From positions 186,001 to 250,000 of the forward strand of contig NZ_AYMR01000007.1 in NCBI RefSeq assembly GCF_000633535.1: a stretch of DNA of 64,000 nucleotides, written 5' to 3'. Source of the stretch: Leifsonia aquatica H1aii (lineage in GTDB: Bacteria; Actinomycetota; Actinomycetes; Actinomycetales; Microbacteriaceae). The notes beneath the pieces were generated by a model. That model saw only the letters and a list, made by a program, of their open reading frames with translations, did no database searches and was not told the DNA's origin. Both the position numbers and the translations under genes were made by a program. Every line of letters starts with the position of its first letter. Within the stretch, counting starts at the first letter, position 1. This document shows positions 1 through 64,000 of the stretch, one piece after another.

Positions 1-320
1 CTGCGGCAACGCCGGAGGCGGGGACGCCTCCCGTGACGAACCGACTGGTGACTGAACAGAACTTCGTCGCGACACCGTTGACGGTGACCGTCGAGGGCGG
101 ATACGCCAATGTGCTCCAGTTCATCAAAGGTCTCCAGACCGGGAAGCGCCTGTTCCTCGTGACGAACGTGCAGACCTCGGCAACGACCGATCCGAGCGCC
201 GCGGGAACGTTCGACGCCACGGTCTCTGGGCTGATCTACTCCATCGTCGATTCGACACCCATCCCGGCGCCGCCCACGAACGCACCGACGCAGGCCGACG
301 CATCCGCGAGCAAAGGCTGA
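1..320 (+). CDS. PilO-like type IV pilus protein, C-terminal fragment
   Basis: The reading frame is open from the first bases of the window and stops at 318-320, so only the last ~105 codons are present. The segment PLTVTVEGGYANVLQFIKGL followed by GKRLFLVTNV resembles the C-terminal ferredoxin-like domain of PilO, an inner-membrane alignment protein of type IV pilus machinery. The tail is rich in Pro, Ala and Thr (IPAPPTNAPTQ) and looks disordered. A GTG at 33 is only an internal codon of a longer gene. The identification rests on a short match and could be another secretion/pilus accessory protein. Confidence 0.55.
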   Translation, partial: AATPEAGTPPVTNRLVTEQNFVATPLTVTVEGGYANVLQFIKGLQTGKRLFLVTNVQTSATTDPSAAGTFDATVSGLIYSIVDSTPIPAPPTNAPTQADASASKG

Positions 321-409
321 CCTCCGCCCGCTCCGCCTCCCTTCACATCCCGCGGCCCGTTGCTACAGTGGGCACCACGATGGCCCGCCGGGCCGCTGGA
401 GGTGCCACG

Positions 410-1576
410 ATGAGCGACACGACGCCTGATCCCGCGTCCGCGGACACGGGAGAGCAGCGGGCGACGCCCGTGGAGCCCGCGACGGGTGCGGCGTCGTCCG
501 CCGCCGCCGAGCCGCACGACACCGACCCGGAGGTGGCCGATCCGCCGTCGAGTCCGGTCTCGGCCCGCGGGCACGTGAACCGCCCGGCTGCCGAGGCCGC
601 CGACGAGCAGGCGTCCGCGAAAACGTCGGAGCCCGCTCCTGCTGCGGCACCCGCTCCCGCCGCGGCGCCCGCGCCCGCCGCCGTCACCGCGCCCGAGCCC
701 GTCGTGAGCACCGAGGACGACATCGCCGCCGCGGTCGCCAGGACCGCCGCCCAGCCGGGAGAGCCGGGTGCCACGGCAGCCGGCACCGCCACGGTCGACA
801 CCGCCTCGGCCGCCGAGGCCGCCGCTCCGGTCGTGGCCGCCGGCGCGGCCGCAGAGGCACAGACCGCCGCCTACGGGACCGCGCCCGCCTACGGGACCGC
901 GCCCGCCTACGGGGCCGCCCCCGTCGCGGGTGCGACCTGGGCGCCGGAGCCCACGGGCGCCCCCGTCCCGCTGCAGCCGCAGCCGGTCGCACCGATCTTC
1001 CTGCAGCGTCCCGAACCGCCGAAGCGCAAGAGCAATCGGGGGACCGGGATCCTCATCGTCCTCGTCGGAACGGTGGCGTTCGCCCTGCTGTGGTGCGTCG
1101 CCGTGGTCGTGGTCGACTCGCTGCTGACGCCGAGCAATGACCTGCTGAAGGTGCTGCTCGAGTCCTTCACCCAGGTCTTCGCCGGCTGGGTGCCGATCAT
1201 CGCCTTCTTCGTGGGCATGGTCGTCCTGGTGCAGATCCTGAACCGCGCCCGCTGGTGGGCATACATCCTCGGCGGCCTCGTCGTGGCGGTGTTCGTCTAC
1301 TTCGCCTTCATCGGCGCGTACCTCATCGACGCCCACTACTGGGAGCGGACGCCCGAGGAGTTCGCCATCCTCCTCCGCAGCGCCTGGCTCAACCCGTTCG
1401 CCGTGCTCGCCGGCGTCATCGCCCGCGAGATCTCGGTGTGGACCGGTGCCTGGCTCGCTGCGCGCGGCCGCAAGCTGAAGGCACGCAACGCCGAAGCGCA
1501 GGCGGACTACGAGCAGCAGCTGGCCGACGCGCAGAACCAGGCGGTCGCCGCGTACGCCTCGCAGCAGGGGTACTGA
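410..1576 (+). CDS. uncharacterised membrane protein with long disordered N-terminus
   Basis: About 388 residues. I chose the ATG near 410 because GGAGGTG lies 7 bases upstream; an in-frame GTG near 368 has no such site. Residues 1-205 are almost wholly Ala, Pro, Glu and Thr, including three tandem AYGTAP-type units (~155-172). The C-terminal half holds three or four hydrophobic segments starting at GILIVLVGTVAFALL, VPIIAFFVGMVVLV and YILGGLVVAVFVYFAF. It ends in a charged Ala/Gln helix. Ten bases separate it from the next membrane gene, suggesting co-transcription. No recognised domain; function unknown. Confidence 0.75.
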   Translation: MSDTTPDPASADTGEQRATPVEPATGAASSAAAEPHDTDPEVADPPSSPVSARGHVNRPAAEAADEQASAKTSEPAPAAAPAPAAAPAPAAVTAPEPVVSTEDDIAAAVARTAAQPGEPGATAAGTATVDTASAAEAAAPVVAAGAAAEAQTAAYGTAPAYGTAPAYGAAPVAGATWAPEPTGAPVPLQPQPVAPIFLQRPEPPKRKSNRGTGILIVLVGTVAFALLWCVAVVVVDSLLTPSNDLLKVLLESFTQVFAGWVPIIAFFVGMVVLVQILNRARWWAYILGGLVVAVFVYFAFIGAYLIDAHYWERTPEEFAILLRSAWLNPFAVLAGVIAREISVWTGAWLAARGRKLKARNAEAQADYEQQLADAQNQAVAAYASQQGY

Positions 1577-1586
1577 TCGGGCGGTC

Positions 1587-2081
1587 ATGCGTGACGAACG
1601 CGCGTATGCGACCGTCGTGGCGGTGTTCGCGGCGGGGCTCTACCTCGCGCTGATCGTCGCGGGGTTCGGCCTCCTCTCGCTGGCGACGAACACCGAGGTG
1701 GTCGCCGATCCGGCGGTCGGGACCCTGGTGGGGCCGGTCATGGCGGGTGCGGCGGTGCTGGCCCTGCTGCTCGCCCTGATCGGGATAGGGACGCGCGTGC
1801 CCGCGGAGCGCCAACGCGTCGCGCCCGGCACCGCCCTCGTGATCGGAGTGGTCTGCTACCTCGTCTACGTGGTCGCCGGAGCAGTGGCCGGCATCGCGGG
1901 CGACCCGTCGCAGTCGTTGCGCGCCGTGCTCTTCGCCGCCGGACAGTTCGGCAGCTGGTACGCCGTACTCGTCGGGATCGCCGCGTTCGTCGTCGTCCTG
2001 CTCTATCAGCTGGTCCTGGTCGGTCGCTTCCGCCAGCGGGGCCGCCCCCGCTGGCCGTGGGAGGGCGACGACGACGAGTGA
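1587..2081 (+). CDS. uncharacterised four-helix membrane protein
   Basis: 164 residues starting at ATG 1587. Four hydrophobic helices are visible, around TVVAVFAAGLYLALIVAGF, VMAGAAVLALLLALIGIG, ALVIGVVCYLVYVVAGAV and YAVLVGIAAFVVVLLYQLVLV. They are followed by an Arg/Pro/Trp-rich and then acidic tail (WPWEGDDDE). It lies just downstream of another membrane protein and upstream of the str operon leader. This looks like one of the small conserved membrane proteins of Microbacteriaceae, but I cannot assign a function. Confidence 0.75.
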   Translation: MRDERAYATVVAVFAAGLYLALIVAGFGLLSLATNTEVVADPAVGTLVGPVMAGAAVLALLLALIGIGTRVPAERQRVAPGTALVIGVVCYLVYVVAGAVAGIAGDPSQSLRAVLFAAGQFGSWYAVLVGIAAFVVVLLYQLVLVGRFRQRGRPRWPWEGDDDE

Positions 2082-2418
2082 CGGCGCGGGCGCATTTCGC
2101 CCTGCGCGGACGACGACCTAGCACAGCCCCGTTCATTTGACCGGGAAGGGCGCGGGCGATAACATTTATCGGGTGTGCGCTCTGTTGCGCGCTCGTTCCG
2201 TGCCCAGAAATGGGCCCAGCGATGGAGGAGCGAGCGGGCCGGCACGTACTCATCCGATGGGCAGGGAAACCGCACGGGATCCCGGCCCCCACGGCATATC
2301 GGCGGCGGCCTTTCGATCGTCGGCCGATTCCCCAGACGACTGAATCACCCGCCAGGCGGGTGGGTCGGTCATGGGACAAGCAACAACTGTCACCGTGCAG
2401 TCCATATAAGGAGAAGTA
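2082..2418 (+). other. intergenic leader of the str operon
   Basis: 337 bases without a convincing gene. It holds a likely promoter (2137-2165), then a long untranslated leader. A perfect 8-bp inverted repeat with a one-base centre (CACCCGCC/GGCGGGTG, 2346-2362) sits about 60 bases before rpsL, and AAGGAGAAGT precedes the GTG start. Short ORFs here have no coding character. Confidence 0.6.
2137..2165 (+). promoter_or_regulatory. probable str operon promoter
   Basis: TTGACC (2137-2142), a 17-base spacer and TAACAT (2160-2165) form the best sigma-70-like match in the gap before rpsL. Transcription would begin near 2172, leaving a leader of about 245 bases. Confidence 0.6.
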
Positions 2419-2793
2419 GTGCCTACCATTCAGCAGTTGGTCCGAAAGGGCCGGACGCCGAAGGTCACGAAGACCAAGGCTCCCGCCCTCAAGGCGAACC
2501 CCCAGCAGCGCGGCGTGTGCACCCGTGTCTACACCACCACCCCCAAGAAGCCGAACTCCGCGCTCCGCAAGGTCGCGCGCGTCAAGCTCTCCAACGGCAC
2601 CGAGGTCACCGCGTACATCCCCGGTGAGGGCCACAACCTGCAGGAGCACTCGATGGTGCTCGTCCGCGGCGGTCGTGTGAAGGACCTCCCCGGCGTCCGC
2701 TACAAGATCGTTCGTGGCGCGCTGGACACCCAGGCCGTCAAGAACCGCAAGCAGGCTCGCAGCCGCTACGGCGCGAAGATGGAGAAGAAGTAA
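2419..2793 (+). CDS. rpsL: 30S ribosomal protein S12
   Basis: 124 residues; GTG start with AAGGAG about 8 bases upstream. S12 sits at the decoding centre of the 30S subunit. The [10 protein letters not shown] and GGRVKDLPG loops are intact, with Lys43 and Lys88, the positions where substitutions give streptomycin resistance in other bacteria. Both are Lys here, so the gene encodes the drug-sensitive form. It is the first gene of the str operon; its TAA shares one base with the rpsG ATG. Confidence 0.98.
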
Positions 2794-3263
2794 TGCCTCG
2801 CAAGGGTCCCGCTCCGAAGCGTCCCGTCGTCGCCGACCCGGTCTACGGATCGCCGGTCGTCAGCCAGCTCGTCAACAAGATCCTCCTCGACGGCAAGAAG
2901 GGCCTCGCCGAGCGCATCGTCTACGACGCGCTCGAGGGCGTCTCCTCCAAGTCGGGCAATGACGCGGTCACCACGCTCAAGAAGGCTCTCGACAACATCC
3001 GCCCGACCCTCGAGGTCCGCAGCCGCCGCGTCGGTGGCTCGACCTACCAGGTGCCGGTCGAGGTCAAGCCGCACCGCGCGAACACCCTCGCGCTGCGCTG
3101 GCTCACCAGCTACGCCAAGGGCCGTCGTGAGAAGACGATGACCGAGCGTCTCACCAACGAGATCCTGGACGCCTCGAACGGCCTCGGCGCCGCCGTGAAG
3201 CGTCGTGAGGACACCCACAAGATGGCCGAGTCGAACAAGGCCTTCGCGCACTACCGCTGGTAA
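2793..3263 (+). CDS. rpsG: 30S ribosomal protein S7
   Basis: 156 residues, the usual bacterial length. S7 nucleates assembly of the 30S head and contacts the 3' major domain of 16S rRNA. The start ATG overlaps the rpsL stop (TAATG), which implies translational coupling. Conserved blocks include [18 protein letters not shown] and the C-terminal [16 protein letters not shown]. An 85-base gap with a hairpin separates it from fusA. Confidence 0.98.
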
Positions 3264-3272
3264 ACAATTTCG

Positions 3273-3312
3273 CCGTCCGGGCGTTGCACCCCCTGGGGCG
3301 CCGCCCGGACGG
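3273..3312 (+). other. hairpin between rpsG and fusA
   Basis: CCGTCCGGGCG (3273-3283) pairs perfectly with CGCCCGGACGG (3302-3312). The 18-base loop contains a smaller CCCC/GGGG stem. No T-run follows, so a processing, stability or partial attenuation role is likelier than full termination. Confidence 0.55.
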
Positions 3313-3348
3313 CACCCCTTCCACTCTCTACTCTTTCGGAGGAACCCT

Positions 3349-5463
3349 GTGGCACAGGACGTGCTCACCGACCTGACAAAGGTCCGCAACATCGGCATCA
3401 TGGCCCACATCGATGCCGGCAAGACCACCACGACCGAGCGCATCCTGTTCTACACGGGCGTCAACCACAAGATCGGTGAGACGCACGATGGCGCCTCGAC
3501 CACCGACTGGATGGAGCAGGAGAAGGAGCGCGGCATCACCATCACGTCCGCGGCCGTGACCTGCTTCTGGAACAAGAACCAGATCAACATCATCGACACG
3601 CCCGGTCACGTGGACTTCACCGTCGAGGTGGAGCGCTCGCTCCGCGTGCTCGACGGCGCGGTCGCCGTGTTCGACGGCAAGGAGGGCGTCGAGCCCCAGT
3701 CCGAGACCGTCTGGCGCCAGGCCGACAAGTACAACGTCCCGCGCATCTGCTTCGTCAACAAGATGGACAAGCTCGGCGCGGACTTCTACTACACCGTCGA
3801 CACCATCGTCAGCCGCCTGGGCGCCAAGCCGCTCGTGCTGCAGCTGCCGATCGGCTCGGAGTCCAACTTCGAGGGCGTCGTCGACCTCATCGAGATGCGT
3901 GCCCTGACCTGGCGTGGAGACGCCAAGGGTGACGTGCAGATGGGCGCCAAGTACGCGGTCGAGGAGATCCCGGCCGACCTGGTCGAGAAGGCCGAGGAGT
4001 ACCGTCAGGTCCTGCTCGAGACCGTCGCCGAGACCGACGACGCACTGCTCGAGAAGTTCTTCGGCGGTGAGGAGCTCACGATCGCCGAGATCAAGGGCGC
4101 CATCCGCAAGCTCACGATCAACAGCGAGATCTACCCGGTCCTCTGCGGCTCGGCGTTCAAGAACCGCGGCGTGCAGCCGATGCTCGACGCCGTGATCGAC
4201 TTCCTCCCGTCGCCGCTCGACGTGCCCGCCATCGAGGCGCACGACCCTCGCGACGAGGAGAAGGTCATCCTCCGTCACGCCGACGCCACCGAGCCGTTCT
4301 CGGCTCTGGCGTTCAAGGTCGCCGTGCACCCGTTCTTCGGTCGCCTCACCTACGTGCGCGTCTACTCGGGCCGTGTCGACTCCGGCGCCCAGGTCATCAA
4401 CTCGACCAAGGGCCGCAAGGAGCGCATCGGCAAGATCTTCCAGATGCACGCCAACAAGGAGAACCCGGTCGACTTCGTCACCGCCGGCAACATCTACGCG
4501 GTGATCGGCCTCAAGGACACCACCACCGGTGACACCCTGTGCGACCCGGACAACCAGGTCGTGCTCGAGTCGATGACCTTCCCGGAGCCGGTGATCGAGG
4601 TCGCCATCGAGCCGAAGACGAAGGCCGACCAGGAGAAGCTGGGCACCGCGATCCAGAAGCTCGCCGAAGAGGACCCGACGTTCCGCACCGAGCAGAACCA
4701 GGAGACCGGTCAGACGGTCATCAAGGGCATGGGCGAGCTCCACCTCGATATCCTCGTGGACCGCATGAAGCGCGAGTTCAACGTCGAGGCCAACGTGGGC
4801 AAGCCGCAGGTCGCCTACCGCGAGACCCTCCGCCGCACGGTGGAGAAGTACGACTACACCCACAAGAAGCAGACCGGTGGTTCCGGTCAGTTCGCGAAGG
4901 TGCAGATCACCCTGGAGCCGCTCGAGGTCACCCCGGAGACGTCGTACGAGTTCGTGAACGCCGTCACCGGCGGTCGCGTCCCGCGCGAGTACATCCCCTC
5001 GGTCGACGCGGGCATCCAGGACGCGATGCAGGTCGGCGTGCTCGCCGGCTTCCCGACGGTGGGCGTCAAGGCGATCCTCGTCGACGGCGCATCGCACGAC
5101 GTCGACTCCTCGGAGATGGCGTTCAAGATCGCCGGCTCGATGGCCTACAAGGAGGCCGCTCGGAAGGCGAACCCGGTGCTCCTCGAGCCGCTCATGGCGG
5201 TCGAGGTGCGTACGCCGGAGGAGTACATGGGCGACGTCATCGGCGACCTGAACTCGCGCCGTGGCCAGATCCAGTCGATGGAGGACGCCAGCGGTGTGAA
5301 GGTCGTCCGTGCCAACGTCCCGCTGTCCGAGATGTTCGGCTACATCGGCGACCTGCGTTCCAAGACGTCGGGCCGCGCGGTGTACTCGATGCAGTTCGAC
5401 AGCTACGCCGAGGTCCCGAAGGCCGTCGCCGACGAGATCGTCCAGAAGAGCAAGGGCGAGTGA
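3349..5463 (+). CDS. fusA: translation elongation factor G
   Basis: 704 residues. EF-G is the GTPase that drives ribosomal translocation. Start GTG 3349 is preceded by GGAGGA; the frame is open upstream but that part is not conserved. The G1 loop [10 protein letters not shown], switch [10 protein letters not shown] and NKMD motifs are in the N-terminal domain, and domains II-V follow to the usual length. It is a single full-length copy with no sign of an FusB-type or truncated paralogue nearby. It is third in the str operon, before tuf. Confidence 0.98.
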
Positions 5464-5577
5464 CCTCGGTCATTCGGCTCGGGCAACATCCCGTAACATA
5501 AGAAACCAAACCGTAGATCCGCCGGTCGAAATCCGTCGACCGGGGCATCTACACGAGAGTCCTGAGGAGGACCCACA
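5464..5577 (+). other. fusA-tuf spacer with hairpin
   Basis: 114 bases. TAACAT (5494-5499) could be a -10 box for a separate tuf promoter, but no convincing -35 lies 17-18 bases before it. CCGGTCGA/TCGACCGG (5522-5529 and 5536-5543, six-base loop) forms a hairpin in the tuf leader. GAGGAGGA precedes the tuf start. Confidence 0.45.
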
Positions 5578-6771
<1,194 letters not shown>

Positions 6772-6794
6772 TCGTTCTCCACGACTGACTCGTG

Positions 6795-6827
6795 AGAGGG
6801 TCGGGCCTTCGGGCCCGGCCCTCTTTC
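6795..6827 (+). terminator. rho-independent terminator after tuf
   Basis: A 13-bp GC-rich stem (6795-6807 with 6812-6824, one G-T pair) closed by a TTCG tetraloop is followed by a short T stretch. It closes the str operon. Confidence 0.85.
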
Positions 6828-7238
6828 GTTAACGCGGGGTTTACCTCGGCGCTCCGGAGGCGCAGTATGGACTCACCGTTCCAACCGGACCGGATCCGTC
6901 GATGGAGGGAGACGCCTATGGCAATCCAAGACCTCGCAAACCAGCCCAAGCCGCTGACCGGATCACGGACGGAGAGTTCGGACACCGCGTAAGCGGTCTT
7001 GAAACCAACGGAGCAGCGGCGCGAGGCGCTGCTCGAGCGGGCTCGGCGATACGCCGGGCCCGCTCCCTCGTTCCCGCCCGACTGCTGCTCCCTGGTGCGT
7101 CCGCCCCCGCTCGCCCACACGCGCACGTATCGTGGCGCAGCAGTTACCGAATCGCTCACACGGCGGAGCCGGTGGACGGTTCTCCACAGAGCGCAGCGGG
7201 AGGGGTCGCACACCCCCAGCCGCCGGTAGACCGGATCG
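6828..7238 (+). other. intergenic region with possible promoter and hairpin
   Basis: Apart from the small ORF at 6918-6992, no gene is convincing. TTTACC (6840-6845), 17 bases, CAGTAT (6863-6868) is a moderate promoter match. GAGCAGCG/CGCTGCTC (7011-7018, 7027-7034) is a perfect 8-bp inverted repeat without a T-run. The rest up to 7226 shows no clear signal. Leftward ORFs across it lack a start context. Confidence 0.4.
6918..6992 (+). CDS. possible 24-residue small protein
   Basis: ATG 6918 follows GGAGGGAGA at a suitable distance, and a promoter-like pair lies about 50 bases upstream. The predicted peptide begins MAIQDLANQPKPLTG and is polar, with no membrane segment or signal peptide. A hairpin (7011-7034) lies just after the stop. 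I do not recognise it. It could be a true small protein, a leader peptide or chance; the evidence is the ribosome site and position only. Confidence 0.3.
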   Translation: MAIQDLANQPKPLTGSRTESSDTA

Positions 7239-8195
7239 ATGACGATCCACCGTGAACACACGCCCCTTGTCCTCACCCGCGATCTGCGCAACCTGGCGGA
7301 TACCCGGCACCAGCACGCACGGGCAGCCGTCGCGGGCAGTGAAGTCCGTGTCGGAAGAGGCGCGTACGTCCGTCGAGGGATATGGGACGAGCTCAACGCT
7401 CTCGATCGCTACCGCCTTCGGATGGTCGCTTTCGCTCGCACCCGGAAGTACCCGCCACTGTTCTCCCATCAATCGGCGGCGGTGTTGCATGGCCTTCCGC
7501 TGATCGCCGACAGCCCGGAGCGCATCCATGTGAGCGTCGGGCGCACGAGTGGGGGTCGCTCGTCACGGGGCGTGGTCGCGCACTCCCGCGAGGTGGGGAT
7601 CGAGGACATCGTGGAGGTGGACGGGCTCCGCTCCACGTCGCTCCTCCGCACGGGCATCGACCTCGCTGCCACGATGCCCCGGCCCGACGCGGTCGTGGTG
7701 GCCGACGCCATCGTCCGCGACGGTTCGCCCCGACTCGCCCTCCTCGAAGCCTGGCTGCGCGCCCAACCGATGCGCGGCCACCGGCGAGCCCAGGAGGTGA
7801 TCGCGTTCGCGGATGGGCGGGCGGAGTCGCCGCTCGAGTCCGTGAGCCGGGTCAGCATGCATGCCGGGGGAGTGCCGCAGCCCGCCCTTCAGGTGCCGTA
7901 TTCGGACAGCGCCGGTCTGATCGGACGCGTCGACTTCGCATGGCCGGCGTTCGGGATCGTCGGCGAGGCGGACGGTGACGCCAAGTACCTCGATGCTGGT
8001 CTTCGCGGTGGCCGGTCGGCTGAGCGGGTCGTGCTCGACGAGAAGGTGAGAGAGGACCGGCTGCGGGCACTCGGACTGCGTGTCGTCCGCTGGCGCTGGA
8101 CGACCGCGATGGACGCCCGCGCCCTCGGGGCCCGCCTGGAAGCCGTGGGTCTCCCCGTCGATCATCGCACCTCGTGGAGTGAGTGCTGCGCCTAG
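7239..8195 (+). CDS. AbiEi/DUF559-type protein with PD-(D/E)XK-like C-terminus
   Basis: 318 residues. The N-terminal ~100 residues (DTRHQHARAAVAGSEVRVG, HQSAAVLHGLPL) resemble the AbiEi antitoxin-like domain. The C-terminal part has a DUF559/Vsr-like nuclease fold signature: Asp232 in RVDFAWP, Glu243 and Asp245 in GEADGDAKY, Lys249, then DRLRALGLRVVRWRW. Such standalone proteins are common in actinobacteria and often uncharacterised. No AbiEii toxin or defence partner flanks it, so a toxin-antitoxin role is not supported here. A TAGACC box ends 6 bases before ATG 7239, suggesting a nearly leaderless message. Confidence 0.7.
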   Translation: MTIHREHTPLVLTRDLRNLADTRHQHARAAVAGSEVRVGRGAYVRRGIWDELNALDRYRLRMVAFARTRKYPPLFSHQSAAVLHGLPLIADSPERIHVSVGRTSGGRSSRGVVAHSREVGIEDIVEVDGLRSTSLLRTGIDLAATMPRPDAVVVADAIVRDGSPRLALLEAWLRAQPMRGHRRAQEVIAFADGRAESPLESVSRVSMHAGGVPQPALQVPYSDSAGLIGRVDFAWPAFGIVGEADGDAKYLDAGLRGGRSAERVVLDEKVREDRLRALGLRVVRWRWTTAMDARALGARLEAVGLPVDHRTSWSECCA

Positions 8196-8638
8196 GTACG
8201 ATTGCGGCGCAGCGACCGTGCGCAGTCGTCCCAGAAGACCGCAATCGACGCCGGCGGGAGGCTCGGCGCGCCGCGCGACACGCCCGGGTTGCAGCATGGC
8301 TCCGGATCTGGCAAACTTGTCTAGTTCAACATTCCGGACGACTGTGCTCACGCGCGTCTCGGCCGGATCACTGCCAGGCAGTGCATAGCCCACCGTGAAG
8401 CCTCTCGAGGCCGCGGGACGATGGTTAGGCCGCAGGCAGCAGAACGTGCTCACAAACGACCACCCTCGGGACCAGGGGTTATCCCTGTCCTCGATGCGGG
8501 CGACACGCCCGAGCGCGGGGGTCGGAGAGTTGACAGAAGAATAGTGGCGTTCCCCTGCGATCGTCGCACCGCGTCCAATGCGGAGTGGTTCCGAGAGGAG
8601 CCTCCCGTACGACGCCATAACAAGAGAGAGAGTCAGAC
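8196..8638 (+). other. intergenic leader before the S10 operon
   Basis: 443 bases. I see a perfect odd palindrome CACTGCC-A-GGCAGTG (8369-8383), a small repeat TGCGA/TCGCA (8557-8569) and an isolated TTGACA (8530-8535) without a matching -10 at 17-18 bases. The S10 operon promoter must lie here but I cannot place it. No coding sequence is supported. Confidence 0.45.
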
Positions 8639-8947
8639 ATGGCGGGACAGAAGATCCGCATTCGGCTTAAGTCGTATGACCACGAGGTCATCGACACCTC
8701 GGCGCGCAAGATCGTCGACACGGTGACCCGTGCCGGCGCGACCGTCGTCGGCCCGGTGCCCCTTCCCACCGAGAAGAACGTGGTGTGCGTCATCCGTTCG
8801 CCCCACAAGTACAAGGACAGCCGTGAGCACTTCGAGATGCGCACGCACAAGCGTCTGATCGACATCATCGACCCGACCCCGAAGGCCGTCGACTCGCTCA
8901 TGCGTCTCGACCTGCCGGCGGACGTCAACATCGAGATCAAGCTCTAA
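8639..8947 (+). CDS. rpsJ: 30S ribosomal protein S10
   Basis: 102 residues, standard length. It is a head protein of the 30S subunit and, as NusE, part of antitermination complexes with NusB. The conserved core [20 protein letters not shown] and the loop [19 protein letters not shown] are intact. It is the first gene of the S10 operon; rplC starts 14 bases after its stop. Confidence 0.98.
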
Positions 8948-8961
8948 GGGGGAGTGTCGCT

Positions 8962-9636
8962 ATGCCAAACTCCAACAGCACCGCCAACGAGAGCAAGACC
9001 TCGCGCGGCCTCCTCGGCAAGAAGCTCGGCATGACCCAGGTCTGGGACGAGAACAACAAGCTCATCCCCGTGACCGTCATCGAGATCACGCCGAACGTCG
9101 TGACCCAGGTCCGCACCCCCGAGGCGGACGGCTACAACGCCGTCCAGATCGCCTACGGCCAGATCGACCCGCGCAAGGTCAACAAGCCGGCCGCCGGCCA
9201 CTTCGACAAGTCCGGCGTCACGCCGCGCCGTCACCTCACCGAGGTCCGCACCGCGGACGCCGCCGACTACAGCGCCGGCCAGGAGCTCACCGTCGAGAGC
9301 ACGTTCGAGGCCGGCCAGCTGGTCGACGTCGTCGGCACCTCGAAGGGCAAGGGCTTCGCCGGTGTGATGAAGCGTCACAACTTCAAGGGTGTCTCCGCTT
9401 CGCACGGTGCGCACCGCAACCACCGCAAGCCGGGCTCCATCGGCGCCTCCTCGACCCCGAGCCGTGTCTTCAAGGGCATGCGCATGGCCGGTCGCATGGG
9501 TGGCGAGCGTGTCACCGTCCTGAACCTCAAGGTGCAGGCCGTCGACGCCGAGAAGGGCCTGCTGCTGGTCAAGGGCGCCGTTCCCGGTGCTCGTGGCCGC
9601 ATCGTTTTCGTCCGCAACGCAGTGAAGGGGGCCTAA
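8962..9636 (+). CDS. rplC: 50S ribosomal protein L3
   Basis: 224 residues. L3 binds domain VI of 23S rRNA near the peptidyl transferase centre. ATG 8962 follows GGGGGAG; the first ~12 residues ([10 protein letters not shown]) are an unconserved lead before [13 protein letters not shown]. The extension loop around [20 protein letters not shown] is intact. It sits between rpsJ and rplD with tight spacing. Confidence 0.97.
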
Positions 9637-9641
9637 GGTAA

Positions 9642-10292
9642 ATGGCTACCTCGATTGACGTCCTCGACCTCAAGGGCAAGAAGGCCGGCTCCATCGAGCT
9701 CCCTGAAGCCCTGTTCGACGTCCAGACCAACATCCCGCTGATCCACCAGGTGGTCACCGCCCAGCTCGCCGCGGCGCGTCAGGGCACCCACAAGGTGAAG
9801 AGCCGTGGCGAGGTCTCCGGCGCCGGCCGCAAGCCGTTCAAGCAGAAGGGAACCGGTCGCGCTCGTCAGGGCTCGATCCGCGCCCCTCAGATGACCGGCG
9901 GTGGCATCGTCCACGGACCGACCCCCCGCAGCTACGCGCAGCGCACCCCCAAGAAGATGATCGCCGCTGCTCTGCTCGGCGCCCTCTCGGACCGCGCCCG
10001 CGGCAGCCGCCTCCACGCCGTTCAGGCGCTCACGGCCGGCGAGACCCCCTCGACCAAGGCCGTCGTCGAGCTGCTCGACGGCATCGCGACCTCGAAGCAC
10101 GTCCTCGTCGTGCTCGAGCACGATGACGCCAACGGTTTCAAGAGCGTCCGCAACGTGCGCAACGTGCACGTGCTGACGTACGACCAGCTGAACGCCTACG
10201 ACGTGCTGGTGAGCGACGACATCGTCTTCACCCAGGCTGCGCTCGAGGCCTTCATCGCCGCCAAGTCCAAGAAGGAAGAGGTGAACGCGTAA
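9642..10292 (+). CDS. rplD: 50S ribosomal protein L4
   Basis: 216 residues. L4 lines the peptide exit tunnel. The loop [20 protein letters not shown], which reaches the tunnel constriction and where macrolide-resistance changes map in other species, has the normal sequence. It starts five bases after rplC, and its TAA overlaps the rplW ATG by one base. Confidence 0.97.
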
Positions 10293-10591
10293 TGGCCGCC
10301 CTGAACAAGGACCCGCGCGACGTCATCATCGCCCCGGTCGTCTCTGAGAAGAGCTACGGCCTGATCGACGAGGGCAAGTACACGTTCATCGTCGACCCGC
10401 GTTCGAACAAGACCGAGATCAAGCTCGCCATCGAGTCGATCTTCAAGGTCGAGGTCGCGTCGATCAACACCCTGAACCGTCAGGGCAAGACCCGCCGCAC
10501 CAAGTTCGGTCTCGGCAAGCGCAAGGACACGAAGCGTGCGATCGTCACGCTCAAGTCCGGTTCCATCGACATCTTCACGGCCGTCGGCTGA
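10292..10591 (+). CDS. rplW: 50S ribosomal protein L23
   Basis: 99 residues. L23 sits at the tunnel exit and is the docking site for trigger factor and SRP. Motifs [13 protein letters not shown] and [16 protein letters not shown] are typical. Its start ATG overlaps the rplD stop (TAATG). Confidence 0.97.
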
Positions 10592-10615
10592 GCGAAGGAC
10601 TAGAGGAAAACAGAC

Positions 10616-11455
10616 ATGGCTATTCGTAATTACAAGCCCACGACCCCCGGTCGTCGCGGCTCCTCGGTCGCCGACTTCGCCGAGATCACCCGTTCGACCC
10701 CGGAGAAGTCCCTTCTCCGTCCGCTGTCGAAGACCGGTGGCCGCAACAACCAGGGCCGCATCACGACCCGTCACATCGGTGGTGGCCACAAGCGCCAGTA
10801 CCGCGTCATCGACTTCCGTCGCAATGACAAGGACGGCGTGAACGCCAAGGTCGCGCACATCGAGTACGACCCCAACCGCACCGCTCGCATCGCCCTCCTC
10901 CACTTCCTGGACGGCACCAAGCGCTACATCCTGGCGCCGCAGGGCCTGAAGCAGGGCGACGTGGTCGAGTCGGGCGCCGGCTCGGACATCAAGCCGGGCA
11001 ACAACATGCCGCTTCGCAACATCCCGACCGGTACGGTCATCCACGCGATCGAGCTGAAGCCGGGCGGCGGCGCGAAGATGGCCCGTTCGGCGGGCGCCTC
11101 GGTGCGTCTCGTCGCGAAGGACGGCCCCTACGCCCAGCTGCGCCTGCCCTCGGGCGAGGTCCGCAACGTCGATGCGCGCTGCCGCGCGACCATCGGCGAG
11201 GTCGGCAACGCCGAGCAGTCGAACATCAACTGGGGCAAGGCCGGCCGCATGCGCTGGAAGGGCGTCCGCCCGACCGTGCGTGGTGTCGCGATGAACCCGA
11301 TCGACCACCCGCACGGTGGTGGTGAGGGCAAGACCTCCGGTGGTCGTCACCCGGTCAGCCCGTGGGGCCAGAAGGAAGGCCGCACGCGTCACCCCAACAA
11401 GGAGAGCGACAAGCTCATCGTTCGCCGCCGCAACGCCGGCAAGAAGCGCAAGTAG
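10616..11455 (+). CDS. rplB: 50S ribosomal protein L2
   Basis: 279 residues, usual length. L2 is a core 23S rRNA-binding protein required for subunit association and peptidyl transfer. [19 protein letters not shown] and the C-terminal [18 protein letters not shown], which includes the conserved His, are present. It starts 24 bases after rplW. Confidence 0.98.
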
Positions 11456-11467
11456 GAGTTCGAGAAG

Positions 11468-11749
11468 ATGCCACGCAGTCTCAAGAAGGGCCCCTTCGTC
11501 GACGAGCACCTGTTTCGCAAGGTGGTCGCCGCGAACGAGGCCAACAGCAAGAACGTGATCAAGACCTGGTCGCGCCGCTCGATGATCGTCCCGGCCATGC
11601 TGGGTCACACCATCGCGGTGCACGACGGTCGCAAGCACATCCCGGTGTTCGTCACCGAGACCATGGTCGGTCACAAGCTCGGCGAGTTCGCGCCGACGCG
11701 TACCTTCCGCGGCCACGTGAAGGACGACAAGAAGGGTCGCCGCCGCTAA
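11468..11749 (+). CDS. rpsS: 30S ribosomal protein S19
   Basis: 93 residues. S19 pairs with S13 in the 30S head. The start [15 protein letters not shown] and the core [20 protein letters not shown] are canonical. It starts 12 bases after rplB, and 25 bases separate it from rplV. Confidence 0.97.
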
Positions 11750-11774
11750 CGCGGAGGCGAAAAGGAGGAGAGAA

Positions 11775-12167
11775 ATGGTGGAGTCGATCGCACGCGTGCG
11801 ACACATCCGCGTCACCCCCATGAAGGCCCGCCGCGTCGTCAACCTGATCCGCGGCAAGCAGGCCCAGGAGGCCCTGGCCATCCTGAAGTTCGCGCCGCAG
11901 AGCGCGAGCGAGCCGGTGTACAAGCTGGTCGCCTCGGCGATCGCGAACGCCCGGGTCAAGGCCGACCAGTCCAACACCTACCTGGACGAGCAGGACCTCT
12001 ACGTGAGCCGCGCCTTCGTGGACGAGGGCACCACCCTCAAGCGGTTCCAGCCGCGAGCACAGGGTCGGGCCTTCCGCATCAACAAGCGCACCAGCCACAT
12101 CACGATCGTCCTCGCGACGCCGGATGAGGTCGAGGACGCCACGGCTACGAAGAAGGCGAGCAACTAA
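11775..12167 (+). CDS. rplV: 50S ribosomal protein L22
   Basis: 130 residues. L22 contributes the second constriction of the exit tunnel; the beta-hairpin segment [19 protein letters not shown] is complete. A strong AAAGGAGGAGA site precedes ATG 11775. The end (ATATKKASN) adds a few residues beyond the usual core. Its stop overlaps the rpsC start by one base. Confidence 0.97.
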
Positions 12168-12934
12168 TGGGTCAGAAAGTCAACCCGTACGGCTTCCGTC
12201 TGGGAATCACGACCGACCACGTGTCGCGCTGGTTCTCGGACAGCACGAAGAAGGGTCAGCGTTACAGCGACTACCTCGCTGAGGACGTCAAGATCCGCAC
12301 CCTGCTGAAGACGTCGCTCGACCGCGCGGGTGTGTCCCGCATCGAGATCGAGCGCACCCGCGACCGCGTCCGCGTCGACATCCACACCGCCCGTCCGGGC
12401 ATCGTGATCGGTCGCCGTGGCGCCGAGGCCGAGCGCATCCGCTCCGACCTCGAGAAGCTCTCGGGCAAGCAGATCCAGCTGAACATCCTCGAGGTCAAGA
12501 ACCCCGAGGCCGACGCTCAGCTCGTCGCGCAGGGCATCGCCGAGCAGCTCGCTGCTCGTGTGGCGTTCCGCCGCGCGATGCGCAAGGGCCTCCAGGGCGC
12601 TCAGCGCGCCGGCGCCAAGGGTGTCCGCATCCAGGTGTCGGGCCGTCTCGGCGGCGCCGAGATGAGCCGCTCGGAGTTCTACCGCGAGGGCCGCGTTCCC
12701 CTGCACACGCTCCGCGCCAACATCGACTACGGCTTCTACGAGGCCAAGACCACCTTCGGTCGCATCGGTGTCAAGGTGTGGATCTACAAGGGCGACATCA
12801 CGAACAAGGAACTCGCGCGCGAGCAGGCCAACGCCAAGCCGTCGCGCGAGCGCAACGACCGTCCGCGTCGCGGTGGCCGGGGCAACGCCCCTGCCGCGGA
12901 GACCGCGCCGGCCGCAGCAGGAGTTGAGGCATAA
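12167..12934 (+). CDS. rpsC: 30S ribosomal protein S3
   Basis: 255 residues. S3 is a head protein at the mRNA entry channel. The KH domain ([19 protein letters not shown], about residues 80-100) and the C-terminal domain ending in KVWIYKGDI are intact. The last ~35 residues form an Arg then Ala/Pro-rich tail, as in other actinobacteria. Start ATG overlaps the rplV TAA. Confidence 0.98.
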
Positions 12935-12936
12935 CC

Positions 12937-13356
12937 ATGTTGATCCCACGTAGAGTCAAGCACCGCAAGCAGCACCACCCCGGCCGTAGCGGCCAGGCGA
13001 CCGGTGGCACGAAGGTCTCCTTCGGCGAGTTCGGCATCCAGGCCCTGACGCCCGCTTATGTGACCAACCGTCAGATCGAGTCCGCTCGTATCGCCATGAC
13101 GCGTCACATCAAGCGCGGCGGCAAGGTGTGGATCAACATCTACCCCGACCGTCCGCTCACGAAGAAGCCGGCCGAGACCCGAATGGGTTCCGGTAAGGGT
13201 TCGCCCGAGTGGTGGGTCGCCAACGTCAAGCCGGGTCGCGTCCTCTTCGAGGTCTCGGGCGTCTCCGAGGACCTCGCTCGCGAGGCCATGACCCGTGCAA
13301 TCCACAAGCTGCCCCTCAAGGCACGCATCATCAAGCGCGAGGAGGGCGACGCGTAA
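12937..13356 (+). CDS. rplP: 50S ribosomal protein L16
   Basis: 139 residues. L16 is near the A site of the 50S subunit and is assembled late. [19 protein letters not shown] and [19 protein letters not shown] are diagnostic. It starts two bases after rpsC; its TAA overlaps rpmC ATG by one base. Confidence 0.98.
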
Positions 13357-13688
13357 TGGCGATCGGTTCCAAGGAGCTCGCCTCGAGCGAGCTCGACACT
13401 TTTGAAGACGAGCGTCTCGTCGACGAGCTGAAGAAGGCCAAGGAAGAGCTGTTCAACCTGCGCTTCCAGTCGGCCACCGGCCAGCTCGAGAGCCACGGCC
13501 GCCTGCGCGCCGTGAAGCGCGACATCGCTCGCATCTACACGGTCATCCGTGAGCGTGAGCTCGGCATCCGCGCCACCCCGGCTCCGGCCGAGGTCGCAGA
13601 CGCGAAGGCCACCAAGAAGAGCAAGGCGAAGAAGGAGGCCCCTGAGGCCGCCGAGGTCGCCGAGAACGAGACTGAGGAGGCCAAGTAA
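13356..13688 (+). CDS. rpmC: 50S ribosomal protein L29, extended C-terminus
   Basis: 110 residues against a usual 60-80. Start ATG 13356 is fixed by the TAATG overlap with rplP. The L29 core, around [20 protein letters not shown], occupies residues 1-70. The extra ~35 residues are Lys/Ala then Glu-rich ([19 protein letters not shown]) and likely disordered. L29 sits beside L23 at the tunnel exit. The stop overlaps the rpsQ start. Confidence 0.95.
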
Positions 13689-13996
13689 TGGCTGAGTCCA
13701 CCAAGGCCGCCAAGGCCGAGGAGACGGTGGCCGACGAGGCCCTCGTCCGCGGGTACCGCAAGGCCCGTCGCGGATACGTGACCAGCGACAAGATGGACAA
13801 GACCATCGTCGTCGAGGTCGAGGACCGCGTGAAGCACCCCCTGTACGGCAAGGTCCTGCGCCGCACCTCCAAGGTGAAGGCGCACGATGAGAACAACTCC
13901 GCCGGCATCGGCGACCTCGTTCTCATCAACGAGACCCGCCCCCTGAGCGCCAGCAAGCGGTGGCGCCTGGTTGAGATTCTGGAGAAGGCCAAGTGA
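13688..13996 (+). CDS. rpsQ: 30S ribosomal protein S17
   Basis: 102 residues. It is a primary 16S rRNA-binding protein. The core [20 protein letters not shown] and the segment [18 protein letters not shown] are typical; the first ~18 residues are an acidic/Ala lead. ATG 13688 overlaps the rpmC TAA, and its own stop lies inside the rplN start (GTGA). Confidence 0.97.
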
Positions 13997-14361
13997 TTCA
14001 GCAGGAATCCCGGATCAAGGTCGCCGACAACACGGGTGCGAAGGAGCTCCTCACCATCCGTGTGCTCGGCGGCTCGAGCCGTCGCTACGCCGGCCTGGGC
14101 GACGTCATCGTCGCCACGGTCAAGGACGCGATCCCCGGCGGCAACGTCAAGAAGGGCGACGTCGTCAAGGCGGTCGTCGTCCGCGTGCGGAAGAACACCC
14201 GCCGCCCGGACGGCTCCTACATCAAGTTCGACGAGAACGCCGCCGTCATCCTGAAGAACGACGGCGACCCCCGTGGAACCCGCATCTTCGGACCGGTCGG
14301 CCGCGAGCTCCGCGACAAGAAGTTCATGAAGATCATCTCGCTCGCTCCGGAGGTGCTGTAA
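13993..14361 (+). CDS. rplN: 50S ribosomal protein L14
   Basis: 122 residues with a GTG start overlapping the rpsQ stop by four bases (GTGA), as expected for coupled translation. L14 is at the subunit interface. [20 protein letters not shown] and the core [16 protein letters not shown] are diagnostic. First gene of the classical spc set, here continuous with S10. Confidence 0.97.
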
Positions 14362-14364
14362 GCC

Positions 14365-14724
14365 ATGGCGAACATCAAGAAGGGCGACCTCGTCGAGGTC
14401 ATCACGGGCCGCTCGCAGGCCCGTGGTGGTGACCGCGGCAAGCAGGGTCGTGTCATCGAGGTCCTGGTCGAGAAGAACCGCGTGATCGTCGAGGGCGTCA
14501 ACTTCGTCACCAAGCACGTGCGCGTCGGCCAGACGCAGCGTGGCACGAAGACCGGCGGCATCGAGACCCACGAGGCCTCGATCCACGTCTCGAACGTGGC
14601 CCTGGTCGACCCCGAGACCAAGAAGCCGACCCGCGTCGGCTTCCGCACCGAGACCGTTACGAAGGACGGCGTCACCAAGACGGTCCGCGTTCGTTACGCC
14701 AAGAAGTCTGGTAAGGACCTGTAA
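14365..14724 (+). CDS. rplX: 50S ribosomal protein L24
   Basis: 119 residues. L24 initiates 50S assembly. The KOW motif [20 protein letters not shown] opens the protein and [10 protein letters not shown] follows. It begins three bases after rplN; its TAA overlaps the rplE ATG. Confidence 0.97.
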
Positions 14725-15311
14725 TGACCGACACTGCAACCGCTGCTGGCAAAATCCAGCCGCGCCTGAAGCAGAAGTACAAGAACGAGATCTCCCAGCA
14801 GCTCCAGGGCGACTTCGGTTTCACCAACGTGCACCAGGTGCCCGGTCTGGTGAAGATCGTCGTCAACATGGGTGTCGGCGAGGCGGCTCGTGACGGCAAG
14901 GTCATCGATGGTGCGGTCGCCGACCTCACCCTGATCACCGGCCAGAAGCCCCAGGTCACGAAGGCCCGCAAGTCCATCGCGCAGTTCAAGCTGCGCGAGG
15001 GTCAGCCGATCGGCGCGCACGTCACGCTGCGCGGCGACCGCATGTGGGAGTTCCTCGACCGCCTGCTGTCGCTCGCTCTGCCCCGTATCCGCGACTTCCG
15101 CGGTCTCTCGGACAAGCAGTTCGACGGCAACGGCAACTACACGTTCGGTCTCACGGAGCAGTCGATGTTCCACGAGATCAACCAGGACCGGATCGACCGC
15201 GTCCGCGGTATGGACATCACGGTCGTGACCACCGCCAAGAACGACGAGGAGGGTCGCGCGCTTCTGAAGCAGCTCGGCTTCCCCTTCCGTTCGGCAGAGG
15301 CTGCCAACTAA
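14724..15311 (+). CDS. rplE: 50S ribosomal protein L5
   Basis: 195 residues. L5 binds 5S rRNA in the central protuberance. [20 protein letters not shown] and [17 protein letters not shown] are canonical. Unlike most bacterial spc operons, rpsN (S14) does not follow; instead there is a 113-base spacer with a hairpin before rpsH. Confidence 0.97.
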
Positions 15312-15332
15312 AGCTAGTAGGCTTCTCTCTTT

Positions 15333-15359
15333 GTGGGCCGGCCGTCCCGGCCGGCCCAC
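15333..15359 (+). terminator. strong hairpin between rplE and rpsH
   Basis: GTGGGCCGGCCG and CGGCCGGCCCAC are perfect 12-bp arms around TCC. No T-run follows (TTCCACC), so it may be an attenuator or a processing/stability hairpin inside the operon. It occupies the place where rpsN normally stands. Confidence 0.5.
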
Positions 15360-15424
15360 TTCCACCACAGGTCGTCAGTCGTGTAACGGCTGAACGAAAC
15401 CTGGTGTACGAAGGAAAAACCGCA

Positions 15425-15823
15425 ATGACAATGACAGATCCGGTCGCAGACATGCTGACCAGACTGCGCAACGCGAACTCGGCTCACCACGACACCGTGT
15501 CGATGCCGCACTCGAAGCTGAAGTCCCACATCGCCGAGATCCTCACCACCGAGGGCTACATCTCCGGCTGGGATGTCGCTGACGCCCGCGTCGGCAAGAC
15601 CCTGACTCTGCAGCTCAAGTTCGGTCCGAACCGCGAGCGTTCCATCGCCGGTATCAAGCGCGTTTCGAAGCCCGGCCTTCGCGTCTACGCGAAGTCCACG
15701 GAGCTCCCCAAGGTGCTCGGCGGGCTCGGCGTCGCCATCCTGTCCACCTCCTCCGGCCTTCTGACGGACCGTGAGGCTGAGAAGAAGGGCGTGGGTGGGG
15801 AAGTCCTCGCCTACGTGTGGTAA
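15425..15823 (+). CDS. rpsH: 30S ribosomal protein S8
   Basis: 132 residues from ATG 15425; a second ATG six bases on is possible, but GAAGGAAA is better spaced for the first. S8 is a primary 16S binder and, in E. coli, the spc operon repressor. [21 protein letters not shown] and the C-terminal end of the [13 protein letters not shown] type are typical. Confidence 0.96.
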
Positions 15824-15829
15824 CCCGCC

Positions 15830-16366
15830 ATGTCGCGTATTGGAAGACTGCCCATCGACGTCCCCACGGGCGTTGATGTGAAGATCGACGGCCAGGCCGT
15901 CACCGTCAAGGGGCCGAAGGGCGAGCTCAGCCTCACCGTCGCCACCCCCATCGAGGTCAAGCTCGAGGAGGGCCAGGTCCTGGTCACCCGTCCGGACGAC
16001 GAGCGCGCTTCGCGTTCGCTCCACGGCCTGACCCGCACCCTGATCAACAACAACATCATCGGCGTCACCGAGGGCTACTCCAAGGGCCTCGAGATCGTCG
16101 GCACCGGCTACCGCGTCGCGCAGAAGGGTGCGGCCGTCGAGTTCGCGCTCGGCTTCTCGCACCCGGTGACGGTCGAGCCGCCGGTCGGCATCACGTTCAC
16201 GGTCGAGGGCAACAACAAGCTGACCGTGACCGGCATCGACAAGCAGGCCGTCGGTGAGGTCGCCGCCAACATCCGCAAGATCCGCAAGCCCGAGCCCTAC
16301 AAGGGCAAGGGTGTGCGCTACGCCGGCGAGGTCGTGCGTCGCAAGGCCGGAAAGGCTGGTAAGTAA
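15830..16366 (+). CDS. rplF: 50S ribosomal protein L6
   Basis: 178 residues. L6 has two similar alpha/beta domains and lies near the factor-binding site. [20 protein letters not shown] and the end [19 protein letters not shown] are diagnostic. It starts six bases after rpsH and ends two bases before rplR. Confidence 0.97.
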
Positions 16367-16368
16367 TC

Positions 16369-16740
16369 ATGGCTCTGGGTACCAGAGGAAAGAGCAAGGC
16401 GGCCGCACGCGACCGCCGTCACACCCGCCTTCGCAAGAAGATCGAGGGCACCGCGGCTCGTCCGCGCCTGGTCGTGACGCGTTCCGCTCGCCACGTCTTC
16501 GTCCAGATCGTCGACGACGCGCAGGGGCACACCCTCGCGTCCGCGTCGACCATGGAGCAGGACCTGCGCGGCTTCGACGGCGACAAGACCGCCAAGGCCC
16601 GCAAGGTCGGTGAGCTCGTCGCCGAGCGCGCGAAGAGCGCCGGTGTCGAGGCCGTCGTGTTCGACCGTGGTGGCAGCAAGTACGCGGGTCGCGTCGCTGC
16701 TGTCGCCGAGGGAGCTCGAGAGGGTGGATTGAACCTGTGA
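16369..16740 (+). CDS. rplR: 50S ribosomal protein L18
   Basis: 123 residues. L18 binds 5S rRNA with L5. The core [20 protein letters not shown] and the end [19 protein letters not shown] are typical. Its TGA lies within the GTGA that starts rpsE, a four-base overlap. Confidence 0.97.
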
Positions 16741-17444
16741 GCGACGAAAACAACAAGGAGCAGACCGTGGCAGAGCAGGCCGTGGAGACCGCGCAGCCGG
16801 TCGAGACCGCAGCCTCGACCAAGAACTCGAACGAGCGTGAGCCTCGTCGGGGTGGCCGGGAGCGCAACCCGAACCGCGACCGCGGAAGCCGCGACGCGGA
16901 CAAGAGCCAGTTCCTCGAGCGCGTCGTGACCATCAACCGTGTGTCGAAGGTCGTCAAGGGTGGTCGTCGCTTCAGCTTCACCGCTCTCGTCGTCGTCGGC
17001 GACGGGAACGGTCTCGTGGGCGTCGGTTACGGCAAGGCCCGCGAGGTCCCGCTCGCGATCTCGAAGGGCGTCGAGGAGGCGAAGAAGAACTTCTTCCGCG
17101 TCCCGCGCGTCGGCAGCACCGTCCCGCACCCCGTGCAGGGCGAGGCGGCCGCCGGTGTCGTCCTTCTCCGTCCGGCCGCCGCCGGTACCGGTGTCATCGC
17201 CGGTGGCCCGGTGCGCGCCGTCCTGGAGTGCGCCGGAATCCACGACGTTCTCAGCAAGTCGCTCGGCTCGTCGAACACGATCAACATCGTCCACGCGACC
17301 GTGGCCGCCCTGAAGCAGCTCGAAGAGCCGCGCGCAGTGGCCGCCCGTCGTGGCCTGGACTACGACCGTGTCGCCCCCGAGAAGCTGCTGCAGATCGAGG
17401 CCCGTGCGGCTGAGGCCGCCGCTACCGCGAAGGCAGGTGCCTGA
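16737..17444 (+). CDS. rpsE: 30S ribosomal protein S5, N-terminally extended
   Basis: 235 residues; S5 in E. coli has 167. GTG start is set by the GTGA overlap with rplR. The first ~55 residues are Glu/Gln/Ala- then Arg-rich ([18 protein letters not shown]) and precede the S5 double-stranded RNA-binding domain at [19 protein letters not shown]5 contributes to decoding fidelity and mRNA entry. Its TGA overlaps the rpmD ATG by one base. Confidence 0.96.
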
Positions 17445-17629
17445 TGGCTGCGCGACTGAAGATCACGCAGATCAAGTCGAAAGTGAGCGAGAAGCAGTAC
17501 CAGCGCGACACGCTGCGCAGTCTGGGACTGAAGCGAATCGGCGACGTGACCGTCCGCGAGGACACCCCGCAGAACCGCGGGTACGTCAAGACCGTTGCTC
17601 ACCTGGTAAAGGTCGAGGAGATTGACTAA
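17444..17629 (+). CDS. rpmD: 50S ribosomal protein L30
   Basis: 61 residues, the bacterial short form. [20 protein letters not shown] and [20 protein letters not shown] are typical. It overlaps both rpsE (TGATG) and rplO (TAATG) by one base. Confidence 0.96.
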
Positions 17630-18312
17630 TGGCTGACGACAAGCCGAAGAACGAGGCTGCCGAGAAGCCGGCCGCCAAGAAGCCCGCGACCGCCAAGGCC
17701 GCGACCACCAAGGCCGCCGCCGACAAGCCGGCTGCCGCGAAGAAGGCTCCGGCCGCGAAGGCTCCGGCGAAGGCCGCTGCCGACAAGGCCGCCGCCTCGA
17801 CGAGCGACGACACGGTCGCCGCCAAGCCGGCCGCGAAGAAGGCCGCCCCCAAGAAGGACGTCGCGGCCCCCCGCGAGCAGGTCCTGAAGGTGCACCACCT
17901 TCGCCCGGCCGCGGGTGCCAAGAAGGACAAGACCCGCGTCGGACGCGGTGAGGGTTCCAAGGGTAAGACCGCCGGCCGCGGTACCAAGGGTACGAAGGCC
18001 CGCTACCAGGTCCGCCCCGGCTTCCAGGGTGGCCAGCTTCCGTTCCACATGCGGACGCCGAAGCTGCGCGGCTTCAAGAACCCGTTCCGGGTCGAGTACC
18101 AGGTCGTGAACCTGGAGAAGCTCGCCGAGCTGTACCCGTCCGGCGGCGACGTCACGGTGGCCGACCTGGTCTCCAAGGGCGCTGTGCGCAAGAACGAGAA
18201 GGTCAAGGTTCTCGGTAACGGGGACATTGCGGTTAAGCTGAACGTTGCGGTCGACAAGGTCTCCGGCTCTGCTGAGCAGAAGATCGTCGCCGCAGGTGGA
18301 TCCATCAAGTAA
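17629..18312 (+). CDS. rplO: 50S ribosomal protein L15 with long Ala/Lys-rich N-terminus
   Basis: 227 residues versus about 145-150 for typical L15. The first ~83 residues are histone H1-like repeats of [15 protein letters not shown] type. The L15 fold starts at [20 protein letters not shown] and continues through [17 protein letters not shown] to the end. The start is firm: ATG 17629 overlaps the rpmD stop (TAATG) and there is no later start codon with a ribosome site before the conserved core. Function of the extension is unknown; it may bind rRNA or nucleic acid. Confidence 0.95.
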
Positions 18313-18330
18313 CCACCCGTAAAGCAGCGC

Positions 18331-18362
18331 AGTCGGGTGGCCGGGGGACCGGCCACCCGACT
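18331..18362 (+). terminator. hairpin between rplO and secY
   Basis: AGTCGGGTGGCCGG and CCGGCCACCCGACT are perfect 14-bp arms with a GGGA loop; the downstream bases are GACTCTTA, a poor T-run. It could attenuate transcription into secY-adk-map or protect the ribosomal message. Confidence 0.55.
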
Positions 18363-18389
18363 GACTCTTACAGGAAAGCAGGACGCACT

Positions 18390-19712
18390 TTGTTTAGCGC
18401 CGTCGCGCGGATCTTCCGCACACCGGACCTCCGTCGGAAGATCGGTTTCACCCTGGGCATCATCGCCCTCTTCCGACTGGGCTCGTTCATCCCCGCGCCG
18501 TTCGTCGACTTCGGCAACGTGCAGACCTGCCTGAACGCGAACCAGGACACCTCGGGCCTCTACTCCCTGGTGAACCTCTTCTCCGGTGGTGCTCTCCTCC
18601 AGCTCTCGGTCTTCGCGCTCGGCATCATGCCGTACATCACCGCGTCGATCATCGTCCAGCTCCTGCGCGTGGTCATCCCGCGCTTCGAGACCCTCTACAA
18701 GGAGGGTCAGGCCGGTCAGGCCAAGCTGACGCAGTACACGCGCTACCTCACCATCGCGCTCGGTGTGCTGCAGTCGACCACCCTCATCACCGTCGCCCGC
18801 TCCGGCGCGCTGTTCGGGACCACGTCGGTCTCGCAGTGCACGCAGCTCATCACGGACGACTCGTGGTACGCCATCATGCTCATGGTCGTGACCATGACCG
18901 CCGGCACCGGCCTCATCATGTGGATGGGCGAGCTCGTCACCGAGCGCGGTATCGGCAACGGCATGTCGCTCCTCATCTTCACCTCGATCGCCGCGCAGTT
19001 CCCGAACTCGCTCGGGGCCATCGCCCAGGCGCAGGGCATCGAGATCCTCCTGGTCGTGATCGCGATCGGCCTCCTCATCGTGATGGCGGTCGTGTTCGTC
19101 GAGCAGTCGCAGCGCCGCATCCCGGTCCAGTACGCCAAGCGTATGGTGGGCAGGCGGACGTACGGCGGCAACAACACGTACATCCCGATCAAGGTGAACA
19201 TGGCCGGCGTCGTGCCCGTCATCTTCGCCTCGTCGCTGCTGTACCTGCCCGCTCTGATCGCGCAGTTCAACCAGCCGGCCGCGGGCAAGGCCCCGGCGCC
19301 GTGGGTCACCTGGATCACGAACTACCTGACCAAGGGCGACCACCCGCTCTACATGCTCCTGTACTTCCTCCTGATCGTGGGCTTCACGTACTTCTACGTG
19401 GCGATCACCTTCAACCCGGAGGAGGTCGCGGACAACATGAAGAAGTACGGCGGCTTCATCCCCGGCATCCGCGCAGGGCGCCCGACCGCCGAGTACCTCG
19501 ACTACGTGCTCACCCGCGTGACGCTGCCGGGCTCGATCTATCTGGGTTTGATCGCACTGATCCCGCTCGCCGCGTTCGCGTTGATCGGGGCGAGTCAGAA
19601 CTTCATGTTCGGCGGCACGTCCATCCTGATCATCGTCGGTGTCGGTCTCGAGACGGTCAAGCAGATCGACTCGCAACTCCAGCAGCGACACTACGAAGGG
19701 CTTCTGCGTTGA
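18390..19712 (+). CDS. secY: preprotein translocase channel subunit SecY
   Basis: 440 residues with a TTG start (18390) preceded by CAGGAAAGCAGG. SecY forms the ten-helix protein-conducting channel with SecE and Sec[21 protein letters not shown], the plug/helix region [20 protein letters not shown] and [20 protein letters not shown] near the end are diagnostic. Its stop overlaps the adk start, placing secretion and adenylate kinase genes in the spc transcript as in many bacteria. Confidence 0.97.
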
Positions 19713-20308
19713 CCCGTCTATTGATCGTCGGACCCCCCGGAGCGGGCAAGGGCACGCAGGCCTCCCGCATCACCACCGCGTATGGGATCCCCGACATCTC
19801 GACGGGCGACATCTTCCGGGCCAACATCAAGAACGAGACGCCGCTCGGCACGCAGGTCAAGGCGATCGTGGACGCGGGCGACTACGTTCCGGACAGCCTC
19901 ACGAATCAGCTGGTCACCGACCGGCTCTCGGAGGACGACGCGGCGAACGGGTTCCTGCTCGACGGCTACCCGCGCACCCTCGCCCAGGTGGACTACCTGG
20001 ACGACATGCTCGCCGCCCAGGGGCAGAAGCTCGACGCCGTGATCCAGCTGGTCGCCGACCAGGACGAGATCGTGGCGCGGCTGACCAAGCGCGCACTCGA
20101 GCAGGGCCGGGCGGACGACTCGGAGGAGGCGATCCGCCACCGCCAGGAGGTCTACCTGCGGGAGACGTCGCCGCTCGTCGAGGTCTACAACTCGCGCGGC
20201 CTGCTGGTCGAGGTCGACGGCCTCGGCGAGATCGACGAGGTCGCCTCCCGCGTTCGCGCCGCCCTCGCCGAGCGGGGAATCGAGCCGATCTCCGAGCCGG
20301 TGGCGTAG
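19709..20308 (+). CDS. adk: adenylate kinase
   Basis: 199 residues. It interconverts ATP+AMP and 2 ADP. The start is TTG 19709, which overlaps the secY stop by four bases (TTGA); the much longer upstream frame is a shadow of secY. P-loop [10 protein letters not shown] (residues 8-17) and the AMP-binding [10 protein letters not shown] and [10 protein letters not shown] motifs are present. The LID is the short, zinc-free type ([16 protein letters not shown]). Confidence 0.96.
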
Positions 20309-20316
20309 CCGCACCG

Positions 20317-21147
20317 ATGGTCTTCAAGCGGTCGATCTACAAGTCGCCCGCCCAGCTCCGCCTGATGGTGGCGCCGGGCCGGGCGACATCGGCGTCTCTG
20401 GATGCGGTCGCGTCGGCGGTGGCCGCCGGCATGACCACGCTCGAGCTCGATGCGATCGCCGAGCGCGCGATCGAGGAGGCCGGCGGCAAGCCGAACTTCA
20501 AACTCGAGCAGGGCTACCACCACACGATCTGCGCGTCGGTCAACGACGAGGTCGTGCACGGGATCCCCGGAGCACGGGTGCTGCAGCCCGGCGACATCCT
20601 GTCGGTGGACAGCGGCGCGATCCTCGACGGCTGGAACGGCGACTCCGCCGGCACCTTCGTGCTGCCGGACCCCGCTCGCCCCGAGGTCGTGGCCGAGCGG
20701 CAGAAACTGTCGGACGTCACGGAGCAGTCGCTGTGGCACGGCATCGCCCGGCTGGCGACCGCCCGGCACCTCAACGAGGTGGGCGAGGCGGTCGAGGACT
20801 ACATCCTGTCCCAGGGCGAGTACGGCATCCTGACCGATTACATCGGGCACGGGATCGGGCGCCGGATGCACGAGGAGCCCCCGGTCTTCAACTACCGGGT
20901 GCGGGCGAAGGGGCCCGAGGTCAAGCCGGGCCTCGTCGTCGCCATCGAGCCGATGGTCGTGCTCGGCGATCAGGAGACCTACGTGAAGGACGACGGCTGG
21001 ACGGTCGCCACGGAGGACGGCGCCGCCGCGGCTCACTGGGAGCACAGCGTCGCGGTCCACTCCGGCGGTATCTGGGTGCTCACCGCGTCCGACGGGGGAG
21101 CGGCCGGTCTCGCACCGTTCGGAATCACCCCCGCGCCCATCGCCTGA
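20317..21147 (+). CDS. map: type I methionine aminopeptidase
   Basis: 276 residues. It removes the initiator Met from nascent proteins. ATG 20317 gives the normal N-terminus. The five metal ligands are recognisable: Asp in ILSVDSGAI, Asp in WNGDSAGT, His in GHGIGRRMHEEP, Glu in VAIEPMV and Glu in WEHSVAV. It starts eight bases after adk and closes the block; the infA promoter follows. Confidence 0.96.
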   Translation: MVFKRSIYKSPAQLRLMVAPGRATSASLDAVASAVAAGMTTLELDAIAERAIEEAGGKPNFKLEQGYHHTICASVNDEVVHGIPGARVLQPGDILSVDSGAILDGWNGDSAGTFVLPDPARPEVVAERQKLSDVTEQSLWHGIARLATARHLNEVGEAVEDYILSQGEYGILTDYIGHGIGRRMHEEPPVFNYRVRAKGPEVKPGLVVAIEPMVVLGDQETYVKDDGWTVATEDGAAAAHWEHSVAVHSGGIWVLTASDGGAAGLAPFGITPAPIA

Positions 21148-21187
21148 CGTGCGTTCGCTCAGAGCGGGCGCAGATGATAGCCCAGAG

Positions 21188-21231
21188 TTGGCGAAACGGG
21201 TGAGCATCCCATAAGATTGATCCTTGGTGTC
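21188..21231 (+). promoter_or_regulatory. infA operon promoter with conserved initial transcribed sequence
   Basis: TTGGCG (21188-21193), an 18-base spacer and TAAGAT (21212-21217). The segment 21216-21231 (ATTGATCCTTGGTGTC) matches 15 of 16 bases downstream of the rplM promoter at 33942-33957. A GGTGTC/GACACC pair (21226-21231 and 21255-21260) could form a leader hairpin. Confidence 0.7.
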
Positions 21232-21307
21232 TTGGGCGCGTTTTTCGCATGCCTGACACCAGTCAACGCACGACCAGCAAACCACTACTTTTAGCGACAG
21301 TGAGGCT

Positions 21308-21529
21308 ATGGCCAAAAAAGACGGTGTCATCGAGATCGAAGGATCTGTTGTCGAAGCGCTGCCCAACGCGATGTTCCGCGTCGAGCTGACCAACGGCCAC
21401 AAGGTTCTTGCCCACATCTCCGGCAAGATGCGCCAGCACTACATCCGCATCCTCCCTGAGGATCGCGTGATCGTGGAGCTGAGCCCCTACGATCTGACCC
21501 GCGGCCGGATCGTCTACCGCTACAAGTAA
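21308..21529 (+). CDS. infA: translation initiation factor IF-1
   Basis: 73 residues, a single S1/OB fold. IF-1 occupies the ribosomal A site during initiation. [20 protein letters not shown] and the end [16 protein letters not shown] are canonical. First gene of the infA-rpmJ-rpsM-rpsK-rpoA-rplQ operon; a leader of about 85 bases separates it from its promoter. Confidence 0.97.
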
Positions 21530-21610
21530 AGGTCTGCTGTAAGTAACGGCCCCACCATCGGGTAGCCCCTGGTGGAGTACGAGGACAGCGAACAAAGGTA
21601 AAGAAACACT

Positions 21611-21724
21611 ATGAAGGTCAAGCCTTCCGTCAAGAAGATCTGCGACAAGTGCAAGGTCATCCGTCGCAACGGACGGGTCATGGTCATCTGCGAGAACCCG
21701 CGCCACAAGCAGCGCCAGGGCTGA
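21611..21724 (+). CDS. rpmJ: 50S ribosomal protein L36
   Basis: 37 residues starting [20 protein letters not shown]. Zinc-ribbon ligands Cys11, Cys14, Cys27 and His32 are all present, so this is the C+ (zinc-binding) form. It lies between infA and rpsM, its usual position. ATG 21611 is preceded by AAAGGTAAAG. Confidence 0.95.
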
Positions 21725-21879
21725 TCGCAGCTCGCTCCGGCGAGCAGTGCCGATAACCGAACAACGAACACAGGCGATCCCAGATCCCGCGCCGCCAGCC
21801 GGCGCGGGGGACACCCTCGGAGGAGGCCGGGGCACCGGGATCGCTGCAGACCTCCACTCATCACAGGAGAAGCCAACAC
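21725..21879 (+). other. rpmJ-rpsM spacer with two hairpins
   Basis: GCTCGC-TCCG-GCGAGC (21730-21745) and CCCGCGCC/GGCGCGGG (21786-21793, 21801-21808) are perfect stems. An AGGAG site precedes rpsM. A leader this long inside a ribosomal operon may be regulatory, but no known ribosomal-protein target structure is recognised. Confidence 0.4.
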
Positions 21880-22254
21880 ATGGCACGTCTAGCAGGCGTC
21901 GACATCCCGCGCGAGAAGCGTGTGGAGGTCGCACTCACCTACATCTACGGCGTCGGGCGCACGCGTGCGCTCAAGACGCTCGCCGAGACCGAGATCTCGG
22001 GCGACATCCGCGTCAAGGACCTGACCGACGAGCAGCTCGTCGCACTCCGCGACTACATCGAGGGCAACTTCAAGGTCGAGGGTGACCTCCGCCGCGAGGT
22101 CGCGGCCGACATCCGCCGCAAGGTCGAGATCGGCAGCTACGAGGGTATCCGCCACCGCAAGGGCCTCCCGGTCCGCGGCCAGCGCACCAAGACGAACGCT
22201 CGTACCCGCAAGGGCCCGAAGCGCACCGTGGCCGGCAAGAAGAAGGCGCGCTAA
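21880..22254 (+). CDS. rpsM: 30S ribosomal protein S13
   Basis: 124 residues. S13 bridges the 30S head to the 50S and contacts P-site t[23 protein letters not shown] and the basic C-terminal tail after [19 protein letters not shown] are typical. Confidence 0.97.
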
Positions 22255-22291
22255 GGCCCGCGGCCCCACGCTCTAGGATTCAGGAGAAAAA

Positions 22292-22690
22292 ATGGCAGCA
22301 CCCAAGTCGGCCGCTCGCAAGCCGCGCAAAAAGGAAAAGAAGAACATCGCTGTGGGCCAGGCCCACATCAAGAGCACCTTCAACAACACGATCGTCTCGA
22401 TCACCGACACCACCGGTGCGGTCATCAGCTGGGCTTCCTCCGGCGGCGTCGGGTTCAAGGGCTCGCGCAAGTCGACCCCGTTCGCCGCGCAGCTGGCCGC
22501 CGAGTCGGCCGCCCGCCAGGCGCAGGAGCACGGGATGAAGAAGGTCGACGTCTTCGTCAAGGGCCCGGGCTCCGGACGCGAGACGGCGATCCGCTCGCTC
22601 CAGGCCGCCGGCCTCGAGGTGGGCTCGATCAACGACGTCACCCCGCAGGCGCACAACGGTTGCCGCCCGCCCAAGCGTCGTCGCGTCTAG
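22292..22690 (+). CDS. rpsK: 30S ribosomal protein S11
   Basis: 132 residues. It is a platform protein of the 30S near the E site. [20 protein letters not shown] and the end [19 protein letters not shown] are diagnostic. rpsD (S4), which follows rpsK in many bacteria, is absent; rpoA comes next after a 120-base spacer. Confidence 0.97.
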
Positions 22691-22706
22691 TTCTCTTCAC
22701 GTCGCC

Positions 22707-22742
22707 CGTCAGGCGGCGGTCCGCCCGGGCCGCCGCCTGACG
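22707..22742 (+). other. hairpin after rpsK
   Basis: CGTCAGGCGGCGG (22707-22719) and CCGCCGCCTGACG (22730-22742) are perfect 13-bp arms with a ten-base loop. No T-run follows, so it may be a partial terminator or RNA-processing element ahead of rpoA. Confidence 0.5.
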
Positions 22743-22770
22743 GCGTGACGAACCCCACCTCACTCAACGC

Positions 22771-22792
22771 AAGTGTCATATAGCGGACACTT
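22771..22792 (+). promoter_or_regulatory. inverted repeat upstream of rpoA
   Basis: AAGTGTC-ATATAGCG-GACACTT is a perfect 7-bp inverted repeat ending 18 bases before the rpoA GTG. It would place a small hairpin just upstream of the ribosome site (GAAAGGAA) or serve as a protein-binding site. Confidence 0.4.
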
Positions 22793-22810
22793 AGCCGAAA
22801 GGAATCAACA

Positions 22811-23806
22811 GTGCTCATTGCACAGCGTCCTACGCTCACCGAAGAGAACATCTCCGAGTTCCGCTCGCGGTTCGTCATCGAGCCCCTGGAGCCCGGCTTC
22901 GGTTACACCCTCGGCAACTCGCTTCGTCGCACCCTGCTCTCGTCCATCCCCGGTGCCGCCGTCACCAGCATCCGTATCGACGGTGTGCTGCACGAGTTCA
23001 GCACCGTCCCGGGTGTGAAGGAAGACGTCACCGAGATCATCCTGAACATCAAGGGTCTCGTGGTGTCGAGCGAGCACGACGAGCCGATCACCGCCTACCT
23101 GCGCAAGACGGGCGCCGGTCAGGTCACCGCTGCCGACATCTCGGCTCCGGCGGGCGTGGAGATCCACAACCCCGAGCTGGTCATCGCGACCCTCAACGAC
23201 AAGGCGAAGTTCGAGGTCGAGCTCACCATCGAGCGTGGCCGCGGCTACGTGTCGGCCCAGCAGAACCGCAACGAGTACAGCGAGGCGGGCCAGATCCCGA
23301 TCGACTCGATCTACTCGCCGGTCCTCAAGGTCACCTACCGTGTCGAGGCGACCCGTGCGGGCGAGCGCACCGACTTCGACCGCCTCGTGGTCGACGTCGA
23401 GAGCAAGCCGGCGATCACGCCGCGCGACGCGATCGCGTCCGCCGGGCGCACGCTGGTCGAGCTGTTCGGTCTGGCGCGCGAGCTCAACAGCGCGGCCGAG
23501 GGCATCGAGATCGGCCCCGCGCCGGTCGACCAGGTCCTCAGCTCCGAGCTCTCGATGCCGATCGAGGACCTCGACCTGTCGGTCCGTTCGTACAACTGCC
23601 TCAAGCGCGAGGGCATCAACACCGTGAGCGAGCTCGTCTCGCTGTCGGAGACGCAGCTCATGAACATCCGCAACTTCGGTCAGAAGTCGGTGGATGAGGT
23701 CAAGGACAAGCTGACGGAGATGGGCCTGTCGCTGAAGGACTCGGTCCCCGGGTTCGACGGCGCCCACTTCTACAGCGGGTACGAAGAGGACGAGACCACC
23801 ATCTGA
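22811..23806 (+). CDS. rpoA: RNA polymerase alpha subunit
   Basis: 331 residues, GTG start after GAAAGGAATC. The N-terminal domain (assembly; [20 protein letters not shown]) spans about 1-230, and the C-terminal domain that contacts UP elements and activators includes [18 protein letters not shown] and [15 protein letters not shown] short acidic tail follows. It is co-operonic with rplQ. Confidence 0.98.
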
Positions 23807-23861
23807 GGCCTCGGCGTTCCCGACAAGCCTTTCGACGTTTCACAACTGGAGATAACCGATC

Positions 23862-24428
23862 ATGCCTAAGCCCACCAAGGGCCCCCGCCTCGGAGGCGGT
23901 CCCGCGCACGAGCGCCTCATGCTCGCCAACCTGGCTGCCGCGCTGTTCACGCACAAGAGCATCAAGACCACCGAGACCAAGGCGAAGCGCCTGCGTCCCT
24001 ACGCCGAGCGGCTCATCACGTTCGCGAAGCGTGGCGACCTGCACGCGCGTCGTCGGGTGCTCGCCGTGATCGGCGACAAGTCCGTGGTCCACGAGCTCTT
24101 CACCGAGATCGCGCCGCTGGTCGCCGAGCGTGAGGGCGGCTACACCCGCATCACCAAGCTCGGCTACCGCAAGGGTGACAACGCGCCCATGGCGCAGATC
24201 GAGCTCGTGCTCGAGCCCGTCGCCCCGAAGGCGAAGCCGGCCAAGTCCTCGAAGGCCGCCGCCCCGAAGGCCGCTCCGGCCGAGGAGGCCCCGGTCGAGG
24301 AGACCCCGGCCGAGGACGTCGCCACCGAGGAGACCGCGGCCGCCGAGGCCGAGGTCGTCGAGGCGTCGACCGCCGACGCCGAGGCCGCCGAGGAGACCAC
24401 CGCCGAGGCGGAGGCCGAGAAGGCGTAA
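23862..24428 (+). CDS. rplQ: 50S ribosomal protein L17 with acidic C-terminal tail
   Basis: 188 residues; the bacterial core is about 120. [20 protein letters not shown] through the end [15 protein letters not shown] is standard. Residues ~125-188 are a Lys/Ala then Glu/Ala/Thr-rich low-complexity tail ([19 protein letters not shown]). Last gene of the operon, followed by a terminator. Confidence 0.97.
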
Positions 24429-24445
24429 GTCTCTCGCACCCCGTA

Positions 24446-24484
24446 CGGAAGACCCCGCATCCCTCTGGGAGGCGGGGTCTTCCG
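24446..24484 (+). terminator. terminator after rplQ
   Basis: CGGAAGACCCCGC (24446-24458) pairs perfectly with GCGGGGTCTTCCG (24472-24484); CTTTG follows. Closes the alpha operon. Confidence 0.8.
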
Positions 24485-24489
24485 CTTTG

Positions 24490-24495
24490 TAGGCT
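24490..24495 (+). promoter_or_regulatory. -10 box (TAGGCT) of a leaderless message
   Basis: It ends exactly 6 bases before ATG 24502, so transcription would start at or beside the A of the start codon of the GNAT gene. No Shine-Dalgarno sequence is needed or seen. Confidence 0.6.
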
Positions 24496-24501
24496 GACAG
24501 G

Positions 24502-25545
24502 ATGGATCGCATCGACGAGGACCTGCCTCCGCTGAACGAACGGGTGACCGCACCACCGACGTACACGCCGCGGCATCCCTTGATCGCCCGCTGGCGTCCG
24601 GCGACCCGGGAGGACGTCGATGCCGTGTGGGAGGTCGTGCGCGCGGCGGACGCCCTGGAGCACCCGAACTACCTCGCCACGCGCGAGGAGGTCGCGGAGG
24701 AGCTGGGCTACAGCTTCGTGGACCTGGAGCACGATTCGCTGCTCGCCGAGACCGCGGACGGTCGCGTCGTCGCCGTCGGCGTCGTCGTCGAGCCGCCGGG
24801 CAAAGAGACGCTGGTGCGGGAGTTCCTGAACGGGGGAGTTCATCCGGAGTTCGCCGGGCGCGGGATCGGACGCGAGCTGCTCGCGTGGCAGCTCGCGCGT
24901 GGCGAGCAGAAGCTCGCCGCCTCCACTGAACGTCTGCCGGGCTGGCTGGTCGGCTATGCGGACGAGCGCGCACCCCGGCGCGAGAACCTGCTGAGGGCGG
25001 GCGGACTGGAGCCCGTCCGCTACTTCCTGGGGCTGGAGCGGGATCTCGCCGCCCCCGTGCCGACGGTCGTCCCCCTGGACGGCGTGCGCGTCGTCCCGTT
25101 CGCCCCCGCGCTCTCGGAGGCCGCGCATCGTGCACGCGACGAAGCGTTCGGTGACCACTGGGGGAGTCAGCCGATGAGCGACGAGCAGTGGGAGACCTTC
25201 CTCGGCGGCACCTTCCGCGCCGACCTGTCCTTCGTCGCCCTCGCGCCGGGGACCGACGGCGAGGAGGTCGTCGGTGTGGTGATGAGCCAGGTGAACGAGG
25301 ACGACTGGACATCGCAGGGCTTCACCGGGGCGTACGTGGCGATGCTCGGCACGACGCGCGCGCATCGGGGCCGGCGGATCGCGCCCGCGCTCCTCGCTGC
25401 GACGCTGTCGGCGTGTGCCGAGCGGGGCTGGGAGCGGGTGACGCTCGACGTGGATGCGGAGAATCCGACCGGCGCCCTGGGCCTGTACACCCGGCTCGGC
25501 TTCGTCGGAGCGACCCGGGAGACCGGCCTGGTGCGCGCCTACTGA
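24502..25545 (+). CDS. GNAT-family N-acetyltransferase with two GNAT domains
   Basis: 347 residues. Two GNAT-like halves are visible. The first (~30-160) contains the acetyl-CoA loop GGVHPEFAGRGIGRELLAW; the second (~195-347) contains TRAHRGRRIAPALLAATL and then NPTGALGLYTRLGFVGATRE, a classical motif A/B arrangement. Tandem GNAT proteins in actinobacteria include mycothiol synthase and others, but the substrate cannot be read here. It sits alone after the alpha operon and ends convergently with the acyltransferase gene, overlapping it by seven bases. Confidence 0.8.
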   Translation: MDRIDEDLPPLNERVTAPPTYTPRHPLIARWRPATREDVDAVWEVVRAADALEHPNYLATREEVAEELGYSFVDLEHDSLLAETADGRVVAVGVVVEPPGKETLVREFLNGGVHPEFAGRGIGRELLAWQLARGEQKLAASTERLPGWLVGYADERAPRRENLLRAGGLEPVRYFLGLERDLAAPVPTVVPLDGVRVVPFAPALSEAAHRARDEAFGDHWGSQPMSDEQWETFLGGTFRADLSFVALAPGTDGEEVVGVVMSQVNEDDWTSQGFTGAYVAMLGTTRAHRGRRIAPALLAATLSACAERGWERVTLDVDAENPTGALGLYTRLGFVGATRETGLVRAY

Positions 25546-27596
25546 GGGCGGGGCCCGGCCTTGTCCCAGGGGTTCGCGGGACGGACGGAGGAGTGCTCGG
25601 CGAGGGTGTGCAAGGCCGCGCCCAGCGCCTCGGCGTAGACGAGTCCGCCGCGGTGCCCGGGGTGGATCTGGTCGTCGGCGAGCAGGTCCAGGTGCTCGGC
25701 GATCGCCTTCTTCCAGTCGGCGACGAACACTCGCCCGGGGTGCGCCGCGGCGAAGCCGTCGAGGGTCGTGTTGACGCCGTCCGTCCACGAGCGCGGTGCC
25801 TGGACGTTCACCAGCACCAGGTGACGGCGTGGCCCGATCGCATCGAGCACCTCCTGCAGGCTGTCCGCCGCGATGGATCCGTTGGTGCCGAGCCCGAGGA
25901 CGACGACGTCGCGCAGTTCCCCGGAGGACGCGGCCGCCGCGATCATCTCCGGGGCCTTGCTCATCTGGCGGGAGACGACCGCGTCGACCGCGATCCCTGG
26001 ATACGTCTCCTGCAGGGCCGGTGCGGAGGCGAGCATGACGGAGTCGCCGAACGCCGAGATCTCCGGACCCTTCGCGATCGGGTGCGGGTCCGGGGGGACG
26101 CGCCGGTGGGCGGACGACGGCGCGGGGGTGGCGGGCGCGGTGGCGGTCACCGGGCCCGGGCCGTGGAGCGATGCGGCCCCCTGCTCGATCATCCGTTGGG
26201 CGGCCGTGGCCGTCGGCGCGACGACCATGGCCGCGACGGTGAGCAGCACGAGGACGGCGGCGAGCACGGTTCCCGCGATCCCGGCGACCCGCGTGGACCG
26301 CGAGAGGCGCATGCGGACGCGGGCCCGCCGGAACGCTCCACGCAGTCCGTGCGTGCGGATGGGCTGCTCCAGGTAGCGGTACGACAGCGATGCCGCGGCG
26401 CCGGTCACGGCGAGCGAGCCCAGGCCGACGAACAGCGCGGCGACCGGCTCGTTCTCGTCGGGCACGAACGCGCACGCGAGGACGAAGACCGGCCAGTGCC
26501 ACAGGTACAGGCCGTACGAGCGGGCGCCGACGAATCGCAGCGGCGCGAGATCGAGCGTGCGGCCGAGGGAGGAGCGGGGCGTGATCGCGGCCCAGATCGC
26601 GATCGCGCTCAGCAGGCTCACCAGGGCGAGACCACCGCGGTAGGTGAACGCGGAGTCGGACGTCATCGCGTACGCGCAGACCACCAGCCCCACGACCGAG
26701 AGCGCCCCGAGCGGCGGCAGCCAGCGGCGCACGAACGTCTGGAACCGGCTCTCGCCGGCGTCGAGGTCGAGCGGGCGCATGCGCAGCACGAGGAGGGCGA
26801 GCGCGGCGCCGAGCGCGAGCCCGAAGCTGTGGGTGTCGGAACCGAAGTAGACACGCGTCGGGTCCTCGCCGGGGACGTAGAGCACGGCCATCCAGACGGC
26901 CGAGCCCACGGCCGCCGCCAGGACGATGGTGAAACGTGCCCACCACGGCTTCAGCAGGGCGAGCGCGAGCAGGACGAGGGGCCAGACCAGGTAGAACTGC
27001 TCCTCGACCGCGAGCGACCAGAGGTTGCGGAAGAGTTCGGGCGCGCCCTGAGCGAAGTAGCTCGAGTCGGCGGCCACCGAGAGCCAGTTGGCGCTGAAGG
27101 TCACGGCGCCGAGGACCTGCCGCGGCAGCCCGACCAGCACGTCGCCGCCGAGGGCGAAGGCGACGCTCGAGCAGACGATCACGAGCAGCCCGATCGCGGG
27201 GAGCAGGCGGCGCGCGCGTCGTATCCAGAAGCGCCGCAGATCGATCCGTCCGGTCGCGCGACGCTCCCGCACCAGCAGGCTGGTGATCAGGAAGCCGCTG
27301 ATCACGAAGAAGACGTCGACGCCGATGAATCCGCCGGGGAGGACGCCCGGGAACAGGTGGTAGACCAGCACGACCGCCACCGCGAACGCACGCAGCCCGT
27401 CGAGTCCCGCGTAGCGGATCGCCGACGGAGTCGACGGACCGCTGCCCGGCGTCGCCGCCCGTGGAGCGGGAGCATCGGGTCGGACGGTCACGGCGGGCCG
27501 GACGGTGAGAAGTGGCAAGACAGTCTCTGAAGCGATCGGGGGCGGGGGCGGGAGAATGCCGTGCCGCTGCGGGCACGGAAGCGCCCACGATAGCAA
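25539..27596 (-). CDS. acyltransferase-3 (OafA-type) membrane protein with SGNH domain
   Basis: Up to 685 residues. The membrane half opens with YAGLDGLRAFAVAVVLVYHL and GGFIGVDVFFVISGFLITSL, the signature of OafA/YrhL O-acyltransferases, and has about ten helices. The soluble C-terminal domain has SGNH hydrolase blocks: GDSVM (Ser), LGLGTNG and DDQIHPGH (Asp/His). Such proteins O-acetylate cell-surface glycans. The start is uncertain: TTG 27596 gives the longest frame, but a TATCGT box lies just inside it, and TTG 27518 or GTG 27491 may be used. It is divergent from truA and may act on the polymer suggested by the nearby nonulosonate cassette (inference). Confidence 0.85.
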   Translation of the reverse strand: MLSWALPCPQRHGILPPPPPIASETVLPLLTVRPAVTVRPDAPAPRAATPGSGPSTPSAIRYAGLDGLRAFAVAVVLVYHLFPGVLPGGFIGVDVFFVISGFLITSLLVRERRATGRIDLRRFWIRRARRLLPAIGLLVIVCSSVAFALGGDVLVGLPRQVLGAVTFSANWLSVAADSSYFAQGAPELFRNLWSLAVEEQFYLVWPLVLLALALLKPWWARFTIVLAAAVGSAVWMAVLYVPGEDPTRVYFGSDTHSFGLALGAALALLVLRMRPLDLDAGESRFQTFVRRWLPPLGALSVVGLVVCAYAMTSDSAFTYRGGLALVSLLSAIAIWAAITPRSSLGRTLDLAPLRFVGARSYGLYLWHWPVFVLACAFVPDENEPVAALFVGLGSLAVTGAAASLSYRYLEQPIRTHGLRGAFRRARVRMRLSRSTRVAGIAGTVLAAVLVLLTVAAMVVAPTATAAQRMIEQGAASLHGPGPVTATAPATPAPSSAHRRVPPDPHPIAKGPEISAFGDSVMLASAPALQETYPGIAVDAVVSRQMSKAPEMIAAAASSGELRDVVVLGLGTNGSIAADSLQEVLDAIGPRRHLVLVNVQAPRSWTDGVNTTLDGFAAAHPGRVFVADWKKAIAEHLDLLADDQIHPGHRGGLVYAEALGAALHTLAEHSSVRPANPWDKAGPRPQ

Positions 27597-27652
27597 TCGC
27601 GGCTGACAGTCGCCTCACCCCGCCGGGCGCGCCGCCGTCCTCCCGCCGTCCC

Positions 27653-27658
27653 TAGAAT
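27653..27658 (+). promoter_or_regulatory. -10 box (TAGAAT) of truA
   Basis: TAGAAT ends 6 bases before the truA ATG; the message is probably leaderless. Confidence 0.6.
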
Positions 27659-27664
27659 CGAGGG

Positions 27665-28531
27665 ATGACCGACCTGTCGACGCGCTATCGGCTGGACATC
27701 GCCTACCAGGGCACCGACTTCAACGGCTGGGGCCGGCAGCCGGGCCTCCGCACGGTGCAGGGGGTGCTGGAGGAGACGCTGGCGACCATCTTCCGCCGCG
27801 CCGGGGACGCTCCGGCGCTCACGGTCGCGGGGCGGACGGACGCCGGGGTCCATGCCGTCGGGCAGGTGGCGCATGTCGACTTGACGGCCGCCCAGGTGGC
27901 GGTGCTGCGCAAGCCGCACGGGAAGCGGCCGCCGCTGCCCGCCGGGGAGGCCCTGGCTCGCCGCATCAACGGCGTGCTCGGCCCTGTCCCCGATGTGGTG
28001 ATCCGTCGGGCGAGCGAGGCGCCGGCCGGTTTCGACGCGCGGTTCTCGGCGCTGTGGCGGCGCTACGAGTACCGGGTCGCCGATCGAGACTCCTTCCGCG
28101 ATCCGCTGCAGCGCCACCGCATCGCGTGGGTGTCGTCCGAGCTCGACGTGGCAAGGATGGACATGGCCGCGCACGGTCTGCTCGGTCTGCACGACTTCGC
28201 GAGCTACTGCAAGGCGCGGGAGGGGGCGACGACGATCCGCACGCTCCAGGCCTTCTCGTGGCGGCGGGACGCCGACGGCGTCCTCGTCGGGGAGGTCGTC
28301 GCGGACGCCTTCTGCCACAGCATGGTGCGGGCACTGGTGGGGGCGTGCGTGGAGGTCGGCGAGGGCAAGCTCGAACCGGGGGACCTCGTCGGGCTGCGCG
28401 ACGAGGAGCGGCGCACCAACGCGTTCAAGGTGATGCCGGCGCGCGGTCTGACGCTGCTGGACGTCGGCTACCCGGAGGGGGCGGAGCTGTCGCTGCGCGC
28501 GGAGCAGACCCGGGCTCGGCGTTCGCTCTGA
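27665..28531 (+). CDS. truA: tRNA pseudouridine(38-40) synthase
   Basis: 288 residues. TruA modifies uridines 38-40 of the tRNA anticodon arm. The catalytic Asp is in VAGRTDAGVHAVGQVAHVD, and the RRYEYRV and DFASYCKA blocks are typical. The last ~35 codons (28425-28531) overlap antisense with the 3' end of the leftward glycosyltransferase gene. truA in many actinobacteria follows rplQ; here two genes intervene. Confidence 0.95.
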   Translation: MTDLSTRYRLDIAYQGTDFNGWGRQPGLRTVQGVLEETLATIFRRAGDAPALTVAGRTDAGVHAVGQVAHVDLTAAQVAVLRKPHGKRPPLPAGEALARRINGVLGPVPDVVIRRASEAPAGFDARFSALWRRYEYRVADRDSFRDPLQRHRIAWVSSELDVARMDMAAHGLLGLHDFASYCKAREGATTIRTLQAFSWRRDADGVLVGEVVADAFCHSMVRALVGACVEVGEGKLEPGDLVGLRDEERRTNAFKVMPARGLTLLDVGYPEGAELSLRAEQTRARRSL

Positions 28532-29798
28532 CCGGGCGCAGCCGACGGGCCAGCCGTTTCCCGGCCCGGATCGGCGTCCCGATGATCAGCGCCACCCGGC
28601 CGAGCGCGCTGCGGTCGTGCGGTCCGAGCGCGATCTTGCGCTCCCAGGCACGGCGGAGCGCCCCGCCGCGGTTGCGGCGAGCCGGGGGCCGATCGGCCAG
28701 CCTCGCGGCGTCGCGTGCGACCATCAGCCGTTCGACCCGTCGCGCCCAGTCGTCGTCGCTGACGGGGTGGAAGTAGTTGTCGTCCCGCCAGTGCGGATCC
28801 ACCGACCCGAATCGGCCGGCGACCAGCTCCGCGGCGGTGCCCTCGGTGCCGCTTCCGACGAAGACCTCGTTGATGAGCGCGCGCGAGACCCCGAAGTCGG
28901 TCAGCGTCAGCACGGGGACGCCGCGGCCGACGGCCTCGATCATCGCTGTCGAGCTCACCGTGACGAGTGCGAGCGCTCGATCGAGATGCGCGTCCATCGG
29001 CCCGGTCTCCACCGTGAGGTTCGCCGGGGCGTCCTCCGGGACCAGATCGGCGTAGGGATGGGTCTCGCGGTGGGTCTGCTGCTCGCCGCGGACCGCACGG
29101 GTCTTGATCACGACGCGCCACTCGGGGTGGGCGGCGGCGGCCGCAGCCAGCCAGCCGACGAGAGCCCGGCGGTCCTCCTCCGCGGCGGGCACGCTGGGCT
29201 GTGCGGCGAAGACGACGGCGTCGCGGCGGACTGTGGCCGATCGGGTGCCGGCCTCCGCCGAGGGCGCCGGACCATCGGTGCGGAGGAACGGCAGCGTCGC
29301 GAGTGCGAAGTGCGGCTCGACTCCGCCCGACTCGGCGAGGGCGGTGTACTCGCGCACCTCCCGGCGGCTGTGCAGGACGAAGAGGTCGGCGCGTGCCCGG
29401 AGGAACAGCCCCTTCCATTTGGCCGGGTAGGAGATGCCGGGCAGGCCCGTCACGATCACGGGGCGGTCCCGCACACGGCGATGGAGCTGGTCGATCAGCA
29501 GCTCCGCGACCGGTCCGAGCGTCGCGACCAGCACCGCGTCCGGCGGGTCGGTGCGCACCCGGTCGACGATCGCGTCCATCGGGACGGCCGTCGGCGGGTC
29601 GTCGGCGAGGGCGGACAACCGGTCGTCGAGGCCGTGGAAGGCGGAGCGCAACTGGTCGCGGCTTGCGGCGGTAGGGGTCGCGACCGGGACCAGCTCCAGC
29701 CTCCAGTCCTCCGGCGCCGCCGCGAGCAGGTGAGCGCCCCACTTGGCGAAGGAGTCCGTGTCGACGACGCCGAGGACGCGGCGGGTCACCTCACGCAC
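28425..29798 (-). CDS. putative glycosyltransferase of nonulosonate cassette (DUF6716-like)
   Basis: 457 residues, GTG start overlapping the neuB stop by eight bases. I recognise it as resembling the actinobacterial family annotated DUF6716 putative glycosyltransferase. Features include the N-terminal VVDTDSFAKWGAHLL, LPGISYPAKWKGLFLRARAD in the middle and a GT-B-like C-lobe with VTVSSTAMIEAVGRGVPVLT. The last ~80 residues are Arg/Ala/Pro-rich and partly antisense to truA. Position after NeuB and NeuA-HAD suggests transfer of the activated nonulosonic acid onto a cell-wall polymer. Substrate and linkage are inferred, not shown. Confidence 0.7.
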   Translation of the reverse strand: MREVTRRVLGVVDTDSFAKWGAHLLAAAPEDWRLELVPVATPTAASRDQLRSAFHGLDDRLSALADDPPTAVPMDAIVDRVRTDPPDAVLVATLGPVAELLIDQLHRRVRDRPVIVTGLPGISYPAKWKGLFLRARADLFVLHSRREVREYTALAESGGVEPHFALATLPFLRTDGPAPSAEAGTRSATVRRDAVVFAAQPSVPAAEEDRRALVGWLAAAAAAHPEWRVVIKTRAVRGEQQTHRETHPYADLVPEDAPANLTVETGPMDAHLDRALALVTVSSTAMIEAVGRGVPVLTLTDFGVSRALINEVFVGSGTEGTAAELVAGRFGSVDPHWRDDNYFHPVSDDDWARRVERLMVARDAARLADRPPARRNRGGALRRAWERKIALGPHDRSALGRVALIIGTPIRAGKRLARRLRPVRANAEPGSAPRAATAPPPPGSRRPAASDRAPASP

Positions 29799-30663
29799 CC
29801 ACCCGGCGCAGCTTGGACAGCGGGGCCAGCTCGCCGGGGAAGACGCGCTTGACGCCGTCGCCGAGGGCGGTCTCGATGATGCGGATGTCGCGGGTGAGGG
29901 TCCGGACGCCGTGCGGCTCGAGCGATGCCGCGTGGTCGGACCCCCACATCGTCCTGTCGAGGGTGATGTGGCGCTCCACCGCGGTGGCGCCGAGGGCGAC
30001 CGCGGCGAGCGAGATCTGCAGCCCGGGTTCGTGACCGGAGTACCCGATCGGGATGCCGGGGTACCGGGCGGCGAGTGTGCCGATCGTGCGGAGGTTGGCC
30101 TCCTCGGCGGGGAGGGGATAGGTGGAGGTGGCGTGCAGGATGACGAGACGGTCGGTTCCGAGGGTCTCGACGGCGCGGTCGATCTGGTCGAGCGTCGACA
30201 TCCCGGTCGACAGGATCACCGGCTTGCCGGTCGCGGCGACGGCCGAGAGGAGGCCGAGGTCGGTGACCGACGCCGAGGCGATCTTGTAGGCGACGACGTT
30301 GAGGTCCTCCAGGAACGCGACCGCCGGCTCGTCCCAGGGCGAGGCGAACCAGTCGAGGCCGCGCAGGGTCGCGTGGTCGCCGACCTCGATGTACTGGTCG
30401 CGGTCGAACTCGACCCGGTAGCGGTACTCGAGATAGCTCATGTCACCCCACGGGGTGCTCCGCGGGACCGCCTTCATGTGCTCCGGGGTGGAGATCTCGG
30501 GCGTGCGCTTCTGGAACTTCACCGCCTGCATGCCGGCGTCCGCGGCCACGTCGACGAGTTGCTTGGCGATCTCGACGTCGCCGTTGTGGTTGAGGCCGAT
30601 CTCGCCGATCAGGTAGGCGGGGTGGCCGCCGCCGATGGGGGTGCGGCCGATCTGCACGGTCAT
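29791..30663 (-). CDS. neuB: NeuB-family nonulosonic acid (Neu5Ac/Kdn-type) synthase, SAF domain absent
   Basis: 290 residues; typical NeuB has about 335-350. It condenses phosphoenolpyruvate with a hexose or its 6-phosphate. The TIM-barrel motifs are intact: IGEIGLNHNGDVEIAKQL, AVKFQKRTPE, ILSTGMSTLDQ, SGHEPG and VERHITLDRTMWGSDHAASL. The protein ends at PLSKLRRVGA, just where the C-terminal SAF (antifreeze-like) domain normally begins. Starts four bases inside the end of the upstream gene (overlap). Exact substrate is unknown; lack of a NeuC epimerase nearby favours mannose-derived Kdn. Confidence 0.85.
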   Translation of the reverse strand: MTVQIGRTPIGGGHPAYLIGEIGLNHNGDVEIAKQLVDVAADAGMQAVKFQKRTPEISTPEHMKAVPRSTPWGDMSYLEYRYRVEFDRDQYIEVGDHATLRGLDWFASPWDEPAVAFLEDLNVVAYKIASASVTDLGLLSAVAATGKPVILSTGMSTLDQIDRAVETLGTDRLVILHATSTYPLPAEEANLRTIGTLAARYPGIPIGYSGHEPGLQISLAAVALGATAVERHITLDRTMWGSDHAASLEPHGVRTLTRDIRIIETALGDGVKRVFPGELAPLSKLRRVGA

Positions 30664-31856
30664 GATGCTCCGTTCCGGTGGGTGAGGACGAGGTCTGCGA
30701 GTTCCCGCACGGCGCCGTCGCCGCCGCGGCGGGTGAGGACGTGCCGGGCGGCGGCGAGGACGGCGGGGTGGGCGTCGGCGACGGCGACGGGCCAGCCGAC
30801 CGCGTCGAGCGCTCCCAGGTCGTTGACGTCGTTGCCGAGGTAGGCGACGCGGTCGAGGGCGATGCCGGTCTCGGCGGACCAGCGGCGCAGCGCCGTCGCC
30901 TTGTCGGCGACGCCGTGCAGCACGTCCACGCGCAGTTTCGCCGCGCGGGCCGCGACGACCGGGTTGGTCTCGGTGGAGAGGATGAGCAGGGGGACGCCGG
31001 CCTCCCGCAGCATCCGGACGCCCATCCCGTCGCGGCGGTTGACGACGACCGTCTCGGTGCCGTCGCTGGCGACCGCGGCGCGGTCATCCGTGTGAACGCC
31101 GTCGAAGTCGGTCACGACGGCGTCGACGTCGATCGCGGGCACCGGGTCGGGTGCCGGGTCGAGCAGCGGGTCGAGCACGGCGGCGACGGCGGTCGCGACC
31201 AGCAGGTCCGTCGGATCGTCGATGTCGATCGCCCCCCGCGGGTCGACGTCGGCCAGTTCCACGCGCCCGAAGAAGCGGTGGCGCGCCCGGCGGAATCCGT
31301 CGGCCCGCAGCGCAGAGAACGCGCCGGTCTCTCGGAATTCCGGGGCCCGATCCTGCCGGCGCGGGCGGACGGCCGCGTCGTGGTTGACGGCGACCGCCGC
31401 GCCGTCGTCGCCGATCCGCCAGAGGAAGGCGTGCGAGGGGGCCGCGGCGACCACGACATCGGCCTCGCCGGAGAGCACCCGGGCGACCGCGGGGCCGAGA
31501 TCCGCCGGGTCGATGAACGGAGAGGTCGCCTGCAGGAAGAGGAGCACCTCCGGGCGCACGCCACGCTCGTCCAGTACGTCGAGGGCGTGCAGCAGCGCCT
31601 CTTCGGAGGACGCCGTGTCTCCGGACAGCGCGGCGGGCCGCGCGATGGTCTGCGCCCCGGCGGCGATCGCCTCGGCCGCGATGCCCTCTCCGTCGGTGCT
31701 CACGTAGACGGCGTCGACGAGAGGGGCGGCGAGGGCCGCGTGCACCGCACGGGCCACCAGGCTGCGCCCGGCGATCGGGGCCAGGTTCTTGCCGGGGATG
31801 CCTTTCGAGCCGGCGCGGGCGGGGATCACCGCGACGACACGGACGGGGGAGTGCAT
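30660..31856 (-). CDS. neuA: CMP-nonulosonate cytidylyltransferase fused to KdsC-like HAD phosphatase
   Basis: 398 residues. Residues ~5-225 are a NeuA-type cytidylyltransferase: IPARAGSKGIPGKNLAPIAG, FLQATSPFIDPADL and DIDDPTDLLVA. Residues ~242-395 are a HAD phosphatase of the KdsC/C0 type: TDFDGVHTDD nucleophile motif, LLILSTET and YLGNDVNDL. One polypeptide could thus dephosphorylate a 9-phosphate product and activate the acid with CTP. First gene of the cassette; TAGCGT lies six bases before the ATG, so the message is likely leaderless. Confidence 0.85.
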   Translation of the reverse strand: MHSPVRVVAVIPARAGSKGIPGKNLAPIAGRSLVARAVHAALAAPLVDAVYVSTDGEGIAAEAIAAGAQTIARPAALSGDTASSEEALLHALDVLDERGVRPEVLLFLQATSPFIDPADLGPAVARVLSGEADVVVAAAPSHAFLWRIGDDGAAVAVNHDAAVRPRRQDRAPEFRETGAFSALRADGFRRARHRFFGRVELADVDPRGAIDIDDPTDLLVATAVAAVLDPLLDPAPDPVPAIDVDAVVTDFDGVHTDDRAAVASDGTETVVVNRRDGMGVRMLREAGVPLLILSTETNPVVAARAAKLRVDVLHGVADKATALRRWSAETGIALDRVAYLGNDVNDLGALDAVGWPVAVADAHPAVLAAARHVLTRRGGDGAVRELADLVLTHRNGAS

Positions 31857-31862
31857 GCCGGC

Positions 31863-31868
31863 ACGCTA
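31863..31868 (-). promoter_or_regulatory. -10 box (TAGCGT) of the neuA-neuB-glycosyltransferase operon
   Basis: Read leftward, TAGCGT ends six bases before the neuA ATG. Tandem repeats GGAACCGTTCA and GGAACGTTCG (31924-31943) lie about 70-90 bases upstream of the implied start, a position suited to an activator. Confidence 0.5.
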
Positions 31869-31962
31869 CGGAGCGGGCGTGACGAGCGAGGGGACGGAAC
31901 GGGAACGACGGCCGACCGGCTGAGGAACCGTTCAGGAACGTTCGCGGACGCTCAGGCTTCGC

Positions 31963-32607
31963 TCAGCGCACCAGCCCGTTCTCGTAGGCGAACGCGACCA
32001 GTTGCACGCGTGACGCCAAGCCGAGCTTCTGCAGGATGCTGCGCATGTGGCTCTTGACGGTGGTCTCGGAGATGAAGGCCACCTGTCCCGCGTCCGCGTT
32101 GCTGAGCCCGCGGGCAGCGAGCAGGAACACCTCCTTCTCCCGCGCGGAGAGCGCGGCGATGGCCTCGGTGCGCGCAGGCACCCGTTCGCCGCCGAACAAC
32201 GCGGCGGTCTCCTTCGGTGCGATCACGGCGTGCCCGGCGTGGACCGTCCGGATGGCGGCGAGGAGGAAGTCGGGCGTCGTGTCCTTCATGACGAAGCCGT
32301 CGGCGCCCGCCCGCATCGCGCGGGCGACCGCTTCGTCGCGTTCGAAGGTGGTGAGGACGACGATGCGGGGTGCGTCGTCGCCGGTCGCCTCCGCGCGGAT
32401 CCGCTCGGTGGCCCGGATGCCGTCGAGCACGGGCATGCGCAGGTCCATCAGCACGACCTGCGGGCGATCCCGCAGGACCAGCGCGACACCGGCCGCGCCG
32501 TCGTGCGCGGCTCCCGCGAACTCCAGGTCGGGCTGCGACTCCAGCAGCATCCCGATACCGGAGCAGAACAACGGCTGGTCGTCGACGACGGCGACGCGGA
32601 TCGTCAT
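31963..32607 (-). CDS. LuxR/NarL-family response regulator
   Basis: 214 residues. Receiver domain residues 1-120 with acidic pocket Asp9/Asp10, phosphoacceptor Asp55 (VVLMDLRMPV) and conserved Lys in GFVMKDTTP. A LuxR helix-turn-helix follows at ~150-210 (LSAREKEVFLLAARGLSNAD, SETTVKSHMRSILQKLG). Its ATG overlaps the end of the kinase gene by four bases. It probably controls its own operon and possibly the adjacent nonulosonate cassette (inference from proximity). Confidence 0.92.
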   Translation of the reverse strand: MTIRVAVVDDQPLFCSGIGMLLESQPDLEFAGAAHDGAAGVALVLRDRPQVVLMDLRMPVLDGIRATERIRAEATGDDAPRIVVLTTFERDEAVARAMRAGADGFVMKDTTPDFLLAAIRTVHAGHAVIAPKETAALFGGERVPARTEAIAALSAREKEVFLLAARGLSNADAGQVAFISETTVKSHMRSILQKLGLASRVQLVAFAYENGLVR

Positions 32608-33818
32608 GCGAGCACCGCCTGCGCGGCCGGGATGAATGCCGTGACCAGATATCCCGCGACGCCGTCGCTGTCGTCGGGTCCGGATTCGAGCCAGCCGCCC
32701 GCGAGCCGGGCGCGCTCCCGCATGCCGTGCAGCCCGCGTCCTCCGCCCTGCTCCGGCGGGGCCGCCTCGGAGGCGGCAGCGCCGCCGCCCGACGAGACCG
32801 CGATCGTCATCCCGCCGCCCCGGGCGTCGAGCACGACGCGGGCGCTGGCCGCGGCGCCGCCGTGCTTGAGCGCATTCGTCAGCGCCTCCTGCACGATCCG
32901 GTAGACGGCGAGCTCCTGGGTCGCGGTCAGCCCGTCCGGCTCTCCGTAGCGCTCGACGGCGACGGCGAGGCCGGCGTCGCGCATCCGGTCGATCATCGGA
33001 TCGAGGTCCTCGATCGCCGGGAGCGAGCGCCCGTCCGGTTCGGAGACGAGGGTCTCGATCAGCATCCGCACTTCGGTGAGCGAGGTGCGCGCCGAGGCGG
33101 CGATCGTGGCGAGGGACTGGGACATCGCCTCCGGACGCTCGTCCGCCAGTGATCGTGCGCCGTCAGCCTGGGCGAGGATGACGGACAACGAGTGGGCCAT
33201 GATGTCGTGCACGTCCTGGGCGATCCGCTCCCGCTCTCCGGCCACCGTCGTGGCCACCTCGGCCGTGCGCAATTCGAAGGTGGTCCGAGCGAGCTCCTGG
33301 TCGCCGTCGCGCTTCCTGGCCCACACCCCGATGAGGGTGCCGACCACCCATGCGACCGCACCTGCTGCGGCGCACAGCACGAAGAACATCGTCCGGGCAC
33401 CCGGATCGCCACGTGCGACGCCGAGCCACCATGCCAGCAGGCCGGCGGTCGAGAGCCCCGCACCGACCGCGAAGACGAAAGCGCCGACCCGCATCCGCCC
33501 CTCGACCGAAGCGGAGACCACCAGGATGATGACGGCGTATCCGAGGTAGGCGAGCGGCTCGTCGAAGATTCCACCGGGGAAGAGGAGTTGCCCGAGGAGC
33601 ACGGCCGTTCCGATGGCCATCGAGAGGATCGGCTGCAGGCGGGAGATCCCGATCGCCACGGCGACGAGGAGCAGCGCCGCCCAGAAGGGAACGGTATTGC
33701 GCAGCATGCCTGGACCGAGCTGATGCCGGCCGACCTCGGCGACGGCCCAGAAGCTGAAATACGCGACAGCGATGGTCGGTTCGAGGAGCCAGCGGCTTCG
33801 CAGGAGGAACGCACTCAT
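32604..33818 (-). CDS. NarL-type sensor histidine kinase
   Basis: 404 residues from ATG 33818, chosen because a TAGCGT box ends seven bases upstream; GTG 33827 lies inside that promoter. Six predicted membrane helices fill residues ~12-168. The HisKA_3 dimerisation motif ERERIAQDVHDIMAHSLSV carries the phospho-His at residue 204. The ATPase domain has the N-box ALTNALKHG and G2-type GGGRGLHGMRERARL; the G1 DxGxG motif is replaced by a Ser/Gly-rich stretch, as in some actinobacterial relatives. The signal is unknown; a membrane or cell-envelope cue is plausible. Confidence 0.9.
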   Translation of the reverse strand: MSAFLLRSRWLLEPTIAVAYFSFWAVAEVGRHQLGPGMLRNTVPFWAALLLVAVAIGISRLQPILSMAIGTAVLLGQLLFPGGIFDEPLAYLGYAVIILVVSASVEGRMRVGAFVFAVGAGLSTAGLLAWWLGVARGDPGARTMFFVLCAAAGAVAWVVGTLIGVWARKRDGDQELARTTFELRTAEVATTVAGERERIAQDVHDIMAHSLSVILAQADGARSLADERPEAMSQSLATIAASARTSLTEVRMLIETLVSEPDGRSLPAIEDLDPMIDRMRDAGLAVAVERYGEPDGLTATQELAVYRIVQEALTNALKHGGAAASARVVLDARGGGMTIAVSSGGGAAASEAAPPEQGGGRGLHGMRERARLAGGWLESGPDDSDGVAGYLVTAFIPAAQAVLA

Positions 33819-33820
33819 AC

Positions 33821-33840
33821 CCGTCACGCTAGAGTGACGG
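33821..33840 (-). promoter_or_regulatory. inverted repeat over the two-component system promoter
   Basis: CCGTCAC-N6-GTGACGG is a perfect 7-bp inverted repeat. The leftward -10 box TAGCGT (33826-33831) lies inside it, seven bases before the kinase ATG. This is the geometry of an operator for feedback control. Confidence 0.5.
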
Positions 33841-33913
33841 CGACCGGCCGTGGTCGGAATCCACGCTAAATCCTCCCCAGGGCGGAGCCGGTCGACCCCG
33901 CAGGCGCACGGGT

Positions 33914-33957
33914 TTGACCGCCCCCGGGCGTGTCGCGTAGTATTGACCCTTGGTGTC
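33914..33957 (+). promoter_or_regulatory. rplM operon promoter with conserved initial transcribed sequence
   Basis: TTGACC (33914-33919), 18-base spacer, TAGTAT (33938-33943). ATTGACCCTTGGTGTC (33942-33957) matches the infA promoter region. The leader to rplM is about 137 bases and contains CCGCGCC/GGCGCGG and a longer GGTTCC...CTCTC/GAGAG...GGAACC hairpin. Confidence 0.7.
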
Positions 33958-34087
33958 CGCGCCTACTGCGGCGCGGCATGCGAACGTGAGCCCTCCACCG
34001 GCACGGTTCCCCTCTCCTCGAGAGCGGAACCCCCATCGGAGTGGGATTCACGAACTCCTCCGTTCGATACAGAAAGCAGCCACTACT

Positions 34088-34534
34088 GTGACGCGCACTT
34101 ACTCCCCGAAGGCAGACGAGATCCAGCGCGACTGGGTCGTCATCGACGCGACCGATGTCGTGCTCGGCCGTCTCGCCAGCCACGCCGCCGCCCTCCTGCG
34201 CGGCAAGCACAAGCCGACGTTCGCCCCCCACATGGACTCGGGCGACTTCGTCATCATCGTCAACGCGGACAAGGTCGCTCTGACCGGCCAGAAGGCCGTT
34301 CAGAAGAAGGCCTACCGCCACTCGGGCTACCCGGGCGGCCTCAAGGCGACCACCTACGCCGAGCTGCTCGAGAAGAACCCGACCCGCGCCGTCGAGAAGG
34401 CCATCCGCGGCATGCTCCCGAAGAACTCCATCGGTCGTGCCCAGCTTCGCAAGCTGAAGGTCTACACCGGAAGCGAGCACCCGCACGCCGCCCAGCAGCC
34501 GAAGCCGTACACGCTCGGCCAGGTCGCCCAGTAG
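34088..34534 (+). CDS. rplM: 50S ribosomal protein L13
   Basis: 148 residues. L13 is an early 50S assembly protein. GTG 34088 gives the conserved start [20 protein letters not shown]; the longer upstream frame is leader sequence. IYKGEL-type blocks are replaced by the usual actinobacterial [20 protein letters not shown]. rpsI follows after 47 bases. Confidence 0.96.
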
Positions 34535-34581
34535 GCGTCCCAGACCTTCACGACTGACAGAGACAAAGGATTATCACCATC

Positions 34582-35079
34582 GTGGCGAAGATCGCAGACA
34601 GCATCGAGTCGGCCCCGGTCGAGAACGTCGAGTCCTACTCGACCGAGACCCCGGCCACTGAGGCCCCGGCCGCCCCGCGCGCCGTCCTCTCCGTTCCCGG
34701 CGCGGCCGTCGGCCGACGCAAGGAGGCCATCGCGCGTGCGCGCCTGGTCCCCGGTTCCGGCACCATCACGGTCAACGGCCGTGCGTTCGCCGACTACTTC
34801 CCGAACAAGCTGCACCAGCAGCTGATCAACGACCCGTTCAAGGTCCTCGACCTGCTCGGCTCGTACGACGTCGTCGCCCGCATCACCGGTGGCGGCCCCT
34901 CGGGTCAGGCCGGCGCGCTGCGCCTGGCCATCGCGCGCGCTCTCAACGAGATCGACCGCGACAACAACCGTCCGACCCTCAAGAAGGCCGGCTTCCTCAC
35001 GCGCGACGCCCGCGTCACCGAGCGCAAGAAGGCCGGTCTCAAGAAGGCCCGCAAGGCGTCGCAGTTCTCCAAGCGCTAA
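34582..35079 (+). CDS. rpsI: 30S ribosomal protein S9
   Basis: 165 residues, GTG start after AAAGGATT. The S9 fold begins around residue 37 ([20 protein letters not shown]); the first ~35 residues are Glu/Pro/Ala-rich. The C-terminal tail [12 protein letters not shown] reaches the P-site tRNA. Co-transcribed with rplM. Confidence 0.96.
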
Positions 35080-35093
35080 CGACTCCGAGCGCC

Positions 35094-35099
35094 TAGGCT
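35094..35099 (+). promoter_or_regulatory. -10 box (TAGGCT) of glmM
   Basis: TAGGCT ends seven bases before the glmM ATG, suggesting a leaderless start separate from the rplM-rpsI transcript. Confidence 0.55.
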
Positions 35100-35106
35100 G
35101 CCGAAC

Positions 35107-36468
35107 ATGCCCCGTCTTTTCGGAACCGATGGAGTCCGCGGACTCGCAAACGGCAGTCTCACCGCCGACCTCGCGCTCGGCCTCGCTCAGGCAGCTGCCG
35201 CTGTCCTGACGCGAGGCCGCAGCGCGGAGGCGCGGCGTGCCGCCGGCAAACGGCCGACGGCGATCGTCGCCCGCGACCCTCGCGTCTCGGGCGAATTCCT
35301 GTCTGCGGCAGTCGCCGCGGGCCTGGCGAGCTCCGGGATCGACGTCTACGACGCCGGGGTCATCCCGACGCCGGCGACGGCCTTCCTCATCGCCGACTTC
35401 GACGCCGACTTCGGTGTGATGGTCTCCGCCTCGCACAATCCCGCCCCCGACAACGGCATCAAGATCTTCGCCCGTGGCGGCACCAAGCTGCCCGACCAGG
35501 TCGAGAACCGCATCGAGGAGCATCTGGGGCTCGAGAAGCTGACCCCCACCGGTGCCGACGTCGGACGCATCCGCCGGTTCGCCGACGCGGAGGACCGCTA
35601 CGTCCTGCACCTGCTCGGCAGCCTCCCGAACCGGCTGGACGGCATCCACGTCGTCCTCGACTGCGCGCACGGCGCAGCGGCAGGGATCTCGCCCGAGGTC
35701 TTCACCGACGCGGGCGCCCGCGTCACCGTCATCGGGGATTCCCCGGACGGCATGAACATCAATGACGGGGTCGGCTCCACGCACCTCGACAACCTCGCCG
35801 CGGCCGTACTGGCCGCGGGCGCGGACGTGGGTATCGCGCACGACGGCGACGCCGACCGCTGCCTCGCGGTCGACGCGAACGGCACGGTGGTCGACGGCGA
35901 CCAGATCATGGCCATCCTCGCGCTCGGCATGAAGGAGCGCGGAACCCTCACCGATGACACCCTCGTCGCGACGGTGATGAGCAACCTCGGCCTCAAACTG
36001 GCGATGCGCGACGCGGGGATCCGCGTGGTCGAGACGGCCGTGGGCGACCGCTACGTGCTCGAGGAGATGAACAAGAGCGGCTATGCCCTCGGCGGCGAGC
36101 AGTCGGGTCACGTCATCATGAGCGAGTTCGCGACCACCGGCGACGGCATCCTCACCGGGCTGCACCTGCTCAGCGAGATGGCGCGCCAGCGAAAGCCGCT
36201 CGCGGAACTGGCGAAGGCGATGACCATCTACCCGCAGGTGATGGTGAACGTGAAGGGCGTCGACCACCACGCCGTGCACACCGACGAGGAACTGAAGGCC
36301 GCCGTCGCGTCGGTGGAGCAGCTGCTCGGCGACACCGGCCGCGTGCTGCTGCGCCCGTCGGGCACGGAGGCGCTGGTGCGCGTCATGGTGGAGGCGGCGG
36401 ACCAGACGACGGCGGAGCGCCTCGCCAACGAGCTCGCCGACGTCGTCCGGGACCGCCTGACGGTCTGA
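35107..36468 (+). CDS. glmM: phosphoglucosamine mutase
   Basis: 453 residues. GlmM converts glucosamine-6-phosphate to glucosamine-1-phosphate on the way to UDP-GlcNAc and peptidoglycan. [20 protein letters not shown] at the start, active-site Ser109 in [13 protein letters not shown], the metal loop AHDGDADRC and the phosphate-binding [12 protein letters not shown] near the end are all present. glmS, the preceding step of the pathway, lies 1.9 kb downstream. Confidence 0.97.
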
Positions 36469-36500
36469 GCTCTCAGAACCGTCGGACAGTCCTGATCGGC

Positions 36501-36535
36501 CTGAGCGGTCTGAGCGGTCTGACCGGGCCGGTCAG
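36501..36535. terminator. repeat/hairpin between convergent glmM and XRE gene
   Basis: Two direct CTGAGCGGT copies (36501-36518) are followed by the palindrome CTGACCGG-G-CCGGTCAG (36519-36535), which reaches into the stop codon of the leftward XRE gene. It may serve as a bidirectional terminator; no T-run is present. Confidence 0.4.
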
Positions 36536-36840
36536 CGGCCTTCCTGCTGCCGTCGCGCGGCGATGAAGTCGAGCGCGGAATAGGCGCGTTCCTTCTCCGG
36601 GAGCATCCCGTCGGCGTCCAGTCCGGTCAGGAGCGTTCCCGGATCCACCGACAGCGTCATCGCGAGCTGGACGATGGTCGTCAGGGTCGGGTTGCCGTCC
36701 CCGCGCTCGAGCCGGCCGTAGTTCGCCAGGTCGACGCCGCTGAGGTGCGCGATGTCGTACTGCGAGCAGCCGAGTTCGATGCGGCGCGCCCGCAGTCGCT
36801 CGCCGAAGGCGCGGGAGGCTTCGGAGCGTTGACGTGGCAT
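36532..36840 (-). CDS. small XRE-family DNA-binding protein (copy 1)
   Basis: 102 residues from ATG 36840, preceded by GGAGG at a good distance; the longer frame upstream is unsupported. A Cro/CI-type HTH (GERLRARRIELGCSQYDIAH, residues ~15-70) is followed by a conserved tail DADGMLPEKERAYSALDFIA. It is clearly paralogous to the next gene. It has no linked toxin, phage or plasmid genes, so a chromosomal regulator is likelier than an antitoxin or phage repressor. Confidence 0.85.
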   Translation of the reverse strand: MPRQRSEASRAFGERLRARRIELGCSQYDIAHLSGVDLANYGRLERGDGNPTLTTIVQLAMTLSVDPGTLLTGLDADGMLPEKERAYSALDFIAARRQQEGR

Positions 36841-36927
36841 GCTCTCAGCCTCCGCTCCCCGACTCTCCCTGACCAGTGGCTGTGGGCCGTGGGCCCAGAG
36901 GCCTGAGGCGTTCATGCCGCGGTCGGG

Positions 36928-37233
36928 TCAGCTCTCCCGCGCCTTACGCGCGGCGATGAAGTCCGAGACCGAGTACGCGCGCTCGCGCGCCGGCAGCATC
37001 CCGTCGCCGTAGAGGCCGCCCAGCAGGCGGGCCGGATCGGTGTTGAGAGCGGTGGCGAGCCGGACGATGGTGTGCAGCTCCGAGTTGGCCTCACCCCGTT
37101 CGATCCGGCCGTAGTTCGTCACGTGCATGTCGGCGAGGTTCGCGATGTCCTCCTGGCTCATGCCGAGGGCGACGCGGGCGGCGCGGACGCGTTCGCCGAA
37201 GAGACGTGCGGCATTCGATCGCGGTGTGGCCAT
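36928..37233 (-). CDS. small XRE-family DNA-binding protein (copy 2)
   Basis: 101 residues, start MATPRSNAARLFGERVRAAR. The HTH SQEDIANLADMHVTNYGRIE and the tail GDGMLPARERAYSVSDFIAA align end to end with copy 1, showing tandem duplication. Same orientation, 87 bases apart, probably one transcript. Targets unknown; the neighbouring coaA and glmM genes are possible but unproven. Confidence 0.85.
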   Translation of the reverse strand: MATPRSNAARLFGERVRAARVALGMSQEDIANLADMHVTNYGRIERGEANSELHTIVRLATALNTDPARLLGGLYGDGMLPARERAYSVSDFIAARKARES

Positions 37234-37322
37234 GCCTCTTGCCTACGCGAGCGATCCTCGACGGGCCAGAGTCCGCGCGCGTGAGTGGCAGGCGCCTCAG
37301 GCGCAGGGGCCTCCGTCGCCCG

Positions 37323-38288
37323 TCAGAGCTTGCGCAGCAGGACCGAGCTGACCGTGTGATCGGCGTCCTTGCGGAGGACCAGCTTGGCCCGCGACCGCGT
37401 GGGCCGGATGTTCTGCAGCAGGTTCGGCTCGTTGATAGCGGACCAGATCGAGGCGGCACGGGCCCGCGCCTCCTCCTCCGTGAGGTCGGCGAACCGGTGG
37501 AAGTACGACTGCGGGTTGGCGAAGGCGCCGCGCTGCAGCTTGAGGAACCGCTCCTGGTACCAGTGGGCGATGTCGCGGGTGCGCGCGTCGACGTAGACAC
37601 TGAAGTCGAAGAGGTCGCTGACCGCGAGCCGGTTGCCGCCGCCGGCCGGCTGGAGCACGTTCAGCCCCTCCACGATCAGCACATCCGGGCGGCGGACGAC
37701 GACCTCGGCGTCGGGGACGATGTCGTAGCTCAGGTGCGAGTAGAAGGGAGCGCGGACTTCGGCGGCCCCGCTCTTGATCGCGGTCACGAAACGCAGCAGG
37801 GCGCGGCGGTCGTACGACTCCGGGAACCCCTTGCGCTCCATGAGGCCGCGTCGCTGGAGCTCGGCGTTCGGAAGCAGGAACCCGTCGGTGGTCACCAGCT
37901 CGACCCGCGGGGTGTCCTCCCAGCGCGACAGCAGCTCCCGCAGCAGACGAGCGATGGTGGACTTGCCGACGGCGACCGATCCGGCCACGCCGATCACGAA
38001 CGGGGTGCGCTGCGCCCGTTCGCCGAGGAAGTCGCTCGTCACCTGGTGGAGGCGACGCGCTCCGCCGGCATAGAGGTTGAGCAGGCGGCTCAGCGGCAGG
38101 TAGACCTGCTCGACCTCGCGCATGTCGAGCGGATCGCCCAGACCGCGCAGCTGCACGATCTCGGTCTCCTTCAGCGGGAGCTGGGTGTTCTGGGCGAGTT
38201 CGGCCCAATCGGCCCGGTCCAGCTCGACGAAAGGAGTGCTGGAGTCGCCGGCTGAGGGTTCGCCGCGACCGGCGCCGTTGTCACGCAT
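37323..38288 (-). CDS. coaA: type I pantothenate kinase
   Basis: 321 residues from ATG 38288; the far longer upstream frame is antisense to glmS. CoaA catalyses the first, CoA-regulated step of coenzyme A synthesis. P-loop [17 protein letters not shown] (about 105-121), [28 protein letters not shown] and [20 protein letters not shown] are diagnostic. Divergent from glmS with only 42 bases between start codons. Confidence 0.96.
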
Positions 38289-38296
38289 AGGCGACA

Positions 38297-38323
38297 AGTC
38301 TAGGGGGTGCCCCAGGTTAGAAT
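38297..38323. promoter_or_regulatory. overlapping divergent coaA/glmS promoters
   Basis: Leftward TAGACT (38297-38302) ends eight bases before the coaA ATG; rightward TAGAAT (38318-38323) ends seven bases before the glmS ATG. The two -10 boxes are 15 bases apart, so each -35 region must fall on the opposite -10. Both messages would be leaderless. Confidence 0.6.
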
Positions 38324-38330
38324 CGGGTCC

Positions 38331-40181
38331 ATGTGTGGAATCGTGGGGTACGTCGGTACCGATAAGAGCCTCGAGGTGCTCCTCGGCGGGCTCAAGCGTC
38401 TCGAGTACCGCGGGTACGATTCCGCCGGCATCGCCGTGATCGGCCCGGACGGTCGACTCGGCACCGCGAAGAAGGCCGGAAAACTGGCCGTCCTCGCCGA
38501 CGACCTCGACGCGCACCCCATCCCGAACGGGAGCACCGGCATCGGTCACACCCGCTGGGCGACGCACGGCGGGCCGACCGACCGCAACGCGCACCCCCAC
38601 CTGGGCGACGACGGCAAGCTGGCCGTCATCCACAACGGCATCATCGAGAACTTCAACACGCTCAAGGACGAGCTCCTCGCCGACGGCTTCACGTTCGAGT
38701 CCGAGACGGACACGGAGGTCGCCGCCGTGCTGCTCGGCCGCGAGTACCGGGCCACCGGCGATCTGGGCGAGGCGTTCCAGCGCGTCGTCTCGCGCCTGGA
38801 GGGGGCGTTCACCCTCCTCGCGCTGCACAAGGACCAGCCGCACGTCGTCGTCGGCGCCCGCCGCAACTCGCCGCTGGTGATCGGCCTGGGCGACGGCGAG
38901 AACTTCCTCGGCTCCGACGTCGCCGCATTCGTCGAGCACACCCGCCGGGCGATGGCGATCGGCCAGGACCAGATCGTCACCATCACGCCGGACGCCGTCA
39001 CCGTCACCGACTTCGCCGGGGCCCCCGTCGAGGTCGAGCCGTTCGAGGTCGCGTGGGACGCCTCCGCCGCCGAGAAGGGCGGCTGGTCCTCCTTCATGGC
39101 GAAGGAGATCGCCGAGGAACCGGACGCCGTCGCCAACACGCTGCGCGGCCGGGTGGCCGACGGCGAGGTGCACATCCCCGAGCTCGACGCTCTGGGAGAC
39201 GACTTCTTCACGGGCATCGATCGCATCACCGTCGTCGCGTGCGGCACGGCCGCGTACGCCGGCCTCGTGGGCTCGTACGCGATCGAGAAGTGGGCGCGTG
39301 TGCCGGTCACCGTCGAGCTCAGCCATGAGTTCCGCTACCGCGAGCCCGTGATCTCCGACGGCACGCTGGTCATCTCGATCAGCCAGTCCGGCGAGACGAT
39401 GGACACGCTCATGGCGGTCAAGTACGCCCGCGAGGCCGGCGCGAAGGCCCTCTCGGTCTGCAACACCCAGGGCGCCACCATCCCGCGCGAGTCCGACGCC
39501 GCGCTCTACACCCACGCCGGGCCGGAGGTCGCCGTCGCGTCCACCAAGGCGTTCGTCGCCCAGATCACCGCGCTCTACCTCTTCGGACTGCACCTGGCCC
39601 GCGTGCGCGGGACGCTCTCCGACGTGCAGCAGCGCGACGCGGTGGAGGAGCTCGGGACCGTCCCCGAGAAGATCGCCAGCGTGCTGGAGTCGCACGAGAC
39701 GATCGCGCAGCTCGCCCGCTGGATGTCGGACACGCGGTCGGTGCTCTTCCTCGGCCGGCACGTCGGGTACCCGATCGCGCTCGAGGGTGCGCTCAAGCTC
39801 AAGGAGCTGGCGTACATCCACGCGGAGGGCTTCGCCGCGGGCGAGCTGAAGCACGGACCGATCGCCCTGATCGAGCCGGGCCAGCCCGTCTTCGTCGTGG
39901 TCCCGAGCCCGCGCTGGTCGGACGAGCTGCACAAGAAGGTCGTCTCCAACATCCAGGAGATCCGCGCCCGCGGCGCACGCGTGATCGCGATCGCCGAGGC
40001 GGGGGACGCCGCGGTGCTGCCGTTCGCCGACGAGGTCATCCGCATCCCGCTGGCCGCGCCGCTGTTCGAGCCGCTGCTCGCGGTGGTGCCGCTGCAGATC
40101 TTCGCGATGGAGCTGTCGGCGGCGAAGGGGCTGGACGTGGACCAGCCGCGCAACCTCGCCAAGTCCGTCACCGTCGAGTAG
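38331..40181 (+). CDS. glmS: glutamine-fructose-6-phosphate aminotransferase (isomerising)
   Basis: 616 residues from ATG 38331, so that Cys2 becomes the N-terminal nucleophile after Met removal ([10 protein letters not shown]). The N-terminal glutaminase domain is followed by two SIS domains with [20 protein letters not shown] and the C-terminal [13 protein letters not shown]. GlmS makes glucosamine-6-phosphate, feeding GlmM. First gene of the glmS-acpS-alr-tsaE-tsaB-rimI-tsaD run. No glmS ribozyme-like leader is possible, as the message appears leaderless. Confidence 0.97.
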
Positions 40182-40198
40182 GGACGGGTGGTCGGAGC

Positions 40199-40555
40199 GT
40201 GATCGCCGGAATCGGCGTCGACGTGGTGGACCTGGCGCGTTTCGCCCGCTCGCTGGAGCGGACCCCGAAACTCCGCGAGCGTCTGTTCACGGAGGCCGAA
40301 CGCGGGCTGCCGGTGCACTCGCTGGCGGCGCGCTTCGCAGCCAAAGAGGCGCTGATCAAGGCGCTGGGCGGCTCCGAGGGAGTGCGCTGGCACGACCTGG
40401 AGATCGTGCCCGATGAGGAGAGGAACCCGGGATTCGTGCTGCACAACGTGGTCGAGCGCCAGGTGCGCGAGCGCGGGATCGCGCACATCCACGTCTCGAT
40501 GTCGCACGACGCGGGGATCGCGACGGCGTTCGTGATCGCGGAGACGGCCTCATGA
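40199..40555 (+). CDS. acpS: holo-[acyl-carrier-protein] synthase
   Basis: 118 residues. AcpS attaches 4'-phosphopantetheine from CoA to [15 protein letters not shown] (metal-binding Asp) and [16 protein letters not shown] (Glu and Lys) are the signature motifs, and [15 protein letters not shown] ends the fold. GTG 40199 start; TGA overlaps the alr ATG (ATGA). Confidence 0.95.
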
Positions 40556-41682
40556 CCGCCTTCCGCGAGCTCGCGGTCGACCTCGACGCTCTCAGCTCCA
40601 ATGTCGCGCGGATGCGCGAGCACGTCGGCACGCCGCACGTGATGGCCGTCGTGAAGGCGAACGCCTACGGCCACGGCGCCGTGGCGTCGGCGCGCGCGGC
40701 CCTCGCCGGCGGCGCGGACTGGCTGGGTGTCGCCGACCTCGACGAGGCGCTGGAGCTGCGGGAGGCCGGCATCGAGGCGCCCGTGCTCGCGTGGCTGCAC
40801 GACCCCGCGGAGGACTTCCGGCGGGCGGCCGAGGCGGGCGTGGACGTCGGGATCTCCTCTCCGGCCCAGCTGGAAGCGGCCGCGGCCGCCCGCACGACCG
40901 TCCCGCTCGCCGTGCACATCAAGGTCGAGACCGGCCTGAGCCGCAACGGCGTCGCGGAGGAGGAGTGGGACGCGGTCTTCGCCCGCGCGCGCGAGCTCGA
41001 GTCCGCGGGCGCGATCCACGTCCGCGGGATCTTCAGTCACCTCTCCAATGCGTCCGACGACGACGACCGTGCGGCGATCGCCGTGTTCGAGCGCGGGCTC
41101 GCCCGTGCGGCGGCGGCCGGCGTCCATCCCGAGCTGCGGCACATCGCCGCGAGCGCCGCCGCCATCGCGCTGCCGGAGTCCCGATACGACCTGGTGCGCC
41201 TGGGGCTGTCGATCTACGGCCTCTCGCCCTACGGTGCCGCCTCGGGCCGTGAGCTCGGCCTGCGCCCGGTGATGACGGTGCGCGGTCGCGTCGCCGCGGT
41301 CCGCCGGGTCCCTGCAGGCAAGGGCGTCTCGTACGACTACACCTACCGCACCGAGCGGGAGACGACCCTCGCGCTCGTGCCCCTCGGCTACGCGGAGGGC
41401 ATCCCGCGCAGCGCGTCGAATTCCGCTCCGGTCGTGATCGGCGGGCGCACCTTCCGCATCGCGGGACGTGTCGCGATGGACCAGTTCGTGGTCGACGTCG
41501 GCGACCTGGACGTCGCGGTCGGCGACGAGGTCGTGCTGTTCGGCGACCCGCAGACGGGCGTGCCGTCCGCGTACGACTGGGCGGAGGCGTGCGGCACCAT
41601 CAGCTGGGAGATCGTGACCCGCCTGGACGGCCGGGTGCAGCGCACGTTCCGGGGCGGGCGCGGCGATCGGGACGAACCGTGA
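40552..41682 (+). CDS. alr: alanine racemase
   Basis: 376 residues. It makes D-alanine for peptidoglycan. PLP Lys35 is in AVVKANAYGHGAV; the second catalytic base lies in the KGVSYDYTYRTE region; VAMDQFVVDVGD is typical of the C-terminal domain. Overlaps acpS (ATGA) and tsaE (GTGA) by four bases each, so translation is coupled along the operon. Confidence 0.96.
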   Translation: MTAFRELAVDLDALSSNVARMREHVGTPHVMAVVKANAYGHGAVASARAALAGGADWLGVADLDEALELREAGIEAPVLAWLHDPAEDFRRAAEAGVDVGISSPAQLEAAAAARTTVPLAVHIKVETGLSRNGVAEEEWDAVFARARELESAGAIHVRGIFSHLSNASDDDDRAAIAVFERGLARAAAAGVHPELRHIAASAAAIALPESRYDLVRLGLSIYGLSPYGAASGRELGLRPVMTVRGRVAAVRRVPAGKGVSYDYTYRTERETTLALVPLGYAEGIPRSASNSAPVVIGGRTFRIAGRVAMDQFVVDVGDLDVAVGDEVVLFGDPQTGVPSAYDWAEACGTISWEIVTRLDGRVQRTFRGGRGDRDEP

Positions 41683-42224
41683 GCGCGTCCGCGTCCCTCC
41701 GTCCCCCGGCGATCCGGGTGGTGCCGACCAGCGCCGAGATGCACGACCTCGGCGTCGAGCTCGCGGCGCTGCTGCGCCCGGGCGATCTGCTGGTGCTGTC
41801 CGGTCCGCTCGGCGCGGGGAAGACCACGCTCTCCCGCGGCATCGGTGACGGGCTGGGGGTCCGCGGGCCGGTGACCAGCCCGACGTTCGTCCTGGCCCGC
41901 ACCCACCCCAGTCTCGTCGGGGGAGCGCCCCTGGTCCACGTCGACGCGTACCGGCTCGCGAGCGCACTCGAGCTGGACGACCTCGACATCGACTTCGCCC
42001 ACTCGGTGGTCGTGGTGGAGTGGGGAGCCGGCCTGCTGGACGGCATCGCCGAGTCGTGGCTCGAGGTCGCGATCGAGCGGCCGACCGGGGCGGACGCGTC
42101 GAGCGCCGCATCGGATCCGGACCGGGCCGCGGAGGCGGAGACCGGGTCCGACCTCGACGCGGAGGAGCCGCGCACGGTCACGGTCACCGGCGTCGGGCCG
42201 CGCTGGGCGGCTGGACCCGCCTAG
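41679..42224 (+). CDS. tsaE: tRNA t6A synthesis ATPase TsaE
   Basis: 181 residues from GTG 41679, fixed by the GTGA overlap with alr. Walker A GPLGAGKTTLSRGIGDGLG, then PVTSPTFVLARTHPS and VHVDAYRL, the family hallmarks. TsaE works with TsaB and TsaD to form threonylcarbamoyladenosine on ANN-decoding tRNAs. A ~25-residue acidic insertion near the C-terminus (AASDPDRAAEAETGSDLDAE) is not part of the core. Confidence 0.93.
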   Translation: MSASASLRPPAIRVVPTSAEMHDLGVELAALLRPGDLLVLSGPLGAGKTTLSRGIGDGLGVRGPVTSPTFVLARTHPSLVGGAPLVHVDAYRLASALELDDLDIDFAHSVVVVEWGAGLLDGIAESWLEVAIERPTGADASSAASDPDRAAEAETGSDLDAEEPRTVTVTGVGPRWAAGPA

Positions 42225-42227
42225 GCT
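42222..42227 (+). promoter_or_regulatory. -10 box (TAGGCT) of tsaB
   Basis: TAGGCT ends six bases before the tsaB ATG, and its first three bases are the tsaE stop codon. It suggests an internal leaderless promoter for tsaB-rimI-tsaD. Confidence 0.5.
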
Positions 42228-42233
42228 GGAGCC

Positions 42234-42854
42234 ATGCTTCTCGCCATCGACACCTCCTCCGGGACGAGCGTCGCCGTGGTCGACCGGGACGCCGGCGTGC
42301 TGTCCGAGGTCGCCGAGGCCGACACGATGCGCCACGCCGAGGTGATCGGCGTGCTCATCGGCGACGCCCTGGACCGCGCCGACGTCCCCGTGTCCGCGCT
42401 GTCGGGCGTGGTGGCCGGGATGGGGCCCGGTCCCTTCACCGGACTCCGGGTCGGGATCGCCGCCGCGAAGGCCTTCGCCATCGGTGCAGGCAGACCGCTG
42501 GTTCCCGTGGTCAGCCACGACGCCATCGCGGCCGAGCACTACGCGTCCGGTGCGGAGGGCGCGCTCCTCGTGGTGACGGACGCGCGCCGTCGCGAACGCT
42601 ACTGGACCGCGTACTCCGGCGTCGACGAGTGGGGGCTGCCGGTGCGCCTCGACGGACCGGGCCTGGCGCGGCCCGACGAGCTGCCGCACGCAGCGATCGC
42701 CCGCCTCGACGCGACCGCGGTGAGCGCGGGGCGGCTCGGGATGATCGCCGAGATCCGGTTCGCGAACCGTCGCCCGGCCGACCCCGACGAGCCGCTGTAC
42801 CTGCGCTCGCCGGATGTCACCCTCTCCGCCGGGCCCAAGCGGGTCAGCGCGTGA
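42234..42854 (+). CDS. tsaB: t6A complex dimerisation protein TsaB
   Basis: 206 residues. It is an inactive paralogue of TsaD that scaffolds the complex. MLLAIDTSSGTSVAVVDRD and GMGPGPFTGLRVGIAAAKAF are diagnostic. It begins nine bases after tsaE; its TGA overlaps the rimI GTG. Confidence 0.95.
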   Translation: MLLAIDTSSGTSVAVVDRDAGVLSEVAEADTMRHAEVIGVLIGDALDRADVPVSALSGVVAGMGPGPFTGLRVGIAAAKAFAIGAGRPLVPVVSHDAIAAEHYASGAEGALLVVTDARRRERYWTAYSGVDEWGLPVRLDGPGLARPDELPHAAIARLDATAVSAGRLGMIAEIRFANRRPADPDEPLYLRSPDVTLSAGPKRVSA

Positions 42855-43336
42855 CGGCCTGGGAGTTCCGGCGCGCCGCCGAGTCCGACGTCCCGGCGAT
42901 CATGGAGCTGGAGAAGGCCCTGTTCGTGAACGACGCCTGGTCGGAGCGGTCCATGCGCTCGGAGGTCACCGGGCCGCACGGGTACTACCTCGTCGCCTTC
43001 CCGCCCGGGGAGCCGGAGCGGATCGACGCATACGCCGGGCTGCTGGCACCGCGAGGCGCGGGTGAGGGCGACATCCAGACCATCGCCGTGGCGCCGAACG
43101 CACGCCGGCATGGGGTCGCCCGCGCGCTCATGAACGCCCTGATCGCCGAGGCGCGATCACGCGGCGCGCGAGAGGTCTTCCTCGAGGTGCGGGCCGACAA
43201 CCCCGGCGCTCAGGCGCTCTACGTCTCCCTCGGCTTCGAGGAGATCGGCGTGCGTCCCCAGTACTACCAGCCGGACGGCGTGGACGCGGTCGTGATGCGT
43301 CTCACCGTCCCGACCCCGGAGACGACGATCGCATGA
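42851..43336 (+). CDS. rimI: ribosomal protein S18 alanine N-acetyltransferase RimI
   Basis: 161 residues, GTG 42851 (GTGA overlap with tsaB). GNAT fold with acetyl-CoA loop [20 protein letters not shown] and [20 protein letters not shown]. RimI acetylates the N-terminus of S18 and possibly others, including EF-Tu in some bacteria. It sits between tsaB and tsaD, the usual arrangement. The longer upstream frame is a tsaB shadow. Confidence 0.93.
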
Positions 43337-44403
43337 ACCGCGACGAACCCCTCGTGCTCGGCATCGAGACCTCCTGCGACGAGACCGGGGTCGGCATCGT
43401 CCGCGGGACCACCCTCCTCGCGAACACCATCGCCTCCTCGATGGAGGAGCACGCCCGCTACGGCGGCGTCGTGCCGGAGGTCGCCGCCCGTGCGCACCTG
43501 GAGGCGCTCACCCCGACGCTGCGGACGGCCGTCGCCGACGCCGGGATCGAGCTGGCCGACGTCGACGCGATCGCCGTGACGAGCGGACCCGGGCTCTCCG
43601 GTGCACTTATGGTCGGGGTCGGGGCGGCGAAGGCGCTCGCCGTGTCCCTCGGCAAGCCGCTCTACGCGGTGAACCATCTGGTCGGCCACGTGGGGGCGGA
43701 CCTCCTGGACGCGTCGGGCGGTCCCGGCCATCCGGTCGAGCTGCCGACCATCGCCCTGCTGGTCTCGGGAGGTCACACCTCCCTCCTGCTGGTGCGCGAC
43801 CTCGTCTCCGACGTCGAGCTGCTCGGCGAGACGATCGACGACGCCGCCGGCGAGGCGTTCGACAAGGTGGCCCGTGTGCTCGGGCTGCCCTACCCGGGCG
43901 GCCCGCAGATCGACCGCGTCGCGGTCGACGGCGATCCTCGGGCGATCCGGTTCCCGCGCGGGCTCACCAAGCCCAAGGACCTCGAGCGCCACCGCTACGA
44001 CTTCTCATTCTCCGGTCTGAAGACCGCCGTCGCCCGGTGGGTGGAGCAGCGGCAGGACGCGGGGGAGGAGGTGCCCGTCGCCGACGTCGCCGCCTCCTTC
44101 CGCGAGGCCGTCGTGGACGTGCTGCTCACCAAGGCGGTCGCCGCCTGTCGAGACCACGGCGTGCCGCGGCTGCTGCTCGGCGGAGGCGTGGTGGCCAATG
44201 CCCGCGTGCGCCAGCTGGCGGCGGAGCGGACACGCGAGGCCGGCATCGAGCTGCGCATCCCGGCGCTCTCGCTCTGCACCGACAACGGGGCGATGATCGC
44301 CGCGCTGGGGGCACAGCTGGTGATGGCGGGACACGAGCCGAGCGCACTCACCTTCTCCGCCGACTCCACGCTCCCGGTCACCGAGATACTGGTGGCCCGC
44401 TGA
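43333..44403 (+). CDS. tsaD: tRNA N6-adenosine threonylcarbamoyltransferase TsaD
   Basis: 356 residues. It transfers the threonylcarbamoyl group to A37. [16 protein letters not shown], the metal-binding [19 protein letters not shown] and [18 protein letters not shown] are family motifs. Overlaps rimI by four bases (ATGA). Last gene of the operon; no clear terminator hairpin follows. Confidence 0.96.
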
Positions 44404-44520
44404 GTCGACGGGTGCGCGCGCCCTCGGCGATGCATCGTTGACACCCCGGGGCGGCGCTGGGACGATGGGAGGGCCCAGGGAGTTCTCAGAAATTCCCGTA
44501 GCAAGAAGGAGATGCGGAAG

Positions 44521-45201
44521 ATGACCGATCCGAACGTGCCCGCCGGCCCCACGGACCCCGACGCCCAGAACGGAGCGGTCCCGCCCGCGGAGCCCGTCGT
44601 CCCGGCCTCGCCCGCGGAGCCCGTCGCCCCGGCCGCTCCGGCGCCCGACGCCGGTGCCGTTCCGCCCGTCGCCCCGCCCGTCCCGCCGAGCTACGGCCAG
44701 CAGCCGCAGGCGCCGCAGCCCCCGTACGGCCAGCAGCCGCCCGCGCCGCAGGCGCCCTACGGTCAGCAGCCGCAGGCGCCCTACGGTCAGCAGCCGCAGG
44801 CCCCCTATGGCCAGCAGCCGCAGGCGCCGTACGGCCAGCCGCAGGCGCCGTACGGTCAGCAGCCTCCGGCGCCGGGCTACGGCGCCCCCGCCTACGGTCA
44901 GCCCGCGCCCGGGTACGCGCAGCCGTACGCCGCGCCGGCCAAGACACCGATCCTGAGCATCCTGTCGCTCATCGGCGGCATCGTCGGCATCCTGCTGAAC
45001 ATCGCCTGGGGTGTCGGCGTGATCTTCGGGATCGCGGCGGTCGTGCTGGGCTTCCTCGGTCGCAGCAAGGAGCCGCAGGCCAAGGGCTTCTGGCTGACCG
45101 GTCTGATCCTCGGCTTCGTGAGCATCGCGATCGCGATCATCGTCTGGATCGGCCTGGCCGTCCTGTTCGCCAGCTTCAGCGCGAACTACAACACGTACTG
45201 A
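44521..45201 (+). CDS. Pro/Gln-repeat membrane protein (DUF4190-like)
   Basis: 226 residues from ATG 44521; the ATG at 44512 directly abuts the AAGAAGGAG ribosome site and is too close. Residues ~55-135 contain tandem PYGQQPQAP-type repeats, an extended proline-rich region. Two transmembrane helices follow (ILSILSLIGGIVGILLNIAW and GFWLTGLILGFVSIAIAII) with the spacing of DUF4190 proteins. Common in actinobacteria; role unknown, presumably at the inner face of the membrane. Confidence 0.8.
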   Translation: MTDPNVPAGPTDPDAQNGAVPPAEPVVPASPAEPVAPAAPAPDAGAVPPVAPPVPPSYGQQPQAPQPPYGQQPPAPQAPYGQQPQAPYGQQPQAPYGQQPQAPYGQPQAPYGQQPPAPGYGAPAYGQPAPGYAQPYAAPAKTPILSILSLIGGIVGILLNIAWGVGVIFGIAAVVLGFLGRSKEPQAKGFWLTGLILGFVSIAIAIIVWIGLAVLFASFSANYNTY

Positions 45202-45216
45202 CGCTGGCGGGCGGCG

Positions 45217-46404
45217 TCAGAGCCGCTCGGCCAGCAGCGCGGTGTGCCGTCCGGCGATCCTGGTGAGGATCAGGGTCGCCGAGCGGTCGCCGGTGAGGGC
45301 GAGGCGCTTGCGGAGCGCAGCAGGGTCGACGTCGACGCCGCGCTTCTTGATCTCCAGTGTGCCGATCCCGCGCTCCCGCAGAGCCCGCTTGAGGTCCCGC
45401 TCGGCGTACGGCAGCGTCTCGAGCACGCGGAAGCCGGCGGCGAAGGGCGTCTCGATCGCGGCGTCGGCGGTGATGTAGGCGATGCCGTCGGCGACCATGC
45501 GCCCGCTCAGGGAGCGCGCGAGATCGCCGATGAGCCGGGCACGGATCACGGCGCCGTCCGGCTCGTAGACGAACTCTCCGAGATCGCCGGTCTCGGCGTC
45601 CTCGCTGTCGGTCTCGGCGGTCAGCTCGTGCGCGTCGTCGCCGCGCAGCACCAGCGCCGCACGCCGGATGCCCGGGCGCGCGAGCGCACCGAACCAGAGA
45701 CCGAGCTCGACCACCTGACCCTCGGACGAGATCCACTGCGCCTCGGCGTTCGACGGGATCAGATCGCGGTCGAAGCCCGGGCCGAGCTTGAGGCCGACGG
45801 ACCGCGCGGTCGCGAGCTCGTAGGCGAAGCCGAGCGACGGCGTGTAGTCGTCGGGGTCGGTGAGCCGCTCGGTCTGGGCATGCCCGGCGGTGCGGCGGGC
45901 GGGATCGAGGAACACGCCGTCGATGGCGCGCAGGTCGGTCTGCTCGGCGCGGCCGTGCACGACGGTGGCGGTGGGGAACGGGGCGAGGTTGTAGGCGGCG
46001 ATGGCCGCGGTCACCTCGTCGGCCTCGACCGCGGTGACCTCCAGGTCGATCGCGGCGAAGGCGAGGGCGTCGCCGCCGATCCCGCAGCCGAGGTCGGCCA
46101 CCCGTCGCACCCCGGCGCTCCGGAACCGGCCGGCGTGCCGGGCGGCGACGGCCAGCCGGGTGGCCTGCTCGAGGCCGGCCTCGGTGAAGAGCATCCGGGA
46201 GGCGAAGTCGCCGAACTTCGTGACGGCCTTGCGCCGCAGCTTCGACTGGGTGAGCACGGCGGCGACCAGACCGGGGGTGTGCCCCTGCTTGCGCAGGTCG
46301 CTGACGAGCCGCACCACGTCCTTCTCGGTCCGGTACGGGGGCAGGGAGTCGAGCAGCCGGAGGCCCTCGGGGCTCAGCAACTCGACGAATTCGGACCGTT
46401 CCAT
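45217..46404 (-). CDS. class I SAM methyltransferase with THUMP-like domain
   Basis: 395 residues from ATG 46404. A Rossmann methyltransferase core has the SAM loop VADLGCGIGGDALAFA and VFLDPARRTAGHA. The C-terminal ~90 residues (LEIKKRGVDVDPAALRKRLA) resemble the THUMP-like domain of this actinobacterial family. The N-terminal part, FVELLSPEGLRLLDSLPPYR, is also conserved. An RNA substrate is likely from the family but not demonstrated. The gene is divergent from groES; its -10 box lies beside a CIRCE operator. Confidence 0.8.
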   Translation of the reverse strand: MERSEFVELLSPEGLRLLDSLPPYRTEKDVVRLVSDLRKQGHTPGLVAAVLTQSKLRRKAVTKFGDFASRMLFTEAGLEQATRLAVAARHAGRFRSAGVRRVADLGCGIGGDALAFAAIDLEVTAVEADEVTAAIAAYNLAPFPTATVVHGRAEQTDLRAIDGVFLDPARRTAGHAQTERLTDPDDYTPSLGFAYELATARSVGLKLGPGFDRDLIPSNAEAQWISSEGQVVELGLWFGALARPGIRRAALVLRGDDAHELTAETDSEDAETGDLGEFVYEPDGAVIRARLIGDLARSLSGRMVADGIAYITADAAIETPFAAGFRVLETLPYAERDLKRALRERGIGTLEIKKRGVDVDPAALRKRLALTGDRSATLILTRIAGRHTALLAERL

Positions 46405-46411
46405 GACCCTC

Positions 46412-46417
46412 ACGCTA
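46412..46417 (-). promoter_or_regulatory. -10 box (TAGCGT) of the methyltransferase gene
   Basis: Read leftward, it ends seven bases before ATG 46404. The matching -35 region would fall inside the first CIRCE element. Confidence 0.5.
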
Positions 46418-46421
46418 CCTC

Positions 46422-46448
46422 TTGGCACTCACGTTGCGGGACTGCTAA
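46422..46448. promoter_or_regulatory. CIRCE operator 1 (HrcA site)
   Basis: TTGGCACTC-N9-GACTGCTAA matches the CIRCE consensus TTAGCACTC-N9-GAGTGCTAA at 16 of 18 arm bases. It contains the -35-like TTGCGG (46434-46439) of groES. Confidence 0.85.
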
Positions 46449-46463
46449 CGCACCCTCTAGACT
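46434..46463 (+). promoter_or_regulatory. groES promoter
   Basis: TTGCGG, 18-base spacer, TAGACT (46458-46463), flanked by two CIRCE elements. Transcription would start near 46470, inside the second CIRCE, the classic arrangement for HrcA repression. Confidence 0.65.
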
Positions 46464-46467
46464 CTCG

Positions 46468-46494
46468 TTAGCACTCGCAGTGCGAGGCTGCTAA
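46468..46494. promoter_or_regulatory. CIRCE operator 2 (HrcA site)
   Basis: TTAGCACTC-N9-GGCTGCTAA: the left arm is perfect, the right has two mismatches. It overlaps the expected groES transcription start. Confidence 0.85.
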
Positions 46495-46540
46495 CTCACG
46501 TCTTCTGTCAAGACACCGTTCGTCAAGGAAAGGGGTCAAC

Positions 46541-46837
46541 GTGTCGGTCTCCATCAAGCCGCTCGAAGATCGCATCGTCATCAAGCAGGTCGAGGCTGAG
46601 CAGACCACTGCGTCCGGTCTGGTCATCCCCGACACCGCCAAGGAGAAGCCGCAGGAGGGCGAGGTCGTCGCCGTAGGCCCCGGCCGCATCGACGACAACG
46701 GCAACCGCATCCCCCTCGACGTCGCCGTCGGCGACAAGGTCATCTACTCCAAGTACGGTGGCACCGAGGTCAAGTTCGGCGGCGAGGACCTGCTCGTCCT
46801 CTCGGCCCGCGACGTTCTCGCGGTCGTCGTCCGCTGA
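46541..46837 (+). CDS. groES: co-chaperonin GroES
   Basis: 98 residues, GTG start with AAGGAAAGG upstream. It forms the heptameric lid of Gro[22 protein letters not shown], the mobile loop ending in [16 protein letters not shown] and [14 protein letters not shown] are typical. groEL does not follow; a terminator and rarD do, so this is an orphan groES, controlled by two CIRCE sites. Confidence 0.97.
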
Positions 46838-46850
46838 CGCACCCCGCTTC

Positions 46851-46888
46851 ACGTCGGCCCGGATGCCTCACGGCATCCGGGCCGACGT
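46851..46888 (+). terminator. terminator after groES
   Basis: Perfect 17-bp arms (46851-46867 and 46872-46888) around TCAC, followed by CGTTTG. It isolates groES as a single-gene transcript. Confidence 0.8.
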
Positions 46889-46908
46889 CGTTTGTCGGGC
46901 CGTGTCGC

Positions 46909-46914
46909 TAGAGT
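46909..46914 (+). promoter_or_regulatory. -10 box (TAGAGT) of rarD
   Basis: Ends six bases before GTG 46921; leaderless start implied. Confidence 0.5.
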
Positions 46915-46920
46915 CGTCGG

Positions 46921-47847
46921 GTGACAGCACCTCCTCCCTCGACAGACCACCGCCGGTCGGGGCTGGTCTTCGCCCTCTCGGCGCACGTCCTCTGGGGCGT
47001 GCTCACGCTCTACTTCATCGCCCTGGCCCCCACGACGGCGTGGGAGATCGTCGCCTGGCGGGTCATCTTCTCGCTGGTCTTCTGCGCGCTGCTGCTGACG
47101 GTCACGCGGGCCTGGCGTCCGTTCGTCGCGCTCCTGCGTTCGCCGCGGGTGCTGTTCACGATGGCGCTCGCGGGCGCCCTGATCTACGTCAACTGGCAGA
47201 CCTACGTGCTGGCCACGGTCACCGGACACGTCGTGGAGGCGGCGCTCGGCTACTTCATCAACCCGATCGTGACCGTGCTCCTGGGGGTGCTGGTGCAACG
47301 GGAGCGCCTGCGCCCGGCCCAGTGGGTCGCTGTGGGGCTCAGCGCCGTCGCGGTCGTCGTGCTGGCCGTGGGGTACGGCGCATTCCCCTGGGTCGCCCTC
47401 GTGCTGGCGTTCTCGTTCGGCTTCTACGGGCTGATCAAGAAGCGGGTCGGGCCGTCGGTCGACGCGGTCTCCGGTCTCACGCTCGAGACCATGTGGCTCA
47501 CTCCGGTCGCCATCGTCCAGCTCGTGGTCGTCGGGGTGACCACCGGGATCACGCTGGGCGCGTACGGCGCCGTGCACGCGGTCGCGCTCGCCGGGGCCGG
47601 CGTGGTGACGGCGGTGCCGCTGCTGTTCTTCGCGGCCGCGTCGCGCCGGCTTCCGCTGGTCTACATGGGGTTCGTGCAGTACGTCACGCCGCTCATCCAG
47701 TTCCTGGTCGGCGTCTTCGTCCTGCACGAGGCGATGCCGCCGGAGCGCTGGCTCGGGTTCGGGATCGTGTGGCTCGCGCTGGTGGTGCTGAGCGTCGACA
47801 TGATCGCCTCCGCGCGCGCCGTGCGGCGGGATGCCCGGCTAGCGTAG
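46921..47847 (+). CDS. rarD: RarD-type EamA transporter
   Basis: 308 residues, about ten membrane helices. GLVFALSAHVLWGVLTLYFI at the N-terminus and FVQYVTPLIQFLVGVFVLHE near the C-terminus are RarD signatures. DMT-superfamily exporters of this type are linked to amino acids or chloramphenicol-related phenotypes, but the substrate is not predictable. Five bases before the Lrp-type gene start, so the two may be functionally linked. Confidence 0.88.
   Translation: MTAPPPSTDHRRSGLVFALSAHVLWGVLTLYFIALAPTTAWEIVAWRVIFSLVFCALLLTVTRAWRPFVALLRSPRVLFTMALAGALIYVNWQTYVLATVTGHVVEAALGYFINPIVTVLLGVLVQRERLRPAQWVAVGLSAVAVVVLAVGYGAFPWVALVLAFSFGFYGLIKKRVGPSVDAVSGLTLETMWLTPVAIVQLVVVGVTTGITLGAYGAVHAVALAGAGVVTAVPLLFFAAASRRLPLVYMGFVQYVTPLIQFLVGVFVLHEAMPPERWLGFGIVWLALVVLSVDMIASARAVRRDARLA
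47840..47845 (+). promoter_or_regulatory. -10 box (TAGCGT) of the Lrp/AsnC gene
   Basis: Lies in the last codons of rarD and ends six bases before GTG 47852. Confidence 0.45.
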
Positions 47848-47851
47848 GGGC

Positions 47852-48847
47852 GTGGCCATCTCCACCGACTTCGACGAACTCGACTCCCGTATCGCGGCGG
47901 CGCTCCAGGCGAACGGGCGCGCCAGCTGGGGGCTCATCGCGACCGTGCTCGACGCTCCTGTCCGCACCATCGCGCGCCGCGGGCAGCGACTGCTCGACGG
48001 CGGCGCCGTCCGCGTGTCCACCTACCTGGACACCACGATGGTCGGGGACGCACGCCCGCTGGTGATCCAGATCGGGACGAGACCCGGGCACGCCCTCGCC
48101 GTCGCACGCGCGCTCGCCACCCGGCCGGACGCCTCCAGCGTCTCGGTGCTCGAGAGCGGCGCGGACGTGATCTGCCAGCTGATGCCGCGCACGCCCGAGG
48201 AGAGCGCGCGGCTCGTGGTGGAGGATCTGCCCGAGCTCGACCATCTGGTGTCGGTGCGCGTCGGAACGGTGCTCAAGTACTTCCGCTCGGGATTCGATTG
48301 GACGGCCATCCCGCTCGCCCCCGCGGTGCTCGCTCAGCTGCGCAAGGGGGAGGGCCCGGCGCCGCGTCCGGTGGGGCGGGTGGCCCTGTCCGCCGACGAC
48401 GACCGGCTCGTCGCGATCCTGGCCGAGGACGGCCGCGCCACCGCGAGCGAGGTGGCGGAGCGCATCGGCGTCACGCCGCCCACCGTGAAGCGGAGGCTCG
48501 ATGCGCTGCTCGCCGCGGGTGTGCTGCACGTGCGCACCGAGATCAGCCCGGCGCTGCACGGCCTGCGCGTGGAGGCGCTCACCTGGCTCCAGGTCCCGCC
48601 CGATCGGGTGCAGGAGGTGGGCGAGGCCCTCGGCCGGCACCCGTCCGTCCGCTTCTGCGCGGCCTGCACCGGCGCCACCCAGGTGCTCGTCGACACGGTG
48701 GTCGCGGACGAGCACGCCCTGTACCGCTTCCTCACGGAGGACGTGGCCGCGCTCGGGGTGACGCAGGCGCAGACGTCGGTCGTCCTCGCCCCGGTGCGGC
48801 GTGGTCCGATGCTCGTCTCCGAGATGGCAAATGTGGCTGATTTGTAA
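47852..48847 (+). CDS. Lrp/AsnC-family regulator with two HTH-RAM halves
   Basis: 331 residues, about twice the usual ~150. An N-terminal AsnC-type HTH (FDELDSRIAAALQANGRASW) with its effector-binding half is followed by a second HTH (LSADDDRLVAILAEDGRATA, TPPTVKRRLDALLAAGVLHV) and RAM-like domain. Such fused Lrp proteins occur in actinobacteria and often control adjacent amino-acid or polyamine genes. Here it lies directly upstream of an ALDH-transport operon, with phased repeats starting inside its own 3' end. Confidence 0.88.
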   Translation: MAISTDFDELDSRIAAALQANGRASWGLIATVLDAPVRTIARRGQRLLDGGAVRVSTYLDTTMVGDARPLVIQIGTRPGHALAVARALATRPDASSVSVLESGADVICQLMPRTPEESARLVVEDLPELDHLVSVRVGTVLKYFRSGFDWTAIPLAPAVLAQLRKGEGPAPRPVGRVALSADDDRLVAILAEDGRATASEVAERIGVTPPTVKRRLDALLAAGVLHVRTEISPALHGLRVEALTWLQVPPDRVQEVGEALGRHPSVRFCAACTGATQVLVDTVVADEHALYRFLTEDVAALGVTQAQTSVVLAPVRRGPMLVSEMANVADL

Positions 48848-48901
48848 ACATTGTGTTGCAGAAGTGGCCGAAACTTGAATTTGTGATTGCGAGAGTGGCC
48901 G
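48833..48901 (+). promoter_or_regulatory. three GTGGCYG direct repeats at 31-bp spacing
   Basis: GTGGCTG (48833-48839), GTGGCCG (48864-48870) and GTGGCCG (48895-48901) begin exactly 31 bases apart, each preceded by a T/GGC-type element (TTGC in the last two). 31 bp is close to three helical turns, as expected for an oligomeric regulator such as Lrp wrapping DNA along one face. Confidence 0.6.
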
Positions 48902-48915
48902 TTAACGCATAACCT
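48887..48915 (+). promoter_or_regulatory. candidate promoter of the ALDH-ABC operon
   Basis: TTGCGA (48887-48892), 17-base spacer, TAACCT (48910-48915). The third GTGGCCG repeat occupies the spacer, so a bound regulator would interact directly with RNA polymerase. Confidence 0.5.
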
Positions 48916-48943
48916 CACTTCAACCAATGGAGAGAGGGCGGCA

Positions 48944-50434
48944 ATGCGAGACACCTGGCAGCACGAGGCGGAGAGCCTGAGCTGGGCAACCGAGCCGCTC
49001 GTCGGCGGTCGCCGGCTGCTCTCGGATGCGACCACGGGCTTCGACCTGGTCAGCCCGCGCGACGGCGCCGTGCTGGCCGTGGTCGCGGACGGTGCGGCCT
49101 CCGACGTGGATGCCGCCGTCCGCTCCGCTCGCGCCGCCTTCGACAGCGGCGTCTGGTCCCGTGCCGCCGCGATCGAGCGGGGCCGCGTCCTGGTCCGCTT
49201 CGGCGACCTGGTCGAGGAGCACGCCCGCGAACTGGCACTGCGCATCTCGCTCGAGATGGGCAAGCCGGTGCAGGACGCTCTCGGTGTCGAAATGCGCGCC
49301 GTCGCACAGTGCCTGCGCTGGTACGGCCAGCTCGCCGACAAGCTGCCGGGGGAGGCGCCGCAGGCGACGCCCGACGCGCTCGCGCTCGTGACCCGCGAAC
49401 CGGCCGGCGTCGTCGGCGCCGTCGTGCCGTGGAACTTCCCGCTGACGATGACCGCGTGGAAGCTCGGGCCGGCGCTGGTCGCCGGGAACAGCGTGGTCCT
49501 CAAGCCGGCCGAGCAGACGAGCGTCTCGGCGCTGCGTCTCGGCGAGCTCGCGCTGGAGGCGGGGCTTCCGGCTGGGGTGCTCAACGTCGTCCCGGGCCGC
49601 GGCGACACCGTCGGCGAAGCCCTCGGCCGGCACCCGGACGTGGACGTGCTCACCTTCACCGGGTCGGTCGGCGTCGGCCGCCGCTTCCTCGGCTACTCCG
49701 CCGAGTCCAACGGCAAGCGCGTCTGGCCCGAGCTCGGCGGCAAGTCCGCCTCGGTCGTCCTGGGCGACGCCGACATCGACGCGGCGGGCCGGACAACGGC
49801 GTGGGGCGCGTTCTACAACCAGGGCCAGATGTGCAGCGCATCGTCGCGCCTGATCGTCCTCCGTGACGCCCACGACCGCGCGGTCGAGGCCGCCGTCGCG
49901 CAGGCCGCCGCCATGATCCCCGGCGATCCGCTCAGCGGGACCGCCGCCAGCGGTGCCGTCGTCACCGAGCGCCAGCTCGAGCGCATCCTCGGCTTCGTGG
50001 ACCGCGCGCTCGCCGCGGGTGCGTCGCTGGCCGCCGGTTCCCCGTCCCGGTTCGACATCGGAACCGGCCGCGGCAGCTACGTCGCTCCGATCGTCCTCAC
50101 CGAGGTGCGCCCCGAGATGGAGATCGCCCAGGTCGAGGTCTTCGGCCCGGTGCTCTCCGTGCTCGCGGTCGACTCGGTCGAAGAGGCGATCGCGGTGGCC
50201 AACGGCACGCCGTTCGGCCTCGGCGCCGGCCTCTGGACCCGCGACCTCGCGTCCGCGCACCAGGTCTCCCGCCGCCTCCGCGCCGGGACGGTCTGGGTCA
50301 ACTGCTACGAGGAGGGCGACATGTCGCTGCCGTTCGGCGGTGTCGGGGACAGTGGCTTCGGTCGCGACAAGGGCGCCCACGCGGTGGACAAGTACACCGA
50401 CGTGAAGAGCACGTGGATCGAGCTGGGCGCATGA
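48944..50434 (+). CDS. aldehyde dehydrogenase (PuuC-like)
   Basis: 496 residues from ATG 48944, preceded by GAGAGGG. NAD(P)-dependent oxidation of an aldehyde to an acid. Catalytic Cys297 (NQGQMCSASSRL) and Glu263 (WPELGGKSA) and the substrate region VPWNFPLTMTAWKLGPALVA are present. Its partnership with a glutaminase-type hydrolase resembles PuuC/PuuD of the gamma-glutamylated putrescine pathway, but PuuA and PuuB are not adjacent. TGA overlaps the next ATG. Confidence 0.88.
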   Translation: MRDTWQHEAESLSWATEPLVGGRRLLSDATTGFDLVSPRDGAVLAVVADGAASDVDAAVRSARAAFDSGVWSRAAAIERGRVLVRFGDLVEEHARELALRISLEMGKPVQDALGVEMRAVAQCLRWYGQLADKLPGEAPQATPDALALVTREPAGVVGAVVPWNFPLTMTAWKLGPALVAGNSVVLKPAEQTSVSALRLGELALEAGLPAGVLNVVPGRGDTVGEALGRHPDVDVLTFTGSVGVGRRFLGYSAESNGKRVWPELGGKSASVVLGDADIDAAGRTTAWGAFYNQGQMCSASSRLIVLRDAHDRAVEAAVAQAAAMIPGDPLSGTAASGAVVTERQLERILGFVDRALAAGASLAAGSPSRFDIGTGRGSYVAPIVLTEVRPEMEIAQVEVFGPVLSVLAVDSVEEAIAVANGTPFGLGAGLWTRDLASAHQVSRRLRAGTVWVNCYEEGDMSLPFGGVGDSGFGRDKGAHAVDKYTDVKSTWIELGA

Positions 50435-51168
50435 GCCGGCCGGTCATCGCGGTCACGGTCTGGCGTCGACCGCTCGCCACCGGGCTGGGGGAATGCACCG
50501 ATCTGTACACGCTCGGCGGGGAGTACGCGGACAGCGTGCAGGCCGCCGGCGGCATCCCGGTGCTCGTCCCGGACACCGCCGACCCCGACATCCCTGTGTT
50601 GCTCGCGCGCGTCGACGGCGTTCTCCTGTCGGGCGGGCAGGATGTCGCCTCCGGCCCGCGCGACACCACCGAGCACGCGCTCCTGAACGAGGCGCAGCGG
50701 ATCGGGATGCCGGTGTTCGGCATCTGCCGCGGGCTGCAGATCCTCAACGTGCACCGGGGCGGGACGCTCGTCGACGACCTCCCCGGCACCACCGACCACC
50801 CCGCCGTCGGGAGCGGGGAGGAGCGGCTCAGCCGGCATCGGATCGTGGACGCTGCCGGCTGGGTCGCGGATTCCCTCGCCGCCGACGGAGTCGTGAACTC
50901 CATCCACCACCAGGCGATCGACCGTCTCGGCACCGGGCTGGTCGTCGCCGCCCGTGCGGAGGACGGCACGGTCGAGGCGGTGGCCGGGACGGACCCCGCA
51001 CGCTTCCTCCGGGCGGTGCAATGGCACCCGGAGAAGATGCCGGGTGCGGACGGGCGCGCCCACGCGACGCGACTGCTCGCACCCCTGATCGCGGCCGCCG
51101 GCGAGTACCGCCGGCGCGCCTCCACCCCGAACGACCCCCACACCCCCAGAGAGAAGGAGTCCGTGTGA
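50431..51168 (+). CDS. gamma-glutamyl-gamma-aminobutyrate hydrolase-family protein (PuuD-like)
   Basis: 245 residues, class I glutamine amidotransferase fold. Nucleophile Cys99 in FGICRGLQILNVHRGG, and His199/Glu201 in VQWHPEKMP complete the triad. HHQAIDRLG is typical of peptidase C26. It would cleave a gamma-glutamyl amide. Coupled by ATGA to the dehydrogenase and by GTGA-type overlap to the DUF3830 gene. Substrate could be gamma-Glu-GABA or a related conjugate. Confidence 0.85.
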   Translation: MSRPVIAVTVWRRPLATGLGECTDLYTLGGEYADSVQAAGGIPVLVPDTADPDIPVLLARVDGVLLSGGQDVASGPRDTTEHALLNEAQRIGMPVFGICRGLQILNVHRGGTLVDDLPGTTDHPAVGSGEERLSRHRIVDAAGWVADSLAADGVVNSIHHQAIDRLGTGLVVAARAEDGTVEAVAGTDPARFLRAVQWHPEKMPGADGRAHATRLLAPLIAAAGEYRRRASTPNDPHTPREKESV

Positions 51169-51644
51169 GCACGACCCCCAAGCGCATCTACCTCGAGTTC
51201 GAGGGAGGCCCGCGCGCCGAAGCCACGCTGCTGCTGGATGCCGCGCCGAAGACCGCCGAGGCGATCTGGAGCGCGCTCGAGTCGCCCGTGAGCGACGACG
51301 TGATGCACGCGATGTACGCCGGACCCGAGATCATGTTCGGGCTGCCGCAGAGCGCGCAGACGTTCGACCCGACCGCCCTCCCGGCGGAGAACCAGCAGGT
51401 CATCCCCGCCGCGGGCGACCTGGTCTGGTTCTTCCAGCCCAAGGAGCTCATGGCCGGGCTGGACTTCGAACTGTGGGAGGTCGGCATCTTCTACGGCAAG
51501 GGCGGCCGGATCTTCGGCCCCCTCGGCTGGACCCCCTGCACCATCTGGGCGTCGATCACCAGCGGACTCGAAGAGTTCGCCGCGGCGTGCCAGGAGACCC
51601 GCACCATCGGACTGAAGCGACTCACCATCGGGAGAATCGAATGA
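51165..51644 (+). CDS. DUF3830 (cyclophilin-like) protein
   Basis: 159 residues from GTG 51165 (overlap with the previous stop). Recognised features: KRIYLEFEGGPRAEATLLLD, APKTAEAIWSALESPV and NQQVIPAAGDLVWFFQPKEL, matching the small DUF3830 family with a cyclophilin-like beta barrel. No catalytic function is known. Its position between a hydrolase and an ABC importer suggests an accessory or enzymatic step for the same substrate. Confidence 0.8.
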   Translation: MSTTPKRIYLEFEGGPRAEATLLLDAAPKTAEAIWSALESPVSDDVMHAMYAGPEIMFGLPQSAQTFDPTALPAENQQVIPAAGDLVWFFQPKELMAGLDFELWEVGIFYGKGGRIFGPLGWTPCTIWASITSGLEEFAAACQETRTIGLKRLTIGRIE

Positions 51645-52540
51645 CGATCACACGTTCACGGCTCCGCGGCCCCCTCGCCGCGGGCATCGGCATCGCGGCC
51701 GCAGCGGCCGCGCTGCTCACCGGCTGCAGCAGCACACCCGCCTCCTCGTCCGGCTCCGGCTCCTCGACGCCCTCCGCGGCGACGGTGAAGCTGCCGTCGT
51801 CGTTCGCGGGCAAGGACCTGGTGGCTCCGGCCGTCACCGGCTACCCGCCCTACGCCTACCTCGACGGCGGCAAGATCGTCGGCATCAGCACCGACCTCGC
51901 CACCGCCGTCGGCGGCCCCTGGGGCACGAAGGTCACCCTCAAGCAGGACTCCTTCGAGAACGCGCTCCTCGGCGTCAACAGCGGCACCTACTTCGGCGCG
52001 TTCGGCGCCGACGTCACCGCCGAGCGCGAGAAGACGTTCGATCAGGTCTCCTTCCTCGAGGACCACTACCAGTTCATGGGGCTGAAGGGCGCCGACCTCG
52101 GCTCCAGCCTGGACGATCTGTGCGGCCTGAAGATCTCGGTGGTCGCCGCCGACAGTGCCATCCCGGTGCTCCAGGCGCAGTCCACGAAGTGCACGGCCGC
52201 GGGGAAGAAGGAGATCAACGTCCAGACGTTCGCCGACCAAGGGGCCGCGACGCTCGCGGTCAGCAGCAAGCAGGTCGACGCGACCACCGCGACGCTGACC
52301 AACCTCGGGTACATTTCGAAGCAGTCGTCCGGTCAGTTCACCATCGGTGGCCCGAAGTACCAGTTCGTCCTCATCGGCATCGCCACGAAGAAGGGCAACG
52401 GGATGGCCCAGGCGCTGGCCGACTCCATCAACGAGCTCATCGCCAACGGCGAGTACACGAAGATCCTCGAGAAGTACGGGGTCGAGGGCGACGCCATCGA
52501 CAAGGCAGAAGTCAACCCGGACCCCAACGTCGGAAAGTAA
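51641..52540 (+). CDS. amino-acid-type ABC transporter substrate-binding lipoprotein
   Basis: 299 residues. Lipoprotein signal peptide with lipobox LLTGC, lipidated Cys29, then a Ser/Thr-rich linker. The mature part has the family 3 bacterial solute-binding fold (SFENALLGVNSGTYFGAFGA, QFVLIGIATKKGNGMAQALA). ATG overlaps the DUF3830 stop. It would capture a polar amino acid or derivative outside the membrane for the permease and ATPase encoded next. Confidence 0.88.
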   Translation: MTITRSRLRGPLAAGIGIAAAAAALLTGCSSTPASSSGSGSSTPSAATVKLPSSFAGKDLVAPAVTGYPPYAYLDGGKIVGISTDLATAVGGPWGTKVTLKQDSFENALLGVNSGTYFGAFGADVTAEREKTFDQVSFLEDHYQFMGLKGADLGSSLDDLCGLKISVVAADSAIPVLQAQSTKCTAAGKKEINVQTFADQGAATLAVSSKQVDATTATLTNLGYISKQSSGQFTIGGPKYQFVLIGIATKKGNGMAQALADSINELIANGEYTKILEKYGVEGDAIDKAEVNPDPNVGK

Positions 52541-52550
52541 CAGCACCCTC

Positions 52551-53503
52551 ATGCCCGAACACGAACAGGGATCGGCGGCCCTCGCGCCGCACATCCCCAA
52601 CCGCCACATCGCGCGCTGGGTGATCGCCGCCCTGCTCGTGCTCCTCCTGCTCGGCTGGCTCCAGGGCCTGGCGTTCAACCAGGCCCTGGACTGGCCGACC
52701 ATCGGGCAGTACTTCCTGAACTACGACGTGCTGGCCGGGCTCGGCCGCACGCTGCTCATCACCGCCGTCTCCATCGTCGTGGCCGTCATCCTCGGAGCGC
52801 TGCTCGCGACGATGCGGCTGTCGGACAATCCGGTGCTGCGCGGGCTCTCCTGGCTCTACGTCTGGTTCTTCCGCTCCGTCCCGCTGCTGGTGCTGCTGGT
52901 GCTGACCTTCAACCTGTCGCTGCTCTGGCCGACGATCGACATCGGCATCCCGTACGGGCCGGTGTTCCTCTCGATCAACACGCAGGAGCTCATCAATCCG
53001 ATGGTCGCCGCCATCGTGACCTTCTCTCTGCAGCAGGCGGCGTACACGTCGGAGGTGCTGCGCGCCTCCATCCAGTCGGTGCCCGTCGGTCAGCGCGAGG
53101 CCGCCGCCGCGTTGGGGATGACGCGCACGCGCACCATGATGAAGATCGTCTTCCCGCAGGCGTTCCGGGTCGCGCTGCCGCCGATCGCGAACGACACCAT
53201 CAACCTGCTCAAGTCGACCTCCCTGGTCGCCTTCATCGCCGTGCCGGACCTGATGTACTCCGTGCAGCAGATCTACTCGTCGAACTTCCGCATCGTGCCC
53301 CTGCTGATCGTGGCGACGCTCTGGTACATGGTGGTCGTCTCGATCCTGTCGATCGGGCAGTACTTCATCGAGCGGGCGCTGCGCTCGTCGCCGTCGCGCG
53401 TCGGCCGGCGCACCATCGACGCGGAGCCGGGTCTGCCGGATGCCGCCACCCCCGCCGAGGCCGGCGCCGCCGGCGCCACCGACGCGCCGAAGGAGAACCG
53501 CGC

Positions 53504-53507
<4 letters not shown>
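52551..53507 (+). CDS. amino-acid-type ABC transporter permease
   Basis: 318 residues from ATG 52551. Five to six helices and the EAA loop [20 protein letters not shown] for ATPase contact. [20 protein letters not shown] is the HisM/GlnP-type N-terminal signature. A Pro/Ala-rich cytoplasmic tail (~35 residues) is extra. A single permease gene implies a homodimer. Overlaps the ATPase gene by four bases. Confidence 0.9.
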
Positions 53508-54268
<761 letters not shown>

Positions 54269-54303
54269 GGGCGCACCCCGGACGGACTCCGGGGCGTGCG
54301 CCC
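54269..54303 (+). terminator. terminator after the ABC operon
   Basis: GGGCGCACCCCGGA (54269-54282) pairs, with a small bulge, with TCCGGGGCGTGCGCCC (54288-54303); a GTTTCGG stretch follows shortly. Confidence 0.6.
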
Positions 54304-54319
54304 AGCCGTTTCGGAATAG

Positions 54320-55882
<1,563 letters not shown>

Positions 55883-55893
55883 ACGCCGTCCCC

Positions 55894-55930
55894 GACACCG
55901 CCGCCCGCGCTCGACGCGGGCGGCGGTGTC
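55894..55930 (+). terminator. terminator after guaB
   Basis: Perfect 16-bp stem (55894-55909 with 55915-55930) around CTCGA, followed by GTTTATCC. Confidence 0.8.
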
Positions 55931-55995
55931 GTTTATCCTGGAAGGCTTTGCCCACCGGCGAGGCGTATCGTCACCCGTCCTCCAGGAGTTCCACC

Positions 55996-57684
55996 GTGGG
56001 TCACATCGACGTCTCCGGCGTCTCATACACACTCGCCGATGGGCGACCGCTGCTCGACGACGTCGCGTTCCGCGTCGGCGACGGCACCGTCTCCGCGCTG
56101 ATCGGCGCGAACGGCGCAGGCAAGTCCACCCTGCTGCGCATCATCCGCGGCGAGCTGCGGCCGGAGTCGGGCGGGGTCGTCATCGACGGGGGTCTGGGCG
56201 TCATGGACCAGTTCGTCGGCCATGTGCGCGACGACCGCACGGTGCGCGACCTGCTGGTCGGCGTCGCCCCCGCGGCCGTGCGGCGGGCCGCGGAGGAGCT
56301 CGCGGCGGCCGAGGAGGCCATCATCGAGCGCGACGAGACGGACACCCAGCTGCGCTACGCGACCGCGCTCGCCGAGTACGCCGACGTCGGCGGCTACGAC
56401 CAGGAGGTCGTCTGGGACAACTGCACGGTCACGGCGCTCGGCGTCCCGTTCGAGCGTGCCCAGTACCGTTCCGTGCGCACCCTCTCCGGCGGCGAGCAGA
56501 AGCGGCTCGTGCTGGAGGCGCTGCTGCGCGGGCCCGAGCAGGTGCTGCTGCTCGACGAGCCGGACAACTACCTCGACGTGCCGGCGAAGCGCTGGCTGGA
56601 GGAGCAGCTGCGCGCGACGTCGAAGACGGTCCTGCTCGTCTCGCACGACCGAGAGCTGCTCGCCAACGCGGCCGACCGCATCGTCACCCTCGAACTCGGC
56701 GCGGCAGGCAACAGCACCTGGACGCACGGCGGCGGCTTCGGCGGGTATCACCGGGCGCGCGAGGAGCGCATGGCGCGCCTGGAGGAGCTCCGCCGCCGCT
56801 GGGATGAGGAGCACGTCAAGCTGAAGGCCCTCGTGCTGCGCTTCAAGGAGAAGGCGAAGTACAACTCCGATCTGGCCAACGCGTACCAGGCGGCCCAGAC
56901 GCGCCTGGCGAGGTTCGAGGCCGCCGGCCCGCCCGAGGCACGCCCCCGGGAGCAGAACGTGCGGATGCGTCTGACGGGTGCGCGGACCGGCCGACGGGTC
57001 GCCGAACTGCACCGTCTGGAGCTGACCGGGCTGATGAAGCCGTTCGACGGCGAGATCTGGTTCGGCGAACGCGTCGCCGTGCTCGGCTCCAACGGCTCCG
57101 GCAAGTCGCACTTCCTGCGTCTGCTGGCCGCGGGCGGGACCGATCCCGACCCCGGGGCGGGGCACCTCGCCGCGGCCGAGCACGCGGGTGCACCGGTGCC
57201 GCACACCGGCGTGGCGAAGCTCGGCGCGCGTGTGGCGCCGGGGCTCTTCGCCCAGGCCCACGAGCATCCGGAATTGGTCGGGCGCAGCCTGTTGGACATC
57301 CTGCACCGCGGCGACGATCGCCGCGACGGGATGCCGCGGGAGGCCGCGAGCCGCGTGCTCGACCGGTACGGGCTCGCCGGATCGGCGGAGCAGGCGTTCG
57401 AGTCGCTCTCGGGCGGCCAGCAGGCACGCCTGCAGATCCTGCTGCTCGAGCTCTCCGGCGCGACGCTGCTGCTGCTCGACGAGCCGACCGACAACCTGGA
57501 CCTGGTGTCCGCGGAGGCGCTCGAGGAGGGCCTGGCCGGCTACGAGGGCACCGTGATCGCCGTCACGCACGACCGCTGGTTCGCCCGCGGCTTCGACCGC
57601 TTCCTGGTGTTCGGCGCCGACGGCGAGGTCTACGAGGCCGACGAGCCGGTCTGGGACGAGAAGCGGGTGACGCGGGCGCGCTAG
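55996..57684 (+). CDS. ABC-F family ATPase
   Basis: 562 residues from GTG 55996, with AGGAG eight bases upstream. Two ABC cassettes without membrane helices: Walker A GANGAGKST and signature LSGGEQKR, then Walker A-like GSNGSGKSH and signature LSGGQQAR; Walker B LLLLDEPDNYLD and LLLLDEPTDNLD. The linker (~255-330) is rich in Arg/Glu/Lys. ABC-F proteins act on the ribosome, as translation factors or antibiotic-protection proteins. The second P-loop ends in His rather than Thr/Ser. Specific role unknown. Its stop overlaps the convergent malY gene by four bases. Confidence 0.9.
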   Translation: MGHIDVSGVSYTLADGRPLLDDVAFRVGDGTVSALIGANGAGKSTLLRIIRGELRPESGGVVIDGGLGVMDQFVGHVRDDRTVRDLLVGVAPAAVRRAAEELAAAEEAIIERDETDTQLRYATALAEYADVGGYDQEVVWDNCTVTALGVPFERAQYRSVRTLSGGEQKRLVLEALLRGPEQVLLLDEPDNYLDVPAKRWLEEQLRATSKTVLLVSHDRELLANAADRIVTLELGAAGNSTWTHGGGFGGYHRAREERMARLEELRRRWDEEHVKLKALVLRFKEKAKYNSDLANAYQAAQTRLARFEAAGPPEARPREQNVRMRLTGARTGRRVAELHRLELTGLMKPFDGEIWFGERVAVLGSNGSGKSHFLRLLAAGGTDPDPGAGHLAAAEHAGAPVPHTGVAKLGARVAPGLFAQAHEHPELVGRSLLDILHRGDDRRDGMPREAASRVLDRYGLAGSAEQAFESLSGGQQARLQILLLELSGATLLLLDEPTDNLDLVSAEALEEGLAGYEGTVIAVTHDRWFARGFDRFLVFGADGEVYEADEPVWDEKRVTRAR

Positions 57685-58832
57685 TCGGCCGCGCGCAGCC
57701 GGCCCATGCGGGTCACCGCCTCCGTGAGCACCGCGGGCGAGCAGGCCAGGTTGATCCGCACATGGCCGGCGCCCTCGCGGCCGAAGGCGGGGCCGTTGCC
57801 GAGAGCGACCTTCCCCTCGGTGAGGATGTGCTGCGCCGGATCGTCCCCCCAGCCGAGCGGGCGGAGGTCCACCCAGGCGAGGTAGCTGGCGTGCGGCGCG
57901 CGGTATCCGGCCTCCGGCACGTGCTCGGCCAGCAGATCTGCGAGGAGGCGCCGGTTCGCCTCGATCGCCTCCAGCGCCCCGGCGAGCCAGGGGCCGCCGT
58001 CGCGGTAGGCGACCTCGGTGGCGATCCGGCCGAACAGGCTGGTGCGCTCCTCGATCTCCACCGGGAGGCCGTGCACGACCTCCGCCATCGCTTTGCCGGC
58101 GGCGACGAAGAAGGCGCACTTGAGGCCGGCCAGGTTCCAGGCCTTGCTGGCGGCGTGCGCGGCGATGCCGACTCGGCGGGCGTCGTCCGAGACGCTGAGG
58201 AAGGGTGTGAAGGCGGCGTCCCGGTGGGTGAGGGACGCATGCACCTCGTCGGCGACGACATGCGCGTCGTAGCGGGCGGCGAGCTCGGCGACCGCCTCCA
58301 GCTGCGTGCGCGGATGCACCAGCCCGAGCGGGTTGTGCGGGTTGCACAGCAGCAGCGCCCGCGCGCCGGCGGCGAACGCGCGCTCGATCCCGGGCAGGTC
58401 GAGCGACCACGCCGCCCCGTCGTCGATCAGTGGCACCTCCTCCACGACGCCGCCGGCCTCGGGGATGTAGGAGAAGAACGGCGGGTACACCGGGGGCGTG
58501 ATGACCACCGGGTCTCCGGGGCCGATCAGCCGGCGCAGCGCCTCGACCACCACGACGCCGATGTCGGTGGAGGTCCGCACCCGCGCCGGGTCCACCTCCC
58601 AGCCCCAGGAGTCGCGGGCATGCGCGGCGAACGCGGTCTCCATCCCGCGCTCCGGTCCCACGTAGCCGGTGTCGGAGCGGTCGACCGCCGCGTGCAGCGC
58701 GGCGGCGATCGGCTCGGCCAGCGGGTAGTCCATCTCGGCCACGAACAGCGGCAGCACGTCCGACGGGTAGGCGCGCCACTTCTCGCTGGTGCGCCGGCGG
58801 AGTCGGTCCAGGGGCTCGGCGTCGACACTCAT
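57681..58832 (-). CDS. MalY/PatB-family aminotransferase (cystathionine beta-lyase type)
   Basis: 383 residues from ATG 58832; the longer frame upstream is antisense to guaB3. Fold type I PLP enzyme with the Schiff-base Lys in AAHAASKAWNLAGLKCAF, NPHNPLGLVH and DEVHASLTH. Start PLFVAEMDYPLAEPIAAAL is diagnostic for MalY/PatB. Members cleave C-S bonds of cystathionine or cysteine conjugates, or act as regulators. A GGAGGG lies very close to the ATG. Confidence 0.9.
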   Translation of the reverse strand: MSVDAEPLDRLRRRTSEKWRAYPSDVLPLFVAEMDYPLAEPIAAALHAAVDRSDTGYVGPERGMETAFAAHARDSWGWEVDPARVRTSTDIGVVVVEALRRLIGPGDPVVITPPVYPPFFSYIPEAGGVVEEVPLIDDGAAWSLDLPGIERAFAAGARALLLCNPHNPLGLVHPRTQLEAVAELAARYDAHVVADEVHASLTHRDAAFTPFLSVSDDARRVGIAAHAASKAWNLAGLKCAFFVAAGKAMAEVVHGLPVEIEERTSLFGRIATEVAYRDGGPWLAGALEAIEANRRLLADLLAEHVPEAGYRAPHASYLAWVDLRPLGWGDDPAQHILTEGKVALGNGPAFGREGAGHVRINLACSPAVLTEAVTRMGRLRAAD

Positions 58833-58892
58833 CCCTCCACTCTGCCAGGCCCGCCCGAGAGACGACAGGTGGGGCGGCCGAGGGGTGGGCCA

Positions 58893-58898
58893 TAGACT
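58893..58898 (+). promoter_or_regulatory. -10 box (TAGACT) of guaB3
   Basis: Ends six bases before GTG 58905 and supports that start over ATG 58911. Confidence 0.55.
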
Positions 58899-58904
58899 GG
58901 ACGG

Positions 58905-60029
58905 GTGAGCATGGAGATTGAGATCGGACGCGCCAAGCGCGCCCGCCGCGTGTACGCCTTCGACGACATCGCGGTGGTGCCCAGCCGGCGCACCCGCGAC
59001 CCGGAGGACGTCTCGGTGTCCTGGGGCATCGACGCGTACCAGTTCTCCATCCCGTTCCTCGCCGCCCCGATGGACTCCGTCGTCTCGCCCACCACGGCGA
59101 TCATGATGGGCCAGCTCGGCGGCCTCGGCGTCCTCGACCTCGAGGGCCTCTGGACGCGCTACGAGGACCCGGAGCCGCTGCTCGCCGAGATCCGCGAGCT
59201 CCCGGCGGCGAAGGCCACGGCGCGGATGCAGGAGATCTACTCGGAGCCGATCAAGCCGGAGCTGGTCACCCGGCGTCTCGCCGAGATCCGGGAGGCCGGG
59301 GTCACCGTCGCCGGGGCACTGTCGCCGCAGCGCACCCAGGACCTCTACGAGACCGTCGTCGCAGCCGGTGTCGACCTCTTCGTCATCCGCGGCACGACCG
59401 TCTCGGCCGAGCACGTCTCGAAGAACGTGGAACCGCTCAACCTCAAGAAGTTCATCTACGAGCTCGATGTGCCCGTCATCGTCGGCGGCGCCGCCACCTA
59501 CACCGCGGCCCTGCACCTGATGCGCACCGGCGCGGCGGGCGTGCTCGTCGGCTTCGGCGGCGGCGCCGCCTCCACCACCCGCTCGACCCTCGGCATCCAC
59601 GCGCCGATGGCGACCGCCGTCGCCGATGTCGCCGGCGCGCGCCGCGACTACATGGACGAGTCGGGCGGCCGGTACGTCCACGTGATCGCGGACGGCGGCC
59701 TCGGCAGCTCGGGCGACATCGTCAAGGCGATCGCCTGCGGCGCCGACGCGGTCATGCTCGGCTCCACGCTCGCCCGCGCGACGGACGCCCCCGGCGGCGG
59801 CTGGCACTGGGGTGCGGAGGCGCACCACCCGCACCTCCCGCGCGGCAACCGCGTCCAGGTCGGCCAGGTGGCCCCGCTGGAGGAGATCCTGTACGGTCCG
59901 GCACCCGTGGCCGAGGGGACTGCGAATCTGGTGGGAGCCTTGCGCCGCAGCATGGCGACGACGGGATACTCGGACCTGAAGGAGTTCCAGCGCGTCGAGG
60001 TGGTCGTCGCACCGTACCAAGCGCACTAG
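58905..60029 (+). CDS. guaB3: GuaB3-family IMP dehydrogenase-related protein, catalytic Cys replaced
   Basis: 374 residues, a TIM barrel without CBS domains. EIEIGRAKRARRVYAFDDIA and FSIPFLAAPMDSVVSPTTAI are family motifs. In GuaB the catalytic loop is GPGSICTTR; here it is GGGAASTTR, with Ser223 where Cys is required. The C-terminal nucleotide-binding segment VIADGGLGSSGDIVKAIACG is retained. It may lack dehydrogenase activity and serve a regulatory or different purine role (inference). glpD follows after 38 bases. Confidence 0.9.
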   Translation: MSMEIEIGRAKRARRVYAFDDIAVVPSRRTRDPEDVSVSWGIDAYQFSIPFLAAPMDSVVSPTTAIMMGQLGGLGVLDLEGLWTRYEDPEPLLAEIRELPAAKATARMQEIYSEPIKPELVTRRLAEIREAGVTVAGALSPQRTQDLYETVVAAGVDLFVIRGTTVSAEHVSKNVEPLNLKKFIYELDVPVIVGGAATYTAALHLMRTGAAGVLVGFGGGAASTTRSTLGIHAPMATAVADVAGARRDYMDESGGRYVHVIADGGLGSSGDIVKAIACGADAVMLGSTLARATDAPGGGWHWGAEAHHPHLPRGNRVQVGQVAPLEEILYGPAPVAEGTANLVGALRRSMATTGYSDLKEFQRVEVVVAPYQAH

Positions 60030-60067
60030 ACCCGCGGCCGAAGGCGGCCGAGGAGAGGGAGGCAACG

Positions 60068-61912
60068 ATGGTTGAATCACGATCCACGTCCGACCCCGCC
60101 GTGACGTACCCGTCACGGCTCGGACCGGCCGAGCGCGCCGCGGCGATCGCGGCATTGAAGGAGAACGAGCTCGACATCCTCGTGGTCGGCGGCGGCATCG
60201 TCGGCACCGGGAGCGCGGTCGACGCGGTCACCCGCGGACTCTCCGTCGGACTCGTCGAGGCGCGGGACTTCGCGGCCGGCACCTCCAGCCGCTCCTCGAA
60301 GCTGGTGCACGGCGGCATCCGCTATCTCGAGCAGCTCGACTTCCGGCTGGTGCGGGAGGCGCTCATCGAGCGCGGCCTGCTGCTGCAGCGCGTCGCCCCG
60401 CACCTGGTCAAGCCGGTGCGATTCCTCTACCCGTTGCACAAGCGCGTGTTCGAGCGCCTCTACATCGGCGCCGGCATGATGCTGTACGACATCTTCTCGT
60501 ACACGGGCCTGCGTCCCCCGGGCGTTCCGCACCACCGCCACCTCAGCCGGCGGCAGGTGCTGAAGGCGATCCCGAGCATCGCGCCGGACGCGCTGGTCGG
60601 CGGCATCACCTACTACGACGCCCAGGTGGACGACGCCCGGTACGTCGCCAACCTCGCCCGCACGGCGGCGCACTACGGGGCCCACGTGGCGCCGCGGGTC
60701 CGCGTCGAGGGCTTCCTCAAGGTCGGCGAGCGGGTGGTCGGCGTGCAGGCGCGCGACCTCGAGACCGACGAGCGGTTCGAGATCCACGCCAAGCAGGTGG
60801 TCAACGCCACCGGCGTCTGGACCGACGACACCCAGTCGATGGTGGGGGAGCGCGGCCAGTTCAAGGTCCGTGCCTCCAAGGGCATCCACCTCGTCGTGCC
60901 GCGCGACCGCTTCCAGTCGAAGATGGGCCTGCTGCTGCGCACGGAGAAGAGCGTGCTCTTCGTCATCCCGTGGGGCCGGCACTGGCTGATCGGCACGACG
61001 GACACCGACTGGCACCTCGACAAGGCGCACCCGGCGGCGACGGCCGCCGACATCGACTACCTGCTCGCGCACGTCAACGAGGTGCTCAACGTCCCGCTCA
61101 CCCGCGAGGACGTCGAGGGCGTCTACGCCGGACTCCGGCCGCTGCTCGCCGGAGAGTCGGAGCAGACGTCGAAGCTGTCGCGCGAGCACCTCGTCGCCCA
61201 CTCGGTCCCGGGGCTCGTCGTCATCGCCGGCGGCAAGTGGACGACCTACCGCATCATGGCGAAGGACGCGATCGACGCCGCGGTGGACGCCCTCGACGGC
61301 AAGATCCCCGAGAGCACGACCGACGAGATCGCGCTCGTGGGTGCGGAGGGATACCAGGCCGCGTGGAACCGCCGCGGGCGGATCGCGGCCGAGAACGGGC
61401 TGCACATCGCGCGGGTCGAGCACCTGCTCAACCGTTACGGCACGATGTCCGAGGACATCCTGGACCTCATCCGGGGCGACCGGTCGCTGGCCGAGCCGCT
61501 TCCCGGGGCGGACGATTACATCGGAGCCGAGGTCGTCTACGCGGCGACCCACGAAGGCGCCCTGCACCTGGAGGACGTGCTCGCCCGGCGCACCCGCATC
61601 TCGATCGAGGCGTGGGACCGCGGGGTCTCGGCGGCGCCGGTCGCGGCCTCACTGCTGGCGGGTGTCCTCGGCTGGGACGCGGCGCGCGAGGAGCGCGAGG
61701 TGCAGACCTACCTCAAGCGCGTCATCGCCGAACGGGAGAGCCAGCTGCAGCCGGACGACCAGTCGGCCGACCGGGTGCGACTGGAGGCGCCGGACATCGT
61801 GGACGTCGACATGGCCGCGGCGGCGGCCAACGCCGCGGCACCGAGCACGAAGTCGGCACCGCGCACGCGTGCTCCGAAGGCGACGGCGAAGCCGACGCCG
61901 ACGGACGGCTGA
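60068..61912 (+). CDS. glpD: glycerol-3-phosphate dehydrogenase (aerobic, FAD)
   Basis: 614 residues. It oxidises glycerol-3-phosphate to dihydroxyacetone phosphate at the membrane, passing electrons to quinone. FAD-binding DILVVGGGIVGTGSAVDAVT and GTSSRSSKLVHGGIRYLEQL are canonical. The C-terminal DAO_C domain reaches about residue 560; the last ~35 residues are Ala/Thr/Pro/Lys-rich and not conserved. No glpK or glpF is adjacent. Confidence 0.94.
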   Translation: MVESRSTSDPAVTYPSRLGPAERAAAIAALKENELDILVVGGGIVGTGSAVDAVTRGLSVGLVEARDFAAGTSSRSSKLVHGGIRYLEQLDFRLVREALIERGLLLQRVAPHLVKPVRFLYPLHKRVFERLYIGAGMMLYDIFSYTGLRPPGVPHHRHLSRRQVLKAIPSIAPDALVGGITYYDAQVDDARYVANLARTAAHYGAHVAPRVRVEGFLKVGERVVGVQARDLETDERFEIHAKQVVNATGVWTDDTQSMVGERGQFKVRASKGIHLVVPRDRFQSKMGLLLRTEKSVLFVIPWGRHWLIGTTDTDWHLDKAHPAATAADIDYLLAHVNEVLNVPLTREDVEGVYAGLRPLLAGESEQTSKLSREHLVAHSVPGLVVIAGGKWTTYRIMAKDAIDAAVDALDGKIPESTTDEIALVGAEGYQAAWNRRGRIAAENGLHIARVEHLLNRYGTMSEDILDLIRGDRSLAEPLPGADDYIGAEVVYAATHEGALHLEDVLARRTRISIEAWDRGVSAAPVAASLLAGVLGWDAAREEREVQTYLKRVIAERESQLQPDDQSADRVRLEAPDIVDVDMAAAAANAAAPSTKSAPRTRAPKATAKPTPTDG

Positions 61913-62096
61913 CGCGCGCGACCGGCCCGTCGAGGGCTGCTCCCGCCGGAACCGGATGCCGGTGACGACGGGAGCGGCATCCTCTCCGACCGCCGGCGCG
62001 CCGACGCCGGCGGTGCGATGTCCCGCCGGTCCGTCGTCGTCCTGGTGCGCCCGTTCGCTCTCCGCGACAACGGGGAACCGCCGCGGCGGCCTCCGG

Positions 62097-62102
62097 TAGG
62101 CT
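62097..62102 (+). promoter_or_regulatory. -10 box (TAGGCT) of the khtT-khtU-like operon
   Basis: Implied start near 62109, giving a 28-base leader with GGAGACGG before ATG 62137. Confidence 0.45.
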
Positions 62103-62136
62103 GGAGGCATCGCCTCAGACGGATCGGAGACGGACC

Positions 62137-62667
62137 ATGGTTGACGTTCGACGGGTCAAGCTACCCGGGGTCGGGGTGCTCCACACCTTCGTGACCGACG
62201 ACGGGGGCAAGGTCGGCGTCATCGCCCACCGCTCGGGGCACAGCGACCTCATCACGTTCTCGGACGACGAGGACGGCGCGGACGTGACCAAAGTGTCGCT
62301 GCGTCTGAACGAGGACGAAGCGCACACCCTCGCGGAGCTCCTCGGCGGCACCCAGATCACCGAGTCGCTCACCGCGCTCGACCAGATCCCCGGGCTCAGC
62401 ATCGACTGGTTCACCGTCGACTACGAGGACCACATCGCCGGCCAGCAGCTCGGCGCGCCCGGCGACCGCGGCTTCGTCGGCCTCACGGTCGTCGCCGTGG
62501 TGCGCGGGGACTCCGCCAACCCGGCTCCCGCTCCCGACTTCAAGGTCTTCCCGGGCGACACCCTCGTCGTCGCCGGGACGCCGGAGAAGGTGGCGAAGGC
62601 GTTCGCGTTCTTCCGAACCGGTGAGATGCCCGTCCGTGTGACCGCCGACGCTCCGCCGGGAGGCTGA
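62137..62667 (+). CDS. TrkA-C domain regulatory subunit of cation:proton antiporter (KhtT-like)
   Basis: 176 residues. An N-terminal ~100-residue domain (VKLPGVGVLHTFVTDDGGKV) is followed by a RCK_C/TrkA-C domain (FVGLTVVAVVRGDS, DFKVFPGDTLVVAGTPEKV). In Bacillus KhtT binds c-di-AMP and gates the K+/H+ antiporter KhtU; the pair arrangement here is the same. Cytoplasmic. Four bases separate it from the transporter gene. Confidence 0.88.
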   Translation: MVDVRRVKLPGVGVLHTFVTDDGGKVGVIAHRSGHSDLITFSDDEDGADVTKVSLRLNEDEAHTLAELLGGTQITESLTALDQIPGLSIDWFTVDYEDHIAGQQLGAPGDRGFVGLTVVAVVRGDSANPAPAPDFKVFPGDTLVVAGTPEKVAKAFAFFRTGEMPVRVTADAPPGG

Positions 62668-62671
62668 ACCG

Positions 62672-64000
62672 ATGCATCTCGGCGAAGACCTCATCGTTCT
62701 CGGCCTCCTCCTGCTCGTCGCGTACGTGCTCGGTCGCCTCGGCAAGCTGGTGGGTCTCCCCGCGATTCCCATCTACATGATCGTCGGGCTGCTCGCCAGC
62801 CCGCACACCGGATGGTTCCCGCTCGATTTCGAGAGCCACTACATCGAACTGATCGCCGTCTTCGGCCTGATCCTGCTGCTGTTCAACCTCGGACTGGAGT
62901 TCGACCAGGACGAGTTCTTCGGCAACTTCGGCAAGCTGATCATCTCCGGCGGCTCGTACATCCTGATCAACATGGGTGTCGGGCTCGCCTTCGGCTTCTG
63001 GGTCGGCTGGGGCACGCGCGAAGCGCTCATCATCGCGGGCATGACGGCCACATCGTCCTCGGCGATCGTCACCAAACTGCTCATCGAGCTGCGGCGGCTC
63101 CCGAACCGCGAGACGCCGATGATCCTCGGCGTGACCGTCGTGGAGGACATCTTCCTCGCCATCTACCTGGCGATCATCTCCGTCGTCCTGAGCGGTGAGA
63201 CCGAGCTGTGGCCGGTGGTCGGCAAGCTCGCGATCGCCTTCACCTTCCTGGTGGTGATGTTCACGCTCGCGCGGTGGGGAGGCAAGTTCGTCTCCCGGTT
63301 GTTCCGCACCAAGGACGACGAGCTCTTCACCATCCTGTTCTTCGGGCTCGCGGTGCTCTTCGCCGGTGTTGGCGAGATCCTCGGCGTCACCGACGCGATC
63401 GGCGCGTTCCTGATCGGTCTGGTGCTCGGCGCCACGAAGTTCCGCAACAAGATCGAGCACATCGCCATCCCGCTGCGGGACGTCTTCGCCGCCTTCTTCT
63501 TCCTGAACTTCGGTCTCGAGCTCGACCCCGCGAAGTTCCCCTCCGTCCTCGGGCCGGTGCTGATCGCGGTCGCGATGACGATCGTGCTCAACGTGCTCGC
63601 CGGGCAGTTCGTGGCACGCATCAACGGCATGGGCGCGCAGGCAGGCATCAACACCACCGTCATCCTGCAGAACCGCGGAGAGTTCGCGCTCATCCTCGCC
63701 ACCCTGTCGCTGAGCGCGGGGCTGGACGAGCGCATCCAGCCGTTCGCCGGCCTCTACGTGCTCATCATGGCCGTGCTCGGCCCCATCCTCGCAGCGAACT
63801 CCGAGCGGATCGGTGCGATGATCCTACGGACCGGCAAGCCGAAGCGACGCGGTCGGAAGAAGAAGCGCGATCCCATGCTCGACGAGGAGATCGCGCTCGT
63901 CGAGGCGGCCACCGCCGATCTCGACTCCGATGCGCGCCGCGACGACTCCAGCGCGGACCACACGCGCGCAGCGGTCGACCGGATCGTCGAGCAGGCCATG
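62672..64000 (+). CDS. CPA2 cation:proton antiporter (KhtU-like), 3' end beyond window
   Basis: 443 codons are present without a stop. ATG 62672 follows GGGAGGCTGAACC. About twelve helices: LIVLGLLLLVAYVLGRLGKL at the start, the ion-binding-region block TATSSSAIVTKLLIELRRLP, GVTDAIGAFLIGLVLGATKF and FFFLNFGLELDP. After ~400 residues the chain becomes cytosolic, with KPKRRGRKKKR then acidic stretches. Together with the TrkA-C subunit it should export K+ or Na+ in exchange for protons, perhaps under c-di-AMP control (family knowledge). Confidence 0.9.
   Translation, partial: MHLGEDLIVLGLLLLVAYVLGRLGKLVGLPAIPIYMIVGLLASPHTGWFPLDFESHYIELIAVFGLILLLFNLGLEFDQDEFFGNFGKLIISGGSYILINMGVGLAFGFWVGWGTREALIIAGMTATSSSAIVTKLLIELRRLPNRETPMILGVTVVEDIFLAIYLAIISVVLSGETELWPVVGKLAIAFTFLVVMFTLARWGGKFVSRLFRTKDDELFTILFFGLAVLFAGVGEILGVTDAIGAFLIGLVLGATKFRNKIEHIAIPLRDVFAAFFFLNFGLELDPAKFPSVLGPVLIAVAMTIVLNVLAGQFVARINGMGAQAGINTTVILQNRGEFALILATLSLSAGLDERIQPFAGLYVLIMAVLGPILAANSERIGAMILRTGKPKRRGRKKKRDPMLDEEIALVEAATADLDSDARRDDSSADHTRAAVDRIVEQAM

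Follow-up and report, generated by a model that had tools for sequence, protein, structure and literature searches.

In Bacteroides thetaiotaomicron, the Kdn pathway consists of a Kdn-9-phosphate synthase, the phosphatase 3e81, and a CMP-Kdn synthetase. Kdn is a sialic acid without nitrogen that has previously been reported from the walls of related bacteria, and on the reading preferred here the cassette described below is a further example of an established type of system. According to published reports, Kdn is a wall sugar of Streptomyces, where it occurs in teichulosonic acid, and SCO4873-SCO4882 is the region for biosynthesis of this Kdn teichulosonic acid. Published accounts also describe a Kdn capsule in Sinorhizobium fredii SVQ293 and a Serratia marcescens KL1/KL2 capsule whose locus includes neuA and neuB and whose product is mostly KDN.

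The window, a 64,000-nucleotide stretch of Leifsonia aquatica H1aii, contains a cassette of three genes flanked by truA and rplM:

30660..31856, minus strand: fusion of a NeuA cytidylyltransferase with a KdsC-like HAD phosphatase, 398 aa (Pfam, NCBIfam, and PDB matches)
29791..30663, minus strand: NeuB-family synthase, 290 aa, without a SAF/antifreeze domain (Pfam NeuB, 1.2e-77)
28425..29798, minus strand: DUF6716 putative glycosyltransferase, 457 aa, predicted GT-B fold (PF20471, 4.1e-127; AlphaFold2 model)

Overlaps of 4 and 8 bases join the three minus-strand open reading frames (398, 290, and 457 aa), and the coordinates together with the Pfam and NCBIfam assignments bear out the initial annotation, which had described three overlapping genes on this strand for a NeuA-HAD fusion, a NeuB, and a putative glycosyltransferase. 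Among the 80 named loci kept, which were the top-ranked 80 from a total of at least 575 and in which near relatives are over-represented, NeuB was found in 80, NeuA in 79, and DUF6716 in 74; with such conservation the cassette proteins are not chance open reading frames. Direct observation covers the identity of the genes, the conservation of their active-site residues, their linkage, and their distribution. In a quick tree, where L127 and the Sinorhizobium rows sit on very long branches, the window grouped with Curtobacterium and Humibacter (the starred grouping, which is the one used). Nonomuraea, Sinorhizobium, and apparent Streptomyces genomes also carry cassettes similar to that of the window. 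One locus, L013, has stops within its NeuB and NeuA matches and is possibly broken or mis-sequenced.

We propose, with a probability of roughly 0.6, that the operon makes and uses CMP-Kdn, with DUF6716 as the enzyme that moves Kdn onto a glycan of the cell envelope; this acceptor is probably a wall glycopolymer of the teichulosonic-acid type. NeuB would convert mannose-6-phosphate and phosphoenolpyruvate to Kdn-9-phosphate, the HAD domain would remove the phosphate to give Kdn, the NeuA domain, which shares its polypeptide with the phosphatase, would convert Kdn to CMP-Kdn, and DUF6716 would place the sugar on the glycan. In this scheme we infer the substrate, the order of the steps, the donor used by DUF6716, and the wall location.

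The NeuA-HAD protein matched CTP_transf_3 (3.7e-20) and Hydrolase_3 (3.7e-11) in Pfam, with the NeuA part at approximately residues 1 to 225 and the HAD part at approximately residues 239 to 398; its PDB matches are 9t4z (NeuA) and 3mmz (HAD), and NCBIfam places the C-terminal half as KdsC/KDN-9-phosphatase-like. The catalytic Asp250 and Asp252 and the pair Glu296/Lys307 of the HAD domain are invariant in 61 of 61 homologues as well as in the window. This pair aligns with Glu56 and Lys67 of 3e81, the specificity pair of Kdn-9-phosphate phosphatases; in alignment with 3e81, 4hgq has Ala at the first site and 4hgr at both, and KdsC 1j8d has Arg and Asp at these positions. Judged by its aligned residues, the window's HAD domain carries the Glu/Lys signature of the Kdn-9-phosphate phosphatase lineage. 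A route to the eight-carbon KDO was rejected, given a synthase of the NeuB family and Glu/Lys in the HAD domain versus Arg/Asp in KdsC 1j8d. Against the Kdn reading, the HAD domain scored 92.2 bits with NF058599, the KDN-9-phosphatase model of Bacteroides type, below the cut-off of 180; it also stayed below the KdsC equivalog (107.1 bits, cut-off 208). In favour of the Kdn reading, NeuA, HAD, and NeuB all lie within one open frame in Nonomuraea, an arrangement that links the phosphatase to this pathway.

In NeuB, aligned to 1xuu (the nearest PDB sequence is 6ncs), E21, K49, Q51, K127, E230, H232, and D243 do not vary across the 80 named loci; these positions correspond to catalytic residues of the Neisseria enzyme. 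The whole genome holds one gene of the NeuB family, and no Pfam match to a SAF domain was found in the 290-aa protein at an E value of ≤1. The synthase scored 258.2 bits with TIGR03569 (Neu5Ac synthase NeuB/NnaB), below the cut-off of 399.65, which counts against Neu5Ac as the product, the shortfall being partly due to the missing C-terminal domain. It likewise missed the PseI (pseudaminate synthase) equivalog (206 bits, cut-off 340.25), as the cytidylyltransferase missed the PseF (pseudaminate cytidylyltransferase) equivalog (102.2 bits, cut-off 205.7); the pseudaminate and Neu5Ac equivalog identities were accordingly rejected. Comparison with curated Kdn and Neu5Ac enzymes thus upheld the families of the initial annotation (NeuB, NeuA, and KdsC-like HAD), while the curated Neu5Ac and Kdn-phosphatase cut-offs were missed. 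Overall, the Kdn reading has support but falls short of proof.

To evaluate substrate supply, cassette genomes were searched for enzymes forming ManNAc and mannose-6-phosphate, with any match at an E value of ≤0.001, however weak, counted as presence, in contigs of 3,000 bases or more, so that the genomes may be incomplete. The NanE and Epimerase_2 searches covered 50 genomes of the 80 named loci, mostly isolates, in a set without G000, L012, L046, L050, L053, L065, and L066; those for GlcNAc_2-epim and mannose-6-phosphate isomerase covered the same 50 plus G000. Mannose-6-phosphate isomerase was present in 49 of the 50, NanE in 14, Epimerase_2 (NeuC/WecB) in 21, and GlcNAc_2-epim in 8. All three ManNAc-forming families were missing from 21 of the 50, and 15 of these 21 have the HAD domain. 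ManNAc is therefore unlikely as the general substrate, and the case for mannose-6-phosphate as the substrate of the synthase is an indirect one from these counts.

The alternative that survives best is nonetheless unlikely in our view: the product would be Neu5Ac or a mixture of Neu5Ac and Kdn, with NanE supplying ManNAc-6-phosphate, NeuB forming Neu5Ac-9-phosphate, and HAD and NeuA finishing as in the animal-type phosphorylated route. The Leifsonia genome does carry, outside the locus, a NanE (PRK01130 subfamily, above its cut-off) beside a ROK kinase, a GlcNAc-2-epimerase-family gene, and a WecB, which is its sole Epimerase_2 protein (278.5 bits, cut-off 210.15). ManNAc-6-phosphate may therefore be available, and this strain may make Neu5Ac. 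Likewise, the Serratia account reports some Neu5Ac beside KDN, at about 1 to 20, from neuA and neuB loci, which speaks against a pure-Kdn reading. On the other hand, the surroundings of NanE look catabolic (the ROK kinase, transport-like permeases, and, by eye, a GntR-like regulator), and the 21 cassette genomes above have none of the three families. NeuC (TIGR03568) was not found in the Leifsonia genome, where the Epimerase_2 protein reached 42.3 bits against a cut-off of 235.9. The earlier statement that no epimerase is present thus holds at the locus and, for NeuC, genome-wide, but not for the genome's other epimerases. Its use as a pointer to Kdn was not decisive and, taken alone, was discarded, since a phosphorylated route, with a phosphatase acting on the 9-phosphate, would start from ManNAc-6-phosphate without any need for NeuC, and NanE is present.

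In Curtobacterium, the nearest relative, 12 of 12 loci retain NeuA, NeuB, and DUF6716 but have no phosphatase domain, and NeuA also lacks HAD in six further loci. A genome search for the phosphatase domain, which covered 22 of the 80 loci, gave no match elsewhere in Curtobacterium genomes. The phosphatase is thus not always needed, which weighs against the Kdn reading, and the minimal three-protein route put forward initially is not general. What endures of that proposal is the passage from mannose-6-phosphate to CMP-Kdn, for which we argue from the retained specificity pair, the 21 of 50 genomes without ManNAc-forming families, and published Kdn glycans in the kinds of organism that carry similar cassettes; the NeuC argument and the generality of the route fall away, and the cell-wall polymer and the role of the glycosyltransferase as polymerase or primer enzyme stay predictions.

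DUF6716 has, to our knowledge, no tested activity, and no mention of it was found in the papers searched. The window protein matches PF20471 at 424.3 bits (cut-off 27). DUF6716 exceeded its cut-off in 17 of 396 sampled genomes, exactly those 17 whose NeuB identity ranks highest (a limit of 61% was noticed afterwards; the 17 rank at the top without any limit), all within the 62 genomes with any NeuB match (Fisher 2.6e-15, relatedness ignored). Furthermore, all but one of the 22 DUF6716 segments have a NeuB no more than 2,049 bases away. The AlphaFold2 model (mean pLDDT, 88.4) most closely resembles UDP-GlcNAc 2-epimerases in Foldseek and VIA-align, with GT-B glycosyltransferases close behind; judged by this model, DUF6716 would have the GT-B fold, which is common to both, so that fold alone leaves the activity predicted. 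No sialyltransferase or KpsC family is among the structural matches listed. An alignment of 42 rows (the window protein, 38 DUF6716 proteins from an extracted set of 50, and 3 others) gave a profile with nothing significant against PDB sequences, and DUF6716 did not match a polysialyltransferase protein.

It is quite improbable that Kdn is made but DUF6716 serves only to cap a glycolipid, a glycoprotein, or a single glycan in a strain without a nonulosonate wall polymer. Relatives' loci have GT2 in 30 and polysialyltransferase-family genes in 28 of 80, whereas no polysialyltransferase-family gene (PF07388) was found in the Leifsonia genome, a point against the teichulosonic reading if such a partner is needed; nor does the operon contain a polymer-export-like gene. 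Wall polymers containing Kdn have been published for Streptomyces, however, and a polymerase may lie elsewhere in the Leifsonia genome. That DUF6716 is no glycosyltransferase but an enzyme resembling epimerases, with the NeuC/WecB fold and hidden in the cassette, is highly improbable and was rejected: UDP-GlcNAc 2-epimerases lead the structural matches (Z up to 19.6, with an rmsd of 4.0 over 310 residues), but GT-B glycosyltransferases are near (Z 16-18) and the fold does not decide, EAGLR, a typical epimerase motif that is visible in the genome's WecB, occurs in 0 of the 42 rows, hhalign with that WecB found nothing (probability 0.3), and a C-terminal motif showed a weak alignment to a Capsule_synth protein (E 0.0025 over 32 columns).

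Returning to Kdn transfer, we tentatively suggest, at somewhat less than even odds, that DUF6716 is a GT-B glycosyltransferase family dedicated to CMP-Kdn or similar nonulosonates and acts as the central transferase wherever Actinobacteria and alphaproteobacteria carry Kdn cassettes, and that Curtobacterium kept the pathway after losing the phosphatase, with another phosphatase or an unphosphorylated route standing in. If the Kdn reading is true, the cassette would offer a short genetic signature by which Kdn in the envelopes of Gram-positive cells could be recognised, the precursor would be mannose-6-phosphate rather than amino sugars, and one unstudied family would be the likely Kdn transferase, which is directly testable. 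Kdn wall polymers themselves are already known from Streptomyces.

Compared with described systems, the window differs from Serratia marcescens, whose NeuB has an extra COG1082 domain and whose sugar is in a Gram-negative capsule. With Bacteroides thetaiotaomicron it shares the three activities and the phosphatase Glu/Lys pair; unlike there, phosphatase and cytidylyltransferase form one polypeptide, and the phosphatase reaches 92.2 of the 180 bits of the Bacteroides-type model. In three apparent Streptomyces genomes (7.8 to 9.7 Mb), NeuA, NeuB, and DUF6716 lie beside GT2 and polysialyltransferase genes, and PF07388 is present in L119, L120, L124, and L125 (apparent Streptomyces and Nonomuraea clusters), whereas the cassette of the window has three genes only, without GT2, polysialyltransferase, or f41 neighbours. 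One f41 protein also gave no match in a search of the Leifsonia genome, a result that carries no weight as evidence of absence. SCO4873-SCO4882 was likened to these cassettes by published gene names, not sequences, so that the match in order is inferred. The 11 Sinorhizobium plasmid records found do not include SVQ293, for which the Kdn capsule is published. In the records of pSymB of S. meliloti and the S. fredii plasmids, NeuB, NeuA-HAD, and DUF6716 adjoin; identity to the window is 34 to 35% for NeuB and 26 to 28% for DUF6716, and NeuA and HAD are fused as in the window.

The initial annotation had described three overlapping leftward genes encoding NeuA-HAD (a cytidylyltransferase fused to a KdsC-like phosphatase domain), NeuB, and a putative glycosyltransferase, and ORF coordinates and domain matches bore this out. 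The cassette genes overlap end to start throughout, and all lie on the minus strand. The features of the locus are as follows.

31963-33827, minus strand: NarL/LuxR-type response regulator and HisKA_3 histidine kinase, 106 bases upstream of the cassette
30660-31856, minus strand: NeuA cytidylyltransferase-HAD phosphatase fusion (domain matches)
29791-30663, minus strand: NeuB-family synthase (family match)
28425-29798, minus strand: DUF6716 protein (full-length family match)
25539-27596, minus strand: Acyl_transf_3 gene, O-acetyltransferase type, just beyond truA

The 3' ends of truA (plus strand) and the DUF6716 gene (minus strand) overlap tail to tail by 107 bases (28425-28531). The regulator and kinase may control the cassette; they are unmatched in L019 and L035, the only two of the best 80 of at least 575 relatives' loci that share the window's chromosomal site with truA, rplQ, and rplM. 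The Acyl_transf_3 protein could decorate a wall glycan, and its gene had a match in none of the same best 80 loci.

A scan of named genomes, from which the best 80 of at least 575 loci (mostly Microbacteriaceae) were kept, detected NeuB in all 80, NeuA in 79, DUF6716 in 74, and the HAD domain in 61. DUF6716 lay on the same strand downstream of NeuB, within 623 bases, in 72 of these 80. Its absence from six loci was judged at an E value of ≤1e-10; one of them, L016, ends near the expected place and matched in part once the limit was relaxed. In the NeuB tree, the window's NeuB grouped with the 12 Curtobacterium loci (SH-aLRT 99), followed by Humibacter and L035 (SH-aLRT 96). Several loci depart from the common arrangement. 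Microbacterium indicum DSM 19969 carries a pair of NeuB loci (L025 and L054): DUF6716 and f41 (a family with no Pfam match) accompany NeuB in one, where NeuA was not matched, and NeuA-HAD accompanies it in the other, which lacks DUF6716. The Aeromicrobium locus L072 and locus L122 have a second, divergently placed DUF6716 gene adjoining the cassette. In Curtobacterium sp. MCBD17_032 (L013:7156-8876), in-frame stops interrupt the NeuB and NeuA matches, so a broken copy or a sequencing error is possible. L042:2120-6739, on a contig assigned to a Spirochaetia MAG, has a NeuA-HAD-NeuB set resembling the Microbacteriaceae ones, after which come Capsule_synth and pyruvyl-transferase genes in place of DUF6716; the contig is possibly mis-binned or the set transferred.

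Across 396 sampled genomes of the phylum, NeuB was matched in 62 and DUF6716 above the cut-off in 17, with below-cut-off matches in 5 more. The 17 DUF6716-positive genomes are exactly those with the highest NeuB identity (≥61%), and the next two (60% and 56%) have no DUF6716. All but one of the 22 above-cut-off DUF6716 segments lie within 2,049 bases of NeuB, the remaining one being a second copy 428 kb away. In Nonomuraea, Sinorhizobium, and Tritonibacter, too, DUF6716 is located close to NeuA and NeuB. Its AlphaFold model (mean pLDDT, 88.4) is GT-B-like, with UDP-GlcNAc 2-epimerases as the top structural matches and glycosyltransferases close behind; the epimerase motif EAGLR was found in 0 of 42 DUF6716 rows. 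Given the association with NeuB and the absence of this motif, we read DUF6716 as a putative transferase of the nonulosonate.

A polysialyltransferase-family gene accompanies 28 of the best 80 of at least 575 cassettes and was not found in the window's genome. Family f41 accompanies 11 of the same 80 and the apparent Streptomyces clusters (examples, L025:7081-8001, L044:4551-5534, and L119:5674-6960). By eye, an ESPLQL stretch near the N terminus of f41 and a DDG resemble motifs of bacterial sialyltransferases. Nonomuraea gerenzanensis has NeuA, HAD, and NeuB in a single 730-codon open frame (L125:7672-9864), an apparent triple fusion.

The best clue to the sugar is the HAD domain. In 61 of 61 homologues it retains both the catalytic aspartates and a Glu/Lys pair, the latter presumably a mark of the Kdn-9-phosphate phosphatase lineage. 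The pair aligns to Glu56 and Lys67 of PDB entry 3e81, which we take to be the Bacteroides Kdn-9-phosphate phosphatase; at these positions 4hgq has alanine at the first, 4hgr has alanine at both, and KdsC (1j8d) has Arg and Asp. Against a curated model of the Bacteroides-type enzyme, the window's domain scored 92.2 bits, below the cut-off of 180. Since a 9-phosphate product calls for a 6-phosphorylated hexose, the implied substrate is mannose-6-phosphate, with Kdn as the product, or ManNAc-6-phosphate, which would lead to Neu5Ac. Mannose-6-phosphate isomerase was present in 49 of 50 cassette genomes, and matches to NanE, UDP-GlcNAc 2-epimerase, and GlcNAc 2-epimerase families in 14 (12 above the cut-off), 21, and 8 (some weak), respectively. 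With every weak match scored as present, 21 of the 50 had none of these three families, 15 of them with the HAD domain, and the search of the three families thus found no source of ManNAc or ManNAc-6-phosphate in those 21, whereas a source exists for mannose-6-phosphate. The window's genome itself holds all three ManNAc-forming families, so its gene content accommodates Neu5Ac, which may be the product there. Its NanE gene adjoins a ROK kinase gene, with transport and regulator genes nearby by eye; its UDP-GlcNAc 2-epimerase family protein is WecB rather than NeuC. Altogether, Kdn is the best reading of the cassette product, at a probability of roughly 60%.

NeuA stood without the HAD domain in all 12 Curtobacterium loci and in L017, L021, L028, L030, L031, and L049 (among the best 80 of at least 575). 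In a whole-genome HAD search of 22 genomes, strong matches appeared in all 4 fusion-bearing genomes, nothing was found at an E value of ≤0.001 in the 12 Curtobacterium genomes, and the six other HAD-less genomes gave no match in four and weak ones in two (3.3e-8 and 3.2e-4). On the NeuB tree, the trait requires at least two changes by starred branches and at least eight as drawn. It follows that the pathway can lose its phosphatase step or have it taken over; the proposed three-protein route thus holds at most for the window's locus.

The observation is genuine, and it concerns a system of a known kind. Three points are modestly new: the close link between DUF6716 and this NeuB type, the Curtobacterium phosphatase-domain loss, and the mannose-6-phosphate supply argument. 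Searches under DUF6716, nonulosonic acids with Actinobacteria, and teichulosonic acid, which left most subscription literature outside their reach, showed among the papers listed none on a Microbacteriaceae cassette of this type. Serratia loci with neuA and neuB are reported to yield KDN and Neu5Ac in a ratio of about 20:1. Two reports describe a Kdn capsule in S. fredii SVQ293 (PMC9000132, PMC7845648); neither this strain nor its parent was among 11 plasmid records found, and two other S. fredii strains carry the cassette, with proteins more distant from the window's. Kdn-containing teichulosonic acid occurs in Streptomyces walls (PMC11481543, PMC7831098), and SCO4873-SCO4882 are named as the genes for it (PMC13011467). 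Three apparent Streptomyces genomes have NeuA, NeuB, DUF6716, GT2, and polysialyltransferase genes together. Two of them carry the HAD domain; in the third, L120, a single open frame covers NeuA and NeuB, and HAD was not matched. At 146 of 153 residues, the HAD domain from L119, likewise one of the three, is identical to 3mmz, presumably a Streptomyces avermitilis protein. By inference, the gene order of these clusters fits the published names of SCO4877-SCO4881 (PMC2267785).
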